Shown here one piece after another: positions 1 through 64,000 of a stretch of 64,000 nucleotides of DNA (position 1 is its first letter; each line of letters begins with the position of its first letter). The stretch covers positions 1,005,501 to 1,069,500 of the forward strand of contig NZ_CP102263.1 in assembly GCF_025147485.1 (NCBI RefSeq), in the 5' to 3' direction. The notes under the pieces are model-generated. The model was not told the DNA's origin. It searched no databases and was given only the letters and a program-made list of their open reading frames with translations. The position numbers and the translations under genes were made by a program. The stretch comes from Bacteroides uniformis. Lineage in GTDB: Bacteria > Bacteroidota > Bacteroidia > Bacteroidales > Bacteroidaceae.

Positions 1-1225
1 AAAGGGCAAGGTGCCGCATGGTCTTTTCCTTGTAGCAGATGGCCAACACCGGATATTTGCCACGGAAAGCGGCAAGGTTACGGGCAGTACGGCCGCTGTA
101 ACTGTCGGTGATGATTGCACGGATTTTCAGTTTGGTGGTAGCCTTTACCGCTTGTTTGGCCAGGAACGCAGTCACGTCGTTGCTGTTCTCGTCCAGCGGA
201 ATACGGATATCGTTGTCAGACAGCTTGTCTTTCTCCGCTTGGGCGGCAATCTTGGTCATCGTCTTCACCGCTTCTACCGGATACTTTCCATAGGCGGTTT
301 CACCGCTCAACATCAAGGCATCCGTACGATAATAGATGGCATTGGCAATGTCCGTTACCTCCGCACGGGTGGGACGCGGATTGGAAATCATGGTATGAAG
401 CATCTGTGTGGCAACAATCACCGGCTTCTTGGCAAGAATACACTTGCGGATGAGCACACGCTGGATGCCCGGAATACGTTCCTGCGGAACTTCAATACCG
501 AGGTCACCGCGAGCTATCATCACACCGTCGGCTACTTCCAGGATTTCATCGATATTATCAACGCCTTCCTGGTTCTCAATCTTAGCAACAATACGGATAT
601 CGCTGTTATGAGCGTCAAGAATCGCCTTGATGTCGAGTATATCCTGCTTATTGCGCACAAAGGAGTGGGCAATGAAGTCTATGTTCTTCTCAATGGCATA
701 AAGGATATTGGTGCGGTCCTTCTCCGTCAGAGAAGGCAGATTGATGCGGACGCCGGGAACGTTGACGCTCTTGCGGCTGCCCAGAGTAGCCTCATTCTGT
801 ACTTCGCAGAGCAGGTAGTCGGGGGTCTTCTCTACAACAACCAACTCCAAGTCACCGTCATCAATAAGGATATGGCCGTCCACATTCAAGTCTTTGACGA
901 AATGGGGATAGGATACCGAGATACATTCACGGGTAGTCTCCTGCTCCGGGTTGCCTACCACCTTCACGCGGTCGCCCGCCTTGAAAGGAATGGGCTCAGC
1001 CAGAACCGTCGTGCGGACCTCCGGTCCTTTCGTATCCATCAGGATAGCGATGCGGTTGGAAACCGTACGCACATTGTTTATCAACTTCTCGGCACCTTCA
1101 CGGCCAAGATGTGCAGTATTCATACGTACAACATTCATACCTGCATCGAACAACTGCTTTATAAAATCAACATCACAGCGCTGGTCAGAAATCGTTGCGA
1201 CAATCTTCGTTTGCTTCAATAACAT
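1..1225 (-). CDS. pyk: Pyruvate kinase (3' end beyond window)
   Basis: Converts phosphoenolpyruvate and ADP to pyruvate and ATP, the last step of cytoplasmic glycolysis. The minus-strand reading gives about 408 residues from ATG at 1225 and runs off the window's left edge. Visible family motifs, in order, are TKIVATISD at the N-terminus, RMNTAH, DTKGPEVRT, the IVAKIENQEGV segment with the catalytic lysine, MIARGDLGIEVP, ATQMLHTMI and PTRAEVTDIANA, followed by the start of the C-terminal allosteric domain. The usual TIGP at the N-terminus is TISD here. The family is about 470-485 residues, so roughly 70-80 are missing. aroQ lies 20 bp upstream on the same strand and they are probably co-transcribed. 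A long plus-strand reading frame opposite this gene is a shadow. Confidence 0.96.
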   Translation of the reverse strand, partial: MLLKQTKIVATISDQRCDVDFIKQLFDAGMNVVRMNTAHLGREGAEKLINNVRTVSNRIAILMDTKGPEVRTTVLAEPIPFKAGDRVKVVGNPEQETTRECISVSYPHFVKDLNVDGHILIDDGDLELVVVEKTPDYLLCEVQNEATLGSRKSVNVPGVRINLPSLTEKDRTNILYAIEKNIDFIAHSFVRNKQDILDIKAILDAHNSDIRIVAKIENQEGVDNIDEILEVADGVMIARGDLGIEVPQERIPGIQRVLIRKCILAKKPVIVATQMLHTMISNPRPTRAEVTDIANAIYYRTDALMLSGETAYGKYPVEAVKTMTKIAAQAEKDKLSDNDIRIPLDENSNDVTAFLAKQAVKATTKLKIRAIITDSYSGRTARNLAAFRGKYPVLAICYKEKTMRHLAL

Positions 1226-1245
1226 AATCTATATACCTATTTTAT

Positions 1246-1665
1246 TTAATAATCTTTTAACGCCTCCATGGCCAGACGGTAGGAGTTCAGCCCGAAACCG
1301 AGAATGACACCTTTACAAGCGCAGGAAATCATGGACACATGACGAAAAGCCTCGCGGGCATGTACATTAGAGATATGCACCTCAACCACCGGAGAAGTGA
1401 CCGAACGGATAGCATCCTGCAGAGCGATGGACGTATGGGTGTAAGCACCCGCATTCAAAATGATGCCGTCCACATCAAAACCTACCTGCTGAATCTTGTC
1501 TATCAGCTCTCCCTCAATGTTGGACTGGAAATAGTCAATCTGTACATCCGCATATTTCTTACGGAGTTCGGCAAGGTAGTCTTCAAAAGTAACGCTACCG
1601 TAAATGGAAGGTTCACGTTTGCCCAAGAGATTTATATTGGGGCCGTTAATAATCTGTATCCTCAT
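1246..1665 (-). CDS. aroQ: Type II 3-dehydroquinate dehydratase
   Basis: Dehydrates 3-dehydroquinate to 3-dehydroshikimate in the shikimate pathway; a cytoplasmic dodecamer in this family. The 139-residue length is typical of type II enzymes. Visible motifs are GPNINLLGKREPSIYG with the catalytic tyrosine region, the substrate-binding NAGAYTHTS and the VHAREAFRH segment. The start is placed at 1665 because the family begins a few residues before the INGPN motif; an in-frame ATG at 1695 would add ten unrelated residues and would overlap the promoter. A consensus Bacteroides promoter lies just upstream. The gene is divergent from xerD and in line with pyk. Confidence 0.95.
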   Translation of the reverse strand: MRIQIINGPNINLLGKREPSIYGSVTFEDYLAELRKKYADVQIDYFQSNIEGELIDKIQQVGFDVDGIILNAGAYTHTSIALQDAIRSVTSPVVEVHISNVHAREAFRHVSMISCACKGVILGFGLNSYRLAMEALKDY

Positions 1666-1679
1666 AACACAATTTTTTA

Positions 1680-1687
1680 TACCTTTG
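1680..1687 (+). promoter_or_regulatory. Possible -7 element for xerD
   Basis: TACCTTTG fits the Bacteroides -7 consensus TAnnTTTG and points toward xerD. No TTTG is seen at the expected -33 distance, so support is weak. It interlocks with the aroQ promoter on the other strand. Confidence 0.35.
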
Positions 1688-1692
1688 CGGTG

Positions 1693-1724
1693 CAAAGATA
1701 GTGCAAACCGAAAGCAGATGCAAA
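1693..1724 (-). promoter_or_regulatory. Bacteroides-type promoter of aroQ
   Basis: On the minus strand TTTG (1724-1721) is followed after 20 nt by TATCTTTG (1700-1693). This is an exact match to the primary sigma factor consensus of Bacteroides, TTTG-N19/21-TAnnTTTG. Transcription would start near 1686, about 20 nt before the aroQ ATG. Confidence 0.75.
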
Positions 1725-1783
1725 TTTATTTGCAATTTGCTGAAATGCAGCCTATTTTCGCGAAGCAAAGGTAGAAAAAAGAA

Positions 1784-2737
1784 ATGAAATCAGAAGAAAA
1801 ATCCACGAATAAGGAGAAACAAACGCTGATAATCAGAAAGTACCACCAGTATCTGAAACTGGAAAAAGCACTCTCACCCAATACAGTGGATGCTTACCAA
1901 ACAGACTTACAGAAGCTGCTGCACTTTCTGGAAGGAGAGGGTATCGCTATCCTTGACACTACCCTGGATGACTTGCAGCATTTTGCCTCCGGACTGCACG
2001 ACATCGGCATCCATCCCCGCTCGCAGGCACGCATCTTGTCGGGCATCAAGTCATTCTTCCATTTCCTCGTCATGGCCGACTACCTGGAGGGAGACCCCAG
2101 CGAACTGTTGGAGGGACCCAAAATCGGATTCAAGCTTCCAGAAGTACTGACGGTGGAAGAGATAGACCGCATCATCTCCGCCATTGACCTAGGCACAAAC
2201 GAGGGGCAACGCAACCGGGCCATCCTCGAGACTCTATACAGTTGCGGCCTACGGGTATCGGAACTGTGCAACCTGAAAATCTCCGACTTGTATTTCGACG
2301 AAGGCTTCATCAAGGTAGAAGGTAAGGGCAGCAAACAGCGCCTTGTACCCATATCGTCCCGTGCCATCAAGGAGATAAGGAACTGGTTCGTGGACCGCAA
2401 TGGAGGCTGGAAAATCAAGAAGGACTTCGAGGACTATGTATTCCTGGCACGCTGGGGCAAAAATATCTCGCGCATCATGGTATTCCATCTCATCAAGGAA
2501 CTGGCGAAGAAGGCCGGCATCACCAAAAACATCAGTCCGCACACCTTCCGCCATTCCTTTGCCACCCACCTGCTTGAAGGAGGAGCCAACCTGCGCGCCA
2601 TACAAAGTATGCTGGGCCACGAATCTATCGCTACAACAGAAATTTACACACATATTGACCGGCACAGATTGCGCAGTGAAATCATAGAACATCATCCCCG
2701 CAATATAAAGTACCGCAAAGAGCGAGAAATTCATTAA
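1784..2737 (+). CDS. xerD: Tyrosine recombinase XerD
   Basis: Site-specific recombinase that resolves chromosome dimers at dif, working with XerC and FtsK. The 317 residues contain an N-terminal SAM-like core-binding domain (about 20-110) and a catalytic domain (about 125-305). The catalytic set is visible: Arg in CGLRVSELCNL, Lys in VEGKGSKQR, HxxR in SPHTFRHSFATHLLEGG, His in MLGHESIATTEIYTHID and the nucleophile Tyr in the same segment. The housekeeping position next to aroQ and the family length favour chromosomal XerD over a mobile-element integrase. The N-terminal Lys/Glu-rich stretch is about 15 residues longer than in many homologues, so the start could lie slightly downstream. Confidence 0.92.
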   Translation: MKSEEKSTNKEKQTLIIRKYHQYLKLEKALSPNTVDAYQTDLQKLLHFLEGEGIAILDTTLDDLQHFASGLHDIGIHPRSQARILSGIKSFFHFLVMADYLEGDPSELLEGPKIGFKLPEVLTVEEIDRIISAIDLGTNEGQRNRAILETLYSCGLRVSELCNLKISDLYFDEGFIKVEGKGSKQRLVPISSRAIKEIRNWFVDRNGGWKIKKDFEDYVFLARWGKNISRIMVFHLIKELAKKAGITKNISPHTFRHSFATHLLEGGANLRAIQSMLGHESIATTEIYTHIDRHRLRSEIIEHHPRNIKYRKEREIH

Positions 2738-2785
2738 ATTATGATAAAATTGCTGCACGAGTTAACAAACTGTAATAGGATTTAA

Positions 2786-2793
2786 TATCTTTG
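2786..2793 (+). promoter_or_regulatory. -7 element upstream of OmpA/TPR lipoprotein gene
   Basis: TATCTTTG matches TAnnTTTG and lies 80 bp before the ATG at 2874. No good TTTG is seen at -33. Confidence 0.45.
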
Positions 2794-2873
2794 CGTTGTT
2801 ATGTTCATGCCTAAACAGCACACTAACATGGAATAGACAAATTTCAATTACAAACAATTAATTTATACCTAAA

Positions 2874-4568
2874 ATGACTAAGAAATTGTATCTGCCGTTT
2901 TTAATGGCAATGATTGTTGCATTAATGACATCGTGCAGCAAAAAGATGGGTGAATTGTCATCAGATTATTTCACCGTAACTCCTCAAGTTCTAGAGGCTG
3001 TAGGTGGTAAAGTTCCCGCTACAATCAACGGAAAATTCCCCGAAAAGTACTTCAACAAGAAGGCTGTGGTAGAAGTGACCCCTGTGCTGAAATGGAATGG
3101 CGGCGAAGCTAAAGGCCAATCGGCTGTGTTCCAGGGCGAAAAAGTAGAAGGTAACGACCAGACTATCTCTTACAAGATGGGCGGCAGCTACACTATGAAG
3201 ACATCTTTCGACTATGTACCGGAAATGGCCAAATCCGAACTGTATCTGGAATTCAAGGCTACAGTAGGCAAAAAGACTGTCACTATCCCTGCTGTAAAAG
3301 TAGCTGATGGTGTAATCTCCACTTCTGAGATGCTGGAACAAACATTGGGCAGCGCTAACCCCGCCAATGGTGACGACGCTTTCCAACGTATCATCAAAGA
3401 AAAGCATGACGCCAACATCATGTTCTTGATTCAACAAGCCAACGTACGCGCCAGCGAATTGAAGACTGCCAAAGAATTCGGCAAAGAAGTGAAAAACATA
3501 GACGAAGCTGAAAACAAGAAAATCAGCAACATCGAAATCTCCGCATACGCTTCTCCCGATGGTGGTGTAGGCTTGAATACTACACTGGCTGAGAACCGCC
3601 AGGACAACACGGCTAAAATCATCAACAGAGATTTGAAGAAAGCAAAAATCAATGCAGCAGTAGACACCAAGTATACGGCTCAGGACTGGGAAGGCTTCCA
3701 GGAACTGGTATCCAAATCAAACATCCAAGATAAAGAATTGATTCTTCGCGTTCTTTCCATGTATCAGGATCCTGAACAAAGAGAACAAGAAATCAAGAAC
3801 ATCTCTTCTGTTTATAAGACTTTGGCTGACGAAATCCTGCCGCAACTGCGTCGTTCACGCCTGACTTTGAACTACGAAATCATCGGTAAGTCTGACGAAG
3901 AAATCGCAAACCTCGCCGACAGCGATGCCAAGCAGCTGAACATCGAAGAATTACTGTATGCCACCACCTTGACTAAAGATGCTGCCAAGCAAGAAGCCAT
4001 CTTCACAAAAGCTACTCAAATCTACCCGAACGATTTCCGTGCTTACAACAACTTAGGTAAACTGGCTTATCAGGCTGGTGATCTTAACAAGGCTGAAAGC
4101 TACTTCAAGAAAGCTCTCTCCATCAAGGATGCTCCTGAAGCAAACATGAATCTCGGTCTGATTGCCTTGACCAAGGGCGACAGAACAGCAGCAGAAAGCT
4201 ATCTGAGCAAGGCTTCCGGTTCTAAGGAACTGAACGAGGCATTGGGTAATCTGTATGTTGCTCAAGGACAGTACGACAAGGCTGTCAGCTCATTTGGCGA
4301 CACTAAGACTAACAGCGCTGCTTTGGCACAAATCCTGGCTAAGGACTACAACAAGGCTAAGAACACACTGGCTGCTATCGAAAGACCAGACGCTTATACT
4401 GACTACCTGATGGCTGTACTTGGCGCAAGAACCAACAATACATCTATGGTAACCAGCAGTCTGAAGAATGCCATTGCAAAAGAACCGGCTTTGGCAAAGA
4501 AGGCTGCTTCTGACCTGGAATTCGCCAAATACTTCACTAACACTGACTTTATGAATATCATCAAATAA
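2874..4568 (+). CDS. Outer-membrane lipoprotein with OmpA-like segment and TPR repeats
   Basis: The 564-residue protein starts with a lipoprotein signal (positively charged N-terminus, hydrophobic run, ALMTSC lipobox with Cys near residue 22). A long beta-rich region of about 180 residues follows. Then comes an OmpA-like peptidoglycan-binding segment (about 218-260) recognisable from ISAYASPDGG and the spaced Asn/Arg positions after it. The C-terminal third (about 380-520) has tetratricopeptide-like helical repeats, for example around AYNNLGKLAYQAGD. This layout is common in Bacteroides outer-membrane proteins. A structural or anchoring role between outer membrane and peptidoglycan is inferred; no enzyme motif is seen. 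A strong terminator follows, so it is probably transcribed alone. Confidence 0.8.
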   Translation: MTKKLYLPFLMAMIVALMTSCSKKMGELSSDYFTVTPQVLEAVGGKVPATINGKFPEKYFNKKAVVEVTPVLKWNGGEAKGQSAVFQGEKVEGNDQTISYKMGGSYTMKTSFDYVPEMAKSELYLEFKATVGKKTVTIPAVKVADGVISTSEMLEQTLGSANPANGDDAFQRIIKEKHDANIMFLIQQANVRASELKTAKEFGKEVKNIDEAENKKISNIEISAYASPDGGVGLNTTLAENRQDNTAKIINRDLKKAKINAAVDTKYTAQDWEGFQELVSKSNIQDKELILRVLSMYQDPEQREQEIKNISSVYKTLADEILPQLRRSRLTLNYEIIGKSDEEIANLADSDAKQLNIEELLYATTLTKDAAKQEAIFTKATQIYPNDFRAYNNLGKLAYQAGDLNKAESYFKKALSIKDAPEANMNLGLIALTKGDRTAAESYLSKASGSKELNEALGNLYVAQGQYDKAVSSFGDTKTNSAALAQILAKDYNKAKNTLAAIERPDAYTDYLMAVLGARTNNTSMVTSSLKNAIAKEPALAKKAASDLEFAKYFTNTDFMNIIK

Positions 4569-4591
4569 TAAAGGTTAGATTGAAAAGAACG

Positions 4592-4626
4592 TGCCCGGCA
4601 TAGAAATATGTCGGGCATTTCTTTTT
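4592..4626 (+). terminator. Rho-independent terminator
   Basis: The arms TGCCCGGCAT (4592-4601) and ATGTCGGGCA (4608-4617) form a 10-bp stem with one G-T pair and a 6-nt loop, followed by a T-rich run. It ends the 2874 transcript. A longer in-frame start for the next gene at 4608 would begin inside this hairpin, which argues for the later ATG at 4680. Confidence 0.9.
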
Positions 4627-4679
4627 ATTCACACCAAAAAGAAGTATTTTCGCGACGAAGTATCAGAAAAAGAACCGGA

Positions 4680-5753
4680 ATGAAGAAAATCTATCTTGCA
4701 TACCTTCTGCTTATTATATTGTCTGCCTGCGGCAGCAAAAATACAAATTCAGTCTACCTAAATGGTGAAATCAAAGGGCTGGGGAATGATACCCTTTATA
4801 TATATGGTACGGACAAGTTCTATAACCGTATGGACACTCTGCTTGTCAAGGATGACAAGTTCTCTGCAACCCTCACCACCGACACGCTTGTCTCTACATG
4901 GCTGCAATTCAGTGACGGCACAGAATATCCGCTTTACCTGAACAAAGGAGACAAAATAAAGATAAAAGGCTCCGCCGCCGAGCTTACTTCACTGGAAATC
5001 ACGGGGAATGCCCCCAATGAAGAACTGACAGCTTTTCAGAAAGAGTTGAAAGGTTTGAGTACTCCCTCGGAGAAAGCATTGGAAGAAAAAGCAGAAGCCT
5101 TCATCAACAGCCATCCTTCTTCGCTGGTAAGTATCTATCTGCTGGAGAAATATTTCGTGCAAAAACCGCAACCGGACTTCTCCTTAATCAAAGAAATGAC
5201 AGAACACATGACCGGAGGCTTGAAAGACCGTCCGTATGTGGACGAACTGCTTGACCTTATCCAAGAAGAAGAGAAGGTATCCGTTGGGAAAACCATCCCT
5301 TACGTCAACCTGCCCAATGCCAAAGGCACACAAATCAGCCGTACTAGCTTTAAGGACAAATATCTGTTGATACATTTTTGGGCATCTTGGGACCCGCAAA
5401 GCATGGAAGCCAACGCTGCCCTGCGCCGGATTTACAAGAAAGAAGAAAAGAACAAGCTATTCGCACTCTGGGGCATTTCCTTGGATATCGACAGAAAGGA
5501 ATGGGAAGAAGCAATCAAAAGAGATACCCTGAAGTGGGAACAGAGTTGTGATTTCTCCGGATGGAACACAGCGCCCATCAAACAGCTCGCCATACAAGCA
5601 TTGCCTGCCAATCTGTTCCTTAGCCCTTCCGGAAAAATTGAAGGGAAGAATATGAGTGAGGAAGACATCAAAAAGAAACTGGAGGAGATAGAGCAAAAGG
5701 AAAAAGAGAAGAAAGAGAGTGAAAAGAAACTCAAAAAACAAAACCGACGGTAG
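4680..5753 (+). CDS. DUF4369/thioredoxin-fold lipoprotein lacking the CXXC motif
   Basis: A predicted lipoprotein of 357 residues (signal with SACGSK lipobox near residue 15). It has an N-terminal DUF4369-type beta domain (about 22-120), a helical linker, and a TlpA/ResA-like thioredoxin fold (about 205-325) recognised from LLIHFWASW and the downstream cis-Pro region LPANLFL. The place where TlpA proteins carry WCxxC reads SWDPQSM here, so both redox cysteines are absent. A disulfide reductase role is therefore unlikely; a binding or scaffolding role is inference. The tail is strongly Lys/Glu-rich. The ATG at 4680 is chosen because it puts the signal peptide at the N-terminus and avoids the terminator. 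Confidence 0.82.
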   Translation: MKKIYLAYLLLIILSACGSKNTNSVYLNGEIKGLGNDTLYIYGTDKFYNRMDTLLVKDDKFSATLTTDTLVSTWLQFSDGTEYPLYLNKGDKIKIKGSAAELTSLEITGNAPNEELTAFQKELKGLSTPSEKALEEKAEAFINSHPSSLVSIYLLEKYFVQKPQPDFSLIKEMTEHMTGGLKDRPYVDELLDLIQEEEKVSVGKTIPYVNLPNAKGTQISRTSFKDKYLLIHFWASWDPQSMEANAALRRIYKKEEKNKLFALWGISLDIDRKEWEEAIKRDTLKWEQSCDFSGWNTAPIKQLAIQALPANLFLSPSGKIEGKNMSEEDIKKKLEEIEQKEKEKKESEKKLKKQNRR

Positions 5754-5790
5754 CCTATCCTGCCATCACTAACCCCTAATCACTAAAAAC

Positions 5791-7329
5791 GTGCTCATAA
5801 AAGTTTTTGGAGCGGCTGTTCAAGGTATTGACGCAACCCTCATCACCATTGAAGTCAACAGTTCCAGAGGCTGTATGTTCTATTTAGTCGGTTTGCCGGA
5901 CTCTGCGGTCAAAGAAAGCCATCAACGTATCATATCTGCTTTGCAGGTCAACGGCTACCGGATGCCGACCAGCAATATTGTCATCAACATGGCTCCGGCT
6001 GACATCCGCAAGGAAGGTGCAGCTTACGATTTACCTTTAGCCATCGGCATACTTGCCGCCAGCGAAGTTATCCAGTCCGATAAGCTGGAACGCTATCTGC
6101 TGATGGGTGAACTAAGCCTTGACGGCAGCCTGCAACCTATCAAAGGAGCACTCCCCATTGCCATCAAGGCCAGAGAACTGGGGTTTGAGGGTATGATTGT
6201 ACCGCAACAGAATGCCCACGAAGCGGCAGTAGTAAACAATCTGAAAGTGTACGGAGCGGGAAACATCAAGGAAGTTATAGAATTCTTTAATGGCACGCAG
6301 GAATTAACCCCTACGTTAGTCAACACCCGCGAGGAATTCTATTCCCAGCAGAGCAACTTCGATTTCGACTTTGCAGAAGTAAAAGGACAGGAAAATGTGA
6401 AACGAGCCTTGGAGGTAGCTGCTTCGGGCAGCCACAATATACTTCTCATCGGTTCGCCGGGCAGCGGTAAGTCCATGCTTGCCAAGCGTCTGCCATCTAT
6501 ACTTCCTCCCCTCTCTTTGGGAGAGAGTCTGGAAACGACCAAGATTCATTCTGTTGCCGGAAAGTTGGGCAAAGACGGTGGACTCATCTCGAAACGCCCG
6601 TTCCGCGCCCCTCACCACACCATTTCTACGGTAGCGATGACCGGTGGAGGAAGTTTCCCCCAGCCCGGTGAAATCAGTCTGGCACATAACGGAATTTTAT
6701 ATCTTGATGAACTGCCAGAGTACAGCCGTAACGTATTGGAGGTTCTTCGCCAACCGCTGGAAGATAGGAAGATTACCGTGTCACGCATCCGATGCAATGT
6801 AGAGTACCCGGCAAGTTTTATGCTGGTAGCCTCTATGAATCCGTGTCCATGCGGGTATTACACGCATCCCACCAAGGCTTGTGTATGCAGTCCTGGACAA
6901 GTACAAAAGTACCTGAACCGCATATCCGGACCTTTGCTCGACCGTATCGACCTGCAAATTGAAGTCACCCCACTCCCCTTTGAAGAGATGGCAGATTCTC
7001 GCCCCGGCGAATCGAGCGCCACCATACGCGAGCGTGTGATACGTGCCCGACAAATTCAAGAAGCAAGGTATGCAGACATTCCCGGCATATATTGTAATGC
7101 CCAGATGAACAGTAAACTGCTTGCTCGCCACGCCCGTCCGGATGACAAAGGACTTGCCATGCTCAAAACTGCCATGAACCGCCTAAACCTTTCGGCCCGC
7201 GCCTACGACCGTATATTGAAAGTATCACGCACCATCGCCGACCTGGAAGGCTGCGAATTGATACAGCCGGCACACTTGGCGGAAGCTATCGGATATAGAA
7301 ATCTGGATAGGGAGGACTGGGCAGGATAA
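5791..7329 (+). CDS. comM: ComM/YifB family Mg-chelatase-like AAA+ ATPase
   Basis: A 512-residue member of the YifB/ComM family. Members of the ComM branch act as hexameric branch-migration helicases in natural transformation; in non-competent species the role is unclear. It starts with GTG. The N-terminal Lon-protease-like fold without a catalytic dyad spans about 1-170. The Mg-chelatase ATPase domain follows, with Walker A GSPGSGKS (about 220-227), Walker B ILYLDELPE, and a C-terminal lid domain with LSARAYDRILKVSRTIADLEG. The MNPCPCGYY segment with spaced cysteines is characteristic of the family. The upstream gap to the lipoprotein gene is 37 bp and the gene converges with the PUL. Confidence 0.92.
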   Translation: MLIKVFGAAVQGIDATLITIEVNSSRGCMFYLVGLPDSAVKESHQRIISALQVNGYRMPTSNIVINMAPADIRKEGAAYDLPLAIGILAASEVIQSDKLERYLLMGELSLDGSLQPIKGALPIAIKARELGFEGMIVPQQNAHEAAVVNNLKVYGAGNIKEVIEFFNGTQELTPTLVNTREEFYSQQSNFDFDFAEVKGQENVKRALEVAASGSHNILLIGSPGSGKSMLAKRLPSILPPLSLGESLETTKIHSVAGKLGKDGGLISKRPFRAPHHTISTVAMTGGGSFPQPGEISLAHNGILYLDELPEYSRNVLEVLRQPLEDRKITVSRIRCNVEYPASFMLVASMNPCPCGYYTHPTKACVCSPGQVQKYLNRISGPLLDRIDLQIEVTPLPFEEMADSRPGESSATIRERVIRARQIQEARYADIPGIYCNAQMNSKLLARHARPDDKGLAMLKTAMNRLNLSARAYDRILKVSRTIADLEGCELIQPAHLAEAIGYRNLDREDWAG

Positions 7330-7342
7330 ATCGTCGCGAAAT

Positions 7343-7383
7343 AAAAATATAAAATTCCGTGGAACTTCCCAGCCCCACGGAAT
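7343..7383 (-). terminator. Terminator at the 3' end of the PUL
   Basis: The perfect 9-bp arms ATTCCGTGG (7354-7362) and CCACGGAAT (7375-7383) are followed, in the minus-strand direction, by a T-rich tail (7353-7343). The position after the last PUL gene and the tail direction make it a terminator for the minus-strand transcript. It may also help stop comM transcription from the other side. Confidence 0.75.
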
Positions 7384-7455
7384 CATGATCAAGAAATCTA
7401 TTATCTTTTTATAATAGTAGTTCTCCACATATTATACAGAAGAAATTCTCACATC

Positions 7456-10134
7456 TTATTCTTCATTTTGAATACCGAGTATCATATACCCATAAGGAGG
7501 CAATGTAATATGATAGTCCTCAGACAATACAGGTGGTATATTATCTCCATCCAATAGATTTAGAGGAGTTTGTCCCAGCAAGATACCCGTATTCTTCAAA
7601 TTCACAGAAATGGTTTCCGTACTATTCTGGAAATTCATAATGACTAGGGCCGAAACTTTCCCATCTTTATTGCTTCGTTTAAAGACAGTATACTTACTAT
7701 CATCATTTGAAGGAATACAAGTGCGCTGTCCCATGGGAGCCAACCCGTTATAGCCATTCTGCAACCTGATTAAATCATAAAACTTCTTCTGGTCCTTTTG
7801 AGGCCACTTATCAAGAATTAATTGGGCTATATAATCCGAATGATGATCACCATAATGGTTTATTACTACTGTCCCCATGGAAATTAAATAAGCCAATTCA
7901 AAAAGGCGCTCCTCATTAGTAGCTGGAATCTCCCACATTGGTGGAGTAATAGTTGTTGCCCCCAATGCCACAATACGGTCTCTATAACTCTTCAACTTTC
8001 CATTCAATTCACATGGGTTCTGATTTCTTCTGGCATTTAAGACCTCACTTCTTTTTCCACCGCCCCAACCATACATATCAAAACCTTGAATTAGTTTAAA
8101 ATCAAACCTGCTAATCCATTTTTCAATATTTGAAGCTCCCTCCGCATTAGTTAGAATGCCTCTACGATTTAAAACTTTTATAATAGACTCATTGATAATA
8201 TCGTCAGTAATACCATCATAGACCTCAGGAGCATCCAGAAGTATTCCATCCACCCCCTTATCTGCCCAAAAGTCCAGATAATTCCGACACTCTTCCTGCC
8301 ACTCCCAATTGTTAAAGTTGTAGCTTGGAATGCGTCCTTCAGCCCCATCCGAGTTTCCCCAACACGAATAGTAATAAGCCTGGGCTCTGTCACTCCAAAA
8401 CCAATTGTCATTCAACTTCTTATCACTGAAATGAAACCAGTTCCTCTCCTTACTATATACACCATTACGCTGATCATCACATGCTTTTTCAAAGAAAGGA
8501 GCTTTATACCAACAATAACCAACATTTCCAAAGAAAGTCAGCCTCATATCCCGTGCATGTACTTCACGGAGAAGGTCCTCAAAATCTTCCAATGTTCCAA
8601 TAGACGGGTCTATGGCATAGTTATTTGTAGCTCCAAGCCCTCCCCACACACTAGGATCACCTTCATATATAGCCGAAAGTTCAATATTACGATAACCTTG
8701 TGCCTGCAATATATCCAAACTGTCTTTTATAGAGTTAAGCGTTTGGCGATAGTATTTGGGGTAATACCTTGTCATACCAGAAGTCTCTTCCCACCACGTT
8801 GCATTACGTGGTGAACCAAACCCCTTAATGACCAACGAACGGCTACCTGCTCTACTTTTACTTTTGGCATCCAATATAGTTAATTTGATATACCGATATA
8901 CACCATTCAATTCTTTTACGTACTCAGTACCGGCAATACCCGAACGACAGTCTGCCAATAAGTCCCATTTTTTATTATCATTTGACCCTTCAATAATAAA
9001 GGACCAAACATCTTTTTCCACAAAAGTCTGTTTTATATTCCGAACATCACATGGCAAACCTAAATCCGCACATAACCATTGCGGATAAGCATTATTGTCC
9101 GCATACCAAAAAGTAGTATTGTCACCATCAAAGGCCTTCTTCTGAGTATGATTATTGTCGCAAAACGAAGAAGTGGCAGCTAAAGCATTAAAGGCCAAAT
9201 CCTCAAGTTCCCGACCGCCTAAAGAAACCACATCTTTTTCTGTTCCAAAAACTCGAAATTCACAACTGTGTGCCCAATATCCCTTCGCTGAGCCCAAAAT
9301 AGTCAGTCTAATATAACGGAATTCTCCTGAAACCGGAGTTTTGAAATCAAATCCACTAATACCATCTGTATTATCAACCAAAACAGCCCAGTGCAATTCA
9401 TCATTGGAACCTTCAATCTTAAACTTCCAGCTATCATGGTCTTTAAAGATTTGCTGAATTCCGGATAACGTACAAACCTCTTCCAGATCAACAGTCAAAG
9501 ATTGGGGAAACTGCTCATTATCAGCAATCCAATAGGTTGACATATTTCCATCCAAAGCATCATTCGGATTATGATCCTTTTGCAGCACCACATTAGTGCA
9601 TTGCTTACCTAAAGCAATATTCTTATCCGCATTTGTTCCATTTATAACAAATTCTTTCGAAGAAGGCAGAAAACCATCTTTAGACTCAAGGACAGTTAAT
9701 TTTACATAACGGTACACGCCACTCACACTTTCTGCAAAAACATCACCGGAAGCTCCTTTCGTCTTATCTACCAACAGCAACCAATTCTCTTTATCAACAG
9801 AGCCTTCTACCTTGAATTTCCAAACAGACGATTCATGAAATACCTGACAAATGCTAGTCAATGAATAAGAGGTTTTCAAATCTACTACAATCCATCCGGC
9901 AGACTGGCTAGATTGCCAGAAAGAAGTCAAACTACCGTCTACAGCTTTGGCTGAAGAATGCTTCCCTTTGGAAGAAGATGCCACAGTGGACGCTCCTACC
10001 GATAAATTTCCTTTCCTTACTTCAAGAATATCCGTTCCAGACCTTGCAAAAGAGAAACTATCACCATACTTTTCCCGAGAATAGCCATGGAGAGATAGCA
10101 TCATCACCAATACCCATACAATCTTAAATTTCAT
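7456..10134 (-). CDS. GH13-like (alpha-amylase superfamily) hydrolase with three F5/8 type C domains
   Basis: Last gene of the PUL, about 892 residues with a signal peptide. Three consecutive discoidin/F5/8 type C domains fill roughly residues 40-450. Each carries the A-DG-T-W-A sugar-binding pattern and an R-Y-I/V-K-LT strand. A TIM barrel resembling the alpha-amylase superfamily follows (about 450-800), then a C-terminal beta domain. The presumed nucleophile Asp lies in GVDGILLDAPE and the presumed acid Glu in ILTNAEGAS. The Arg normally two residues before the nucleophile in GH13 is Leu here, so this is a divergent member and its substrate cannot be read from sequence. The start at 10134 puts the signal peptide first; 10158 and 10140 are in-frame alternatives. 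Confidence 0.78.
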   Translation of the reverse strand: MKFKIVWVLVMMLSLHGYSREKYGDSFSFARSGTDILEVRKGNLSVGASTVASSSKGKHSSAKAVDGSLTSFWQSSQSAGWIVVDLKTSYSLTSICQVFHESSVWKFKVEGSVDKENWLLLVDKTKGASGDVFAESVSGVYRYVKLTVLESKDGFLPSSKEFVINGTNADKNIALGKQCTNVVLQKDHNPNDALDGNMSTYWIADNEQFPQSLTVDLEEVCTLSGIQQIFKDHDSWKFKIEGSNDELHWAVLVDNTDGISGFDFKTPVSGEFRYIRLTILGSAKGYWAHSCEFRVFGTEKDVVSLGGRELEDLAFNALAATSSFCDNNHTQKKAFDGDNTTFWYADNNAYPQWLCADLGLPCDVRNIKQTFVEKDVWSFIIEGSNDNKKWDLLADCRSGIAGTEYVKELNGVYRYIKLTILDAKSKSRAGSRSLVIKGFGSPRNATWWEETSGMTRYYPKYYRQTLNSIKDSLDILQAQGYRNIELSAIYEGDPSVWGGLGATNNYAIDPSIGTLEDFEDLLREVHARDMRLTFFGNVGYCWYKAPFFEKACDDQRNGVYSKERNWFHFSDKKLNDNWFWSDRAQAYYYSCWGNSDGAEGRIPSYNFNNWEWQEECRNYLDFWADKGVDGILLDAPEVYDGITDDIINESIIKVLNRRGILTNAEGASNIEKWISRFDFKLIQGFDMYGWGGGKRSEVLNARRNQNPCELNGKLKSYRDRIVALGATTITPPMWEIPATNEERLFELAYLISMGTVVINHYGDHHSDYIAQLILDKWPQKDQKKFYDLIRLQNGYNGLAPMGQRTCIPSNDDSKYTVFKRSNKDGKVSALVIMNFQNSTETISVNLKNTGILLGQTPLNLLDGDNIPPVLSEDYHITLPPYGYMILGIQNEE

Positions 10135-10193
10135 AATCATCTTAAATTTGTTTATCATGTTTATTTGAATCTCATAGATAGAACGTTATCGAA

Positions 10194-11384
10194 TTATCCC
10201 CCAACTTGAGTTTCATTTCCCCACAGTTTGGCACCATTACCCAAATTCTTTCGCCACTCATGCCTCCATCTATGTATATCCTGATCACGAATAAAAGCTT
10301 TAGGCCTTCTATCTTCTTTGGTCGGAGCAGGAGGTAGAACTCCAGCTTCTGATTGATACCAGTATACCACACTACTAATATCCAGTGTCAAATTATTATT
10401 ATGCCCATGTTCTATTGTCCCTCTTAACGATTTCTCAAAATAAATCGGATCTGCCACAAAGAAACGATACACATGCGTTCTTCCCAACCAACCATTGTCA
10501 TTATTAACCCTTGCATAACCATAATAAGGATGATTGAACAAGGTCTTCGGACACCACGAAGTATTAAAAAAGTCTTCAGTGCCCGTACCTAACAAAGATG
10601 CCTTTTCTTCACCATCAATGAATATCATATCATCTCCTTCTCCATACCACATTGTTGAAGGAGAATGGACATAATAATTTATCCCTACAAAATGTCCTTT
10701 ACCCTTTATATCAGCAAACAGATAGTTATTAGCACCGTCCACATTATTACCCATTGGTCCTACCAATCCCCATTCGGTTTCACCTTCTGGTAAAGCTTCC
10801 GTCAATTCATGATTATACCATGCATGGAAACGTCCTGAACCCACCGGCAATTTTCTCATTTCTACATAATCTACATAAAAATAGATGCAATCAATATTTA
10901 TATCGCTTTGATTCTCTATCTCTAAACGGGCACCATTGGCAAAAGGCATCTGGAAATAAGAAACCAAACCAGTCCCATTTGTAGGACCAACTGCCAATGG
11001 GAGTGTAGCATATTCATAATGCTCGTCCCATCCATTTCCAAAAAAAGCAGCAATCGGAGACTCTACTGAAGGAGTAGACCGTCCATCCCAATATATCCTG
11101 AATATGAGATCATTTCTCATAATATGCATCGGGGCAATAGTAAACCAAATATGGTTAATAATACCAGTACCCGGAATATCAACACTCCATTTCTCTCCTG
11201 GTTTTATAGGACCTACATTATCATTATTATTCCCCGTTTTATCGGCACTACTTATTCTACGGTTACGGACACCTTCTTGAATAGTAGTCAACCCTCCTAG
11301 TTCTCCACCCCTCACTTGAGTATGACCATCTAAAGTTGCGAACATACTCAAAAAGAACAACATAATCAAATTTATTTTTTTCAT
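10194..11384 (-). CDS. DUF2961 / GH172-family glycoside hydrolase (first of two)
   Basis: About 396 residues with a signal peptide ending near HTQ. The DUF2961 jelly-roll fold is recognised from SVDIPGTGIINHIWFTI, the ESPIAAFFGNGW segment, the EGDDMIFIDGEE strand and the GTGTEDFFN motif carrying the acidic catalytic region. Characterised GH172 enzymes act on fructofuranosides or alpha-D-arabinofuranosides, so exo-action on a furanoside is expected. The protein is probably periplasmic. It sits 36 bp upstream of the GH13-like gene and 42 bp after the GH92 gene. An in-frame ATG at 11402 would add six residues. Confidence 0.85.
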   Translation of the reverse strand: MKKINLIMLFFLSMFATLDGHTQVRGGELGGLTTIQEGVRNRRISSADKTGNNNDNVGPIKPGEKWSVDIPGTGIINHIWFTIAPMHIMRNDLIFRIYWDGRSTPSVESPIAAFFGNGWDEHYEYATLPLAVGPTNGTGLVSYFQMPFANGARLEIENQSDINIDCIYFYVDYVEMRKLPVGSGRFHAWYNHELTEALPEGETEWGLVGPMGNNVDGANNYLFADIKGKGHFVGINYYVHSPSTMWYGEGDDMIFIDGEEKASLLGTGTEDFFNTSWCPKTLFNHPYYGYARVNNDNGWLGRTHVYRFFVADPIYFEKSLRGTIEHGHNNNLTLDISSVVYWYQSEAGVLPPAPTKEDRRPKAFIRDQDIHRWRHEWRKNLGNGAKLWGNETQVGG

Positions 11385-11426
11385 TCTTAATGTATTAATC
11401 AATTAAACAATACACATATTGATTTT

Positions 11427-13802
11427 TTACTGGGTATTGGAAGACATGGAAGGTGGAGCATCTTGCGGCCTACTTCCCCATTTATAATTAGGCTTTTTCC
11501 CCATTATCAACTCCAGTTCCCCCCCATTTACCAGTTCAGAGTGATAGAACCAAGGTTTAGAAAGTTTCTTCCCGTTCAATTTGGCAGATTGTATATACCG
11601 ATTCTCATTGGACACATTTTTTGCTTCAATTACAAACTTACCACCTTTATAGTATTTTTCATCCAAATGAATGGTTACCTTCTCAAATAATGGCGAACTA
11701 ATCTCATAAAAAGGCTCCACACAGCCTCCTCCATTCACTTCAAACAGCCCCATTGCAGCCATTACAAACCAAGCTCCACCTTGTCCCTGGTCTTCATCAC
11801 CCGGCCAACCATGAATAGGGGTCGAGCCATAATATTTATTCATCATTTCTCGTGCCCAGTACTGCGTTAACCAAGGCTTTCCAGAATAATTAAACAGAAA
11901 AGCCGCCTGCATACACGGTTGATTACCGTGATTCACATAAGCCGCACTGAACCTATCACCCGGAGGAGAGAAACTGTATTCAGAAGAAATTTCAAATCCT
12001 TCATTTAACCGACGGTTAAATTCTTCCCTACCAATCATCTTAACCAACTCATTCATATCATGAGGTACCATCCACGTATATTGCCACGAGTTACCTTCTA
12101 CAAATCCAGAGCCCAGCCACGACCAACTGGTAGAATGCTCATCTTTATTAATAGGTTCAAAATCCGGCATCCACGTTCCATCACTATATTTCGGCCGGAC
12201 ATATTTCGTTTCCGAATCGAAAACATTTTTATAATTATAAGCACGTCTTGTAAAATAATCATAATCCTCTTCATAGCCAAGAGCCTTGGCAAATTGTGCC
12301 GCATTCCAATCATCAAAAGCGTACTCCAATGTATTAGAAGTTGGCCCCTCATAGGTAGTTCCAAAGACATTATGATGAGATTTCTCACCATAAGGCACAA
12401 ATCCATACTTCAAGTAAACATCCAAATGCCTATTGCCTACAATACCACCAGAAGAAAGTGCTGTTCCCTGTGTTGTCAAGGTCTTTTTAACAGCTTCATA
12501 CGCTTTATCTACATCATAATTACGAATACCTTTCTGATATGCACTCACCATAAGAGGTATCTCATGCTGAGCTCCCATAATATCACAATACTCCACTCCC
12601 GGAGGTCCATTGGGTAACCATCCACCCACTCTGTAATACTCCAATAATGACTCTACCCACTTATTCATAATGTCTGGAGTAGCAAGTGCCCACAATTGAT
12701 TGAGATTCCAAAAAGTATTCCAAAAAGCATCACAGCCATAAATAGGCGAAGCAGGATCTTTCAATTGTTGTGTTCGCTCATACATATCAACATATTGACC
12801 GTCCACATCACTGAAAATAGTCCTTGAACAATAAGAACGATATAAATTCGTATAGAACTTTCGTTTATCTTCCTCAGTTCCTCCTTCAATTTCAATGGTG
12901 CTTAAGATTTTTCTCCATTCATTAACGGCATATTTACGGACTGCATCAAAGTTCCAGCCAAAGCCTCCAGACTCCACTTCCAAATTCTTTCGTGCTTGTT
13001 CAATACTCACATACGATATAGCAGTCTTAAGCTGGATAATCTCACCCTCCTCCGTATTAAAATTCATAAAAGCACCGATATCATGTCTTCCCCAACAAAT
13101 GCTTGAAGTAGTATCCACATACCCATTGACCCATGTTCCAAAAGATTTCATCGGTTTATCGACACGAGCAACAAAATATACTGTATAATCATTCAGCAGA
13201 TTGGTTGGCTCATCATACGACGATTGGGTAGAGAAACCTTCTATTTCATAATCACTGACTTTGGATATAGAAGCCCATCTAACTTCATATGGATATTCCG
13301 AACCATTCTCCAAATCAAATAAAATACGGGAACTATCCGATTTTGGAAATGTATACCTTTGAAACCCCGTACGTGTTGTAGAAGTTAGTTCCGCTTTTAT
13401 ATTATAATCATCCAAAAGGACTGAATAATATGATAAAGAAGCTTTCTCATTTTTATGATTAATACGGGAGCGGTAGCCGCTATCAGGTTCGTTTTCTTCT
13501 CCCGGCTTAATTTTCAGAGGTCCGGTAACAGGCATGGTCAGTAAGCCCCCCATCGTCCAACTATGTATATGACTAAAACCTATGATCTGATTAATTTTAT
13601 ACTCATAACCACCTCTCCATACATTCCCCTGATTGTCCGGACTAAGCTTTACCATTCCGAATGGCATAGCTGGTCCGGGAAATTGCATCCATCTCGAATC
13701 AGAATTTCCAATCATAGAATCAACGTACTCTGTGACATCCCTTGACTGTCCCCAAAGAGAAGAGCTAAAGTATAACAAGAACAATAATATCACCTTTTTC
13801 AT
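11427..13802 (-). CDS. GH92 family alpha-mannosidase
   Basis: A 791-residue exported protein (signal ending SLWGQ). The whole GH92 fold is visible: the N-terminal beta domain with GPAMPFGMVKLSPDN and GFSHIHSWTMGG, and the alpha/alpha barrel with WNTFWNLNQLWALATPD. It also has the EGNSWQYTWMVPHD segment carrying the general acid Glu, and GDEDQGQGGAWFVMAAMG. Family members are calcium-dependent exo-alpha-mannosidases acting on host or fungal mannosides. The canonical GNEDCGQ is GDEDQGQ here, a modest deviation. The gene follows susD by 77 bp and is probably in the same transcript, which implies terminal alpha-mannose in the target glycan. Confidence 0.93.
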   Translation of the reverse strand: MKKVILLFLLYFSSSLWGQSRDVTEYVDSMIGNSDSRWMQFPGPAMPFGMVKLSPDNQGNVWRGGYEYKINQIIGFSHIHSWTMGGLLTMPVTGPLKIKPGEENEPDSGYRSRINHKNEKASLSYYSVLLDDYNIKAELTSTTRTGFQRYTFPKSDSSRILFDLENGSEYPYEVRWASISKVSDYEIEGFSTQSSYDEPTNLLNDYTVYFVARVDKPMKSFGTWVNGYVDTTSSICWGRHDIGAFMNFNTEEGEIIQLKTAISYVSIEQARKNLEVESGGFGWNFDAVRKYAVNEWRKILSTIEIEGGTEEDKRKFYTNLYRSYCSRTIFSDVDGQYVDMYERTQQLKDPASPIYGCDAFWNTFWNLNQLWALATPDIMNKWVESLLEYYRVGGWLPNGPPGVEYCDIMGAQHEIPLMVSAYQKGIRNYDVDKAYEAVKKTLTTQGTALSSGGIVGNRHLDVYLKYGFVPYGEKSHHNVFGTTYEGPTSNTLEYAFDDWNAAQFAKALGYEEDYDYFTRRAYNYKNVFDSETKYVRPKYSDGTWMPDFEPINKDEHSTSWSWLGSGFVEGNSWQYTWMVPHDMNELVKMIGREEFNRRLNEGFEISSEYSFSPPGDRFSAAYVNHGNQPCMQAAFLFNYSGKPWLTQYWAREMMNKYYGSTPIHGWPGDEDQGQGGAWFVMAAMGLFEVNGGGCVEPFYEISSPLFEKVTIHLDEKYYKGGKFVIEAKNVSNENRYIQSAKLNGKKLSKPWFYHSELVNGGELELIMGKKPNYKWGSRPQDAPPSMSSNTQ

Positions 13803-13878
13803 ACTTATAAGTATATGAATTTCATATAAATACTTTACATGCCTACCGAACCTCTTTGATTAAGTTCAAATTCAGCTA

Positions 13879-15684
13879 TCAATTAATTCCACCCCATCCC
13901 GGATTCTGTACAAAAATATCAGGATTCTTATTAACTTCATCTTGATGGAACGGCCACAAATAGTGCTTAGGTGCCTCAAATACTCTTTCCTCAACCAAAG
14001 TACGTTTAAAGAAACTATTATCACGGGCACCAATATCCATACCATGGACCGCTTTTACCTGATCGCTTATCTTCCAACGATTACAATCGAAATACCGATG
14101 AGTCTCCAAAGCTAATTCCACTTGACGTTCGCGTCTAATTTTTTGTCTCATTTCATCTTGAGACAAACCTGCCTTCAACCCTGGCAATCCCGAACGTTTA
14201 CGAATCAAATTTACATATTTATAGACATCATCCACCGGACCAGAAGCCTCATTCAATGCTTCTGCATAATTGAGGTAAAGTTCCCCCAAACGGAAATAAT
14301 TCCATGTCTTATTTACAAAAACTCCTCTTAAAATATCTACACCATCCTCATCCAAAAACTTACGCATCAGATAACCAGTAGTTGTATAGTCAGGTCCACC
14401 AGTACGTCCATCAGGAGCTCCCATACGGAAATCAATCTGACGTCCTCTCCAGTAAGCACCGCTATAAGTAACTGTTGCATAGAATCTCGGTTCTCTGTCT
14501 ACAAACATATTAAAAGTATTTTCCGGATAATACCCCTCTGCATCTGCCTCTTCCGTAAACCCTTCTTCAGAATATCCTGATTCAGAATATCCTGATTCAG
14601 AATTAATTATTGGACTACCATCAGCATTATATCCTAAAATAGGAGTTGTACCATCTGCCATTTCATATGCATCAACAAGCTCCTGAGTAGGACATAAGCC
14701 TGACCAACCGCCTAAACTGAGCGGAGCGGCAGCACGTTCCATCTGGTCATAAATCGCCACATTCTTTGCAAAAATAATCTCCTTATTCCAGTTCTCTACA
14801 AACAAGTAACGGTAATTCTCCATTGGGTCACCTGACGGTGCATAATACAACCCATAACCTGCCTTTTCCATTTCATCTATACATGTTTTGGTATATTCGG
14901 CAGCAATCTTCCAACGTTCCGCTTCATAAGAGAGGGGGAACAAGTGATTTCCTTCTTTATCTGTAAAGTTTGCATAATCAGGATTACCATTCCACAAGGG
15001 GCTAGCCCTATAAAGTAAAGCCCTCGCCTTTAATGCCATAGCAGCAGCTTTTGTCACACGACCATATCTGTCTGCTCCTTCTTTCATTTTCAGCATACCT
15101 CCAGCCTTATCACACTCGTTAGTAATAAAATCTACACACTGATCTAACGGCATTCGTTTACACAATTCTGAAAAATCTTCATTGGGATCAAATACTTTCT
15201 CTGTAATGTGTATCGGCCCATAAATACGCAATAATTGGAAATGAAAAAATGCACGTAAGAAAGTAGCCTCTCCAATCCAACCGGCACGCTTTGACTCATC
15301 CATAGGAACCTTAGCTACATTTTCAAGAAAGATATTCGTTTTTCTAATACCCTGGTATGCCATATTGGAAATATCTTTTAAAACATTATCAGGTGTCCAG
15401 GACCCATTATTCATGAAGTAGGCAAAACAATTTGTATAAGGATAATCCAGCTCATCTGCCGCACCAACGAATGGATTGTGCCCCCAATCATTCGTGAAAT
15501 TCAATTCCCAGGGCATATTCCAATAAATGGATGATAAGAATTGCTCTGCATAATTCTCTCGTGTAAACACATCATCAAGGGTCAAATCTTCATCAGGTGC
15601 TTTATCTAAGTAATCAGCACATGAAGTATTTACTCCCAATAATATCATCAACAAAGTGATGCAAACTATATTAATACGTTTCAT
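13879..15684 (-). CDS. SusD-like glycan-binding lipoprotein (RagB/SusD)
   Basis: Surface lipoprotein that delivers glycan fragments to the SusC partner encoded 29 bp upstream. The 601 residues start with a lipobox near NTSC. They show the SusD TPR scaffold: ATFLRAFFHFQLLRIYG, AAAMALKARALLYRASPLW, and the C-terminal YLNYAEALNEA and RRERQVELALETHRYFDCNRW segments. The length is above the 500-570 typical of the family. Part of the extra length is a short acidic, serine-rich insertion with a tandem 15-bp repeat (14566-14604). Confidence 0.93.
   Translation of the reverse strand: MKRINIVCITLLMILLGVNTSCADYLDKAPDEDLTLDDVFTRENYAEQFLSSIYWNMPWELNFTNDWGHNPFVGAADELDYPYTNCFAYFMNNGSWTPDNVLKDISNMAYQGIRKTNIFLENVAKVPMDESKRAGWIGEATFLRAFFHFQLLRIYGPIHITEKVFDPNEDFSELCKRMPLDQCVDFITNECDKAGGMLKMKEGADRYGRVTKAAAMALKARALLYRASPLWNGNPDYANFTDKEGNHLFPLSYEAERWKIAAEYTKTCIDEMEKAGYGLYYAPSGDPMENYRYLFVENWNKEIIFAKNVAIYDQMERAAAPLSLGGWSGLCPTQELVDAYEMADGTTPILGYNADGSPIINSESGYSESGYSEEGFTEEADAEGYYPENTFNMFVDREPRFYATVTYSGAYWRGRQIDFRMGAPDGRTGGPDYTTTGYLMRKFLDEDGVDILRGVFVNKTWNYFRLGELYLNYAEALNEASGPVDDVYKYVNLIRKRSGLPGLKAGLSQDEMRQKIRRERQVELALETHRYFDCNRWKISDQVKAVHGMDIGARDNSFFKRTLVEERVFEAPKHYLWPFHQDEVNKNPDIFVQNPGWGGIN
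14566..14604 (-). repeat. In-frame 15-bp tandem repeat inside susD
   Basis: TTCAGAATATCCTGA occurs twice back to back (14566-14580 and 14581-14595), followed by a 9-bp partial copy. It codes for repeated Ser-Gly-Tyr-Ser-Glu in an acidic loop of SusD. Copy-number change would keep the frame. Confidence 0.8.
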
Positions 15685-15712
15685 ATTCGCTCAAGTTTAA
15701 TCGTTCTACTTT

Positions 15713-18700
15713 TTAAAAATCCACTGCAAGTCCAAAATTCACAGCCCGTTGAATAGGATACCAATTATCAGATTCCGGATCAATTGTGTGATTAATCTTA
15801 TCCCATGTATAAAGGTTAGTTCCGTTTACAAACACTCTGAGATTATTGATCTTCAATTTACTTACAACTTTCTTTGGCAAAGTATAGCCAACTTCCAGAT
15901 TCTTCAAACGCAAATAACTAGCATCTTTCTGCCAAACCGTCGACCGCCGCATACTTTGTACATTAAAGCCATCCGTAACCACCGGATATTTTGCTGCACC
16001 AGCAGTTTCAGGTGTCCAACGATTGTCATAAATTTCCTTGAATACATTGAAAAAGCCCATACCACTAGCAAATGGCCAGAAAGTACGATCTTCGAAGAAA
16101 GTACTCGTACGAGCAGCACCTGTAAAATAGGCACTCAAATCAAATCCCTTATATTCAATCGTACCACCAAATCCAAAAACCAATTCTGGTTCACGAGTAT
16201 AACCTATTGCGCATTGGTCATTTGAATCAATAATATTATCTCCATTGATATCCTTATATTTCACATCTCCCGGTATTGGACGTCCACCCAATAAAGACTG
16301 GTCATACCAATTGTCAATATCTTCTTCTGATTCAAAAAATCCAGCAGCTACCAAACCGAACGGTTGACCGATAGGATGTCCTATCTCGGACAAATTTGAA
16401 TAGAGTGGATCGGCTTTATCATTTTCAAGTACTTTACTACGAGCAAATGTTACATTCCCGCGTAATGAATAGAACAATCCGGAAGAAGTACGATCTTTAA
16501 ATTCCAACAATGCATCAAAGCCTTTATTTTCTGCTTTTCCCAAATTACCCCATAAAACACTTGCAGCCAAGAAACCTGCTCCCGTTGGTACAGATTGGCG
16601 TTGCATTAAAATACCCTTTCTTTTTTCATAGAAAAAATCCATCTGTAAACTAAAACGGTCTTTCCACAAACCTAAATCAAGTCCTAAATTCGTTTTAACC
16701 GCAGTTTCCCAAGTAACATTGTTGTAGCCAATCTTAGATTCAATAATACCGGGCCATCTAATTTGATCTTGTCCAAAATAGTACACTTGTTCCCAATTCT
16801 GATCCATCTTTGTCAAATACAAAAAACGATCACCACCAATTTGGTCATTACCAACTTCTCCATGTGAAAATCTTAATTTCAAATTGCTTACTAAATTATC
16901 TTTCCAAAAAGATTCTCCAGAAACTAACCATCCTAAAGATATAGCAGGGAAGAAGCCCATTCGCTTTCCTTTCGGAAAGTTCTCTGATCCATTATAGCCC
17001 GCATTAAATTCTATAAAGTATCGCTGTGCATAGTCATAAGTCGCGCGCATCGCCAAACCTTGACTTCGATAAGGTAAATTCATAATAGAAGTCCCAGCAG
17101 ACAAATTATCATATTGTCGACGATTTAAAAGTAACATACCTGCAACAGAATGTTTATCGAATGTGCGTTGATAATTTACCGAAAAATCCATATAGATAGC
17201 ACGATTTGAATTTTGTTCGATACTATACCCCATTGCCTTATCGTCCCGGTGTGTAATATATTGATCTTCTCCAGTTTGTTCATTCTTGCCAATATATTGC
17301 TTTATACCAAATTCCTTATATCTCAATGCTTTGTTTGCGTGATAAAAGTCAAAAGAGAAATGCCCCTTCACCGATAGTCCTTTTGTTACTAAACGAGATA
17401 AGTCCCAGGTTAAACCTGCTGTAGATTGTATAGTAGTCAAATGCTCATCAGAGTAACCCGTTTGCGTAGATTGTCCCCATGGATTAGAGCCGATATACGT
17501 AGGCAGACCACTGATACTTCCATCCGGATTCGTCACAGGAAATGCAATAGGTCCAGTATCACGTAAACCATTAAAGATACCTGCTGCACCAGCACCCGGA
17601 TAATTACGGTCATCAATAATACCACCAACACCCAGCTCTACAACCAAGTCTCTAGTCAAGTTTATATCTACGTTAGAACGATAATTATATCTGGAAACTT
17701 TTGCATTCGTATTATGAGGATTACTTTTATCCGTTTTATATATACCTGTCTGCATTGAATATCCCAAATTCACGTAATACCGTACTATTTCATTACCGCC
17801 AGTTACACTCAAATTGTTTATTGTCTGATATGAATTTTTATTAAGAACCTTATCTATCCAATCCACATTCGGATATAAATAAGGATCTGAACCTGTACGG
17901 AATTTCTCCAACTCTTCATTAGACCAACGAGGAGCCTTGCCCACATTAGCCAATCCCTCGTTCATTAATGAGGCATATTCATAACCGTCAATATAATTAC
18001 GCTCGGCCAAGCTGGAAAGAATAGCAGATTCTGTTCGGAACGAGACTTGAGGCTTACCTTGCTTACCTCTCTTTGTATTAATCAGAATAACGCCATTAGC
18101 ACCTTTCACACCATAAACAGCAGTTGCCGAAGCATCCTTAAGTACAGACAAACTTTCGACTTCATCTGGATTTACTGAACTTATAGACCGCTCAATACCA
18201 TCTACTAAAACCAAAGGTGCCTTTTCTCCCCAAGTTGCAATACCACGAATATAAATAGACGCTGCATCAAATCCTGGTTCACCAGATGTCTGTCGTGTTA
18301 TAATACCTGGCATGCGACCAGAAAGCGCATTTGGTAGTGAAGTGGTTGCAGTTTGCTTAATAGCTTTAGGAGCAATGTTGGATATAGATCCTACTACACT
18401 GACCTTTTTCTGAGTACCATACCCTACCACCACAACTTCTTCCAATTGAGTATCTCCCTCTTTCATTATGATTTCCAGATTCTCTTTTCCATTAACTGGC
18501 AGTTCAAGATTTCCAAAGCCAACATAAGTAAACAACAATACACCGTCACTAGGAGCTTCTAATGTAAATTGTCCATTAGCATCAGTAATCGTACCGATAA
18601 TTGTTCCTTTTACTACAACATTTACACCAGGAAGAGTAATACCAGCCTCATCCTTTACGATACCTGTAACTTTAATCCTTTGAGAAGGAGACATAAAAGC

Positions 18701-18835
18701 AACATTGTCAGTGTCAAAGGAAACAGATTCACCTAATACATTCAAGGGAAATGCCAAACACCCTATAAATGCATACAACTTAAAATTCCAAAGAAAACTC
18801 TTTTGAATTTCTGTTCGAACGCTTTTGTTTTTCAT
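15713..18835 (-). CDS. SusC-like TonB-dependent outer-membrane transporter
   Basis: Outer-membrane importer of the PUL, about 1040 residues. An N-terminal signal is followed by a carboxypeptidase-D-like beta domain (about 55-135, KVTGIVKDEAGITLPGVNV). A TonB-box region (DTQLEEVVVVGYG), a plug domain with VLVDGIERSISSVNPDEVES and DASATAVYGVKGANGVI, and a 22-strand barrel ending in an aromatic residue (AVDF) follow. It pairs with SusD to import oligosaccharides. The ATG at 18835 gives a better signal peptide than the upstream ATG at 18850. A -7 element lies 73 bp upstream. The hybrid regulator encoded at the head of the locus is the likely activator. Confidence 0.95.
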   Translation of the reverse strand: MKNKSVRTEIQKSFLWNFKLYAFIGCLAFPLNVLGESVSFDTDNVAFMSPSQRIKVTGIVKDEAGITLPGVNVVVKGTIIGTITDANGQFTLEAPSDGVLLFTYVGFGNLELPVNGKENLEIIMKEGDTQLEEVVVVGYGTQKKVSVVGSISNIAPKAIKQTATTSLPNALSGRMPGIITRQTSGEPGFDAASIYIRGIATWGEKAPLVLVDGIERSISSVNPDEVESLSVLKDASATAVYGVKGANGVILINTKRGKQGKPQVSFRTESAILSSLAERNYIDGYEYASLMNEGLANVGKAPRWSNEELEKFRTGSDPYLYPNVDWIDKVLNKNSYQTINNLSVTGGNEIVRYYVNLGYSMQTGIYKTDKSNPHNTNAKVSRYNYRSNVDINLTRDLVVELGVGGIIDDRNYPGAGAAGIFNGLRDTGPIAFPVTNPDGSISGLPTYIGSNPWGQSTQTGYSDEHLTTIQSTAGLTWDLSRLVTKGLSVKGHFSFDFYHANKALRYKEFGIKQYIGKNEQTGEDQYITHRDDKAMGYSIEQNSNRAIYMDFSVNYQRTFDKHSVAGMLLLNRRQYDNLSAGTSIMNLPYRSQGLAMRATYDYAQRYFIEFNAGYNGSENFPKGKRMGFFPAISLGWLVSGESFWKDNLVSNLKLRFSHGEVGNDQIGGDRFLYLTKMDQNWEQVYYFGQDQIRWPGIIESKIGYNNVTWETAVKTNLGLDLGLWKDRFSLQMDFFYEKRKGILMQRQSVPTGAGFLAASVLWGNLGKAENKGFDALLEFKDRTSSGLFYSLRGNVTFARSKVLENDKADPLYSNLSEIGHPIGQPFGLVAAGFFESEEDIDNWYDQSLLGGRPIPGDVKYKDINGDNIIDSNDQCAIGYTREPELVFGFGGTIEYKGFDLSAYFTGAARTSTFFEDRTFWPFASGMGFFNVFKEIYDNRWTPETAGAAKYPVVTDGFNVQSMRRSTVWQKDASYLRLKNLEVGYTLPKKVVSKLKINNLRVFVNGTNLYTWDKINHTIDPESDNWYPIQRAVNFGLAVDF

Positions 18836-18907
18836 AATTTTAAATACCATATTTTTAGTTCAACAAAGAAGTAGATATAGTAATTTACCCATACCTATTA
18901 CTAAGAG

Positions 18908-18915
18908 CAAAAGTA
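18908..18915 (-). promoter_or_regulatory. -7 element upstream of susC
   Basis: On the minus strand this reads TACTTTTG, matching TAnnTTTG, in the 176-bp gap before susC. No consensus -33 is present, which is common for activator-dependent PUL promoters. It suggests susC starts its own transcript separate from the upstream kinase/permease genes. Confidence 0.5.
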
Positions 18916-19011
18916 GACTATAGAACAGTATTTCGATGAAACAAATGTCTCATTAAATACCATAAACATCCCCTTAAGGAGAAAAAAATAGAATTTTTTT
19001 CCTATACAGAA

Positions 19012-20556
19012 CTAATAGGAACTTTGTTGTTTCTTATCAGAATACACAATATATTCCCATGAACGCAATAATGCATTAACATTCTGTTTATCAACCACTA
19101 CCTTGATATTATGTTTTCCATTGGGCAATTGATAATTCCAGAAAAGATCTAAACGACGATAACGGAAACTTGTTGGAAACTCAGCTTCCTCTACAAAATG
19201 ATTATCAATATAAAGTTTTGCTTTTATAATATCATCCGGTTGACTATAGTCCCTACGAATCGCCTCACCCCTAATTACAAAACCAACCCCATCTATGTCA
19301 AAAGATAAAGTATCAATATCTGTACAGTTCAATCCTTTCTTAACCAGCGGATACACTCCTTCAAAACATTGTTCTAAACGTACAGCAGTAGGCTTTTGTA
19401 TCGGTAGCATTACCTGATTGTCAAACACCGTCCCTCCATTTTTCTCTATCATTAGAAGAGCATGTCTATAACTAATAGCATATAAATCATCTAAACTCAA
19501 TGAAGTATATTTAAATTTCTTGGCTTCTGCTCCTCTCAAACCTTGCATCCAATATTCCGGAATCTGACTATAGCCCAGCATCACACCTAAAATACCACCG
19601 GCAGAAGAAGGATTACAATCAGAATCTTGCCCAGCACGTGTAGATATTTCCATTGTTTTAGTAAAATCTCCATTACCATACAACAAACCAAGAACAATAT
19701 AAGCTGCATTTATCTTTGCATCAATATCTAATGGTACAAAAACTCCATCAGGACATCCAACTTCTTCCGAATAATGTTTCTGCAATTCAAACCATGTCTG
19801 TTTCCAATCATCCGGGTATTGTTTATGCCATTTTATTACATCCGAAATACATTGATAGAATGTACTTTCAATAGGTATGGTTTTCAAAGCTTCCTCCACA
19901 ATATACTGAATATCATTTGATATAAAAGCCAAACTATACATCGCACCCACATATACTCCACCATACCAACCATCACCATAACACATAATATGTCCAATCT
20001 TATCGCTAATCTCAGAAGCAGAATTTGGCATACCTGGATTCATCAAGCCAGCAAAATCAGCTTCAATCTGATAATCTATATCATCCGCATGGGGATTAAA
20101 CAACCAATGCCCAGACTCCTTTACCCCATGTAAAATATTGTATCTAGCAGCCTGATTAGCATGCCACAAATTATAGTCTGCCGTCGCAAATGCAATGGCA
20201 AAAGAATCAACAGGAGCGTCTAGTCCAACTCTTTCCAATACATCTACAAATGTCAAATCCATATAAATATCATCATACAAATCGGGCCAAGAATCCATTA
20301 ACTCTTGTACATAGCCTTCATGCCATGGGATAGACTGATAATCTTGTATAAATGTTCCCTGATATCTGAACTCCGTATGACTGCCAAAACTAACTCCAAT
20401 GGTTTGTCCTGCCCATCCTCCTTTTATTTTATCCAAAAGTTGGCTTGTAGACATGGTATTTGTAACTGACGAAGATTGTTGGTGGCAAGAAGTCATTGTT
20501 CCTCCAGCCAAAAACAAGATTAATACAATAACTAATTTTTTTCCGATTGTTTTCAT
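19012..20556 (-). CDS. ADP-ribosylglycohydrolase-family lipoprotein
   Basis: A 514-residue predicted lipoprotein (TMTSC lipobox near residue 24). The ADP-ribosylglycohydrolase (DraG-like) all-alpha domain spans about 35-370. Recognisable parts are KIKGGWAGQTIGVSFG, the DDIYMDLTF metal-binding segment and AGQDSDCNPSSAGGILG, where paired Asp residues bind Mg or Ca. A C-terminal beta domain of about 130 residues follows. Export to the periplasm makes intracellular protein de-ADP-ribosylation unlikely. Members in Bacteroides ribose-utilisation loci are thought to release ribose from ribosides, and a similar role is inferred. The gene follows the ribokinase gene by about 37 bp. Confidence 0.87.
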   Translation of the reverse strand: MKTIGKKLVIVLILFLAGGTMTSCHQQSSSVTNTMSTSQLLDKIKGGWAGQTIGVSFGSHTEFRYQGTFIQDYQSIPWHEGYVQELMDSWPDLYDDIYMDLTFVDVLERVGLDAPVDSFAIAFATADYNLWHANQAARYNILHGVKESGHWLFNPHADDIDYQIEADFAGLMNPGMPNSASEISDKIGHIMCYGDGWYGGVYVGAMYSLAFISNDIQYIVEEALKTIPIESTFYQCISDVIKWHKQYPDDWKQTWFELQKHYSEEVGCPDGVFVPLDIDAKINAAYIVLGLLYGNGDFTKTMEISTRAGQDSDCNPSSAGGILGVMLGYSQIPEYWMQGLRGAEAKKFKYTSLSLDDLYAISYRHALLMIEKNGGTVFDNQVMLPIQKPTAVRLEQCFEGVYPLVKKGLNCTDIDTLSFDIDGVGFVIRGEAIRRDYSQPDDIIKAKLYIDNHFVEEAEFPTSFRYRRLDLFWNYQLPNGKHNIKVVVDKQNVNALLRSWEYIVYSDKKQQSSY

Positions 20557-20592
20557 AATATTATCTCATAAGTATTCTGCAAATCCAATAGC

Positions 20593-21522
20593 CTATAGTA
20601 TTCTATTGCGCATAAATTCAATTACTTCTTTTTGATAAGGAATCGAAACTTGCGCTCCAATTCTTGTGACAGACAAAGCAGCAGCTGCTGTTGCAAACTG
20701 TACACAATCCTGTAAATCTACTCCTTCCACCCACTGAGCTACAAAAGCACCACAGAACGTGTCACCAGCTCCTGTCGTATCTACTGTATTCACTACATAT
20801 GAAGGAATCTGTTTCTCCATCTCATCCGAAACAATAACCGACCCCTTTTCTCCCAATGTCAGAATTACGACTTGTCCTACTCTTCTCAATAGACTTCGAG
20901 CAATACCTATCGGTTCCGAAAAGTCCAATGACTGTCCTGCTATAAGCATAGCCTCAGTCTCGTTCAGAATAAGAATATCCACTTTCTCCAGGATATAAGA
21001 AGGTATCTGCTTGGCCGGAGCTGGGTTCAAAATGATTTTAGTGTCAACAGTATGAGCATACTCAATCAACGAAATCACCGATTCATAAGGAATCTCCAGC
21101 TGCAGCACCAATGCATCCGCTTCTTTTATAACTGGAAGAATAGTATCCATTCTTTCTCCTCGCAATAAATTATTTGCCCCTGGAGCCACAGCAATGCAAT
21201 TCTCTCCATTTTCCGCAACAAAAATAAAAGCAATCCCAGTAGAGTGTCTCACACACTTCTGAATATAATCCACATCAATTCCACTATCTACAAAAGAGGT
21301 TATAAGTGTATCTGCATAGGCATCATCTCCCAGACAAGAAATAAATGAGACATGTCCTCCTGACCGGGCAGCAGCAATTGCCTGGTTAGCTCCTTTGCCT
21401 CCATATGAAAGGCAATATTCTGCATCTCCTATTGTCTCACCCGGTTCAGGCAGGTGACTGACGCGGGCAATCAAATCAACATTCGTGCTACCGACCACAA
21501 CTATTTTCTTACATTTTTCCAT
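20593..21522 (-). CDS. rbsK: Ribokinase (PfkB family)
   Basis: Phosphorylates D-ribose, or a related furanose sugar, with ATP in the cytoplasm. The 309 residues have the sugar-binding GGKGANQAIAAARSGG motif near residue 40 and the C-terminal DTTGAGDTFCGAF motif with the catalytic Asp. ILNPAPAKQIP and LTLGEKGS are also family signatures. The start at 21522 aligns with other ribokinases; an ATG at 21549, directly after the permease stop, would add nine residues. Tight coupling to the permease gene points to uptake followed by phosphorylation. Exact sugar specificity cannot be read from sequence. Confidence 0.88.
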   Translation of the reverse strand: MEKCKKIVVVGSTNVDLIARVSHLPEPGETIGDAEYCLSYGGKGANQAIAAARSGGHVSFISCLGDDAYADTLITSFVDSGIDVDYIQKCVRHSTGIAFIFVAENGENCIAVAPGANNLLRGERMDTILPVIKEADALVLQLEIPYESVISLIEYAHTVDTKIILNPAPAKQIPSYILEKVDILILNETEAMLIAGQSLDFSEPIGIARSLLRRVGQVVILTLGEKGSVIVSDEMEKQIPSYVVNTVDTTGAGDTFCGAFVAQWVEGVDLQDCVQFATAAAALSVTRIGAQVSIPYQKEVIEFMRNRIL

Positions 21523-21549
21523 TTCATCATTAGATATATAAATTACCAT

Positions 21550-22554
21550 TTAAAGTCCCGCATAAATAATCAAACCGATTCCAGACAAGAACAGAATGAA
21601 CATACATGTCAGTAAAGTTCTGTTTATTTTAGGACCTCCCACAAATTCTTTCCAAATAAATACGCCCCAGAATGCAGCCACCATCGTAGCACCTTGTCCC
21701 AATCCATATGAAATGGCTGCACCGGCTTTTTCCGTAGCCAACAAACTGAACAGATTGCCAATACCCCAGATTATACCACCCAATATTCCTACAGCATGCA
21801 GACGGAAACTACCAGCAAAATAATCCCCATAAGATGTAGATGTACCGACAAAAGGACGCCTCATGGCGGCTGTATTGAAAATGAAGTTACTGGTGAAAAT
21901 ACCAATAGAAAAAATCACCATTGCTGTATAGGGGGTCATCTTACCGACTTCAGGACATTCAAAATTCTGCAAATCCATAGAACTTGCAATAAAGCGGAAA
22001 AAGAAAGACATCATAATACCTGCCACTATAGCTATCACAATACCTTTTGTTTTTTGTTGCTCCCCACCTTTTCCCATATTCTTATAGGCCCAAGCATTAA
22101 AGACAATCGCCACAATCACCAGCAGAACTCCTAAGAAAAGGAATACCGGACTACCTTGCGGTGCATTAAAATAATTAATGAATACTCCCAGAACCAAAGC
22201 CAGCCCTACTCCCAATGGAAAGGCCACAGACATACCTGCAATAGAAACAGAGGCAGAAAGTAGAATATTGGAAAGGTTGAATATGACACCCCCGATAAGA
22301 GCCGAAGCCAGATTAGATGCGTCAGCCTGCAACAAATCATCAACAAAACCTCGTCCCAATTCCCCTACGCTCCCCATTGTAAACGCAGCCAGAAGTGACA
22401 AAAGTAACACACCTATTACATAATCCCAATAGTAGAGTTCGTATCGCCAGACACGACTGCCCGCCAGCTTCTGGGTATTGCCCCAAGACCCCCAACACAG
22501 CATTGTTATAAAACAAAACACTACTGCCAACGAATAATTTTCAATGATAAACAT
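21550..22554 (-). CDS. GRP-type sugar permease (RbsU/RusT-like, DMT superfamily)
   Basis: A 334-residue inner-membrane protein with ten predicted transmembrane segments, starting with a hydrophobic segment containing MLCWGSWGNTQKL. This tryptophan/glycine-rich start, plus the internal AFPLGVGLALVLG and AISYGLGQGATMVAAFWGVFIWKE segments, is typical of the glucose/ribose porter (GRP) family. It probably moves the monosaccharide released in the periplasm into the cytoplasm for the ribokinase encoded next. The distance to the DUF2961 gene upstream is 154 bp, so a second promoter is possible there. Confidence 0.85.
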   Translation of the reverse strand: MFIIENYSLAVVFCFITMLCWGSWGNTQKLAGSRVWRYELYYWDYVIGVLLLSLLAAFTMGSVGELGRGFVDDLLQADASNLASALIGGVIFNLSNILLSASVSIAGMSVAFPLGVGLALVLGVFINYFNAPQGSPVFLFLGVLLVIVAIVFNAWAYKNMGKGGEQQKTKGIVIAIVAGIMMSFFFRFIASSMDLQNFECPEVGKMTPYTAMVIFSIGIFTSNFIFNTAAMRRPFVGTSTSYGDYFAGSFRLHAVGILGGIIWGIGNLFSLLATEKAGAAISYGLGQGATMVAAFWGVFIWKEFVGGPKINRTLLTCMFILFLSGIGLIIYAGL

Positions 22555-22604
22555 AGTATTAGAATTGATTTATTAGAATTAAATACTCAAACAGTTACTG
22601 ACCA

Positions 22605-22612
22605 CAAAATTA
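22605..22612 (-). promoter_or_regulatory. Possible -7 element upstream of the permease-kinase operon
   Basis: On the minus strand this reads TAATTTTG, matching TAnnTTTG, in the 154-bp gap before the permease gene. No -33 element is evident. If real, the permease, ribokinase and ADP-ribosylglycohydrolase genes form their own unit. Confidence 0.35.
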
Positions 22613-22708
22613 ACCTGCAAAAAGGATTTAGCATATAATAAATGTCCCAATAAATAATACAAAAGTCTCAATCCCATTCCAAACTATTTCACATCTTATA
22701 TCCTGAGA

Positions 22709-24799
22709 CTATTTTACCTTTTCTACAGTCAAATAGTCCAATCCTATCAATGAATTAACTGCCTTTTCATTTTTATCCAGCTGTACAAGTTTCAAGAAAT
22801 TCTCCCCTTTCTTCAGCTCCAATATACCTAGTTCAACTGTCATCATGCTCAACTTTGAATTATAAGTATCAACAGAGGGAAGAACCGGACTTTCATTTAC
22901 CTCAACAGAAAAGCGACCATAATCTGGGGCAATCGTAAACCTGCACTTTACCGAATATTTTCCTCCCTCATCAACCACAAAACCTAAATTAGCACAATCT
23001 CCTTTCCTACTTTCTCTCCATATAAACTGTACTCCATTACTCCAATTCATCTCAGGAATACACTGCGTTCGTTCCATGCCACCAGTTACAGAAATATTCA
23101 TAAATTCTCCCTCCACTTTTCCATTTTTGTCAACAGAGTTACTCACCAGGTCATTCTTATGCTTCGCTATATCAATTACAGCCATCTTTTCTTCTGGTTT
23201 CCGGTTCGTTTTTCCTCCCGGAAGCATATACCAATAAGTAGTCGGTGCGTAATTGACATATGTCGCACTCTGATGCCAAAATTCCATATCAAAAACAAGA
23301 GATTTCTTAAACGTTATGCCATCCAACCCACGATATCTCAAATTTGCCACGTGTCCAGGCTGATAAGCTCCTGTGCCATCGGGTTGGGCAATAAAAGGAT
23401 GTTCAAAGAAATTTGGCATACACCAAGCATAACCGTAATAATCCTCCGTCCCGGTCCCAAAATGTGACGGGAAACTTTCTCCATCAATATATACCTTTTC
23501 ATCCCCTTCACCCCACCAATCACCAACTGTATTAAAGATTGTTATAGCATCACCAACATAAACACCTTGACCAGTTAAAGTTACAAAGTTTATGTCTTCT
23601 GCATCCAATGTCCCATTGATACTCTTATGTAACCCTGTATATTTACGATGATATTCCATCCAGCCTACGCCGAAATACATGGTTCTCTCATTCCATTCCC
23701 AATCAGACGAATAAACAGTAAGAGATGTACTCACTACTTCAGTTCTCAAATTCTCCAGAGAAATTTCACATTTATCTTTATACGGCATCACCCAATAACA
23801 AGTCATCATAGAATCTTTGCTTACAGTAGTATAAAACGAACTATAAGGCGAAAGACGATTACCCGTTCCATAAAAATCACCAACCGGACACCAAACTGTC
23901 TGATTACCATCAAAAGTAATTCTAAGTATCACGGAACGTAAAGCTTGAGCCAAATCATCAGCAGATAGTTTAAGTTGTATACCACGTATAGCTCCTCCAC
24001 CCTCTAGAACAATCCGATTCTCTCCCGATAAATTCGTAATAGCCTTATCCCCAGATACTTTTTTTTGATATTTTCCTTCAAGAATAGGTTGTTCCATCAG
24101 TTCTCTCTGTGTACCATCAAGTACATCAGCTTCCTTTTTCAAATCATCCAAAGTAAATGTTTTTACAATACTTCCCTTATCATATGTGCGATAGTTTACA
24201 CTATAAAAGAAGTTCTCTCCGGGTGGACGATTCCCTGCTGCAGTGATACCAGGAGTTTCATAAGTAATCTTGCAATGCTTTGCATAAGGAATCGGTAAAT
24301 ACAAATCATGTCCCCGTTGTTTATAAGGAGTCAAAGGAGATACAGACGTAGATATAGGCGCATCTGCCAGAAAGTGACCACTGATAAGACTCAGTACCTC
24401 ACCTTCAATAGCTGGTATATCCGAATCATCCAAATAAAAACGTAATATACCGTTATCATTATAGTTGGCCACCGTAATCCATATACGTACTACAGCACCA
24501 GGTCCTTCTGCGTCAAACATAACAAATTCCCTACGTCCATCCTTTTCTTCCGTACGAAGAAACTGGCTAAAATCCCAATTAGCAAACCAGTCATAAGAAC
24601 CTTTCACTGCATGATCTGAGAAACGGTCATAACTGCTGAACTGCCGCACAGTGTAATATGGAGATGGATAATCAACCAATGACTCACGGTTGGTCATCTC
24701 CTGCAACAAAGAGGAAAAAGTTATCTCATTACCATTAGCAAACGAAGAAAGTATAAACACCTGCATCAGCAAGACCAAAAAGAATTTACTACATGTCAT
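22709..24799 (-). CDS. DUF2961 / GH172-family glycoside hydrolase (second, long form)
   Basis: A 696-residue exported protein with a signal ending near SFANG. It contains two DUF2961-type jelly-roll halves: GPGAVVRIWITVANYND near residue 95 and, later, YVGDAITIFNTVGDWWGEGDEK with GTGTEDYYGYAW near residue 445, which carries the conserved acidic residue. The C-terminal 130 residues look like an added carbohydrate-binding beta domain. Substrate expectation is as for the family: exo-cleavage of fructofuranosides or D-arabinofuranosides. It is much longer than the 402-residue paralogue in this locus, so the two probably act on different linkages. Confidence 0.85.
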   Translation of the reverse strand: MTCSKFFLVLLMQVFILSSFANGNEITFSSLLQEMTNRESLVDYPSPYYTVRQFSSYDRFSDHAVKGSYDWFANWDFSQFLRTEEKDGRREFVMFDAEGPGAVVRIWITVANYNDNGILRFYLDDSDIPAIEGEVLSLISGHFLADAPISTSVSPLTPYKQRGHDLYLPIPYAKHCKITYETPGITAAGNRPPGENFFYSVNYRTYDKGSIVKTFTLDDLKKEADVLDGTQRELMEQPILEGKYQKKVSGDKAITNLSGENRIVLEGGGAIRGIQLKLSADDLAQALRSVILRITFDGNQTVWCPVGDFYGTGNRLSPYSSFYTTVSKDSMMTCYWVMPYKDKCEISLENLRTEVVSTSLTVYSSDWEWNERTMYFGVGWMEYHRKYTGLHKSINGTLDAEDINFVTLTGQGVYVGDAITIFNTVGDWWGEGDEKVYIDGESFPSHFGTGTEDYYGYAWCMPNFFEHPFIAQPDGTGAYQPGHVANLRYRGLDGITFKKSLVFDMEFWHQSATYVNYAPTTYWYMLPGGKTNRKPEEKMAVIDIAKHKNDLVSNSVDKNGKVEGEFMNISVTGGMERTQCIPEMNWSNGVQFIWRESRKGDCANLGFVVDEGGKYSVKCRFTIAPDYGRFSVEVNESPVLPSVDTYNSKLSMMTVELGILELKKGENFLKLVQLDKNEKAVNSLIGLDYLTVEKVK

Positions 24800-24880
24800 T
24801 ATTTGTCATGATATTAAAATTATACCAGATATTTTCTATACCAATACATAAGCTCCCTTACAGTCCATACATAGTCTTAG

Positions 24881-27433
24881 TCAGTATCCCGACGTCAAAC
24901 GTTGGGGTGTATTCAAATATTTATGGACTACCGGATCTTCCAGTGCCTCTGGAGTATTCACAATAGACATCGGAATATAATACGAATCAGCCATATCAGT
25001 GAGCTGCTCAACAGACTGTTTCCCTTCACGGTATGTCAAATCAAACTCAAAATTCATTTCACCGGGAGAATCTACACAGAAGTTAACTACCCATAAGTTA
25101 TTGTAAAGCATACCATAAAGTTCATTTTCTTTTTTAGGAGCATCCTGCAATCGCATCCCCATATGATGTCCTCCAAAACTGACAATTGGAACGTCTCCTG
25201 ACGACCAGATCCGTGCACCATCCTCCGCTTCATATTTCACCCAGCTGTCTATAACAAAAAAGTCCTTGCATGAGTTAGGTATTTGTTCTTTGTACAGTTC
25301 ATAAGGAATTCCTCCATTGGTAGCAACCGGTTGTCTACAATCCTGAGGAAAAGGAAACTTAGCATAGAATACTTCTGGTGCTATTGATGAAATTCTGTCA
25401 AAGAAAATATTAACCTTCGCTCTCGGAACCTCTTTGAAAATCTCAACCTGACGGTTCATATTCTTCACCCTTGGATGTTCCATATCCTGCGAAACAATCC
25501 ATGAATAAGGTGTTTCTCTCACTTTAGCCTTACTTTTCGGTTTTGCCCACTCCATTCTAGTAATCTCATTGAACTTCTCTATACGTTGTGCTTCATCCAT
25601 ATGCATATAGATATCACCTTGAGACCATCTGTCCATATCATTGAAGTGTACTACCATGAAGTCGGCAAGCCCTTCCGTAAACAACGGTTCATCCATACCT
25701 TTCCAGCGTGCAGATGTCACCCAACCGTTCTTATCAAAAAATAACTCCGGCAAATCTATTTTCTTATCAATAATCTCTACCTCCGAGGTATCAAGTGCAA
25801 AACGAGTAAACGAATTAGCCGGCATATCAGATACCCAAAACCATGCCTCAGTTCCTCCGGGAATCGCCTCACGACTAGTATTAAGATTCTCATCAACTAC
25901 CCAGCGCCAAACATAATCTCCCTCTTTAAACAAAGGATATGACTTTCCATTCTCCAAGTTTCGTACAGATTTATAGTCTACCTCCCTAAAACCGGTAACA
26001 TCCAGTTTAACCCATCCTGTATAAGATGCATTTGCCGCATTAACAACATACAAACCAGCATCTGCCTGCGCGAACTTATTACGTGCCAGTTGTGCCAGTA
26101 AATATTTTCCCCGCTCCCACGGACGATAAGCAAAACCATTCTTTTCATTCAGCTGTCCTTGCGTATATAAACTATAAGGTGCCTCTGAAGTCTCATTAGA
26201 ACCATATGTATGTTCAAAATAACGGCATAACAAACGGTTAATCTCTTTCAATTCATCTTTAGCTCCACTATTCAGTTCTCCCCATACTGGCGAACTGATC
26301 GCTTTTGTATGGTAAACAGCACGACGTGCCACTTCCATCTCGCGTGGCATAGCTGCACCACCAAAAGCCCACCAATCTTGCCACTCACCTTCGAAAGTTC
26401 TCAATTGATTTCCAATCTCCTTTTCTATATTCCTCATCGCCTCACCTGCTGTTTTCATACGCAACATAGGCTTGAAACCCATCTCATTCCATTTTTTGAT
26501 AAAAGCAAGCAACTGTGGCATAGGACCATCATTATCACATCTCCACTCATTGGTAAAAGTCAATGTAAGGAAGGGGTAATCGTACCCTTTTTCTCTCAAA
26601 TCCTTCAAGCGTTTCACACACACATCATATGCTCCATGCATAGATACATCATCAGTCTGTAGAATATTACCATTGCGCGGCCATGATGTTTGCGTATTGG
26701 CATATTCCCGCTGTTGTAAACGCCACTCCTTTTCCGCAAAGAAAAGATAACCTTGCCAATAAGGATATCCTGACCAAACCAAAAGTTTTCTATCATCAGG
26801 CATTTTCCACCAAAAAGCACCAGGTTGCTCTACCGGAGAACCACCCCAATGCGGATTAATGCCAGTCCAGATATAATGTATGTCACGGTCAAGTAACCTT
26901 GTTGCTGCTGCACGTGGGAAACCATTCACATCATGTTGCATACCCACTTCAATATCCAATTGAGACCACATATCTTTAGGAATCCAGTCAAACATCTCAT
27001 CCCATTGTTCCTTATTGGCATAAGGGTGTATATGAAAAGGCATAGCATTGATTCCAATCTGTTTGTTTTCAATCATGTCTAGCATTGATTCCCGTCTGTC
27101 CTCAGAAGCTGAATTCCACCATGAGTAAAATGGATCTAACGCTTCTACTGTCCATGCAAACCGATTCTCCGGAATTTCATCTTTGGTCTTCAATGCCAAA
27201 TCCAATGCCACATCAATAAAACGTTTATGCAAATCAACAGCAATCAATGCATGGTCAGTATAGCCATAATCAGTATGTGTGATATGAACAATATCAATAT
27301 ACTTAAATCCTAGTGTGTCTTTTCCCTCTACACTGCTCTCTACCGTATTTTCCGTTGTGTTTTGACAACTGCAAACCAAGGCGCCCAAAAGGAACAGTGC
27401 ACCGATAAATAGTTTGTTAACTATACATTTCAT
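24881..27433 (-). CDS. DUF5054 lipoprotein, GH38-like hydrolase
   Basis: An 850-residue predicted lipoprotein (lipobox LVCSC near residue 23). The N-terminal half resembles the GH38 alpha-mannosidase barrel. IVHITHTDYGYTDH resembles the His/Asp zinc-binding start of GH38, and QHDVNGFPRAAATRLL sits where the nucleophile Asp segment lies. The family is annotated DUF5054 in Bacteroides; I recall no biochemistry for it. A mannosidase-like or related exo-glycosidase role is inferred from the fold and from the GH92 enzyme in the same locus. The gene starts 65 bp after the regulator gene on the same strand. Confidence 0.72.
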   Translation of the reverse strand: MKCIVNKLFIGALFLLGALVCSCQNTTENTVESSVEGKDTLGFKYIDIVHITHTDYGYTDHALIAVDLHKRFIDVALDLALKTKDEIPENRFAWTVEALDPFYSWWNSASEDRRESMLDMIENKQIGINAMPFHIHPYANKEQWDEMFDWIPKDMWSQLDIEVGMQHDVNGFPRAAATRLLDRDIHYIWTGINPHWGGSPVEQPGAFWWKMPDDRKLLVWSGYPYWQGYLFFAEKEWRLQQREYANTQTSWPRNGNILQTDDVSMHGAYDVCVKRLKDLREKGYDYPFLTLTFTNEWRCDNDGPMPQLLAFIKKWNEMGFKPMLRMKTAGEAMRNIEKEIGNQLRTFEGEWQDWWAFGGAAMPREMEVARRAVYHTKAISSPVWGELNSGAKDELKEINRLLCRYFEHTYGSNETSEAPYSLYTQGQLNEKNGFAYRPWERGKYLLAQLARNKFAQADAGLYVVNAANASYTGWVKLDVTGFREVDYKSVRNLENGKSYPLFKEGDYVWRWVVDENLNTSREAIPGGTEAWFWVSDMPANSFTRFALDTSEVEIIDKKIDLPELFFDKNGWVTSARWKGMDEPLFTEGLADFMVVHFNDMDRWSQGDIYMHMDEAQRIEKFNEITRMEWAKPKSKAKVRETPYSWIVSQDMEHPRVKNMNRQVEIFKEVPRAKVNIFFDRISSIAPEVFYAKFPFPQDCRQPVATNGGIPYELYKEQIPNSCKDFFVIDSWVKYEAEDGARIWSSGDVPIVSFGGHHMGMRLQDAPKKENELYGMLYNNLWVVNFCVDSPGEMNFEFDLTYREGKQSVEQLTDMADSYYIPMSIVNTPEALEDPVVHKYLNTPQRLTSGY

Positions 27434-27498
27434 AATATTCCGATTTTTGATATTTATTTTTTATTGAAAATACATACTTTACCCTGAGACCTTCCACT

Positions 27499-30400
27499 TC
27501 AGTCCACAAAATCTTTAGGTAATACCCCAAATTGTTTTAAGAAACATTTGGAAAAATAAGAAGGAGAATTGAACCCTACCATATAGCAAATTTCATTGAC
27601 CCGATTTTCACCATCCTTCAACAATTGGGCTGCACGCTTCAGGCGTTCTATACGCAAATATTCATTAGGAGTCAAATCAAGTACTCCCTTTATTTTCCGA
27701 TAGAAATTAGAACGGCTCATATTCAGCATTTCAGCCATATCCTCCATACTGAACTCCGGACTATGAAGATTAGAAAGAATTATTTCATTCAGCCTTTTAA
27801 TGAATTCCTCATCAGCCTTTGTCAACGCCATTGTATTGGCAGCCACAAAGGGAGACTTGGCAAAAGTTTGACGTAGCGTTTCTCTATTCTTAATCAAGCT
27901 GGCAATCGCAGCCAAAAGATATTCCGGTGAGAAAGGCTTCTCAATATATGCATCAGCTCCTAGCTCCAACCCCTCTACTTTAGACTGTATATTAGTTTTA
28001 GCTGTCAATAGGATGATGGGGATATGACTATAATCCAATTTGGATTTTACAGTCTTGCATAACTCAAAGCCATCCATTAGTGGCATCACGACATCACTTA
28101 CAATCAAGTTCACAAAATTTTCATCCAATATACGCAAAGCCTCTTCTCCATTGACAGCTGTCAGAACGATATACTCATGCGACAACTGCCTACTTACGAA
28201 AGAAAGCATTTCCGGATTATCTTCAACTACCAATACAGTATATCTGTTTTCATTATTTTCTTTAAGCTCCTCCCACTTCGCCTGGAGTTCGGCAGAAGGT
28301 TCCATATTACTGACATCCCCAGATTCCATCGTAATAGCATTATCTTGGGTGAGTGGTAGAGTAAGGCAAAATATATTTGCGTCTTCTCCCTCCACCATTC
28401 GTAAACTTCCCCGATGCAGTTCAGCCAAAGAACGGGAAAGCGCCAGTCCAATACCTGTGCCGGAAACCACCTTTCCATTTTCCTCCCCATTAAAACGGAC
28501 AAATGGTTTGAATATTTCCTCCTTCATTGTATCCGGTACGATAGGCCCATCATTCACTGTCCGAATATGGAATATTCCATTCTCCACAGCCATATCCGTT
28601 TCCAAGAAAATCTGTACATAGCTCTCTGCATACTTCATGGCATTGCTCAACAGATTACTGAGTATCTTGGTAAAAGCTTCTTTATTGACATGCGCGTAGC
28701 AAGCCCGTTCAGGTATTTTCAAAGTGAGATCCAGTCCTTTCTGTTTGGCAAGAGAAGTAAATCTCAAATGTGTCTTCTGTACTACTTCCGTTATATTGCA
28801 TCTAGTGAAATTCAAACTGAATCCTTGACTTTCAGTCTTGCGAAAATCCAATAACTGATTCGTCAGATTCAGTAAGCGTTCCGTATTCTGTTCCATGATA
28901 TTCAGATCCTCACGAGTTTCCGCATCAACATCTTTTTTTAGAATGATATTTTCCAAGGGTCCTTTAATCAAAGTTAAAGGAGTACGTATCTCATGTGCCA
29001 CATTCGTAAAGAAATCGAATTTTGCATTATAGATTTCACGTTCTTTCTCCTGCTCGAACTTTTCCATCTGCCTTTGTTGTTTTCTGTTATTCCGCTGCTT
29101 CAGATAGAGATAAAGATAGGCAAAGAAAATCAAGAACAGTAATGCATAAACGACATATGCCCAAACAGAAAGGTAGAAAGGCGGCAGAATACGGATATGT
29201 AAAGTCGTCTCTTCTTCATTCCATATTCCATCACTATTGCCTGCCTTTACCCGAAACGTATAATCTCCATAATGCAGGTTAGAATAAGTCACCAACGGAC
29301 TCTCCCCTACAGTCAACCACTCACTATCAAAACCATCCAACTTATACATCAGTTTATTCATCTTCGGAGCCTGATACCCCAAAGCAGCAAGCCGGAAAGA
29401 AAAAGAATTTTGCTCCGCACAGAGTAACAACTTATCCGAGAAAGTAATATTTTCCTGTAACGGCGAATTCTCAGCACCAGCCCGCATCTCTTTATTGAAA
29501 AGGAGAAAATCGGTAATGACGGCAGAAGGAACATATTTATTTTCCGAGAATGTCTTTGGATTGAAGGCGACAAAACCGTCAATACTACCAAAATAGATAG
29601 TACCGTCCTTATCTTTAAAACTGGAACGATAGTTGAATTGGTCACTCGGCAACCCGTTCGCCGTCGTATATACTTTTACCGCTCCTGAAGTTAAATCAAA
29701 ACGGGCTAAACCATTATTCGTCGTTAACCAGAATACCCCGTCTTCATCTTCTGCAATTTGGTAAACCACATCATTCGGCAATCCATTACCGGTATCATAG
29801 CGTGTAAAGTTTTCTGTTTCCGGATGAAACAGACAGATTCCTCTTCCCTGGGTAGTCAGCCAGACATTCCGGCGTGAATCTTCAAAAACACTCAGAACCT
29901 TATTGTTGGAAAGGCTCTTTTCATCTTTTTCATTGTGTACATAATTCTTCCATTCTTTCTTGCTGACATCATAACGAAAAACCCCACAAACATATGTAGC
30001 CAACCACAAGTTTCCACTGGTATCTTCCTTAATGTCATACACAAATATTCCTACTAATTCCGGAATTATATCAAAACTGTCCGTTTGTCTGTTATAACGC
30101 ATCAAGCCACATCCTGTCCCAATATAAATGTCCCCTGCAGCAGTCCTGCAAATAGCAAAAACATTATTGTCATTCAAGGAATGTGGGCCGCCGTCATATT
30201 GATATGACCTTACAATAGTTTCCGTACGGGTATCAATTACCTTCAGTCCTTTGGAAAAAGTTCCTACCCAAAGCTCATTCTCTACCGAACACAACCCATG
30301 CACATTTGTAAAACCAAGACTCTGAGTAAAGAACTTGAATTCCTTCGTCACCGGATCAAACCTATTCAATCCACCATCTTCTGTTCCAATCCATAACTTT

Positions 30401-31527
30401 CCCTGACTATCCTGGCAGAACTCACGTATCCGTTTCCCATGTAAGCCATCATTCACTCCCTTCGGATAATATCTTTCAAAACAAGTATATGAATGCGGAT
30501 AGTAATTGATACCTCCAAAATAAGAGCCTATCCAAACGCCACCTTCGCAATCCTTACACAAAGAATAAACTGCATTATCCGACAGTGAATACGGATCATA
30601 CATAGAACTTTTCAAATGCACATATTTATCTGTTCGAAGATTATAAATATAGATCCCAGACTCACATCCTATCCATAATTCATCGTCAGAAAAAGACATC
30701 AACTCACGGCACCATATCCGTTCCCCCGTCTCATCTGTCAACAGCAAATCGCGGACTTTTCCCGAACTAAGATTCATTTCCTTTATACCTCCACCGACAG
30801 AAGCTATGTAAAAGCAGTTATAAGCCCCCGGCAGTACCTTCATGAGCGGATCACCTTCAAAGACCTTCTTACCATCAGAAGAGACAAAAGGATGAATCGT
30901 CTTGAGTCCGTCTTTTGAATAGAACAATCCGTTTCCATAAATCCAAATCGTTTCACTGTTATCAAAAACAACACAATGTACATTCGAAGTCAAAAAAGGG
31001 AACTCCTTAAGTGTATGGTTCCTTAATGCCTTTGTCTGCAAATTATAATGGAATATACCCTGGCGTTCTACCGTAATCCATACATCTCCATTTTTGTCTC
31101 CAACAATCATGGCTGCAGCATTATCTATGGTAGTACCTTCATCACTTAACTGTTTGAAAGGCTCAAAAACATCTCTTTCCGGATAATATATATACAATCC
31201 CATATCCGTACCCACCCAAATATTGCCTTCCACATCTTCATATAGAGCAAGTATATAGTTGTTCCCAAGACTATGCTCATCTGTCCTATCATATTTGAAT
31301 ATCTTAAATGACGAACCGTCATAGCGGTTTAGACCGTCTTTGGTTCCAAACCACATAAAGCCGGCTTTATCTTGTAGAATATCGTATACTGTATTTTGAG
31401 ATAGCCCGTCCCGGATAGTAAGACTATTAAGATAATAGTGCTCCCCGATTGTTTGTGCATAACAAGTGAAAAAACATATCAGGCATATAAAAGCTATCAG
31501 CATTTTCTTCAGATTCGTGTTCTTCAT
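27499..31527 (-). CDS. Hybrid two-component system regulator (HTCS) of the PUL
   Basis: A 1342-residue single-protein sensor and transcription factor spanning the inner membrane. After a signal peptide come repeated Reg_prop beta-propeller blades (about 35-690, patterns such as FMWFGTKDGLNRYDG), a Y_Y_Y domain (about 700-770) and one transmembrane segment near 790. The histidine kinase core has the H-box NVAHEIRTPLTLIKG near residue 845 and the ATPase G-box SGTGIGLALSRSLAELH near 1032. A receiver domain (phospho-Asp in VSDVVMPLMDG near 1146) and an AraC-type HTH (about 1240-1342) follow. Such proteins bind a PUL-derived oligosaccharide in the periplasm and activate the susCD promoter. Confidence 0.95.
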   Translation of the reverse strand: MKNTNLKKMLIAFICLICFFTCYAQTIGEHYYLNSLTIRDGLSQNTVYDILQDKAGFMWFGTKDGLNRYDGSSFKIFKYDRTDEHSLGNNYILALYEDVEGNIWVGTDMGLYIYYPERDVFEPFKQLSDEGTTIDNAAAMIVGDKNGDVWITVERQGIFHYNLQTKALRNHTLKEFPFLTSNVHCVVFDNSETIWIYGNGLFYSKDGLKTIHPFVSSDGKKVFEGDPLMKVLPGAYNCFYIASVGGGIKEMNLSSGKVRDLLLTDETGERIWCRELMSFSDDELWIGCESGIYIYNLRTDKYVHLKSSMYDPYSLSDNAVYSLCKDCEGGVWIGSYFGGINYYPHSYTCFERYYPKGVNDGLHGKRIREFCQDSQGKLWIGTEDGGLNRFDPVTKEFKFFTQSLGFTNVHGLCSVENELWVGTFSKGLKVIDTRTETIVRSYQYDGGPHSLNDNNVFAICRTAAGDIYIGTGCGLMRYNRQTDSFDIIPELVGIFVYDIKEDTSGNLWLATYVCGVFRYDVSKKEWKNYVHNEKDEKSLSNNKVLSVFEDSRRNVWLTTQGRGICLFHPETENFTRYDTGNGLPNDVVYQIAEDEDGVFWLTTNNGLARFDLTSGAVKVYTTANGLPSDQFNYRSSFKDKDGTIYFGSIDGFVAFNPKTFSENKYVPSAVITDFLLFNKEMRAGAENSPLQENITFSDKLLLCAEQNSFSFRLAALGYQAPKMNKLMYKLDGFDSEWLTVGESPLVTYSNLHYGDYTFRVKAGNSDGIWNEEETTLHIRILPPFYLSVWAYVVYALLFLIFFAYLYLYLKQRNNRKQQRQMEKFEQEKEREIYNAKFDFFTNVAHEIRTPLTLIKGPLENIILKKDVDAETREDLNIMEQNTERLLNLTNQLLDFRKTESQGFSLNFTRCNITEVVQKTHLRFTSLAKQKGLDLTLKIPERACYAHVNKEAFTKILSNLLSNAMKYAESYVQIFLETDMAVENGIFHIRTVNDGPIVPDTMKEEIFKPFVRFNGEENGKVVSGTGIGLALSRSLAELHRGSLRMVEGEDANIFCLTLPLTQDNAITMESGDVSNMEPSAELQAKWEELKENNENRYTVLVVEDNPEMLSFVSRQLSHEYIVLTAVNGEEALRILDENFVNLIVSDVVMPLMDGFELCKTVKSKLDYSHIPIILLTAKTNIQSKVEGLELGADAYIEKPFSPEYLLAAIASLIKNRETLRQTFAKSPFVAANTMALTKADEEFIKRLNEIILSNLHSPEFSMEDMAEMLNMSRSNFYRKIKGVLDLTPNEYLRIERLKRAAQLLKDGENRVNEICYMVGFNSPSYFSKCFLKQFGVLPKDFVD

Positions 31528-31546
31528 CGCTCTATTATTTAGACCT

Positions 31547-31554
31547 CAAATATA
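31547..31554 (-). promoter_or_regulatory. -7 element of the HTCS gene
   Basis: The minus strand reads TATATTTG, 20 bp upstream of the regulator ATG, matching TAnnTTTG. The -33 element is not evident. The 133-bp gap between the regulator and the next gene holds nothing else I recognise. Confidence 0.45.
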
Positions 31555-31660
31555 GGCCATTTTGCCAACGAACGATAAAAAATGCGTCCCAATGAATGAA
31601 AGATTCGTCCTATCCCCCTCTATCTCGCTAGATAAGGGGGATTTAGAGCTGCAATATTTC

Positions 31661-33724
31661 CTACTTCTTTTCTATCCGAATGCGCGCATCCACCGCTATC
31701 ACCTGCTTTTCAGTCGCCAACAATGGATTGATATCCATCTCCTTGATTTCCGTTGCAAAGCGCAGCAAGGTGGAAAGCCGTACAATAATTTCGGCAAATT
31801 TATCTTCATTCACTCCCTTCTGCCCACGCGTACCTTTGATAATCTTATAGGCACGCAACGAGTGAATCATGGAGTAAGCCTCCTCGTAGGACAACGGTGC
31901 AAGACCGGAAGATATATCCTTCAGCACCTCCACAAAAATACCGCCCAGGCCGCAGAGTACCACATGTCCGAACTTCTCTTCATATTTGGCACCGATAAAC
32001 AATTCCGTCCCTTTCAACATCGGCTGCACCATGATAGCACTAGCTTCGGGAATCTGCATCATACGGTCGAATTCCAATGCCAAATGCTGTTCACTCTTGA
32101 TATTGAGCACAACACCGCCCACATCCGACTTATGCACCGGCCCCACCACCTTTGCCACCACCGGGAACCCCGTGCGACGCGCAAAGGCAAGCACTTCTTC
32201 CTTGTTGTCCGAAACAAACTCCTCCACAATAGGAATACCTGCAGAGCGGAGCAATGCCTGCACATAGTGCGGGGCGATATAACCGTCCGCAGGAATGGAA
32301 TCTATAATCCGGCGGATACGGGGAACATCCACTCCAAAGAGCTCGATTTCATTATTGGCAGGCCGCGGGGCATTCATTATCCGCGAAAGTGCCGTGCCGA
32401 GAGTCACCTCATCGGCAAAGTTCACATGGCCCTTTGCCAGGAAAGCGGCAACCTCGGCTCCCGCCGTATTGATGGAAGGAAGAATCGGAAAAATCGGCTT
32501 CTTGCAATGCAGCATCTTCTCGTGCAGCACATCATACATTTCAAACATGGTCACCAGCCCCGGAGTGCCGAAAATAGCCATTACAGCATCAATATTGTCA
32601 AACTTCTCCTCACAATACTCCAGACAGAGGCACAGATGTTCCGGCGTACCCGTAGCCAGAATATCAATGGGATTCCCCACAGCCGCACCGGGGAAAAGCT
32701 TACCCTTAAGTTCCTCCGCCACCGGTCCTTCCAGTTTCGGAACATTCAGTCCGCCCTTGCTCAATGCATCGGTCAGCATCACTCCCGGACCGCCGGCATG
32801 GGTAATGATGGCGAAGTTTTTCCCTTTCAGTTCCGGCAGTGTGAAGATACAACCTACGGTCGTCAGCTCCTCGCGCGAATAGCAACGCACAATACCCGCC
32901 TTACGGAACAAGGCCTCTACCGCCGAATCGCTACTGGCAATGGCCCCCGTATGCGAACTCGCCGCCCGGCTGCCGCTTTCGCTACTGCCCGCCTTGATGG
33001 CCGCAATCTTGCAGCCCTTCTTGATGAGCGAGGATGCATGAAACAGCAGACGGTCGGGGTCACCGATACTCTCTATATAAAGAAGTTTTATTCTGGAATC
33101 CGCTTCCGGATTGAAGTGTTCGTCCATGTATTGCAACACATCCTCCACGCCGATTTGCTTGGCATTGCCCACAGACCATACAGAGTTGAATTGCAATCCC
33201 TTGGTCACGGCGCTCTCCAATATGAACACCGCTGTGGCACCGGAGCTGGAAATCAGGTCCACCCCTTGCGGATGCAGTTGCGGGATGGGCTGGCTGAATA
33301 CACTGTGATGCCACGAGTTCATAAAACCGATACAGTTGGGGCCTATCAGAGAGGCTCCATACCGGTTCACCGTTTCCAGTATGCGATCTTCCAGCACAGC
33401 ACCCTCATGGGTCTCCTCACCAAAACCGGCAGAAAGGATAATGAACGCCTTCACCTGCTTCTCCGCAGCAAGCATCTCCACCGCATCGGGACAAAGCGCG
33501 GCAGGTATGGCAAGGATGGCAAGGTCCGTATCGGGAATGTCCTTCACATCCGCAAAGGCAGCAACACCCTGCACTTCAGTCTCTTTCGGATTCACGGCAC
33601 GAAGCTCACCGGTATATCCGCCGCTAAGCAGATTTTTCAGGATAGCCCCTCCGGGTTTGTGTACATTGTTGGATGCCCCCACTACCACAATACTGGCCGG
33701 GTGAAGTAATTGGCTTGTTATCAT
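31661..33724 (-). CDS. Acyl-CoA synthetase (ADP/NDP-forming), fused alpha-beta type
   Basis: Interconverts acyl-CoA plus ADP and phosphate with free acid, CoA and ATP; in anaerobes this often recovers ATP from acetyl-CoA or propionyl-CoA. The 687 residues contain the CoA-binding Rossmann domain (1-125, IVVVGASNNVHKPGG), the succinyl-CoA-ligase-like domains with the phosphohistidine loop ASSHTGAIASSD (His near 258), and a C-terminal ATP-grasp domain (about 465-687, FPVVAKVVGPVHKSDVGGV). The fused layout matches archaeal and bacterial ACD enzymes. It has its own consensus promoter and is divergent from the acyltransferase gene. The acid substrate cannot be read from sequence. Confidence 0.92.
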   Translation of the reverse strand: MITSQLLHPASIVVVGASNNVHKPGGAILKNLLSGGYTGELRAVNPKETEVQGVAAFADVKDIPDTDLAILAIPAALCPDAVEMLAAEKQVKAFIILSAGFGEETHEGAVLEDRILETVNRYGASLIGPNCIGFMNSWHHSVFSQPIPQLHPQGVDLISSSGATAVFILESAVTKGLQFNSVWSVGNAKQIGVEDVLQYMDEHFNPEADSRIKLLYIESIGDPDRLLFHASSLIKKGCKIAAIKAGSSESGSRAASSHTGAIASSDSAVEALFRKAGIVRCYSREELTTVGCIFTLPELKGKNFAIITHAGGPGVMLTDALSKGGLNVPKLEGPVAEELKGKLFPGAAVGNPIDILATGTPEHLCLCLEYCEEKFDNIDAVMAIFGTPGLVTMFEMYDVLHEKMLHCKKPIFPILPSINTAGAEVAAFLAKGHVNFADEVTLGTALSRIMNAPRPANNEIELFGVDVPRIRRIIDSIPADGYIAPHYVQALLRSAGIPIVEEFVSDNKEEVLAFARRTGFPVVAKVVGPVHKSDVGGVVLNIKSEQHLALEFDRMMQIPEASAIMVQPMLKGTELFIGAKYEEKFGHVVLCGLGGIFVEVLKDISSGLAPLSYEEAYSMIHSLRAYKIIKGTRGQKGVNEDKFAEIIVRLSTLLRFATEIKEMDINPLLATEKQVIAVDARIRIEKK

Positions 33725-33757
33725 AGTCTGTTTTACATTAAGTTAATGATTCATGCA

Positions 33758-33787
33758 CAAATATACATTTTCCATACATAAAAGCAA
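33758..33787 (-). promoter_or_regulatory. Promoter of the ADP-forming acyl-CoA synthetase gene
   Basis: On the minus strand TTG (33787-33785) and TATATTTG (33765-33758) are separated by 19 nt, matching the Bacteroides consensus. It lies 34 bp upstream of the ATG. Confidence 0.65.
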
Positions 33788-33849
33788 TCGGTAAAAGAGA
33801 AAATAAGCTTAATCCCTTTGCAAAATATAAATAAGTTTACGGAAGTATA

Positions 33850-33857
33850 TATATTTG
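33850..33857 (+). promoter_or_regulatory. -7 element of the acyltransferase gene
   Basis: TATATTTG matches TAnnTTTG 36 bp upstream of the ATG at 33893. Its place inside the longer possible coding frame from 33818 supports the later start. Confidence 0.5.
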
Positions 33858-33892
33858 TGCCATCAATAACAATACGCAGAAAACTACCCTAT

Positions 33893-34825
33893 ATGGAAAG
33901 CCGTGTCAAAGAGATAGATTATCTGAAATGCATCTTCATCACCCTGATGATTATCTTCCACCTTGTATATATAGGCGACAAGTATCCGTATGCGAAACAA
34001 ATCGTCTATACGTTCCACATGTCCGCTTTCCTGATTATTTCGGGCTATCTGGCCAATAACCGGAAGGATGCCCGAAGCTTTCTCCGCAAGTTTCTATGGA
34101 TTTTCATTCCGTATGCCTGCATGGAGGCGGCCTATACGGTGATGTCGCATTTCCTGCCCGTACGCGAAAGTGTAGATGCCATTACTCCTACCGTATTGCT
34201 CGACAAGATATTCCTCCATCCGATGGGGCCTTACTGGTATCTGCATACACTGATTCTGTGCAGCCTCATCTATTATATCACATTCCGCTATGTAAGGCTG
34301 TCGGTTGTCTCCCGGCTGGTTGTGACCGGTGTCTGCCTGTTTGCCCTTTCCCATTGGGGAGGATTGATGAACTTCTCCAATGCCCTCTATTTCCTTATCG
34401 GCATGACAGTGAGCCAAAGCGGGCTTCGTTTTACACAAGTCTTTCGCGCCACAACCTTCGCCATTGTTCCATTCGTAATACTATGCTGTTTTCCCGCCAA
34501 TCTGGATAGGGGTACTCTGGCAGGAGTCGCCATCACCTGGCTTTCCATCAGCCTGCTGTTGGTAGCCTACGGCTATCTGCCGGTACAAGCCAAACGGCTT
34601 TCCTTCTTTATAGGGCGCAATACGCTGGTCATACTCCTTTTCTCACCCATTTTCACCATTCTGTCCAAGGCGTTTCTGCCCGTGTTCGCCTTCGACCCTA
34701 CGGGGATGCTGTTCCTTGTCACTGCCACCGCCTTCACTCTTAGCGGCTGCATGGGTATGGCGTGGGCTATGGACAAGATGCACGTTTCCAGATTCTTCTT
34801 CGGGAAGAGGACTATATTGTGCTGA
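33893..34825 (+). CDS. Acyltransferase family 3 membrane protein
   Basis: An integral membrane protein of 310 residues with about ten transmembrane segments. The start EIDYLKCIFITLMIIFHLVY carries the conserved Asp and His pattern of the acyltransferase-3 family. These enzymes O-acetylate or otherwise acylate surface sugars or small molecules. YWYLHTLILCSLIYY matches the family's second conserved block. The substrate is unknown. The stop overlaps the convergent histidine kinase gene by 14 bp. The ATG at 33893 is chosen over 33818 because a -7 element lies between them and the extra 25 residues look untranslated. Confidence 0.82.
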   Translation: MESRVKEIDYLKCIFITLMIIFHLVYIGDKYPYAKQIVYTFHMSAFLIISGYLANNRKDARSFLRKFLWIFIPYACMEAAYTVMSHFLPVRESVDAITPTVLLDKIFLHPMGPYWYLHTLILCSLIYYITFRYVRLSVVSRLVVTGVCLFALSHWGGLMNFSNALYFLIGMTVSQSGLRFTQVFRATTFAIVPFVILCCFPANLDRGTLAGVAITWLSISLLLVAYGYLPVQAKRLSFFIGRNTLVILLFSPIFTILSKAFLPVFAFDPTGMLFLVTATAFTLSGCMGMAWAMDKMHVSRFFFGKRTILC

Positions 34826-35831
34826 GACGGTTCACGTCTTCGCCCACAAAGGGAAGTTTCACCACAAACTCCTTTTCGTCCTTAAGAATCTCCACCAGCG
34901 TGCCGTATAGGGCATACTGCCGCTGCAGGTTCTTCAATCCCGCTCCGTTACTGGCCACATAGTTGCGCAACTGAAGATTGTTGCGTACCGTAATCCTTTC
35001 GTTTCCTATGGATATATGGACTATCAGCGGCGACTTCTTTGTACTGATATTATGCTTCAAGGCATTCTCCACAAGCATCTGTATGCTGGCAGGAATGACG
35101 AGACAATGATGATTCCGCAAATCATCTTCTATCTCCACATGCAGCGCATCGCCAAAGCGGATATGCTCCAGGTATAAATACGACTCTACGAACGACAGTT
35201 CTTCCTGCACGGTCACCGTAGCTCTGCCATGCGTAGTGAGCAGATAACGGTACACCGTAGACAGCTTCTTGGCAAACCGGTTCGTCTTTTCGGTATCCTG
35301 ATAAGCAAGGGAGGCAAGGACATTCAGACTATTGAATAAGAAATGAGGATTAATCTGGTTTTTCAGCACCTCGAACTGATACAGCGCCTTCTCCTTCTCG
35401 ATGACAGCCATCTGCTTCTCCATCTCCGAACGTTGCAGGCTATAGAAGAATATCTCTATCTGCAGAACGATAATCCAGTTCCACGGCACTACCGGCAGGG
35501 AGTTTCTCAGGATATGCCAGAAATTTCCATGCCCGCCCATCAGCAGGAAGTTCAAGATGTACGTCAACAGAACAGCCAGTGCAGTGGTCAACACAATATC
35601 CACCAGAATCCTCACCGCATTGTTGCGCTGTTTCAGTCTTTTATATATCAAGTTGATAACCCCAAAGTCGATGAACCCCAGCCCTATGCACAAAGGAAGA
35701 TTCAGAAAGAACTGCACCATGATATTCGCATACCACGGCTTACCGCTGATGACGTTATAAACGCACCCTATGACAAGCAACGAGACGGAAACCGTCAGTA
35801 TAAAAAGGAATATGTATCTCTTATGCCTCAT
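34812..35831 (-). CDS. LytS-type sensor histidine kinase
   Basis: A 339-residue inner-membrane kinase with four transmembrane segments (about 5-150). It has a His_kinase domain of the LytS/YehU type: the phospho-acceptor His in QINPHFLFNSLNVLASL near residue 165, and an ATPase domain with QMLVENALKHNIS and the G-box GAGLKNLQRQYALYG. The gene lies 10 bp after the LytTR half of the split response regulator, so the two belong to one system. The signal sensed is unknown. If the regulator is really interrupted, this kinase may have lost its output. Confidence 0.9.
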   Translation of the reverse strand: MRHKRYIFLFILTVSVSLLVIGCVYNVISGKPWYANIMVQFFLNLPLCIGLGFIDFGVINLIYKRLKQRNNAVRILVDIVLTTALAVLLTYILNFLLMGGHGNFWHILRNSLPVVPWNWIIVLQIEIFFYSLQRSEMEKQMAVIEKEKALYQFEVLKNQINPHFLFNSLNVLASLAYQDTEKTNRFAKKLSTVYRYLLTTHGRATVTVQEELSFVESYLYLEHIRFGDALHVEIEDDLRNHHCLVIPASIQMLVENALKHNISTKKSPLIVHISIGNERITVRNNLQLRNYVASNGAGLKNLQRQYALYGTLVEILKDEKEFVVKLPFVGEDVNRLSTI

Positions 35832-35841
35832 AACTTATAAC

Positions 35842-36198
35842 TCATACCACTCCGTCCACCCATTTCAAGAAATCGGCCACGCGACTGCGGCTCACCAATA
35901 CCTCGTGCGGGCACTCCGGCTCGAAGTAAAGCTTCAAGCGACTGCCGAAGTACCTGGAACTCTTCCGGATGGACCTAATGTTGGATATGCAGCTCCTTGA
36001 AACCCTAAAGAAAACATCCCTATCCAGCATTCCCTCCAACTGGTCCAGCGAGTAGCTGATGATATACCGTTTCCCGGAGAAGAGGTGCAGATAAGTCAGC
36101 TTGTCCTCACTATAAAAGAAAGCGACATCCGGAGTTTCTACGTAGCGGAAGGTATCGCCCACCTGCACCAGAAAACGGTTCTTCTTGTTGGCTGCCAA
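35842..36198 (-). CDS. LytTR DNA-binding half of a split response regulator
   Basis: About 118 residues forming a LytTR DNA-binding domain: RFLVQVGDTFRYVETPDVAFFYSEDKLTYLH, RVSRSCISNI and a basic C-terminal part. It starts from a TTG at best, since no ATG is nearby. Reading upstream in the same frame passes through five sense codons and then a TAA (36216-36214) that ends the receiver-domain frame. In related regulators receiver and LytTR are one protein of about 240 residues. The simplest reading is a nonsense mutation (for example CAA to TAA) in a single gene; a real split with weak internal re-initiation is the alternative. Confidence 0.8.
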   Translation of the reverse strand: MAANKKNRFLVQVGDTFRYVETPDVAFFYSEDKLTYLHLFSGKRYIISYSLDQLEGMLDRDVFFRVSRSCISNIRSIRKSSRYFGSRLKLYFEPECPHEVLVSRSRVADFLKWVDGVV

Positions 36199-36213
36199 GT
36201 AGCCGAGTTCCAG

Positions 36214-36600
36214 TTACCGATATTCGGGAGCCGCAGAACGGAGGGCACTGTTGCGCTCGAACTTGCACAAGGCTGCTTCTAGGTCGCTTTCTTCAATGGG
36301 TTTCAGCAGATAGTCGATGCTGTTTACCTTGAAAGCCTTGATGGCATATTCGTCGTAGGCGGTGGTGAAGATAACGGGCAAATCGACGGGACACTGCTCG
36401 AATATCTCAAAGCTCAACCCGTCGGACAAGCGGATATCTACAATCATCAAGTCCAGGCTACCCTGACGCAAGAGCAGTACAGCCTGCTCCACGCTCTCTG
36501 CCCAGCCCGCCAACTGCCAGGAAGGGCGCAGCCGTTGCATCATACGCTTCAGCTCTTCGTAGGCGAAGCGCTCATCTTCTACTAATAAATACTTTACCAT
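36214..36600 (-). CDS. Receiver half of a split LytTR response regulator
   Basis: A 128-residue CheY-like receiver: acidic pocket LLVEDERFAYEEL, phospho-acceptor Asp in LMIVDIRLSDGLSFEIF, Thr in VIFTTAYDEYAIKAF and Lys in YLLKPIEESDLEAAL. It ends with APEYR followed by TAA, where homologues continue through a linker into the LytTR domain. The LytTR frame resumes in the same phase immediately after the stop. Translated alone, it could still receive phosphate from the downstream LytS-type kinase but could not bind DNA. Confidence 0.85.
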   Translation of the reverse strand: MVKYLLVEDERFAYEELKRMMQRLRPSWQLAGWAESVEQAVLLLRQGSLDLMIVDIRLSDGLSFEIFEQCPVDLPVIFTTAYDEYAIKAFKVNSIDYLLKPIEESDLEAALCKFERNSALRSAAPEYR

Positions 36601-36665
36601 ACAACATGTCTGTTATTGCGACAAAGATACTATTTTACCTCTTGTCTTTACTAAAATGGCATTTG

Positions 36666-37574
36666 TCATTTCAGCGTATACCTGAATCCCACCGTCAGGC
36701 GCAGAGTCGGTCTAAAGCAAGGCTCGTCCTCATCGTTCTTGAAGTTATTGAGAAAACCTTTCAAACTACGGTCCGACATACTTATCCCGCGTATCCAGTT
36801 ACCGCCCACTCCCAGATAAACAGCCGTCTTCCTACTCAACTGGCACGAAGGACTGATGTATGACCTCAGCATGACGGTAGAATAGATTTTCGATTTCCCG
36901 TCGACTTCCATCACGGCAGACATGCCGTCCATATCGAGGGCGGTCAGTTCCAGCTTCAGCTTCTTGTTCAGCCAGGTGGCGACGGACACTTTCATGCCGC
37001 TGGACATATCCACTTTCAGCTCATACCTGCCGGCATTCCTCCAACTGAAGTACATCATGGGCAGTATCATCGGGATACCGTAAGAGTTCGTCAACCCCGC
37101 ACCGATGCCCAAGTCGAGGTTCTTCCGCAGTTTATAGACAAAGATGATTGCTCCATTAGCCAGTAGGGTCTTCATGGAAACCCCGTCCAACGGGGCATAG
37201 ACACCGCCGCCCACAGAGGCTATGATACTCCACTTGTCGGACAGGGGACGGATGTGGGAGATATTCAGACTGGCATTCAGCAGATTGTCCGGATTCAACT
37301 CCCGCGCCTGCCCCTTATTATGGAATACGCCATAGGCAGCATTGACGGTTGCCGACCACGCCACCAGCCTGCCCTTGTCGTCATGCCTGACGGAAAGCGG
37401 CAGGTTATACCTTCCCGATACCATCATCAGGCTGCCCGAACCATACTCGTTGCCGAGGTCATCCTTCAACGAACTTTCGGGCAGATAGTCGTAACTGATA
37501 TAGCCTTGCCCCCGGCAGCAGAACGGCCACGCCGCAAGCCACAACACCAATAGAATCACAGAGTTTGTCTTCAT
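36666..37574 (-). CDS. Outer-membrane beta-barrel protein, DUF6268-like
   Basis: About 302 residues with a signal peptide ending near CCRGQG and then alternating amphipathic beta-strands up to a final aromatic-rich strand (TVGFRYTLK), typical of an outer-membrane barrel. I assign DUF6268 from the overall pattern, with moderate confidence. No enzyme motif is seen. The ATG at 37574 is chosen because the longer frame from 37631 would put 19 charged or aromatic residues before the signal peptide. Its position directly upstream of the LytTR system on the same strand suggests, but does not prove, a functional link. Confidence 0.65.
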   Translation of the reverse strand: MKTNSVILLVLWLAAWPFCCRGQGYISYDYLPESSLKDDLGNEYGSGSLMMVSGRYNLPLSVRHDDKGRLVAWSATVNAAYGVFHNKGQARELNPDNLLNASLNISHIRPLSDKWSIIASVGGGVYAPLDGVSMKTLLANGAIIFVYKLRKNLDLGIGAGLTNSYGIPMILPMMYFSWRNAGRYELKVDMSSGMKVSVATWLNKKLKLELTALDMDGMSAVMEVDGKSKIYSTVMLRSYISPSCQLSRKTAVYLGVGGNWIRGISMSDRSLKGFLNNFKNDEDEPCFRPTLRLTVGFRYTLK

Positions 37575-37695
37575 GGGAATATGCAAATGTTTTCTGCAAA
37601 TATAGTCCTGCGGCAAGTAAGCGGGAAGCATTTACGGACGGGGTGCGGAATGGGGAAGACGAAATGCGGAAACCGGAAGGCGGAATGATTCCATG

Positions 37696-37726
37696 TTTTA
37701 CGTTACGCATTTCACGTTACGTAAAA
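37696..37726. repeat. Imperfect inverted repeat with ACGTTACG copies
   Basis: The 12-bp arms at 37696-37707 and 37715-37726 pair with one mismatch, and ACGTTACG occurs twice directly. It lies in the 243-bp gap between the beta-barrel and DUF6078 genes. It could be an operator or a hairpin. The rest of the gap holds only the -7 element at 37791. Confidence 0.4.
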
Positions 37727-37790
37727 TACATAATATTTTCGGGATAAAACAAATATCAGGTGAAGCACCCATCAATCTCCAAACTAATTG

Positions 37791-37798
37791 TACCTTTG
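37791..37798 (+). promoter_or_regulatory. -7 element of the DUF6078 gene
   Basis: TACCTTTG matches TAnnTTTG and lies 20 bp before the ATG at 37818. A possible upstream start at 37788 would overlap this element, so the later start is preferred. Confidence 0.55.
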
Positions 37799-37817
37799 CG
37801 GAACTTTAAACAAAAAA

Positions 37818-38261
37818 ATGATGAAAGAAGAAACTTTCAATTATTCCAAAGTTCCCCATAACTTCGGCTTATGCGCTACTGACACATGCCCTTATACTGA
37901 CACCTGCCTGCGCCGGATTGCATATACGTATGCACCCTCAAACAACATCTTCCTATATGTACTGAATCCGAAAGCAATAGAGTCCACAGCGGGAAAATGC
38001 AAATATTATTGCTCGAATAAGAAAGTGCGCTATGCCAAAGGCTTTATCCATACGGCAGAAGCCATCTCTGTCGGCCAGTCCGGCACGTTCCGCTACCGGC
38101 TCATCGGCTTATGGGGTATCCGAAGATATTATCAGAAGCGGAAAGGGGAAACTTTGCTCTCACCAACCGAGCAGCAACAAGTCATTGCAATTGCCCGTAA
38201 CTTAGGACTCCAACGGACGGAGTACTTCGACGCTTATGTAGAAGAGTACGACTTCACATGA
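37818..38261 (+). CDS. DUF6078-like cysteine-rich cytoplasmic protein
   Basis: A 147-residue protein without a signal peptide. The N-terminal half has a cysteine cluster (LCATDTCPYTDTCLRR, then CKYYC) that could bind metal. The C-terminal half is helical and basic (IRRYYQKRKGE). It resembles the Bacteroides family DUF6078, which has no known function. The gene is monocistronic: IS sequence and the first palindrome array lie downstream. The array begins 9 bp after the stop codon. Confidence 0.6.
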   Translation: MMKEETFNYSKVPHNFGLCATDTCPYTDTCLRRIAYTYAPSNNIFLYVLNPKAIESTAGKCKYYCSNKKVRYAKGFIHTAEAISVGQSGTFRYRLIGLWGIRRYYQKRKGETLLSPTEQQQVIAIARNLGLQRTEYFDAYVEEYDFT

Positions 38262-38269
38262 CAGCTCCG

Positions 38270-38419
38270 GTCACCTCACATGATAACTCCGGTTACCCCA
38301 AACGGTAACTTCATTTACACTACGAGGTAAAAGGCTTTACACTATGGTGTAACGACCGTTACAATATGGAGTAACGGCCGTTACACCCTATGGTAAACTG
38401 CTTTACATTAGAAGGTAAA
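38270..38419. repeat. Array of seven 18-bp palindromic units with exact 22-bp period
   Basis: Units start at 38270, 38292, 38314, 38336, 38358, 38380 and 38402. Each is KTTAC-N8-GTAAM (G or T first, A or C last); the first copy is degenerate (GTCAC-N8-ATAAC). The 8-bp centres and the 4-bp spacers vary while the half-sites and the 22-bp phase are kept. It starts 9 bp after the DUF6078 stop and ends about 125 bp before the IS3-type element; I see nothing else in that interval. It is not a CRISPR: there are no unique 30-bp spacers and no cas genes. Confidence 0.85.
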
Positions 38420-38673
38420 CAAGCGGTAAATACAATACGCTGTCTTTTCCTGATTTAGCTAGACGCTTTTTCTTTTTATAACCGATATCAGTAGACGGTT
38501 CTTGGAATGTTGTACTGGTTCAGTAGTCACTTCTTCCCAAGCCCTGCTGATATAGTAGACACAGCAAAGTGAGTTGTCCTGATTCTGTTGACAGTCATCC
38601 TGCTGCATTTGCAGAGCCCGTGCTTGCTTGTCCGGCAAGACTGGGTGCCCCTAAAAGAGGCATTCTGTCTTTG

Positions 38674-39621
38674 TCAGGTGCGCTGTCCTGCGCCTTCGCC
38701 CGGACTTGCTGTCCGGCTTTGCAAAGATATTGCATCCTTCTTTTTATTGCTACTTGTGGAAGGATATTTTTTCTTCTTCCACATTTTCTTCTGTATTCCC
38801 TTCTCCAGATGCGCCACAGCAGGTATTTTATACCCGATACTCATATGCGGTCTGCGATGGTTATAGAAATGTATGTAGCGAGCTATGACATTTCTTGCAT
38901 GCCCGATTTCGTTGAACCGGCCTCGAGGATGGCTGCTTTCCGCCTTAATAATCCCGTTGATACGTTCCGCAACGGCATTGTCGGTGGGTTTGTAGTCTTC
39001 CGTCATACTGATGGCAATGCCATGTTTCTGAAGAAGTGCCACGTATGGGTCGCAACAGTATTGTACGCCACGGTCCGAGTGATGTATCAGGCCCGTAAGA
39101 TTTTCATCTCCTGTCATTTCAACAGCCTGCTCTATAGCCTGTTGCAATGCATTGATGGTTGCCGATACCCGTAAGGTGTCGGCAAGCACCCATCCCACTA
39201 TCTTATGGGAGTAGGCATCCGTAATCAGATGCAGATAACAGACTTCACCATTGGCAAGTGGTATATAAGTAATGTCGCTGACCCACAACTGGTTGGCTGA
39301 AGTCAAGGTCAGTCCTTTGATTAGGTTCTTCCACTTGTGGTAGCGATGGTTGGAGTTCGTCGTATGCCGGGTCTTGCGGGCAGGAAGCATCAAGCGGTGT
39401 TGCCGGAGCAATGCATAAAAGCTGTCCCGCCCAGGCATGAACCCGGCTCCAAAAAGCACGGTGAGCATAATCCACAGTTTGTAACAGCCTATACCCGGAT
39501 CTTCGATACGGATATCACGGACAGCATCCAGCATGAGACGTTCCCTATGTATCTGACTCTCAATGTCAGCCTTTGACTGGTAGTAGGCTTGACGACAATG
39601 GCCAAACAGACGGCAGGCCAA
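38674..39621 (-). CDS. IS3-family transposase OrfB (catalytic DDE part)
   Basis: A 315-residue integrase-core transposase. An HTH_21-type region (CRLFGHCRQAYYQSK) is followed by the rve domain with DDE residues: Asp in LWVSDITYIPL, Asp in LIHHSDRGVQYC, Glu in DNAVAERINGIIKAE. The C-terminal tail beyond PAVAHLEKG is Lys/Ser-rich and longer than usual. The stated start is a TTG. In the cell it is probably made as an OrfAB fusion by -1 frameshifting at A7 (39681-39675); the -1 frame is open from there into this gene. Confidence 0.9.
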   Translation of the reverse strand: MACRLFGHCRQAYYQSKADIESQIHRERLMLDAVRDIRIEDPGIGCYKLWIMLTVLFGAGFMPGRDSFYALLRQHRLMLPARKTRHTTNSNHRYHKWKNLIKGLTLTSANQLWVSDITYIPLANGEVCYLHLITDAYSHKIVGWVLADTLRVSATINALQQAIEQAVEMTGDENLTGLIHHSDRGVQYCCDPYVALLQKHGIAISMTEDYKPTDNAVAERINGIIKAESSHPRGRFNEIGHARNVIARYIHFYNHRRPHMSIGYKIPAVAHLEKGIQKKMWKKKKYPSTSSNKKKDAISLQSRTASPGEGAGQRT

Positions 39622-39656
39622 CGCAACTTTCAGGTTGCGCTGACTGACCAGTTCCG

Positions 39657-40037
39657 TTACGATTTGGCCCCAGATTTTTTTCTGATAGGGATGTTGAAGA
39701 GTTCTTCAGCACGCGTAATCATCAACTCACGGGCTTCTGTTTCCAGCTTGGAGAAAGACAGAGCTTTCTCCAGCTCTTTAATGCGCTTTTTTAATTGGGT
39801 ATTTTCATCTTTGTAGGCTTCCTTGCTGCGATTGGACATATCTGGTGATTCTTGTTCAGAAGGCAAAGATAGCTCTTCTGCTAAATTTGAATACTTTTTA
39901 ATCCAACTATTTAGCAAGGCAGGGCAACAAATGCCATGTGCCCGGCAAAAGGCATGCTTACTCATACCTGATTGGTAGTAAGAGTGAAGAAAAAACAGTT
40001 TTTCATCTTCACGATAAAGCTTTCGTTTTGAAGTCAT
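39657..40037 (-). CDS. IS3-family OrfA (helix-turn-helix protein)
   Basis: A 126-residue DNA-binding protein with an N-terminal HTH (FFLHSYYQSGMSKHAFCRAHG) and a leucine-zipper-like coiled coil (about 75-100, KDENTQLKKRIKELEKAL). It recognises the terminal repeats and regulates transposition. The last codons contain the slippery A AAA AAA heptamer (39681-39675). Slipping back one base continues the frame without a stop into OrfB. Confidence 0.9.
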   Translation of the reverse strand: MTSKRKLYREDEKLFFLHSYYQSGMSKHAFCRAHGICCPALLNSWIKKYSNLAEELSLPSEQESPDMSNRSKEAYKDENTQLKKRIKELEKALSFSKLETEARELMITRAEELFNIPIRKKSGAKS

Positions 40038-40124
40038 AATAGTAACACATTTATTAGTTTGTAAATGTGTCTACCTATATCAGGATAAGACACGCTGATT
40101 TAAAGGGAAGTATTCAGTATAAGA

Positions 40125-40976
40125 CTATGGCAGTATTTCACCTTCCGCTGTCACCTTTACGTAGATTTCCCTTTCCCCTTGCTCCATCTCTACCAAAAAG
40201 TAACTGCCATCGGGAGTCTCAATAAAGTCGGCATCATCAATGACATAACCGGGATGGGCAGCCGTAACGGCGTTCTTCACTACATCCTCCAGATGTCTCT
40301 TACTGATATCCCAGATAGTATAGGCCCATGCACCCTCAGCGGTGAACATCACATCCTTGCTGATACTTCCGTGCACGATTTCGACTTCCGTCATACCGTT
40401 CTTTTCTTTTTCAATATCCACAATGCGGGCATTGGGATATTTCTCTGCTATAAAATCTTTGATGGCAGCGGAAATATCAGAAGGGAGATAATCTTCGGGA
40501 GAACCGCCGTTGTGCGCATCGGCCACTTCCTTCACCAGAATGCCGTCCTCCGAATAATAGAGGTCCATTTCCTGATTACCTTTCTCCACTTCGATGATGT
40601 AGACAACAGCCATTTCCTTACGTTCCAGCTTGTCTACATCTTCCACCTTCCATACATTATAATAGGTACTACTCTCGTAAGAGCTTCTCACCGGAGCGGG
40701 AAGGTCTGCACAACGGAGGTCGGTTTCGGTCATCTGCCATACACCGTCTTTGGTGAACCAGGCCTCCTTTTCGAAATTGTCCTCATGGAAATCAGCCACA
40801 TAATATGCACCTTTTGTTTCCCATTCTATACGCTGGGCATTGGGATGCTCCTTGGCCAACGCATTACTCAGTTCCGCGGGCACGGAGATTCCGTCGTTGT
40901 CGTCATCATCACAGCTTTGCAAGGCAAAGGCAAACACGCCTAACGCCAATAATAAGAAGTACTTTTCCAGTTTCAT
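40125..40976 (-). CDS. PepSY-like (DUF2874) lipoprotein
   Basis: A 283-residue predicted lipoprotein (lipobox ALQSC near residue 22, followed by an acidic Asp run, a surface-export signal in Bacteroides). It holds consecutive PepSY-like/beta-lactamase-inhibitor-like domains, each with a helix containing AAIKDFIAEKYPNARI-type residues and antiparallel strands ending in DG or EG turns. The function is unknown. It sits between the IS element and metG, divergent from metG. The ATG at 40976 is preferred over 40982. Confidence 0.75.
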   Translation of the reverse strand: MKLEKYFLLLALGVFAFALQSCDDDDNDGISVPAELSNALAKEHPNAQRIEWETKGAYYVADFHEDNFEKEAWFTKDGVWQMTETDLRCADLPAPVRSSYESSTYYNVWKVEDVDKLERKEMAVVYIIEVEKGNQEMDLYYSEDGILVKEVADAHNGGSPEDYLPSDISAAIKDFIAEKYPNARIVDIEKEKNGMTEVEIVHGSISKDVMFTAEGAWAYTIWDISKRHLEDVVKNAVTAAHPGYVIDDADFIETPDGSYFLVEMEQGEREIYVKVTAEGEILP

Positions 40977-41090
40977 AGTCATTTCGTTTTTTTACATTAT
41001 CAATACCAAGTTTGTTCATTTTGTATGGCAAAGATGAAGCCTAAATCTGGAAAGAATCTGGAAGAATACTCATATTTTGCAGAAAACAGC

Positions 41091-41098
41091 TATCTTTG
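41091..41098 (+). promoter_or_regulatory. -7 element of metG
   Basis: TATCTTTG matches TAnnTTTG, 45 bp before the metG ATG. A TTTTG lies only about 11 bp upstream, too close for -33. Confidence 0.5.
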
Positions 41099-41142
41099 TG
41101 CCACTAAAAGCGTTCATAACAAAAGAGATACATAATAACACA

Positions 41143-43185
41143 ATGGAAAAGAAATTCAAACGTACCACCGTGACCTCGGCATTGCCGTATGCCAACGGCC
41201 CGGTTCATATCGGACACCTGGCAGGCGTTTATGTTCCTGCCGACATTTATGTCCGCTACCTGCGACTGAAAAAGGAAGATGTAATCTTCATCGGCGGCTC
41301 CGACGAACACGGAGTGCCCATCACCATCCGCGCCAAGAAGGAAGGCATCACCCCGCAAGACGTGGTGGACCGCTATCATACGCTTATAAAGAAGTCTTTC
41401 GAAGAGTTCGGCGTTTCCTTCGACGTGTACAGCCGTACTACTTCAAAGACGCATCACGACACGGCTTCCGACTTCTTCCGCAAGCTGTACGATAAGGGAG
41501 AATTCATCGAAAAGACCAGCATGCAGTATTACGACGAAGAAGCTAAGACCTTCCTTGCCGACCGCTACATCACCGGCGAGTGCCCCCACTGCCATGCCGA
41601 AGGCGCTTACGGCGACCAATGCGAGAAGTGCGGCACCAGCCTCAGCCCCACGGACCTGATTAATCCGAAGAGTGCCATCAGCGGCAGCCAGCCCGTGATG
41701 CGTGAGACGAAGCACTGGTATCTGCCGCTGGACAAACACGAGGAATGGCTTCGCCAATGGATTCTGGAAGACCATAAGGAGTGGCGTCCCAATGTTTATG
41801 GCCAATGCAAGAGCTGGCTCGACATGGGCTTGCAGCCGCGTGCCGTGAGCCGCGACCTGGATTGGGGTATTCCCGTTCCCGTAGAGGGTGCCGAGGGCAA
41901 AGTGCTCTATGTATGGTTCGACGCCCCTATCGGCTACATCAGCAACACCAAAGAGTTGCTGCCCGACACATGGGAGAAATGGTGGAAAGACCCCGAAACG
42001 CGTCTGGTACACTTCATCGGAAAAGACAATATCGTGTTCCACTGCATCGTGTTCCCCGCCATGCTGAAGGCAGAGGGTAGCTACATCCTGCCGGACAACG
42101 TGCCGAGCAACGAGTTCCTGAACCTGGAGGGCGACAAGATTTCCACTTCACGCAACTGGGCGGTATGGCTGCACGAGTATCTCGTTGACTTCCCCGGCAA
42201 GCAGGATGTGCTGCGCTACGTGCTGACCGCCAACGCACCGGAGACAAAAGACAACGACTTCACCTGGAAGGACTTCCAGGCACGTAATAACAACGAGCTG
42301 GTTGCCGTTTATGGCAACTTCGTGAACCGCGCCCTGCAACTCACCAAGAAGTACTTCGACAGCGTAGTGCCCGCCGCAGGCGAACTGAACGACTACGACC
42401 GCGAGACGCTGAAAGAATTTGCCGACGTCAAGGCAGAAGTGGAGAAGTTGCTGGATGTATTCAAATTCCGCGACGCACAGAAGGAAGCGATGAACCTTGC
42501 CCGCATCGGAAACAAATACCTTGCCGACACCGAGCCGTGGAAGCTTGCCAAGACGGACATGGAGCGCGTAGCCACCATCCTCCATATCTCCTTGCAGTTG
42601 GTCGCCAACCTTGCCATTGCTTTCGAACCGTTCCTGCCCTTCAGCAGCGAGAAGCTTCGCAAGATGCTGAACATGGACAGCTTTGACTGGGCAGAGCTGG
42701 GACACACCGACCTGTTGCCTGCCGGACATCAGCTGGGCACCCCCGAACTGCTGTTCGAAAAGATAGAAGACGACGTCATCCAGGCACAAGTAGACAAGCT
42801 GCTTGCCACCAAGAAGGCAAACGAAGCCGCCACCTACAAGGCAAACCCCATCAAGCCGACCATCGCCTTCGAAGACTTTGAAAAGCTGGATATCCGCGTA
42901 GGTACAGTGCTTGAATGCGAGGCAGTGCCCAAGATGAAGAAGCTGCTGAAGTTCAAGATTGCCGACGGGCTGGAAAACCGCACCATCGTCAGCGGCATTG
43001 CCCAGCACTACAAACCGGAAGAACTGGTAGGCAAGCAAGTGCTGTTCATCGCCAACCTCGCTCCACGCCAATTCAAGAACGGGCTGGTAAGTGAGGGAAT
43101 GATTCTCTCTGCCGAGAATTATGACGGCTCGCTGGCGGTGACTTCACTGCTGAAAGAGGTGAAGCCGGGCAGCGAGGTGAAATAA
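41143..43185 (+). CDS. metG: Methionyl-tRNA synthetase
   Basis: Charges tRNA-Met and initiator tRNA with methionine in the cytoplasm. The 680 residues show the HIGH motif (HIGH at 22-25), the zinc-binding knuckle CPHC...CEKC (near 147-166), the KMSKS-equivalent KISTS near residue 331 and a C-terminal tRNA-binding EMAP/Trbp111 domain (about 577-680, [19 protein letters not shown]). The start at 41143 fits the family; a frame-extended start at 41077 would include the promoter. A long perfect-arm inverted repeat follows the stop codon. Confidence 0.97.
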
Positions 43186-43194
43186 AACAGTAAC

Positions 43195-43262
43195 AAGGTA
43201 ACGAGTTAACAAGGCTACAAGGAGGAAGGAAAAGCCTCGTGGCCTTGTTAACTCGTTGCCTT
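43195..43262. terminator. Long inverted repeat between metG and the glycan cluster
   Basis: The 21-bp arms AAGGTAACGAGTTAACAAGGC (43195-43215) and its near-complement (43242-43262) pair at 20 of 21 positions around a 26-nt loop. There is no T-run after it, so it is a processing or REP-like hairpin as much as a terminator. It ends 15 bp before the flippase ATG. Confidence 0.55.
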
Positions 43263-43277
43263 ATCAACCAATAAACT

Positions 43278-44723
43278 ATGTCCGATACATCACTCAAAGA
43301 AAAAACAGCCAAAGGCCTCTTCTGGGGAGGATTCAGCAACGGCATACAGCAGTTGTTAAATCTGGGATTCGGAATAGTCCTTGCCCGTCTGCTGGATGCT
43401 TCGGATTATGGTATGGTAGGGATGCTTACCATCTTCTCCGCCATTGCCGCCGCCTTGCAGGAGGGTGGGTTCATTTCGGCACTGACCAACCGGAAGGAGA
43501 CTTTGCACAAGGATTACAACGCCGTGTTCTGGTTCAGCCTGATGTGCAGCACTACTATATATATATTACTCTTCTTTGCCGCACCGCTGATTGCCGACTT
43601 CTACGATACGCCCGAGCTGATACCGCTGTCCCGTCTCTCCTTCTTGGGATTCGTCATTTCCAGCATGAGCATTGCACCGAGGGCATATCTATTCAAGAAC
43701 CTCAGAATCAAGGACACTACCGTCATTTCTATTTCAAGTCTGATAGTCTCCGGCATTATGGGCATCACATTGGCGGCAAACGGATTCGCCTATTGGGGAA
43801 TTGCACTGCAAAGCATCTCTTTCATCACCGTAATGACGGTTCTCAATTTCTACTTCTCGCGTTGGAGACCCCGCTTCCGGTTCGACTTTACACCTATCAA
43901 GGAGATGATAGGGTTCAGCAGTAAGATAATCATTACGAATATCTTCACCATAATCAATAACAATTTGTTTTCCGTCTTGTTGGGTAAGTTCTATTCGGAA
44001 CGGGAAGTGGGTAACTTTACGCAGGCAAACAAGTGGAACGGCATGGGACATACCACGATTACGGGCATGATAAACGGCATTGCACAACCCGTCTTTACCC
44101 GGGTTGCCGACGACAAGGCACGGCAACTTGCCGTATTCAGAAAGCTGCTACGCTTCACCGCCTTTATCTCTTTCCCCGCCATGCTGGGATTGAGCTTGGT
44201 ATCGAAAGAACTGATTATAATCACTATCACGGAGAAGTGGCTGCCCAGTGCCGATATCTTGCAACTGTTATGTATTTGGGGAGCATTTATTCCCGTCATC
44301 AATCTGTTCTCCAACCTGCTCATCAGCCGGGGACATTCTTCTATCTATATGTGGAGCACCATCAGCTTGAGCCTGCTGCAAATAGTAGCTGTATGTGCCA
44401 TATACCCATACGGGTTGGAATGGATGCTGCGTATTTTCGTCATTATCAATATCGGCTGGCTGTTTGTATGGTTCCGTTTTGTCAAGAGGGAGATAGGATT
44501 AAGACTGCGCGATATGCTGAAAGACATCTCTCCTTATCTCTCCCTATCCATTGTACTCGTAGTGTCAACTCACTATGCTACTCAGCCCATAGAAAACCTA
44601 TACTTAAATATGGCAGCCAAAATCATTATGGTAGCTGGGCTTTATGCACTGGTTTTGTGGAAACTACAATCTACCATCTTCCGGGAAAGCATTGAATTCC
44701 TCTTAAAGAAAAAAAGAGCATGA
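43278..44723 (+). CDS. Polysaccharide flippase (Wzx/MATE-like, MOP superfamily)
   Basis: A 481-residue inner-membrane protein with 12-14 transmembrane segments. The start (KEKTAKGLFWGGFSNGIQQLLNLG) and the FGIVLARLLDASDYG segment are typical of lipopolysaccharide/O-antigen flippases of the Polysacc_synt family. It is expected to flip the undecaprenyl-linked glycan made by the following glycosyltransferases to the periplasm. It is the first gene of a seven-gene run. Its stop overlaps the GT14 start by 4 bp (ATGA), indicating translational coupling. No polymerase (Wzy) gene is seen in the cluster. Confidence 0.9.
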   Translation: MSDTSLKEKTAKGLFWGGFSNGIQQLLNLGFGIVLARLLDASDYGMVGMLTIFSAIAAALQEGGFISALTNRKETLHKDYNAVFWFSLMCSTTIYILLFFAAPLIADFYDTPELIPLSRLSFLGFVISSMSIAPRAYLFKNLRIKDTTVISISSLIVSGIMGITLAANGFAYWGIALQSISFITVMTVLNFYFSRWRPRFRFDFTPIKEMIGFSSKIIITNIFTIINNNLFSVLLGKFYSEREVGNFTQANKWNGMGHTTITGMINGIAQPVFTRVADDKARQLAVFRKLLRFTAFISFPAMLGLSLVSKELIIITITEKWLPSADILQLLCIWGAFIPVINLFSNLLISRGHSSIYMWSTISLSLLQIVAVCAIYPYGLEWMLRIFVIINIGWLFVWFRFVKREIGLRLRDMLKDISPYLSLSIVLVVSTHYATQPIENLYLNMAAKIIMVAGLYALVLWKLQSTIFRESIEFLLKKKRA

Positions 44724-45625
44724 GCCGCATAGCCTACATCATATCCGCCTACAAGGATGCCCCACACTTGGCACGCCTGGTTGCCGCACTGGATGACCGG
44801 GCAGACTTCTACGTGCACATCGACCTCAATGCCGATATACACCCTTTTGAAGAAGCCTTGGGAGACAAGGTCACTTTCGTGCCCCGCCACCGGATAAGCT
44901 GGGGAGGATGGGAACAAGTGGAATATCAGAAAGAATTGCTTGCCGCCGTATTGCACAGCGGTATCCCCTATACCCGCGTAGTATGCCTGAGCGGGCAAGA
45001 CTATCCGTTATGGAACAACAACGCCATCCACCACTATTTCGAGGAGCATCAAGACACTGAATTCATCGGCGGTTTCAACCTGACACACTGCACCGTGAAA
45101 CAGCAGTTGCACAAGATAACCCATTACCACCCTTTCCGTGACCTGCCTTGGAAGAGTATATGGTGGAAGAACAAACTCATCGTAGCATCGCGCAAGCTGG
45201 TACAGATACTCCCCATCCGGAAAGCCCCTTTTGCACCCTTGGAGGGCAAGCAGGCAGATGTCTATTTCGGTTCCGACTATTGGGCCATCACGTTGCCCTG
45301 CGCACGATATGTATATGAAAAGTTGTGCACGGAGGAGAAGCTGGTGAAGTATTTCAGAACCAGCTTTGTACCCAGCGAGCTGTGCATACAGACCATCGTA
45401 TTCAACTCCCCTTTTGCCTCAAAAGGGCTTCTTTTAGAGGGGGAATACCCCGGACTTACCCGTCTCACTCCCTTGCACTACATAGACTACGGCGCATCCA
45501 TCCGCGTGATGACACTCGAAGACCTGCCGGTATTGCGGCAGTCTGGAAAGATGTTCTGCCGGAAAATAGTAAGCGGCACATCAGACAGATTAATGGAAGC
45601 CATAGAGCAGACAAGAAGAGAATAA
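44720..45625 (+). CDS. Core-2/I-branching-type glycosyltransferase (GT14)
   Basis: A 301-residue cytoplasmic-face enzyme. The start MSRIAYIISAYKDAPHLARL, the VHIDLNAD segment, RISWGGWEQVEYQ and VVCLSGQDYPLW are signatures of the beta-1,6-N-acetylglucosaminyltransferase family (CAZy GT14). FGSDYWAITLPCARYV is the second conserved block. Bacterial members add GlcNAc or xylose to surface glycans; the donor here is not known. The start codon overlaps the flippase stop. Confidence 0.88.
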   Translation: MSRIAYIISAYKDAPHLARLVAALDDRADFYVHIDLNADIHPFEEALGDKVTFVPRHRISWGGWEQVEYQKELLAAVLHSGIPYTRVVCLSGQDYPLWNNNAIHHYFEEHQDTEFIGGFNLTHCTVKQQLHKITHYHPFRDLPWKSIWWKNKLIVASRKLVQILPIRKAPFAPLEGKQADVYFGSDYWAITLPCARYVYEKLCTEEKLVKYFRTSFVPSELCIQTIVFNSPFASKGLLLEGEYPGLTRLTPLHYIDYGASIRVMTLEDLPVLRQSGKMFCRKIVSGTSDRLMEAIEQTRRE

Positions 45626-45670
45626 AAAGAGAGTTATCCCAACAGATATGCCACTTTATCCCAACCGGAA

Positions 45671-45707
45671 TGCTGCAAAGAAGCAATTAATTCGTATTTT
45701 TGCAGCA
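45671..45707. promoter_or_regulatory. Promoter with overlapping inverted repeat upstream of the CDP-ribitol synthase gene
   Basis: A -7 element TATTTTTG (45695-45702) lies 25 bp before the ATG at 45727. TGCTGCAAA (45671-45679) and its exact complement TTTGCAGCA (45699-45707) flank and overlap it, suggesting an operator or a hairpin in the leader. It offers a second promoter inside the glycan cluster, where the only sizeable gap (101 bp) occurs. Confidence 0.5.
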
Positions 45708-45726
45708 TCACATTTCTATTGATACA

Positions 45727-47097
45727 ATGAAAAAGAATGTAGCAGTCATATTGGCAGGAGGAGTCGGTAGCCGTCTGGGATTGTCCACTCCCAAGCAATT
45801 CTTCAAGGTAGCGGGAAAAATGGTCGTGGAGCACACCATCGATACTTTCGAAAGCAATCCACATATTCACGAGATAGCTATCGTATCCAATCCTTTCTAT
45901 ATCTCCGATTTCGAATCTATCATCATCAAGAACGGATGGAAGAAGGTCAAGAAGATATTGAAAGGCGGACAAGAACGGTATCATTCCAGCCTATCCGCCA
46001 TCAAAGCCTACGAAGACACTGACGTCAATCTGATATTCCACGATGCCGTACGTCCGTTAGTGAGCCAGCGGATTCTGAATGACGTTATTGCCGCATTGGA
46101 AACCTACAAAGCTATTGATGTGGCAATGCCCGCCACGGATACCATTATACAAGTCAATGACAGATTCATTCAGGAAATCCCAGACCGCAGCAAACTGATG
46201 CGAGGACAGACTCCGCAAGCATTCCATCTGGAAACCATCAAGCATGCCTATGACATTGCCTTGCAAGACCCGGCCTTTAAAGTGACCGACGACTGCGGCG
46301 TAGTAGTGAAATACCTTCCGGAAGTACCGGTTTATGTAGTGAACGGCGAAGAAAGCAACATGAAGCTGACCTATAAGGAAGACACCTATCTGCTGGACAA
46401 ATTCTTCCAGCTGCGCAAAAGTGAACTGAACACCTTGCCCATCGACCAGGAAAACAACCTGAAGAACCGGGTTGCAGTCGTATTCGGCGGTAGTTACGGC
46501 ATCGGCGCAGACGTGGCTCAGCTACTCAAAGAGAAAGGAGCCAACGTATTCTGCTATTCGCGCAGCATGAACGGAACGGATGTAGGCAACAAAGAGCAGG
46601 TGAGCAAAGCCTTGCAGGAAGTGTACCGCCAATGTGGACGGATAGACTACATTATCAATACTGCCGGACTGCTGAATAAAGAACCTCTGATGAGTTGCGA
46701 CTATCAGACCATCTGCAACGCTGTGAACACCAACTATATGGGTACTGTCAACGTGGCACTTGAAGCCTTCCCCTATCTGAAGGAGAGCAAAGGTAAACTC
46801 GTATTCTTCACTTCCAGTTCCTACACTCGGGGGCGTGCCTTTTACAGCATCTATTCATCGACCAAAGCCGCCATCGTGAACTTTGTGCAAGCCATAGCAC
46901 AAGAATGGGAACCGTTCGGCATCAGCGTGAACTGCATCAATCCGGAACGTACCAAGACACCGATGCGTGTCCATAACTTCGGCATCGAACCGGATAACAC
47001 CTTGCTGACCTCCGAGCAAGTAGCCATTACCACCATACAGTCACTGCTTTCCGAATTCACCGGACAAGTCATCGACGTAAAAAGAGAAGAAGTATGA
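45727..47097 (+). CDS. Bifunctional CDP-ribitol synthase: cytidylyltransferase fused to short-chain reductase (Bcs1/TarIJ-like)
   Basis: A 456-residue fusion. Residues 1-230 form an IspD/TarI-type cytidylyltransferase: VAVILAGGVGSRLGLSTPKQ, KGGQERYHSS, IFHDAVRPLVS and KLMRGQTPQAF. Residues about 245-455 form a short-chain dehydrogenase: GGSYGIGADVAQLLKEKG, NTAGLLNKE and the catalytic YSIYSSTKAA. The same domain order is found in Haemophilus Bcs1/Acs1, which reduces ribulose-5-phosphate to ribitol-5-phosphate and activates it to CDP-ribitol. A plain IspD is unlikely because of the reductase domain and the LicD neighbour, whose start overlaps this stop by 4 bp. Confidence 0.85.
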   Translation: MKKNVAVILAGGVGSRLGLSTPKQFFKVAGKMVVEHTIDTFESNPHIHEIAIVSNPFYISDFESIIIKNGWKKVKKILKGGQERYHSSLSAIKAYEDTDVNLIFHDAVRPLVSQRILNDVIAALETYKAIDVAMPATDTIIQVNDRFIQEIPDRSKLMRGQTPQAFHLETIKHAYDIALQDPAFKVTDDCGVVVKYLPEVPVYVVNGEESNMKLTYKEDTYLLDKFFQLRKSELNTLPIDQENNLKNRVAVVFGGSYGIGADVAQLLKEKGANVFCYSRSMNGTDVGNKEQVSKALQEVYRQCGRIDYIINTAGLLNKEPLMSCDYQTICNAVNTNYMGTVNVALEAFPYLKESKGKLVFFTSSSYTRGRAFYSIYSSTKAAIVNFVQAIAQEWEPFGISVNCINPERTKTPMRVHNFGIEPDNTLLTSEQVAITTIQSLLSEFTGQVIDVKREEV

Positions 47098-47909
47098 AGA
47101 ACCAATACCTATCGGACTACGTTGCCGACAACCTACGCGCCTGCCAACTGAAGCAACTTTCCATACTGAAAGAGGTGGACCGCATCTGCCGGAAACACAA
47201 GTTAAGCTACTGGCTTGACGGAGGCACACTGTTGGGAGCCATGCGTCATGGAGGATTCATCCCCTGGGATGATGACATAGACATCGGCATGACACTGGAA
47301 GACATGCAAGCATTCATGAAGGTAGCCCCCTCCGAACTACCCGACACACTGTTCCTGCAAACCCCGGAAAGTGACCCTACCAGCAAAGAGCCCATCGTCA
47401 AGATAAGGGATTTAAACTCAATCTATATTGAAGCAGGAGATACCTTCAGCGTAGAGTATCAGAAAGGACTATACGTAGATATATTCCCTTTCATCGACTA
47501 CCCCACCGTGCCCCGCCCATGGGCAAAGAAGCTGTGCAAAGGCATCTCCGTCAGTTACTCCATCCTACACGCGCAACACTACTACTCGCTGCGCTCCTTT
47601 GCAGAATTCTTCTACTTCGGCATGAAGTATGCGCTTTTCAAAGGGATATGGGCAATGCTCTGCCTGGTACGCCCCAAAGGGACCTATCTTTCGAATATAC
47701 TCATCAATAACGGATACGGCATCATGCACCGTAAAGATTCCGTCTTTCCGCTCTCCACCATCACTTTCGAAGGAAAAGATTTCCCGGCACCGGGCAATGT
47801 GGACGCCTATCTGAAAGATTTATATAAAAACTACATGGACATTCCTCCCAAAGAGAAGCAGATAGTCCATGCCTGCTATATTCACCCGGAACTAAAACCA
47901 TTGCCATGA
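47094..47909 (+). CDS. LicD-family phosphotransferase, probable ribitol-phosphate transferase
   Basis: A 271-residue nucleotidyltransferase-fold protein. LKQLSILKEVDRICRKH, SYWLDGGTLLGAMRHGG and FIPWDDDIDIGM (acidic metal-binding residues) are the LicD/fukutin signature. LicD proteins transfer phosphocholine from CDP-choline; the fukutin and FKRP relatives transfer ribitol phosphate from CDP-ribitol. Because the gene overlaps the CDP-ribitol synthase gene (ATGA), ribitol-5-phosphate is the expected cargo and a glycan of this cluster the acceptor. No choline kinase or CTP:phosphocholine cytidylyltransferase is present nearby. Confidence 0.88.
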   Translation: MKNQYLSDYVADNLRACQLKQLSILKEVDRICRKHKLSYWLDGGTLLGAMRHGGFIPWDDDIDIGMTLEDMQAFMKVAPSELPDTLFLQTPESDPTSKEPIVKIRDLNSIYIEAGDTFSVEYQKGLYVDIFPFIDYPTVPRPWAKKLCKGISVSYSILHAQHYYSLRSFAEFFYFGMKYALFKGIWAMLCLVRPKGTYLSNILINNGYGIMHRKDSVFPLSTITFEGKDFPAPGNVDAYLKDLYKNYMDIPPKEKQIVHACYIHPELKPLP

Positions 47910-48922
47910 AACCAGCCCTTGTAGATGTATCTGTACTGATTCTTTTCTTCAACCGCCCCAAACTGCTGGCGCAAGTATTCGAACAAGTGAAGAAAGCACG
48001 CCCCGCACGACTGTTTCTCTATCAGGACGGCCCGCGCGGCGAGCGTGACATGCCGGGCATAGAAGCTTGTCGCAAAGTAGTGGCAGACATCGACTGGGAA
48101 TGCGAAGTACACCACAACTACCAAGAGAAGAACTACGGCTGCGACCCATCGGAATACATGGCACAGAAGTGGGCATTCTCCTTGTCGGACAAATGTATCG
48201 TGCTTGAGGATGACGACGTGCCTGCCGTCTCTTTCTTCGGCTTCTGCAAGGAACTGCTCGACAAGTATGAGCACGACACACGCATCAGCATGATTGCCGG
48301 ATTCAACAACGAGGAGATTACACCGGACATCACTTCCGACTACTTCTTCGCCACCACCTTCTCCATCTGGGGATGGGCGAGCTGGCGGCGGGTGACGGAC
48401 CAATGGGATGAATTCTACACCTTCCTGGACGACAAGGAGAACATGCGGCAACTGAAGAACCTCATCCACACACGGCGCTACCGCAAAGACTTCATCTACA
48501 TGTGCCAACGCCACCGCGAACACGGGAAAGCCTATTACGAAACCATCTTCCACGCTTCCATGTTGTTCAATTCGGGTCTGAGCATCGTGCCCACCCGCAA
48601 CATGATAAACAATCTGGGAGCCACTGCCGACTCCACCCACTTTGCCGGCTCCGTGCACACCATGCCGCGCGGTTACCGCCGCATCTTCACCATGAAACGC
48701 CACGAAGTGGAGTTTCCACTGAAGCACCCTCGCCACGTCATCGAGAACACAGCCTACAAGGATAGCGTTTACCGCATCATGGCATGGCGGCATCCCTGGA
48801 TAAAGATTGCACGGTCGTTCGAGGAACTGGCGTTGAACCTACGGTACGGCAACTTCACCATCATATGGCAAACGCTGCAAAAGCGTATCCGGAAATGGAC
48901 GAAACAAGACCGGCATCTGTAA
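47906..48922 (+). CDS. Glycosyltransferase, GT2/GNT-I-like
   Basis: A 338-residue glycosyltransferase with a GT-A fold. VSVLILFFNRPKLLAQVFEQ is the nucleotide-binding start and CIVLEDDDVPAVSFF holds the acidic metal-binding DDD. TFSIWGWASWRR is a motif shared with Bacteroides and Prevotella proteins often misnamed hemolysin-related. Donor and acceptor are unknown. The start overlaps the LicD stop by 4 bp, so the cluster is translationally coupled here. Confidence 0.8.
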   Translation: MKPALVDVSVLILFFNRPKLLAQVFEQVKKARPARLFLYQDGPRGERDMPGIEACRKVVADIDWECEVHHNYQEKNYGCDPSEYMAQKWAFSLSDKCIVLEDDDVPAVSFFGFCKELLDKYEHDTRISMIAGFNNEEITPDITSDYFFATTFSIWGWASWRRVTDQWDEFYTFLDDKENMRQLKNLIHTRRYRKDFIYMCQRHREHGKAYYETIFHASMLFNSGLSIVPTRNMINNLGATADSTHFAGSVHTMPRGYRRIFTMKRHEVEFPLKHPRHVIENTAYKDSVYRIMAWRHPWIKIARSFEELALNLRYGNFTIIWQTLQKRIRKWTKQDRHL

Positions 48923-48962
48923 CAAGAAAAAACATTCAAAAAAGAAGAAACGAACAACAGTC

Positions 48963-50228
48963 ATGAGAGTACTACTTATCAATACATCCGAACGCATCGG
49001 CGGCGCAGCCATCGCCGCCAGCCGTCTGATGGAATCACTCAAGAACCACGGCATCAAAGCCAAGCTGCTGGTGCGCGACAAGCAGACCGACCAAATCTCC
49101 GTTGTGTCACTGGACCATAACTGGCGCATGGTGTGGAAGTTCGTCTGGGAGCGCATTGTCATCTGGAGCGCCAACCGCTTCAACAAGAAGAACATCTTTG
49201 CCGTAGACATTGCCAACACGGGGACAGACATCACCTCACTGCCCGAATTCCAGCAAGCAGACGTCATCCATCTGCACTGGATAAACCAAGGGATGCTCTC
49301 GCTGAAGAACATCGAGAAGATTCTCGCCTCGGGCAAGCCCGTCGTCTGGACCATGCACGACATGTGGCCCTGCACTGGCATCTGTCACCATGCCCGCGAG
49401 TGCACCCACTACCAGCAGGAATGCCACAACTGCCCCTTCATCCACGGAGGCAGAGGCAAACGTGACCTTTCCTACCGCATCTTCCACAAAAAGCAGGCAT
49501 TGTATCGCAACCGTCACATCAACTTCGTCACCTGCAGCCGCTGGCTGGAAGAACGTGCCCGGACAAGCGCCCTCTTCTGCGGACATGCCGTGACGTGCAT
49601 CCCCAACCCCATCAACACCAACCTCTTCAAGCCCCGCAACCGACAGGAAGCCCGCAGCCGTTGCCTACTGCCGCAAGACAAAAAGCTCATGTTGTTCGGC
49701 TCGGTGAAGATTACGGACAAACGGAAAGGCATTGACTACTTGATAGAATCGTGCCGACTGCTGGCCGACAAGCATCCCGAACTCCGGGAACAGTTGGGTG
49801 TCGTCGTCTTCGGCAACCAATCGCAACAACTGGAAAACCTGCTTCCATTCAAAGTCTACCCGCTGAACTTCGTCAGCAACGAACACCAACTGGTGAACAT
49901 CTACAATGCCGTGGACATCTTCGTGACCCCCTCGCTGGAAGAGAACCTGCCGAACACTATCATGGAAGCCATGGCATGCGGCATTCCCTGCGTCGGATTC
50001 AACGTGGGCGGCATCCCTGAGATGATAGACCATCTGCACAACGGCTACGTGGCACAATACAAATCCTCGGAAGACTTTGCCAACGGCATCTACTGGACGC
50101 TGACCGAACCCGACTACCCCAGCCTCTCGGAACAAGCCTGCCGGAAAGCCATCTCCCACTATTCGGAGAACGTCGTCGCCAAGAAATACATTGACCTTTA
50201 CAACAAAGTGACCGGAAGAAATGCATAA
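48963..50228 (+). CDS. GT4-family glycosyltransferase
   Basis: A 421-residue retaining glycosyltransferase with the GT-B fold. The N-terminal Rossmann half starts RVLLINTSERIGGAAIAASR and contains a cysteine/histidine cluster (CTGICHHARECTHYQQ) seen in one GT4 subgroup, possibly a zinc site. The C-terminal half has LMLFGSVKITDKRKGIDYL and the nucleotide-sugar-binding SLEENLPNTIMEAMACG. It acts on the cytoplasmic lipid-linked intermediate. A 40-bp gap separates it from the previous gene, and its end overlaps the next start by 8 bp. Confidence 0.9.
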   Translation: MRVLLINTSERIGGAAIAASRLMESLKNHGIKAKLLVRDKQTDQISVVSLDHNWRMVWKFVWERIVIWSANRFNKKNIFAVDIANTGTDITSLPEFQQADVIHLHWINQGMLSLKNIEKILASGKPVVWTMHDMWPCTGICHHARECTHYQQECHNCPFIHGGRGKRDLSYRIFHKKQALYRNRHINFVTCSRWLEERARTSALFCGHAVTCIPNPINTNLFKPRNRQEARSRCLLPQDKKLMLFGSVKITDKRKGIDYLIESCRLLADKHPELREQLGVVVFGNQSQQLENLLPFKVYPLNFVSNEHQLVNIYNAVDIFVTPSLEENLPNTIMEAMACGIPCVGFNVGGIPEMIDHLHNGYVAQYKSSEDFANGIYWTLTEPDYPSLSEQACRKAISHYSENVVAKKYIDLYNKVTGRNA

Positions 50229-50967
50229 CCACCCCACCCCGAAATTCAGCATCATCACCGTGACCTACAATGCCGAAGCGGTACTGGAGGACACGATTCA
50301 AAGCGTTATCTCGCAAACCTACCACCACGTAGAATACATCCTTGTGGACGGTGCGTCCAAAGACGGCACGCTCTCCATTATCGACCGTTACCGCGACCGC
50401 ATCACCCGCATCGTGAGCGAACCGGACAAGGGATTGTACGACGCCATGAACAAAGGCATCCGCCTTGCCACCGGCGATTACCTCTGCTTCCTCAATGCCG
50501 GCGACAGCTTCCACGAGGACGACACCTTGCAGCAGATGGTGCGTTCCATCTCCGGCAACGAACTACCCGACGTGCTGTACGGCGAAACGGAACTGGTGGA
50601 CAAGGAAGGTCACTTCATCCGCATGCGCCGCCTCGCCGCCCCGGAAGTGCTTACTTGGCGAAGCTTCAAGCAGGGCATGCTGGTCTGCCATCAGGCCTTC
50701 TTTGCCAAAGCTTCCCTTGTAGAACCCTACGACCTGCAATACCGCTTCTCCGCCGACTTCGACTGGTGCATCCGGGTGATGAAGAAGGCAAGGGCGTTAC
50801 ACAACACCCATCTCACCCTCATCGACTATCTGGAAGAGGGAATGACCACCCAGAACCGGCAAGCATCCCTGCGCGAACGCTTCCGCATCATGGCGCGGCA
50901 TTACGGGCTGATGAGTACCGTAGCCCATCATGCCTGGTTCGTATTACGGGCCGTGATAAAGAAATAG
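50221..50967 (+). CDS. GT2-family glycosyltransferase
   Basis: A 248-residue inverting glycosyltransferase of the WcaA type. FSIITVTYNAEAVLEDTIQSV and EYILVDGASKDGTLSII form the nucleotide-binding part, and YLCFLNAGDSFHEDD holds the DxD-like metal site. The gene is the last of the glycan cluster; its start overlaps the GT4 stop. A hairpin (50996-51023) and the second palindrome array follow. Confidence 0.9.
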   Translation: MHNHPTPKFSIITVTYNAEAVLEDTIQSVISQTYHHVEYILVDGASKDGTLSIIDRYRDRITRIVSEPDKGLYDAMNKGIRLATGDYLCFLNAGDSFHEDDTLQQMVRSISGNELPDVLYGETELVDKEGHFIRMRRLAAPEVLTWRSFKQGMLVCHQAFFAKASLVEPYDLQYRFSADFDWCIRVMKKARALHNTHLTLIDYLEEGMTTQNRQASLRERFRIMARHYGLMSTVAHHAWFVLRAVIKK

Positions 50968-50995
50968 CACAAATTTCGAGGACAAATATACTTTG

Positions 50996-51023
50996 TTCCC
51001 GCAAGACCTATACCTTGCGGGAA
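50996..51023 (+). terminator. Hairpin downstream of the glycan cluster
   Basis: The perfect 10-bp arms TTCCCGCAAG and CTTGCGGGAA are separated by 8 nt. No T-run follows. A weaker pairing (CCTATA at 51029-51034 with TATAGG at 51050-51055) lies next to it. Both probably limit read-through toward the convergent sirtuin gene. Confidence 0.55.
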
Positions 51024-51066
51024 TCCCCCCTATACCCAGCTCTCTACAGTATAGGAGTGAGTACCC

Positions 51067-51176
51067 AAAACATCCCCATGTTTTCACCTAAAACATCCGG
51101 ATGTAATGGGGCAAAACATCCCCATGTTTTGGGGTAAAACATCCGGGTGTTTTGGAGAAAGACATCCAGATGTTCT
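51067..51176. repeat. Array of five 18-bp palindromes with exact 23-bp period
   Basis: Units start at 51067, 51090, 51113, 51136 and 51159. Each is AAAACAT-N4-ATGTTTT with small changes; the centre alternates CCCC, CCGG, CCCC, CCGG, CCAG. The 5-bp spacers are unrelated. The layout matches the 22-bp array at 38270 but the sequence does not. It lies between the end of the glycan cluster and the convergent sirtuin gene. Confidence 0.85.
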
Positions 51177-51182
51177 GCATAT

Positions 51183-51249
51183 TAAGTCCTATACCGTGAG
51201 GGGCTAAGTCCTAAGACGTAGGAGATTAAGTCCTAAGGCAAAGGAGGCT
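51183..51249. repeat. Three 22-bp repeats with TAAGTCCTA core
   Basis: TAAGTCCTA begins at 51183, 51205 and 51227, so the period is 22 bp. Each unit also has a partial inverted AGGA or GGGG half (best in the middle copy, CCTA-N5-TAGG). It directly continues the 23-bp array with a new sequence family. The last copy overlaps the 3' end of the sirtuin gene. Confidence 0.7.
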
Positions 51250-51949
51250 GGGTAGCTGTAAGCAGCGCCTTCAACTCTTTTACCCCTTCCGAAGCTCCCT
51301 TTTGAATGACATGTATCGGACGCATGACGTGCGTGTCCACCGGCTTGGGGTCTATCAGATACACTTCGGCGGCACGGGGCACGTAGTTCAGCAGTCCCGC
51401 AGCGGGATAAACGTTCAGGCTGGTGCCGATGATGACGAAGATGTCCGCCTGCTCCACATACCGGATGGCAGTCTCAATCTCCGGCACCGACTCGCCAAAC
51501 CACACGATGAACGGGCGGAGCTGCGTACCGTCGCCCGCCTTGTCGCCCAACTTTACTTCATATTCCTCCGGCGCCAGTTCCTTGACGAAATGCGGATTAT
51601 AAGGGTCGCGGCTGGAACAAACCTTCGTCAGTTCCCCATGCAAGTGTATCACGTGCGTACTGCCGGCACGCTCGTGCAGATTATCTACGTTCTGGGTGAC
51701 GACCGTTACATTGAAATCCCTCTCCAGGTCGGCAACGCCCAGATGCCCGGCATTCGGCACCACATCGAGCAACTGCTTGCGACGTTCGTTATAGAAATTA
51801 ATGACCAGTTCCGGATTACGTGCATACCCCTCGGGAGTCGCCACCTGCTCCACCGGATATTTGTCCCATAATCCGCCCGCATCACGGAATGTGCTGATGC
51901 CGCTCTCGGCGCTCATACCAGCACCCGACAATATGACCAAGTTCTTCAT
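51233..51949 (-). CDS. cobB: NAD-dependent protein deacylase (sirtuin)
   Basis: A 238-residue class III sirtuin. It removes acyl groups from lysines using NAD+. Visible motifs are LSGAGMSAESGISTFRD (NAD binding), TQNVDNLHERAG with the HLHGE catalytic His, and the LRPFIVWFGESVP and IGTSLNVYPAAGL segments. Only one Cys is visible in the usual zinc-ribbon stretch (KVCSSRDPYN), so the zinc site appears degenerate or lost. The ATG at 51949 gives the standard N-terminus. Its stop codon lies inside the last repeat of the palindromic array. Confidence 0.93.
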   Translation of the reverse strand: MKNLVILSGAGMSAESGISTFRDAGGLWDKYPVEQVATPEGYARNPELVINFYNERRKQLLDVVPNAGHLGVADLERDFNVTVVTQNVDNLHERAGSTHVIHLHGELTKVCSSRDPYNPHFVKELAPEEYEVKLGDKAGDGTQLRPFIVWFGESVPEIETAIRYVEQADIFVIIGTSLNVYPAAGLLNYVPRAAEVYLIDPKPVDTHVMRPIHVIQKGASEGVKELKALLTATQPPLP

Positions 51950-52061
51950 TTTCCGCTCCTTTCCTTTATTAAAGTAAGACAAATATAAGAAGAATGTTCA
52001 AGTTGTGATATAAATAAGAAAAATTAAATACTTAAAAGCCTTATCATTCAAATAAAAGACG

Positions 52062-52069
52062 TACTTTTG
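52062..52069 (+). promoter_or_regulatory. -7 element of the FKBP operon
   Basis: TACTTTTG matches TAnnTTTG, 62 bp before the first FKBP ATG. The rest of the 182-bp divergent gap shows no clear element. Confidence 0.45.
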
Positions 52070-52131
52070 CCACTCATAAATTTGCAATAGACTGGAAAAG
52101 AAACCAATCCGGTCGTCAACAAAAGAATCTT

Positions 52132-52725
52132 ATGGACAAATTCAGTTATGCTATCGGCCTTGGAATAGGTCAGAATCTTTTAAGCATGGGTGCCAAAGGC
52201 ATTGCAGTAGATGACTTTGCACAAGCAATCAAAGACGTTTTGGAGGGCAACCAGACGGCAATCAGCCACACAGAAGCCCGTGACATCGTCAACAAGTACT
52301 TCGCCGAACTGGAGGAGAAGATGAACGCAGCAAACATAGAAGCCGGCAAAAAGTTCCTGGAAGAGAACAAAAAACGCGAGGGAGTTGTTACGCTTCCCAG
52401 CGGACTTCAATACGAAGTTATCACAGAAGGAAACGTCGGTCACTATGCCAAAGCAACCGACCAAGTGCAATGCCACTACGAAGGCACACTGATTGACGGA
52501 ACGCTGTTCGACAGCTCCATCAAGCGCGGCCAGCCTGCCACATTCGGTGTAAACCAAGTGATACCCGGTTGGGTGGAAGCCCTTCAGCTTATGCCCGAAG
52601 GTGCCAAGTGGAAACTCTACATCCCCAGCGACCTGGCATACGGAGCGCAGGGTGCCGGCGAGATGATTCCTCCCCACAGCACGCTCGTATTCGAAGTCGA
52701 ATTACAGAAAATTTTATCTAAATAA
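52132..52725 (+). CDS. FKBP-type peptidyl-prolyl isomerase without signal peptide
   Basis: A 197-residue cis-trans prolyl isomerase. The N-terminal helical FKBP_N dimerisation domain (about 1-80) leads by a long helix into the FKBP domain (about 95-197): VQCHYEGTLIDGTLFDSS, FGVNQVIPGWVEAL, WKLYIPSDLAYG and LVFEVELQKI. No signal sequence is visible, so it appears cytoplasmic, unlike its paralogue 18 bp downstream. The pair is a tandem duplication with different destinations. Confidence 0.93.
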   Translation: MDKFSYAIGLGIGQNLLSMGAKGIAVDDFAQAIKDVLEGNQTAISHTEARDIVNKYFAELEEKMNAANIEAGKKFLEENKKREGVVTLPSGLQYEVITEGNVGHYAKATDQVQCHYEGTLIDGTLFDSSIKRGQPATFGVNQVIPGWVEALQLMPEGAKWKLYIPSDLAYGAQGAGEMIPPHSTLVFEVELQKILSK

Positions 52726-52743
52726 ACAACAAGTAAAAGCAAA

Positions 52744-53610
52744 ATGAAAAAAGTAACATTTCTCATGGCTCTTGCAGTAGCTGCCGGTATGGCATCTTGT
52801 ACTGCTCAAAGTCCGAAAGCTGATTTGAAGACGGACATCGACTCATTATCTTACGCCATCGGTATGGCACGTACAGAAGGTTTGGACCAGTATCTTGCAC
52901 AACAAGGCATTGACTCAACCCAGATGTCAGAATTCCTGAAAGGTTTCAACGAAGGCGCAGCCAAAATCGATAAGAAAGACGTGGCTTACATGGCCGGTCT
53001 GCAAGTAGGCCAGATGGTCAGCAAGCAATGGGTGGAAGGCTTCAACCAACAAATCTTCGGCAACGACTCCACACAGAGCATCAGCCGCGAAAATCTGCTG
53101 GCAGGTTTCGTAGCAGGTGTCATCGGCAAGGGTGGTGCTATGGATATGATGAAAGCTCAAGAGTACATGCGTACTCAGATGGATGCCATCAAAGAAAAAG
53201 CAACTGCAGAAAAGTATGCTGACAACAAAGCTGCCGGTGAAAAGTTCCTGGCTGAGAACAAGGCTAAAGAAGGTGTAGTAACTACCCCGAGCGGTCTGCA
53301 ATACAAAATCATCACCAAGGGTAACGGTGCCGTTCCTGCCGACAGCAGCAAGGTGAAAGTAAACTACAAAGGTACGCTGATTGACGGAACAGAATTCGAT
53401 AGCTCTTACAAGCGCAACGAACCTGCTACTTTCCGTGCCAACCAGGTAATCAAAGGCTGGACAGAGGCCCTCACCATGATGCCCGTCGGCTCTAAGTGGG
53501 AACTCTATATCCCCTACGACCTGGCATACGGTTCAAGAGAAACCGGTAGCCAAATCAAGCCGTTCTCTACTTTGATATTCGAAGTGGAACTGCTGGGTAT
53601 CGAGAAGTAA
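52744..53610 (+). CDS. FKBP-type peptidyl-prolyl isomerase lipoprotein (FkpA/Mip-like)
   Basis: A 288-residue envelope isomerase and chaperone. The lipobox MASC (near residue 19) makes it a lipoprotein. The FKBP_N domain (about 35-170) is followed by a long helix and the FKBP domain (about 185-288) with KVNYKGTLIDGTEFDSS, FRANQVIKGWTEAL and WELYIPYDLAYG. It is co-transcribed with the upstream FKBP gene. A large inverted repeat follows. Confidence 0.93.
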   Translation: MKKVTFLMALAVAAGMASCTAQSPKADLKTDIDSLSYAIGMARTEGLDQYLAQQGIDSTQMSEFLKGFNEGAAKIDKKDVAYMAGLQVGQMVSKQWVEGFNQQIFGNDSTQSISRENLLAGFVAGVIGKGGAMDMMKAQEYMRTQMDAIKEKATAEKYADNKAAGEKFLAENKAKEGVVTTPSGLQYKIITKGNGAVPADSSKVKVNYKGTLIDGTEFDSSYKRNEPATFRANQVIKGWTEALTMMPVGSKWELYIPYDLAYGSRETGSQIKPFSTLIFEVELLGIEK

Positions 53611-53656
53611 TGTAACAATCCGAAGGGAGGGGCAAAACCCTCTTGATACTTCTTTT

Positions 53657-53725
53657 AGGCGCGGATTACGAGGAATAACGCGGATTTGGTAAACTAAATC
53701 CGTGAAATCCGCGTAATCCGCGCCT
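53657..53725. repeat. REP-like inverted repeat after the FKBP operon
   Basis: The perfect 14-bp arms AGGCGCGGATTACG (53657-53670) and CGTAATCCGCGCCT (53712-53725) enclose a second inverted pair CGCGGATTT (53679-53687) and AAATCCGCG (53705-53713), plus a further AAATCCG. The GCGGATT/AATCCGC unit occurs five times in 69 bp. A short hairpin (GAGGG and CCCTC near 53630) precedes it. It can fold into nested stems and may end transcription or act as a REP-like element. Confidence 0.7.
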
Positions 53726-53790
53726 TATCGTTACCCCTCACTTTTATTCATTTTTCCGTCCCTTTTTATAGATAAATTAAAATAAAGTCC

Positions 53791-53798
53791 TATATTTG
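53791..53798 (+). promoter_or_regulatory. -7 element of the Lrp-family gene
   Basis: TATATTTG matches TAnnTTTG, 42 bp before the ATG at 53841. No -33 is evident. Confidence 0.4.
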
Positions 53799-53840
53799 CT
53801 TACTATTTGATAACAACAAGAACTTTACTTATTTACTATT

Positions 53841-54305
53841 ATGGAAAAAATAGACAATCTTGACCGGCAGATTCTGGAAATCATTTCCCAAAATGCCCGT
53901 ATCCCTTTCAAGGACGTAGCTGCTGAATGTGGCGTGTCACGTGCTGCCATCCATCAACGTGTACAGCGCCTGATTGACCTTGGCGTTATTGTTGGCTCAG
54001 GCTATCATGTAAATCCCAAGTCCCTTGGATACAGAACCTGCACTTACGTAGGAATCAAGCTGGAAAAGGGCTCCATGTATAAGACGGTAGTTGCTGAGCT
54101 GGGCAAGATTCCCGAAATCGTAGAATGCCACTTCACCACTGGTCCGTACACCATGCTGACCAAGGTATATGCCCGCGACAACGAGCATCTGATGGATTTG
54201 CTGAACAACAAGATGCAGGAGATTCCTGGCGTAACCGCTACCGAGACCTTGATTTCCCTGGAACAGAGCATCAAGAAGGAGATTCCTATTTGCCCCGAGA
54301 AATAA
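53841..54305 (+). CDS. Lrp/AsnC family transcriptional regulator
   Basis: A 154-residue regulator. The N-terminal AsnC-type helix-turn-helix (about 4-60: IDNLDRQILEIISQNARIPFKD start, VSRAAIHQRVQRL recognition helix) is followed by the RAM ligand-binding domain (about 70-150). Lrp-family proteins respond to amino acids as octamers or dimers. The regulon cannot be read here. The DUF4491 gene starts 9 bp downstream and is probably co-transcribed. Confidence 0.92.
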   Translation: MEKIDNLDRQILEIISQNARIPFKDVAAECGVSRAAIHQRVQRLIDLGVIVGSGYHVNPKSLGYRTCTYVGIKLEKGSMYKTVVAELGKIPEIVECHFTTGPYTMLTKVYARDNEHLMDLLNNKMQEIPGVTATETLISLEQSIKKEIPICPEK

Positions 54306-54314
54306 CGAACAACA

Positions 54315-54626
54315 ATGGATTTCTTGAACGAATATCATCTGTCGGGCCTTGTCATAGGTATCTGCACATTCCTCATCATCGGCTTGTTTCACCCCATAGT
54401 TGTGAAAGCCGAATATTATTGGGGCACCAAGTGCTGGTGGATTTTCCTTTTACTCGGCATCGGCGGCATCATTGCCTCCCTTTATACGGAGAACATCATG
54501 ATAGCCTCCCTTTTGGGCGTCTTTGCATTTTCCTCGTTCTGGACCATCAAGGAGATATTCGAGCAGGAAGAACGAGTGAAAAAAGGCTGGTTTCCCAAGA
54601 ATCCAAAACGAACTTATAAGTTCTAA
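54315..54626 (+). CDS. DUF4491 membrane protein
   Basis: A 103-residue protein with three hydrophobic segments (about 10-30, 42-60, 63-82) and a C-terminal cytoplasmic tail rich in Lys and Glu. The FHPIVVKAEYYWG segment and compact length match DUF4491 of Bacteroidetes. The function is unknown. It follows the Lrp gene closely, and the tRNA promoter lies just beyond it. Confidence 0.75.
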   Translation: MDFLNEYHLSGLVIGICTFLIIGLFHPIVVKAEYYWGTKCWWIFLLLGIGGIIASLYTENIMIASLLGVFAFSSFWTIKEIFEQEERVKKGWFPKNPKRTYKF

Positions 54627-54659
54627 GGACAAAGGTTATAAGGAATTTTATCCAAAAGT

Positions 54660-54691
54660 CTTGCATATTTCAATAGAAAATGCTACTTTTG
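54660..54691 (+). promoter_or_regulatory. Promoter of the tRNA gene
   Basis: TTG (54661-54663) and TACTTTTG (54684-54691) are separated by 20 nt, a consensus Bacteroides promoter, about 28 bp before the tRNA 5' end. Confidence 0.65.
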
Positions 54692-54718
54692 TCCTCGCTA
54701 TCCAAGCAAGGATGCATC

Positions 54719-54792
54719 GGACTTGTAGCTCAGTTGGTTAGAGCAACAGACTCATAATCTGGAGGTCCCTGGTTCAAGCCCAGGCTGGTCCA
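54719..54792 (+). tRNA. tRNA with CAT anticodon (Met, or Ile2 if lysidine-modified)
   Basis: The cloverleaf is readable. The acceptor pairs GGAC with GTCC, the D-arm is GCTC/GAGC, and the anticodon stem is CAGA/TCTG with loop CTCATAA. The T-arm is CCTGG/CCAGG around TTCAAGC. The anticodon CAT fits elongator Met or Ile2; sequence alone does not decide. Its last 66 bases, from AGCTCAG on, are repeated at 58405, so this copy marks the left end of the integrated element and is the one with an intact 5' end and promoter. Confidence 0.88.
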
Positions 54793-54796
54793 CAAA
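54727..54796. repeat. Left attachment site (attL): 70-bp direct repeat
   Basis: AGCTCAGTTGG through TCCACAAA is identical over 70 bp to 58405-58474. It covers the tRNA body from the D-arm to the 3' end plus four bases. Flanking sequences differ on both sides. This is the classic footprint of site-specific integration into a tRNA gene. Confidence 0.82.
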
Positions 54797-54801
54797 GAAT
54801 T

Positions 54802-54833
54802 GCCTCATAAACAAGTGTTTATGGGGCTTTTTT
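54802..54833 (+). terminator. Terminator after the tRNA
   Basis: GCCTCATAAACA (54802-54813) pairs with TGTTTATGGGGC (54816-54827) over 12 bp with one G-T pair, followed by six T. Confidence 0.88.
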
Positions 54834-54895
54834 ATTAGGACTTCTTCTCTTTGGATTTTCGAAATACTGACAAGAAACAGGCTGTCTTGCTTCGT

Positions 54896-54914
54896 TGTTG
54901 ACCTATTGTTGACC
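54896..54914. repeat. 19-bp direct repeat near the left end of the element
   Basis: TGTTGACCTATTGTTGACC is identical to 58344-58362 near the right end. It contains GTTGACC twice, 11 bp apart. Possible arm-type binding sites for the lost integrase. Confidence 0.55.
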
Positions 54915-54987
54915 CCAAAATAAGTACCACAAACAGATAATCTCACCACACAGATAAGCAGACTACAAACTATTCAGAATATCTAAA

Positions 54988-55161
54988 ATGAAAGAATTTA
55001 CTTATGAACAGATAAGAACAAAGGCTCTTAAACAGGGAGTGAAAGATAATAAGGTTCACATTGGATTGTGGGCTAATCTTAATAACTATCTAAAGACAAG
55101 GAGAAAAAAGAATGGAAAGGTTACTACCTATTATATTTCATTGCAGAAACTATCTTATTAA
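54988..55161 (+). CDS. Small hypothetical protein in the element
   Basis: A 57-residue basic protein (ATG at 54988, TAA at 55159-55161) with a Lys/Arg-rich middle (LKTRRKKNGKV). No family recognised. It lies between the left attachment site and the DUF3871 remnant. Coding status is plausible because of its continuous frame and charged composition, but unproven. Confidence 0.4.
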   Translation: MKEFTYEQIRTKALKQGVKDNKVHIGLWANLNNYLKTRRKKNGKVTTYYISLQKLSY

Positions 55162-55182
55162 TTTACTAATATTTAAACTGAC

Positions 55183-55290
55183 ATGATAATTCATCTACCA
55201 ACAGGAAAGAAGTTCCATAACAGAAAGGAAGCCAAGATATATTTTGGCACTGCCTACTATTACAAAATGGAACGTGAGAAAAATATTTAG
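55183..55290 (+). CDS. Very small hypothetical protein in the element
   Basis: A 35-residue reading frame, basic and aromatic (KKFHNRKEAKIYFGTAYYYK). It resembles short proteins I associate with Bacteroides mobile elements, but no function is known. Confidence 0.35.
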   Translation: MIIHLPTGKKFHNRKEAKIYFGTAYYYKMEREKNI

Positions 55291-55536
55291 TGTTTACCAA
55301 CAATGTTCAATCAGCAACTAATGAATATGAAGATACAATTAAAGTACTTGCAAAACAGGACAAGTAACATTAGGCAGGATTATATTAGAAAGAGATACAG
55401 GGAAGCCATCAACCATCCTCTTATTGATTTTACAATGAGAAGTCTTTACTGCATCCTACCCATAGACCGCCCCAACTTTATAACACTGTCCCACCTCTTT
55501 ATGAAAGTGGATTTGAATATTAAAGTGAAAGGATAT

Positions 55537-55817
55537 TATATCAAGCTCTTACACCCAACCAACAGAAACGCTTACCTCGTCTATTGTTGGGAGATAGTCA
55601 GATTAATGCAGCTTGCAGAGCATTCGTTTCTGATGTGAATTTCAAGAGTACAGGGGACAGCATTACAGGTTGGCAGCTCTTAAACCCGCTCAATGGTTCT
55701 GTAAAGTCAAGTTACATAGATAACTTCTTGGAAAGGAATCTTAATTGCACAGAGTTTGTACAAGGCATCCAACGTGCCAAATTAGGAGATAGTGAATACG
55801 CTTGGTTCTTGGGCTAA
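55537..55817 (+). pseudogene. Remnant of a DUF3871-type mobile-element protein (C-terminal part)
   Basis: In the frame ending at 55817 the sequence QKRLPRLLLGDSQINAACRA, then GWQLLN and KSSYIDNFLERNLN, resembles the C-terminal end of DUF3871 proteins found on Bacteroides mobile elements. The frame is closed upstream by a TAA near 55541, and the preceding open frame (55303-55638) is in a different phase with no recognisable homology. The gene has lost its N-terminal half or its frame. The family assignment is from memory of motifs and is moderate. Confidence 0.5.
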
Positions 55818-55904
55818 GTGGATTGTTGATTGAGAGAGGAAAGGGCAGCTATTCAGTTAGTTGTCCTTTCTTTATATCTACCAACCTATTAAATATCGTA
55901 CATT

Positions 55905-55975
55905 ATGGATATAGATTATACTGTGGGTGAAGTGGAATTGTCCTACAAACCCAAATTCAAGAATATATATAAGGT
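55905..55975 (+). pseudogene. 5' fragment of a RadC-like (JAB/MPN domain) gene
   Basis: ATG at 55905 opens MDIDYTVGEVELSYKPKFKN, the typical start of RadC-family proteins on Bacteroides mobile elements (usually about 150 residues). It breaks off after about 24 residues, exactly where IS982-type transposase sequence begins. Insertion followed by deletion removed the rest. Confidence 0.6.
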
Positions 55976-56487
55976 AACCGTTTTGTGGAACTGGAGAAGG
56001 AAGTATTGCTTCCCATGACCATCTTCATCAAAAAAGTCCTGCTGAGAACCTGTACCGGCATCAGTTTTGTCGACTCCACTCCCTTACGTGTTTGTCGTAA
56101 CCAAAGAATCCTTATTCATAAGACATTTGAGGGACTTGCCGAGCGTGGAAAATATTCAATGGGATGGTCCTTCGGATTCAAGTTGCATCTGATAATCAAT
56201 GACAAGGGTGAAATTCTCAATTTCATGTTCACGCCTGGAAACGTGGATGACCGGGAACCGTTGAAGCAAGGTAAGTTTTCGTAGAACATCAAAGGAAAAC
56301 TATGCGCAGACAAAGGATATATTGGTCAGGCTCTGTTTGAGAACCCTTTTCTTAATGGCATACAGCTTGTCACTAAAGTTAAAAACAATATGAAGAATTC
56401 ACTGATGAGTATTGCCGACAAGATTTTGCTCAGAAAAAGAGCCTTGATCGAAACTGTCAATGACGAATTGAAGAACATTGAGCAGAG
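55976..56487 (+). pseudogene. Truncated IS982-family transposase
   Basis: In one frame the sequence reads NRFVELEKEVLLP, FVDSTPLRVCRNQRIL, FGFKLHLIINDKGEIL, CADKGYIGQALFEN and NDELKNI, the central and C-terminal DDE core of IS982 transposases. The N-terminal third is missing. An in-frame TAG at 56282-56284 interrupts the frame, and the end is fused to unrelated sequence at about 56487. The remnant cannot transpose. Confidence 0.75.
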
Positions 56488-56675
56488 GGAGAAATCCTTA
56501 CCTTTAATAAGGATAACACCTATACAGAGAAAGGCGAAAATGACACTCAAAATGATACATTTGAATACTTCCCTAACAGATATATGTTCGTTACTTATTA
56601 TACAACTGATTGGGGAGAAGAGAATACCATTTACACTGTTGTTAAGATAACTAAAGATGAGCTATATCTTAACAA
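56488..56675 (+). pseudogene. C-terminal remnant of a lipocalin-like protein
   Basis: Directly after the transposase fragment, a different frame (GEILTFNKDNTYTEKGEND, then TTDWGEENTIYTVVKITKDE) resembles the C-terminal part of the lipocalin-like lipoproteins, including the one encoded just downstream. It has no start and its end runs into the next gene's signal-peptide region. It suggests two tandem lipocalin-like genes existed before the IS982 insertion removed most of the first. Confidence 0.45.
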
Positions 56676-56677
56676 CA

Positions 56678-57133
56678 ATGAAAACTTTAAGATTAATTGG
56701 AACGACCTTATTAATGGTCATGTTGGCTGTAAACTTTACAGCATGTAGTGATGATGAAGATGAACAGACAATCATTGAACAAGCTAACCTTATAGGTAAA
56801 TGGCAGACCACTTGGGAGAAGATTCACAAAGTGGAGAATGATAAGGAAGTAGTAACTTCTGATGAAGCATATACCAATGGTTTATGGGAGTTCAAAGCTG
56901 ACGGTACTTGCACAGAAGGCTATGCGGACGGTGGATATACAGAAACAAGTCGTTGGTCTTTGAAAGACAATAAGCTGACTATCTCTTACGATGATGGTTA
57001 TTCAGATGTCCTAACTGTTAATGAACTTACAGCTACTAAGTTGGTTCTCGCCTTTGAGGATTGGGACACAATGGATGATGGTAGCGAGGAATTGGATGAC
57101 ATTACAACAACCACTTACAAGAAGATTGACTAA
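56678..57133 (+). CDS. Lipocalin-like lipoprotein
   Basis: A 151-residue predicted lipoprotein: signal with NFTAC lipobox near residue 23, then an acidic Asp/Glu run that favours surface export in Bacteroides. The mature part has the lipocalin-like pattern LIGKWQTTWEKI, GLWEFKADGTCTE and SRWSLKDNKLTISYDDG. No function is known. The ATG at 56678 is chosen because it gives the signal peptide; an ATG at 56657 is in frame. A terminator follows. Confidence 0.72.
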   Translation: MKTLRLIGTTLLMVMLAVNFTACSDDEDEQTIIEQANLIGKWQTTWEKIHKVENDKEVVTSDEAYTNGLWEFKADGTCTEGYADGGYTETSRWSLKDNKLTISYDDGYSDVLTVNELTATKLVLAFEDWDTMDDGSEELDDITTTTYKKID

Positions 57134-57156
57134 TTACCAATCTACTTAAGACAGAG

Positions 57157-57191
57157 CAGCATTTGAGGAAACTCTTATGCTGTTTTTCTTT
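57157..57191 (+). terminator. Terminator after the lipocalin-like gene
   Basis: CAGCATTTGAG and CTCTTATGCTG pair with two mismatches around GAAA, followed by TTTTTCTTTTT. Confidence 0.75.
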
Positions 57192-57260
57192 TTATAAAGC
57201 TACTACAATTTCAAGGAATACTTCTATATATAATCCCATTCGCAAGAATGTTGCAGCAGT

Positions 57261-57899
57261 TTATAATAAACAAAACTTTATATAATCTTCTATTTCTTGA
57301 GCAGTTACAGCATAAATCGGTGCAAGTTGCTCAAAATGGGAATCTCTTGTAAAACGAGAGCCGTTGGTGAGCATAGCTAACAGATTCTTGGATTTCAATT
57401 TATGTCCAGAGTAGGTAAGGGCTAAAGATACCAAATCGTTGATAGGTACACCAGACTTTAAGATGGAATAAATATCATAATAATCGCGAAAATTACTCCT
57501 GCGTAGCATCACCTCCATCTTCATAGCTCCAATAGACTTTACATCTGCCAATCTGAGATTATTCAGATATTCCACAGGCATACTTACAGGAGAATATTTA
57601 GGACAGGCATAAAAGGAGAACTTTACTCCAGACACTAAATACTCCACATGGTCTATATCTAAAATGTCCTTATGCTGAATATCACCTATTACAGCGAGCT
57701 CTTTCTCTATCTGATACCATGCCACTTCCATTTTCTCTGTTTTAGAGGTACGCCATTTCATAAAGTCCAAGTCCTCACTTTGTCGAGTTCCCATTTGCAA
57801 TGACAAAGCTGTGCCACCTACCAAGAGATAGGGTTTGATGCAGTCCAACTTAGAAACGGCTTCAAAAACCTGCAGCGTGTGTGGAGCTAAACCTTTCAT
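57261..57899 (-). CDS. AbiEii/AbiGii-type nucleotidyltransferase (candidate toxin)
   Basis: A 212-residue nucleotidyltransferase-fold protein. YLLVGGTALSLQMGTRQSED followed by LDFM carries the GG...D-L-D metal-binding motif of the AbiEii (type IV toxin-antitoxin) family, and RDYYDIYSILKSG is the second conserved block. AbiEii proteins stop growth during phage infection by nucleotide transfer to tRNA or another target when unrestrained. The start overlaps the upstream small gene by 4 bp, as in toxin-antitoxin operons. It is the best-preserved cargo of the tRNA-integrated element. Confidence 0.78.
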   Translation of the reverse strand: MKGLAPHTLQVFEAVSKLDCIKPYLLVGGTALSLQMGTRQSEDLDFMKWRTSKTEKMEVAWYQIEKELAVIGDIQHKDILDIDHVEYLVSGVKFSFYACPKYSPVSMPVEYLNNLRLADVKSIGAMKMEVMLRRSNFRDYYDIYSILKSGVPINDLVSLALTYSGHKLKSKNLLAMLTNGSRFTRDSHFEQLAPIYAVTAQEIEDYIKFCLL

Positions 57900-58228
57900 G
57901 CAAACATTTTATTAAGATGGCGGGTAGCCATAGACTTTATATAAGCATCTGGCTTCTTTGCCTTGAAATAATACCATGCAAAAAAACGATTCAACGTGTA
58001 GAGATATTCCGCTTGGGGAACAAGATAATCCAGCCACACCTGCTTAATTTTCTTGAAAGGATAAATTAGAAACAGTTGGTTTATTTCTTCCAAGTCAAGA
58101 TGTAACAAGGTTTTCTCAATCAGCATATCATCTGGAATATCCTTGATTAAGTTTTCATTGTACGACCAAAAGCAGTGTTCTTGCTTCAGTTTCGCCAATA
58201 GTTCTTGTTTTACCACATCTCTTGACAT
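57896..58228 (-). CDS. Candidate antitoxin (DUF6922-like) paired with the AbiEii protein
   Basis: A 110-residue, largely helical protein (FWSYNENLIKDIPDDMLIEKTLLHLD, IYPFKKIKQVWLDYLVPQAE) lying upstream of and overlapping the AbiEii-type gene. I associate this sequence type with DUF6922 proteins found next to such nucleotidyltransferases. The antitoxin role is inferred from the gene arrangement, not from sequence. No classical AbiEi winged helix is evident. Confidence 0.55.
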   Translation of the reverse strand: MSRDVVKQELLAKLKQEHCFWSYNENLIKDIPDDMLIEKTLLHLDLEEINQLFLIYPFKKIKQVWLDYLVPQAEYLYTLNRFFAWYYFKAKKPDAYIKSMATRHLNKMFA

Positions 58229-58343
58229 AACTCCCTGTTTTAGAATAACACAAAATTAGTGATTATTCTTGTCCAAAGCAAATCACAATGGAGAATGTTT
58301 CATTGTGAATAAGATTTTTAGTAAATTTGCATAATAAGTTCAG

Positions 58344-58362
58344 TGTTGACCTATTGTTGACC
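58344..58362. repeat. 19-bp direct repeat near the right end of the element
   Basis: Identical to 54896-54914 and in the same orientation, 42 bp inside the right attachment site. Confidence 0.55.
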
Positions 58363-58404
58363 TCAGAACCTACACAGAGATAATTAACGTGTTGATAACG
58401 AGGC

Positions 58405-58474
58405 AGCTCAGTTGGTTAGAGCAACAGACTCATAATCTGGAGGTCCCTGGTTCAAGCCCAGGCTGGTCCACAAA
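58405..58474 (+). repeat. Right attachment site (attR): 70-bp copy of the tRNA body
   Basis: Identical over 70 bp to 54727-54796. The upstream bases differ (GAGGC in place of the tRNA acceptor 5' strand), so this copy lacks a pairing acceptor stem and is a tRNA fragment, not a working gene. The chromosomal terminator of the original tRNA (58477-58511) follows it. Confidence 0.82.
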
Positions 58475-58476
58475 CA

Positions 58477-58511
58477 AGAGGCTCATTCTTAATAGAATAG
58501 AGCCTCTTTTA
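58477..58511 (+). terminator. Terminator after the right attachment site
   Basis: AGAGGCTC (58477-58484) and GAGCCTCT (58500-58507) form a perfect 8-bp stem followed by a T-run. Confidence 0.8.
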
Positions 58512-58566
58512 ATTTTTGGACTCCGCCATACAAGCCCGGTATTTGTGTAATAAAACAACCTTCATC

Positions 58567-58983
58567 ATGAAATACGGAGTATCTCCAAATACACTGCTCA
58601 TAACTGCCGGAACCATATGGTCATTGGCAGGAGTCAATATTCTGCGTATAGGCCTGACCTGCTGGATAGATGACGGACATTATTGGCTATTCAAAGTCTG
58701 CGAAGCCAGCCTGGTATTCCTTCTGTTCTCCGGCATTATTTTCCATAGGCTGTACAAGAAACATACTCTCCGTATCTCACAGAAGAAAGGTAAGCACTGC
58801 CCCTTTTCCTTTTTCGACGTAAAAGGATGGATTGTCATGATAGGCATGATTGCAATGGGAATTGTAATACGTACCTGCCACCTTCTGCCCGACTCCTTCA
58901 TCGCAGTGTTCTATACCGGACTTTCTCTCGCGCTTCTCGGCACCGGGCTACGCTTCATCTGGTATTGGTGGAGGAACAGATAA
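58567..58983 (+). CDS. Four-helix membrane protein of unknown function
   Basis: A 138-residue protein with four predicted transmembrane segments (about 8-28, 42-60, 85-105, 110-132) and a basic cytoplasmic loop (LYKKHTLRISQKKGKH). No family recognised. It starts after the right end of the element and precedes a decayed LiaF-like/LytTR locus, so it may have belonged to that module. The ATG at 58567 is chosen because the upstream frame from 58516 adds hydrophilic residues before the first helix. Confidence 0.6.
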   Translation: MKYGVSPNTLLITAGTIWSLAGVNILRIGLTCWIDDGHYWLFKVCEASLVFLLFSGIIFHRLYKKHTLRISQKKGKHCPFSFFDVKGWIVMIGMIAMGIVIRTCHLLPDSFIAVFYTGLSLALLGTGLRFIWYWWRNR

Positions 58984-58989
58984 CTCCGG

Positions 58990-59345
58990 ATTCACCGATT
59001 CCCATCCTATGCAGGCTCCGGCAAAGTGCTGATCGCCTCGCTCTTTATCCTTTCAGGCTTATTGCTATTCCCCGGCAATTTCCAAGCCATGCTGTAGCCC
59101 TTGGCCCTTATCCTCATCGGCATCTTCCTTCTCAGACATCACCATAGGAGAAACTGGACACACCAAAGGACAGTGCATCGCCGTGCCAAGATGGTACAAC
59201 GGATGATGAACAAGAGAATGGGAGAGCAAGAGGAACATAGCACCCGGAGAAACCTACATAGACCTGGACTGCAGTTGGGGAGGAGTGGAACTGCACATAC
59301 CCGCCGACTGGCAAGTACGCATAGAATGCAGTTGCTTTTGCGGCG
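58990..59345 (+). pseudogene. Decayed LiaF-like membrane protein gene
   Basis: Scattered frames preserve parts of a LiaF/DUF5668-type protein. One frame has KVLIASLFILSGLLLFPGNF followed by a TAG and then PLALILIGIFLLRHHH (transmembrane part). Another, about 59236-59345, has GETYIDLDCSWGGVELHIP then IECSCFCGGCEDKRW, the C-terminal beta repeat of LiaF-like cell-envelope-response proteins. The stop and the frame changes show the gene is broken and shortened. No intact reading frame covers this 500-bp stretch. Confidence 0.55.
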
Positions 59346-59348
59346 GAT

Positions 59349-59864
59349 GTGAAGACAAACGCTGGCAAGGCACACCTGCCAAACAAGCATTCCTTTCCGC
59401 CTCTTGTTCGGTATTCCTGCCTGGACAGCTATCCTTTTGTGGTATCATCTGCAGATTGTGGCAGGCACTTCATTACAAACAGAAAATTTCACCGCCCCGA
59501 GGCAGAAAAGGCCGCTCCCCTGCCACAAGAAGAAAGTATTGACCGGATCACGGTAAAAGACGGCTCCCGGATTCACATCATCAAAGTGGAAGACCTATTA
59601 TACATCCAGGCTTGTGGGGACTACGCAACCCTGGTGACATCAGACGGAGAGTACATCAAGGAACAGACCATGAAAAACTTCGAGACACATTTGCCAGCAG
59701 ATAACTTTGTCCGCATCCACCGCTCGAGCATTGTCAACGTAACCCAGATATCACGAGTAGAACAGTATGGAAAAGAGACCTACCAAGTGACGTTAAAAAG
59801 TGGCGTCAAGCTACGGGTAAGCCTCTCCAGATACCGGTTACTGAAGGAACGGTTGGGCATATAA
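59349..59864 (+). CDS. LytTR-domain regulator with damaged N-terminus
   Basis: Residues about 65-171 are a complete LytTR DNA-binding domain (RITVKDGSRIHIIKVEDLLYI, RIHRSSIVNVTQISRVEQYG, LKSGVKLRVSLSRYRLL). The stretch before it is not protein-like in this frame. In the next frame it reads RLLFGIPAWTAILLWYHLQ, a plausible transmembrane start, up to NFTAP near 59499, where a one-base loss would join it to the LytTR frame. The gene therefore looks frameshifted near 59500. The real start of any product is uncertain. Confidence 0.6.
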   Translation: MKTNAGKAHLPNKHSFPPLVRYSCLDSYPFVVSSADCGRHFITNRKFHRPEAEKAAPLPQEESIDRITVKDGSRIHIIKVEDLLYIQACGDYATLVTSDGEYIKEQTMKNFETHLPADNFVRIHRSSIVNVTQISRVEQYGKETYQVTLKSGVKLRVSLSRYRLLKERLGI

Positions 59865-59975
59865 ATGCCGCAACCAGTCCTTCAGAATACTTCCTGCAGA
59901 GGAAAAAGACAATTAATCTTAAAATACAGCGGAATATATAACTTTGTCCAAAGTTATTTGTTCCTTTACCTTACT

Positions 59976-60416
59976 ATGATGAAACATCTGTATTACATAC
60001 TTATGTTTACCTTCCTCTGTCTGGGTTTGACTGCCATCTCCCAGGAGGAACAGCCGGACTCACGGAATACTACCATGAGTCCGGCGGGAATAGTTGTCGG
60101 AAGTCCGGCCTCCGAATGCTCCTTTACCGCCTACACACAGTGCGCATCGTACACAGCCACCCACCGTTCACTATTCAATGACGAAAATACCGACTGCTGG
60201 ACCAACGAAGCGTTGTGTCCGAACAGCCTATACACACATAACCACGCCTCTCCGAAATTCCTGAAGATGAGAATTCTGAAACCAGCCGGGCAACTGGAGC
60301 ATCTGCTTTCCAGCCATCTGTCTGCCGGAGAGAGCGCCAACCTTTCATTCAATCCCAGTGCCCTCCGCTATTCCTGCGGATACTACATCTATGCACTGCT
60401 GCATATCCTGATTTAG
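59976..60416 (+). CDS. Small exported protein of unknown function
   Basis: A 146-residue protein with a clear signal peptide (MMKHLYYILMFTFLCLGLTA). The mature part has five cysteines and many Ser/Thr and Asn residues, with no recognised domain. A -7 element TAACTTTG lies about 35 bp upstream (59938-59945), supporting the start at 59976 over the upstream frame. It could be a secreted or envelope-attached protein; the function is unknown. Confidence 0.55.
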   Translation: MMKHLYYILMFTFLCLGLTAISQEEQPDSRNTTMSPAGIVVGSPASECSFTAYTQCASYTATHRSLFNDENTDCWTNEALCPNSLYTHNHASPKFLKMRILKPAGQLEHLLSSHLSAGESANLSFNPSALRYSCGYYIYALLHILI

Positions 60417-60512
60417 ACTTTATCGGACTTATTGCAAACCATTACCGGAGGTGTACTGCATGTACATCTTTCGCTTTTTTATTATCCATTTCATCACATT
60501 AATATCATAACT

Positions 60513-60950
60513 ATGTCCGATTTATTCCTCCCCACCCTTGAGATGATGGGGCTCACTTTTGCAATCGGTTTCTTTGTGGCATTCATCATCAAACTGATAG
60601 CCAGCGCAGCCGATTCACTCGATTTCTACAGTTCCCACCAGCAGGAGTTACTCCGCCTGCGCCGTATAAAGAAGTTCCGCCAGAAGATGGAACTGATGCT
60701 ACACACCCCCTCCATGCACGGAAACATCTTCGGCAACGACACGCGCGAAGACTACAGCCGGGGTGTGGACCGTGAAAACGAAAAGCCTCGGGGCTATTAC
60801 CACGGAGTAAGCCACGGTGTCTCCAAAAGAAACCTGGTAGACTACTTCTACCCAGAAGATACCCATATGATGTATCTGGAAGATGCCATCAGCCACCGTG
60901 ACAACAAGAACAAGACTAAAAAGAACAACGACACCAAAAACAAAGACTAA
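60513..60950 (+). CDS. Small single-pass membrane protein, possible OadG-like partner
   Basis: A 145-residue protein with one N-terminal transmembrane helix (about 8-33, MMGLTFAIGFFVAFIIKLIA) and a long hydrophilic, charged C-terminal region ending in a Lys/Asn run. It ends 2 bp before the sodium-pump beta subunit gene. In oxaloacetate or methylmalonyl-CoA decarboxylases the gamma subunit is a small single-pass protein, so this could be its counterpart. Sequence similarity to OadG is not evident; the link rests on size, topology and position. Confidence 0.55.
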   Translation: MSDLFLPTLEMMGLTFAIGFFVAFIIKLIASAADSLDFYSSHQQELLRLRRIKKFRQKMELMLHTPSMHGNIFGNDTREDYSRGVDRENEKPRGYYHGVSHGVSKRNLVDYFYPEDTHMMYLEDAISHRDNKNKTKKNNDTKNKD

Positions 60951-60952
60951 TC

Positions 60953-62167
60953 ATGGAGAATATAGATTTTGCAACCTTGTTCCAAGGATTCGGAACAATG
61001 ATGGAAAGCGGCTGGCTGCTCTCCTCTGCCCGTGTATTTTTAATAGCCCTGGGCCTGCTGCTCATATACCTGGGATGGAAAGGCGTACTGGAGCCTATGG
61101 TCATGATTCCCATGGGACTGGGTATGGTCGCCATTAATTGCGGCACCCTTTTCATGCCCGACGGTACATTGGGGAATCTCTTTCTGGACCCGATGCTTTC
61201 GGATACGGACGACTTGATGAACACCATGCAGATAGACTTCCTGCAACCGGTCTACACCCTGACCTTCAGCAACGGATTGATTGCATGCTTCGTATTTATG
61301 GGTATCGGTACCCTGCTCGATGTGGGCTTCCTGCTACAGAAACCGTTTGCCAGCATATTCCTTGCCCTATGTGCCGAATTGGGAACTTTCCTGACTGTAC
61401 CCATCGCATCTGCATTGGGACTGTCCTTGAAAGAAAGCGCTTCCGTAGCCATGGTAGGAGGTGCGGACGGACCGATGGTGCTTTTCACTTCCTTGGCCCT
61501 GGCCAAACATCTGTTTGTACCCATCACAGTAGTGGCCTATCTCTATCTGGGACTGACATATGGCGGTTACCCCTATCTGGTGAAGCTGCTGGTGCCGAAA
61601 CGCCTGCGCGCCATCAAGATGACGAGCAAGAAGCCGCCCAAAAACTATGATGCCAAAGTAAAACTGGCTTTCTCGGCTATATTGTGTGCTGTACTGTGTT
61701 TTCTGTTCCCGGTTGCCTCACCGCTGTTCTTCTCCTTGTTCCTCGGAGTGGCAGTACGCGAATCGGGGATGAAGCATATCTACGATTTTGTAAGCGGTCC
61801 GCTGTTGTATGGTTCTACTTTCATGCTCGGCCTGTTGTTGGGCGTACTTTGCGACGCACATCTGCTGCTCGACCCTAAAATTCTTAAATTGTTGGTATTG
61901 GGCATGGGCGCACTGTTGCTCTCCGGTATCGGCGGAATCATTGGAGGATACATCATGTACTTCATCAAGCGGGGCAATTACAATCCGGTCATCGGAATTG
62001 CAGCCGTGAGCTGCGTGCCTACTACGGCGAAGGTTGCCCAGAAGATAGTAAGCAAGGACAACCCCAATTCCTTCATCTTGGGAGATGCCTTGGGGGCTAA
62101 TATTTCAGGAGTAATCACTTCGGCCATCATTACGGGTATCTATATTACTATAATTCCCTATCTGTAG
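60953..62167 (+). CDS. Na+-transporting decarboxylase beta subunit (OadB/GcdB/MmdB family)
   Basis: A 404-residue inner-membrane protein with about ten transmembrane segments. It couples biotin-dependent decarboxylation to sodium export. GLIACFVFMGIGTLLDVGFLL, VAMVGGADGPMVLFTSLALAKHL (conserved Asp), and CVPTTAKVAQKIVSKDNPNSF with GDALGANISGVITSAIITG are the family's conserved blocks. No carboxyltransferase or biotin-carrier subunit is encoded nearby, so the full enzyme (methylmalonyl-CoA or oxaloacetate decarboxylase) must use subunits from elsewhere. A strong terminator follows. Confidence 0.93.
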   Translation: MENIDFATLFQGFGTMMESGWLLSSARVFLIALGLLLIYLGWKGVLEPMVMIPMGLGMVAINCGTLFMPDGTLGNLFLDPMLSDTDDLMNTMQIDFLQPVYTLTFSNGLIACFVFMGIGTLLDVGFLLQKPFASIFLALCAELGTFLTVPIASALGLSLKESASVAMVGGADGPMVLFTSLALAKHLFVPITVVAYLYLGLTYGGYPYLVKLLVPKRLRAIKMTSKKPPKNYDAKVKLAFSAILCAVLCFLFPVASPLFFSLFLGVAVRESGMKHIYDFVSGPLLYGSTFMLGLLLGVLCDAHLLLDPKILKLLVLGMGALLLSGIGGIIGGYIMYFIKRGNYNPVIGIAAVSCVPTTAKVAQKIVSKDNPNSFILGDALGANISGVITSAIITGIYITIIPYL

Positions 62168-62192
62168 CCTGCGTAGTGGGTTTAGGTGACGG

Positions 62193-62227
62193 AAAGAGGT
62201 TGTGGTAATCACAATCTCTTTCTTTTT
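62193..62227 (+). terminator. Terminator after the sodium-pump gene
   Basis: AAAGAGGTTGTG and CACAATCTCTTT pair over 12 bp with one G-T pair around GTAAT, followed by CTTTTT. Confidence 0.88.
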
Positions 62228-62247
62228 ATGATACATGGGGCAAGCTG

Positions 62248-62277
62248 TTGCATTTCAGATAAAATCCTTTACCTTTG
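62248..62277 (+). promoter_or_regulatory. Promoter of the M50-type protease gene
   Basis: TTG (62248-62250) and TACCTTTG (62270-62277) are 19 nt apart, a consensus match, 29 bp before the ATG at 62307. It lies inside the longer possible frame from 62235, which supports the later start. Confidence 0.65.
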
Positions 62278-62306
62278 CCGGCAAACACATTTATCAAGAT
62301 ATCAGG

Positions 62307-63458
62307 ATGAAGAAAGTATTTAAATTGGCCGGAGGATTCATGGTCGGGGCATGCATCGGCTTTGTAGGAATAATAGGTGTAAGAGTCCTGGTTTTGGGAG
62401 ACTCGTTCGACGGTTTACACAGCAAGTTTGCCGAAACCGGCATGCTGGAGACAGTAGGAGTTTCCTTGTTAGCCATACTGATTCTGCTGTTCTCCATCTT
62501 CCTGCAAGTGCTTCTGCACGAAGGCGGGCATCTTGTCTGCGGACTGGCAACCGGCTACCGCTTCGTCTCCTTCCGCATCTTCAACCTTACCTTCATACGG
62601 AAAGACGGGAAATTATGCATCAAGCGTTTCAGCCTTGCCGGAACGGGAGGCCAATGCCTGCTTACCCCACCCGAAAGGCCTCTTGAAGATATCCCAACCA
62701 CCTTGTACAACCTGGGTGGAGTGCTTGCCAACCTGCTGACCGCCATCCTTGCCTTCCTCCCCCTGCTGACCGTAGACGGGCTGCCTTACCTGCTGAAATT
62801 CTTCCTTCTGATGCTCTCTTTGATTGGCATTCTCCTTGCAGGGATGAACGGCATCCCCATGAAGATGGGCGGCATCGGCAATGATGCCGACAACATGCGC
62901 CTGCTTCTCAAGGACAGCAAGAGCAAGCAGGCACTGGTCACCCAGCTGCGCATCAACGCACTGGTGCAAGAGGGCATGCGTCCTAAGGACATGCCTGCCG
63001 AATGGTTCAGCCAAACGGAAGACATCAACTACAAAGATGCCCTGCAGGTCACCATAGCCTTGATGAGCGCCTCGCGCCTGCTCGACTGCGAAGAATGGGA
63101 AGCCGCCTACAATGCATTTGAGAAAATAATGAGCCACCGGCACGAAGTCATCGGACTTTTGATAAAGGAAAACGCTTGCGAGCTGCTCTTCACCGCATTG
63201 GTGACAAAGAGGACCGCACGGGCAGAAGAATTATATACCGATGAGCTGGATACCTACATCCGGCAATATAAGGATGTGACGTCTTCCAAACAGCGGCTGC
63301 TCTGCGCCCTGGCACTCTACCGGGACAAGGACACAGCAAAAGCAAAGGAGATTTACGAAGCCACCTGCCAACGGAAAAACAAATACTTGATGCAGGGAGA
63401 AGTCAGTTCGGACATAGCCTTGATGAAATCAATCCTTACCGCCAAGAATGCCTTGTAA
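62307..63458 (+). CDS. M50-type (site-2-protease-like) membrane metallopeptidase
   Basis: A 383-residue protein with about five transmembrane segments in the first 220 residues. FLQVLLHEGGHLVCGLATGYR carries the HExxH zinc motif (HEGGH) inside a membrane helix, and GMNGIPMKMGGIGNDADN is a candidate for the second metal-binding motif. The C-terminal 160 residues are soluble, helical and TPR-like. It probably cleaves membrane proteins or is a processing peptidase; the substrate is unknown. The next gene starts 1 bp after its stop. Confidence 0.8.
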   Translation: MKKVFKLAGGFMVGACIGFVGIIGVRVLVLGDSFDGLHSKFAETGMLETVGVSLLAILILLFSIFLQVLLHEGGHLVCGLATGYRFVSFRIFNLTFIRKDGKLCIKRFSLAGTGGQCLLTPPERPLEDIPTTLYNLGGVLANLLTAILAFLPLLTVDGLPYLLKFFLLMLSLIGILLAGMNGIPMKMGGIGNDADNMRLLLKDSKSKQALVTQLRINALVQEGMRPKDMPAEWFSQTEDINYKDALQVTIALMSASRLLDCEEWEAAYNAFEKIMSHRHEVIGLLIKENACELLFTALVTKRTARAEELYTDELDTYIRQYKDVTSSKQRLLCALALYRDKDTAKAKEIYEATCQRKNKYLMQGEVSSDIALMKSILTAKNAL

Positions 63459-63459
63459 G

Positions 63460-64000
63460 ATGGAACGATATTTCTTTTACTTGTTATATCTGCTGCTTGG
63501 CTGCTCACTATGCGGTTGTAGCAGAAAACAAGCGCCAAAGCAGGCACAAGACCCAGATACGGAGACCACCATCCCGTACGCCGACACCATAGCGGCACCC
63601 GTCCCTCCGGCTCCGGTTAAAAGCCGGACAGCCCGCTACCTGGACTCCCTCGGTTTCGTCAACATCGCCGAAGCGGACAGCAGCATCGCCATCGACTTGA
63701 TGTACACCCGTGCCGACAACTTCACCGGAACCCTATTGTACGAAGACCTGAAAGAAGCCTACCTGCACCCCGATGCCATGAAAAGCCTGAAGCGGGCACA
63801 ACGCCTACTGAAAGAACAGTACCCCGGCTACAGCCTCATCGTCTACGACGCAGCGCGCCCCTTGTCCGTACAGCAGAAGATGTGGAACGTAGTGAAAGGA
63901 ACCTCCAAATACATCTATGTCTCCAACCCCTCACGCGGCGGCGGCCTGCACAACTACGGATTGGCGGTGGACATCAGCATACTCGACGATAAAGGAACTC
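63460..64000 (+). CDS. VanX-type D-Ala-D-Ala dipeptidase lipoprotein (3' end beyond window)
   Basis: About 180 residues are visible. A signal peptide with a CGC lipobox near residue 20 is followed by a short Pro-rich linker and the M15D dipeptidase domain: ADSSIAIDLMYTRADNFTG, LIVYDAARPLSVQQKMW and GGGLHNYGLAVDIS, where His and Asp bind zinc. Such enzymes hydrolyse D-Ala-D-Ala or L,D-peptides in the envelope; as a lone gene, cell-wall recycling is likelier than vancomycin resistance. The gene is coupled to the protease gene upstream and runs off the window. Confidence 0.88.
   Translation, partial: MERYFFYLLYLLLGCSLCGCSRKQAPKQAQDPDTETTIPYADTIAAPVPPAPVKSRTARYLDSLGFVNIAEADSSIAIDLMYTRADNFTGTLLYEDLKEAYLHPDAMKSLKRAQRLLKEQYPGYSLIVYDAARPLSVQQKMWNVVKGTSKYIYVSNPSRGGGLHNYGLAVDISILDDKGT

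Follow-up and report, generated by a model that had tools for sequence, protein, structure and literature searches.

What are evenly spaced short repeats doing between two converging genes of Bacteroides uniformis? The window, by which we mean the whole stretch of 64,000 nucleotides analysed here, contains such an array at 51067–51249, between a GT2 glycosyltransferase gene (50221–50967, plus strand, ending 100 bp left of the array) and a Sir2-family (sirtuin) gene on the right side (51233–51982, minus strand). The core of the array, which we call family A (51067–51181), is composed of five AAAACATCCGGATGTTTT-like palindromic units with a spacing of 23 bp, starting at 51067, 51090, 51113, 51136 and 51159. 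The right flank (51183–51248) contains three 22-bp units opening with TAAGTCCTA (starts 51183, 51205 and 51227) and runs into the 3′ end of the sirtuin frame; its third unit covers the last sirtuin codons, and the stop codon is at 51233–51235. The left flank (51035–51066, TATACCCAGC...TATAGGAGTGAG) is in part the inverted complement of the right flank and pairs with it in the predicted fold.

All eight unit coordinates given by the sequence-only reading, which first pointed out this array, were correct when reread. TRF independently reported the array at period 23 (score 99) and period 46 (score 132), and with 53/70 positions matching it was the strongest 10–40 bp lag signal of the window; one dinucleotide shuffle per sampled stretch, the window among them, gave zero arrays. 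The unit formula of that reading, AAAACAT-N4-ATGTTTT, is exact in units 1 and 3 and inexact in the other units. The alternation of centres that it described is found in four of the five units (CCCC, CCGG, CCCC and CCGG, the last followed by GTG instead of ATG), and the fifth unit has CCAG. The three 22-bp units are present where it placed them; they belong to the flank and do not form an array of their own, and similar CTAAGTCC/GGACTTAG units stand beside other copies, including the array upstream of an HU gene in B. stercorirosoris (L412). From sequence comparison we consider it probable that the window array serves one paralogue of the HU-HIG protein family as phased operator sites. In this family each array-bearing paralogue would have its own palindrome, repress its own gene and leave dispersed chromatin or insulator marks.

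The array belongs to a general class. We scanned periods of 10–60 bp in 2.06 Mb from 11 genomes, comprising 864 kb of the source genome (G000) with the window, 400 kb of B. cellulosilyticus, six more genomes of the genus and three of the order; the array threshold was arbitrary, with controls scored at the same threshold, gene calls were made by a simple script, and related species and array copies are not independent samples. Forty of 43 non-coding tandem arrays had a period of 21–24 bp or double this value, while no arrays were detected in the three order-level genomes (180 kb) or in 40 kb of one genome of the genus (G014). Thirty-one of the 36 non-coding arrays of period 21–24 exceeded the 95% palindromy level of random tandem arrays and five fell below it, some 22-bp arrays being non-palindromic. 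At 80 sirtuin-gene loci of Bacteroidales we found 32 arrays, among them twelve of period 22, three of period 44, three of period 23 and two of period 21. A general class with swapped sequences and nearly constant spacing, as the sequence-only reading had supposed, thus recurs in the source genome and in related genomes, where the scan gave further phased arrays.

The array families differ in sequence and most are palindromic. The source genome contains at least seven arrays of family B (GTAA-N6-TTAC) and ten places of family C (TTTGGCAAA..TTTGCCA), and B. cellulosilyticus contains a GAAACT..AGTTTC family in 16 places (E below 1e-4). The second array of the window (38254–38440, 22 bp) belongs to the dispersed family B, and at its edge lies an IS3-like insertion sequence of 1,650 bp (38442–40091, minus strand) with imperfect terminal repeats, HTH_Tnp_1 and rve frames and a 5-bp duplication, ACGCT. 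This element was found in six copies (the window copy, L331, L332, L334 and L335 among those listed): three lie inside a family B array, one at an array edge with the ACGCT duplication, one about 40 bp off, and one (L333, with an internal gap) near none.

The core of family A was found at five places in the 4.63-Mb single-contig source genome, the window array being one of them. The relatives of the sirtuin place this Bacteroides close to B. fluxus, B. clarus, B. cellulosilyticus and B. stercorirosoris. Each copy there has five core units, and related GGACTTAG/CTAAGTCC flank units were seen by eye at most. Family A was present in five of 61 genomes (the source genome and 60 relatives), all five of the same genus. 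Across 18 family A arrays the unit interval was 23 bp in 61 of 61 cases, and the unit number was five in the source genome, four or five in G022, and four in the examined arrays of G014 and G017. The copies were 71–86% identical within the source genome and 69–89% between species. Among 85 units from the five genomes, taken with a relaxed pattern, the centre was CCGG in 43, CCCC or GGGG in 36 and another in six; GGCC was absent, as though CC were required at the end of one half-site or both.

A regulon with single operators was considered too. We found ACATSSSSATGT in 15 places of the source genome, 13 within arrays and two with a different kind of centre, and all 13 sites of the family A core types sit in arrays, so that such a regulon is unsupported; chance also predicts few isolated sites. 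No match to family A was found in plasmid records. Among phage records one unannotated faecal contig of 5.4 kb carried five family A places and is probably a bacterial fragment, and a search of phage-record proteins with the family A HU protein gave two weak matches, both on unannotated faecal contigs.

The link to a protein came from the genes of the HU-HIG family (PF18291, HU domain fused to wHTH, Ig, or glycine-rich motif, with TIGR01201 alongside). This family has 28 matches in the source genome and 29 in B. cellulosilyticus. One of the family A places of the source genome lies directly upstream of an HU-HIG gene (L370) about 975 kb from the window array; this upstream region matches the window array at 85.6% over 90 bp, and the encoded protein (G000:C1:2032262) is short, with 141 aa. 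Using a lag test (at least 27/44 at lags 20–25 within 300 bp), the signal was detected upstream of 14 of the 28 HU-HIG genes of the source genome, against 1/28 downstream and 24/580 called genes (P = 2e-11), and without the family A gene it was still detected upstream of 13 of 27 (P = 2e-10). In B. cellulosilyticus the corresponding count was 11 of 26 readable upstreams against 21/212 genes (P = 9e-5), the upstreams of L395, L401 and L403 being runs of N and dropped from the count. Two upstreams, L357 of the source genome and L399 of B. cellulosilyticus, show a period of 20 and resemble low-complexity sequence; the tests hold without both. With the array scan (42/66 level), seven of 28 HU-HIG loci had an array within 1.5 kb, compared with 4.5% of random windows (P = 2e-4), and all seven arrays were on the 5′ side of the HU-HIG gene. 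Among six HU-HIG-like genes in sequence that was gathered for reasons other than arrays, two had an array (G022 L224 and G021 L221).

By the lag test, an upstream array is missing from half of the HU-HIG genes. As seen by eye, the palindromes differ among most paralogues, e.g. CGTTCCACCATGGTGGAACG, CTTTCCACAGCTGTGGAAAG, AATCATACCGTATGATT and GTTCACTNNAGTGAAC. Four of 54 HU upstreams matched one of 56 dispersed arrays of the same genome at E ≤ 1e-8 (L370 and L354 in the source genome, L386 and L388 in B. cellulosilyticus), against 2/734 control upstreams, both of which overlap their matched arrays by coordinates. Families B and C, both large, showed no convincing match to any HU-HIG upstream region in the source genome, and no HU-HIG partner was found for them there. 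A TAnnTTTG-type promoter box was located at or just before the array in 14 of 25 HU upstream arrays and in 95 of 724 control stretches.

HU-HIG genes without arrays often show a lone palindrome downstream of the promoter box, which resembles GTTGATCAAC or is ATCGTTGAGGCCTCACGAT and is perhaps another operator type (upstream regions of L360, L364, L374, L375, L393 and L402). The HU locus of G018 (L018, 600–1900) contains more arrays beside family A, with 22-bp GGGTACGGATGT-like units and 60-bp and 27-bp repeats. As for the proteins, a profile of eight HU-HIG sequences with the family A protein at its head matches solved HU structures, while the single family A sequence gave no match to them. 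Matches to a winged helix at the C-terminus, below the cutoff, were seen in two of six paralogues scanned, and these two are mutual orthologues.

The palindrome varies together with the protein. In G000, G022 and G018 the HU-HIG gene with a family A array upstream lies at the MscS locus, and in G014 at a different locus. We searched 30 genomes, 26 of them of the genus, with the family A HU protein, and the five genus genomes with the closest homologue (54–100% identity) are exactly the five that contain family A, which is absent from the 21 others (5/5 against 0/21); the next closest homologue, in G032, is little below at 47%. Such a coincidence of ranks has a probability of 1.5e-5 if random, a value to be read with three of the five genomes sharing the locus by descent. 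The homologue in B. stercorirosoris (85%) has the family A array upstream too.

Among 16 matches the upstream palindromes change in a graded way with protein distance. Arrays of ACATCCGGATGT type stand upstream of six homologues at 54–100% identity, one in G014 lying at another locus; the homologues at 47% have ACACCCGGGTGT in G032 and GACACCCGGGTGTC in the second G014 copy; three of the four homologues at 40–41% have TACACCCGGGTGTA-type arrays (two copies in G003, and G026), the fourth (second G032 copy, 41%, L424) having a single palindrome and no array; and in another group at 39–40%, AGATG..CATCT palindromes were found in four. A dispersed array of G026 (L214) carries the same TACACCCGGGTGTA palindrome. 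When the HU proteins of the source genome and of B. cellulosilyticus were paired by best match, the upstream arrays of seven pairs were moderately more alike (P = 0.006), clearly so in two, and the highest-scoring array pairs overall were not from best-match HU pairs.

The sequence-only reading placed these elements at gene ends, and here the result was divided. Arrays are enriched in convergent gaps (14/83, compared with 23/507 for the other gaps, i.e. 17/378 tandem and 6/129 divergent; Fisher P = 2e-4, or, when the two window arrays are left out, 12/81 and P = 0.001). They also occur in tandem and divergent gaps and directly upstream of HU-HIG genes, and of the 17 in tandem gaps only 10 are closer to the 3′ end. 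Nor does an array necessarily stay in place across species. Some species carry no array in the orthologous sirtuin/GT2 gap, and in several others the array there has a different sequence: of 13 sirtuin loci inspected by eye, six have arrays (L066–L069, L074 and L078), of which the scanner flags L066, L068, L069 and L078 at the sirtuin site, L067 and L074 being seen by eye only. At the MscS and Dus loci arrays were gained, lost or belonged to another family in different species (the G014 and G004 arrays at the Dus locus are under the flag level and were seen by eye only). The idea that array position is conserved across species is weakened, because arrays are frequent in convergent gaps anyway and turn over at these two other loci.

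Such turnover could also be produced by a non-autonomous mobile element, MITE- or REP-like, of which the array would be the cargo or the end. Copying would account for a genome with several dispersed copies, similar in their flank-core-flank layout and equal in unit number, and for related species that can be without an array at the orthologous site, and a precedent exists in BrickBuilt of Porphyromonas gingivalis, a 23-nt minisatellite within a MITE according to the parts of its description used here (PMC4596501). We nevertheless consider a mobile element unlikely. Reading by eye, in one sequence, revealed no terminal repeats with target duplications around the window array; the family A copies are no more alike within the source genome than between species; the array at the MscS/HU locus is common to three species; and half-sites are better conserved than spacers (see below). 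Copying would moreover leave the HU-HIG link unexplained, though both could coexist.

A second possibility is that the arrays are sites of another dimeric regulator or of a segregation protein, e.g. ParB-like, with the HU link being secondary. No HU partner was found for families B and C, which leaves room for such a protein. Taken together, families A, B and C occupy 22 places, which are closer to the skew-defined origin (about 1.25 Mb) than expected, at a mean distance of 0.72 Mb versus 1.16 (KS P = 0.008); the GAAACT family of B. cellulosilyticus showed no evident bias of this kind, with six of 16 places on the skew-origin contig that makes up about one third of the genome. In G014, family A arrays also stand in divergent gaps, between DNA methylase and GH31-like genes (L023) and between surE and parA-like genes (L041), so one of them adjoins a parA-like gene. 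Against this, the palindrome tracks the HU-HIG paralogue across species, and many palindromes in one genome do not fit a single ParB; we regard this explanation as improbable.

The units themselves tell what is preserved. From the 78 arrays collected, those with palindromy of at least 0.65 were used, 53 for a test of compensatory changes and, with at least four units also required, 50 for a test of half-sites; family A copies make up many of them, so that they are not independent. Half-site columns were on average 0.30 more alike between units than the other columns, and the half-sites were the better conserved in 49 of 50 arrays, where uniform divergence would give 0.03 and 60%. Complementary double changes in the palindromes were not in excess, with 51 in the 53 arrays versus 45.9 ± 5.2 in shuffles; wobble-type double changes were slightly up (11 versus 5.9 ± 2.1), and single changes to G-T (93) and C-A (98) were about equal. 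The complementarity of a unit was 0.754 with itself, 0.772 with the mirror unit and 0.777 with the others. Conserved half-sites, free spacers and the lack of a compensatory excess point to sites of a dimeric protein rather than to hairpins or slippage. The homogenisation of tandem palindromes by duplication, which the sequence-only reading had put forward, does not agree with half-sites that outlast spacers or with the invariant intervals of family A, and a cognate protein family is the better explanation of the arrays than a general repeat-making process.

Selection for RNA or single-stranded DNA hairpins, acting as terminators, 3′-end protectors or cruciforms, is for these reasons very unlikely in our opinion. 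Every unit is foldable, the convergent gaps are enriched, and the whole region of 283 nt folds far better than its shuffles (z = −6.1 and −5.9 for the two strands); palindrome arrays fold well anyway. Despite this strong fold, hairpin selection was rejected both within units, by the double and single changes, and between mirror units, whose complementarity is no higher than that of the others, and hairpins need no fixed period of 22–23 bp. The array region contains one weak terminator-like site and no promoter-like site; it has no strong stem-loop with a T-run, compensatory changes are not in excess in the arrays, and in an Rfam search of the window only a tRNA reached the gathering score. Intrinsic terminators were about equally frequent at gene ends with arrays (13/42) and at others (118/412), which leaves arrays as a replacement of terminators unsupported. 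The most improbable explanation is that the arrays are neutral minisatellites, produced by slippage of replication or by template switching. The tandem direct repeats and a unit number that varies between families and species speak for it; against it are one dominant period in the non-coding arrays, family A intervals of 23 bp without exception, a family A unit number nearly constant within species, and half-sites that persist while spacers diverge.

We therefore return to the operator reading of the window array. The usual view of HU proteins is that they package DNA non-specifically, ordinary HU being regarded as largely sequence-independent. The HU-HIG paralogues with arrays are most likely sequence-specific, self-regulating histone-like proteins, for which the dispersed arrays would be the other sites; this much, with binding, autorepression and the geometry of the oligomer, we infer from the comparisons above. 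Each array-bearing paralogue would recognise its own short palindrome. A distance of 22–23 bp is approximately two helical turns of underwound cellular DNA, and dimers may occupy several sites at this spacing on one face of the DNA, forming a compact nucleoprotein block. At an array located at or just after the promoter of the HU-HIG gene itself, such a block would repress the gene (autoregulation), the TAnnTTTG-type box standing at or immediately ahead of 14 of the 25 upstream arrays. Arrays with the same palindrome would be dispersed among other genes, as between the GT2 and sirtuin genes of the window, and there the block would most likely serve as a local chromatin or insulator mark separating convergent neighbours; this role is proposed because of the excess of arrays in convergent gaps, that is, from position.

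More tentatively, we might speculate about an addressable chromatin, a picture that is possible but somewhat doubtful. About a dozen HU-HIG paralogues per genome would each have a private palindromic code, one promoter array for regulation of their own gene and between a handful and about 20 dispersed phased arrays; the codes would diverge with the paralogues, loci would swap codes between species, and the chromosome would be partitioned by a changing set of proteins. If this is true, Bacteroidales would place sequence-specific histone-like marks at chosen intergenic sites, with codes evolving fast enough to be followed by comparison of species, and a function would be given to a large paralogous protein family and to a widespread class of repeats. 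The exact pairs of DNA and protein are named here for testing.

Regarding known systems, open-access literature searches gave no description of the array class or of its pairing with HU-HIG genes. REP and BIME elements of enterobacteria and pseudomonads consist of single imperfect palindromes arranged as alternating pairs and linked to RAYT transposases. They resemble the window array as intergenic palindromes with many dispersed copies that insertion sequences target; they differ in having no phased runs of 22–23 bp and no tie to HU-HIG genes. The MatP/matS, ParB/parS and SlmA systems likewise have dispersed palindromic sites for a chromosome-organising protein, but with one protein and one site type per genome, and with single sites instead of phased arrays. 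The putative binding proteins belong to the HU/IHF and HU-HIG family (PF18291; TIGR01201), for which searches of the open-access literature gave no description of paralogue-specific operator arrays.

The closest likeness is with BrickBuilt (Klein et al. 2015, PMC4596501), which the examined parts of that paper describe as a minisatellite/MITE of P. gingivalis with 19 dispersed copies, leader and tail flanks and imperfect units. Like BrickBuilt, the window array consists of 23-nt tandem direct repeats that are intergenic, dispersed and flanked, in a member of the Bacteroidales. BrickBuilt is one sequence family, in P. gingivalis and P. gulae, with 1 to 22.8 units and IS5-like terminal repeats, and the same parts mention dyad symmetry of the repeats and report neither a protein partner nor a phasing of palindromes (PMC4596501). 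Here, by contrast, there are many families across Bacteroidales, a nearly fixed family A unit number per species and a link to HU-HIG, a comparison made by description. Ends of the BrickBuilt type (GAGACCTTTGCA type, IS5-like) with a target duplication were not seen by eye at the window array, which is a weak argument because only four of the 19 BrickBuilt copies have both ends, as far as those parts of the paper go. According to its table, BrickBuilt_14 adjoins a gene whose product is given as a DNA-binding protein of PF00216 (HU-type) (PMC4596501), so that the HU link might extend to Porphyromonas.
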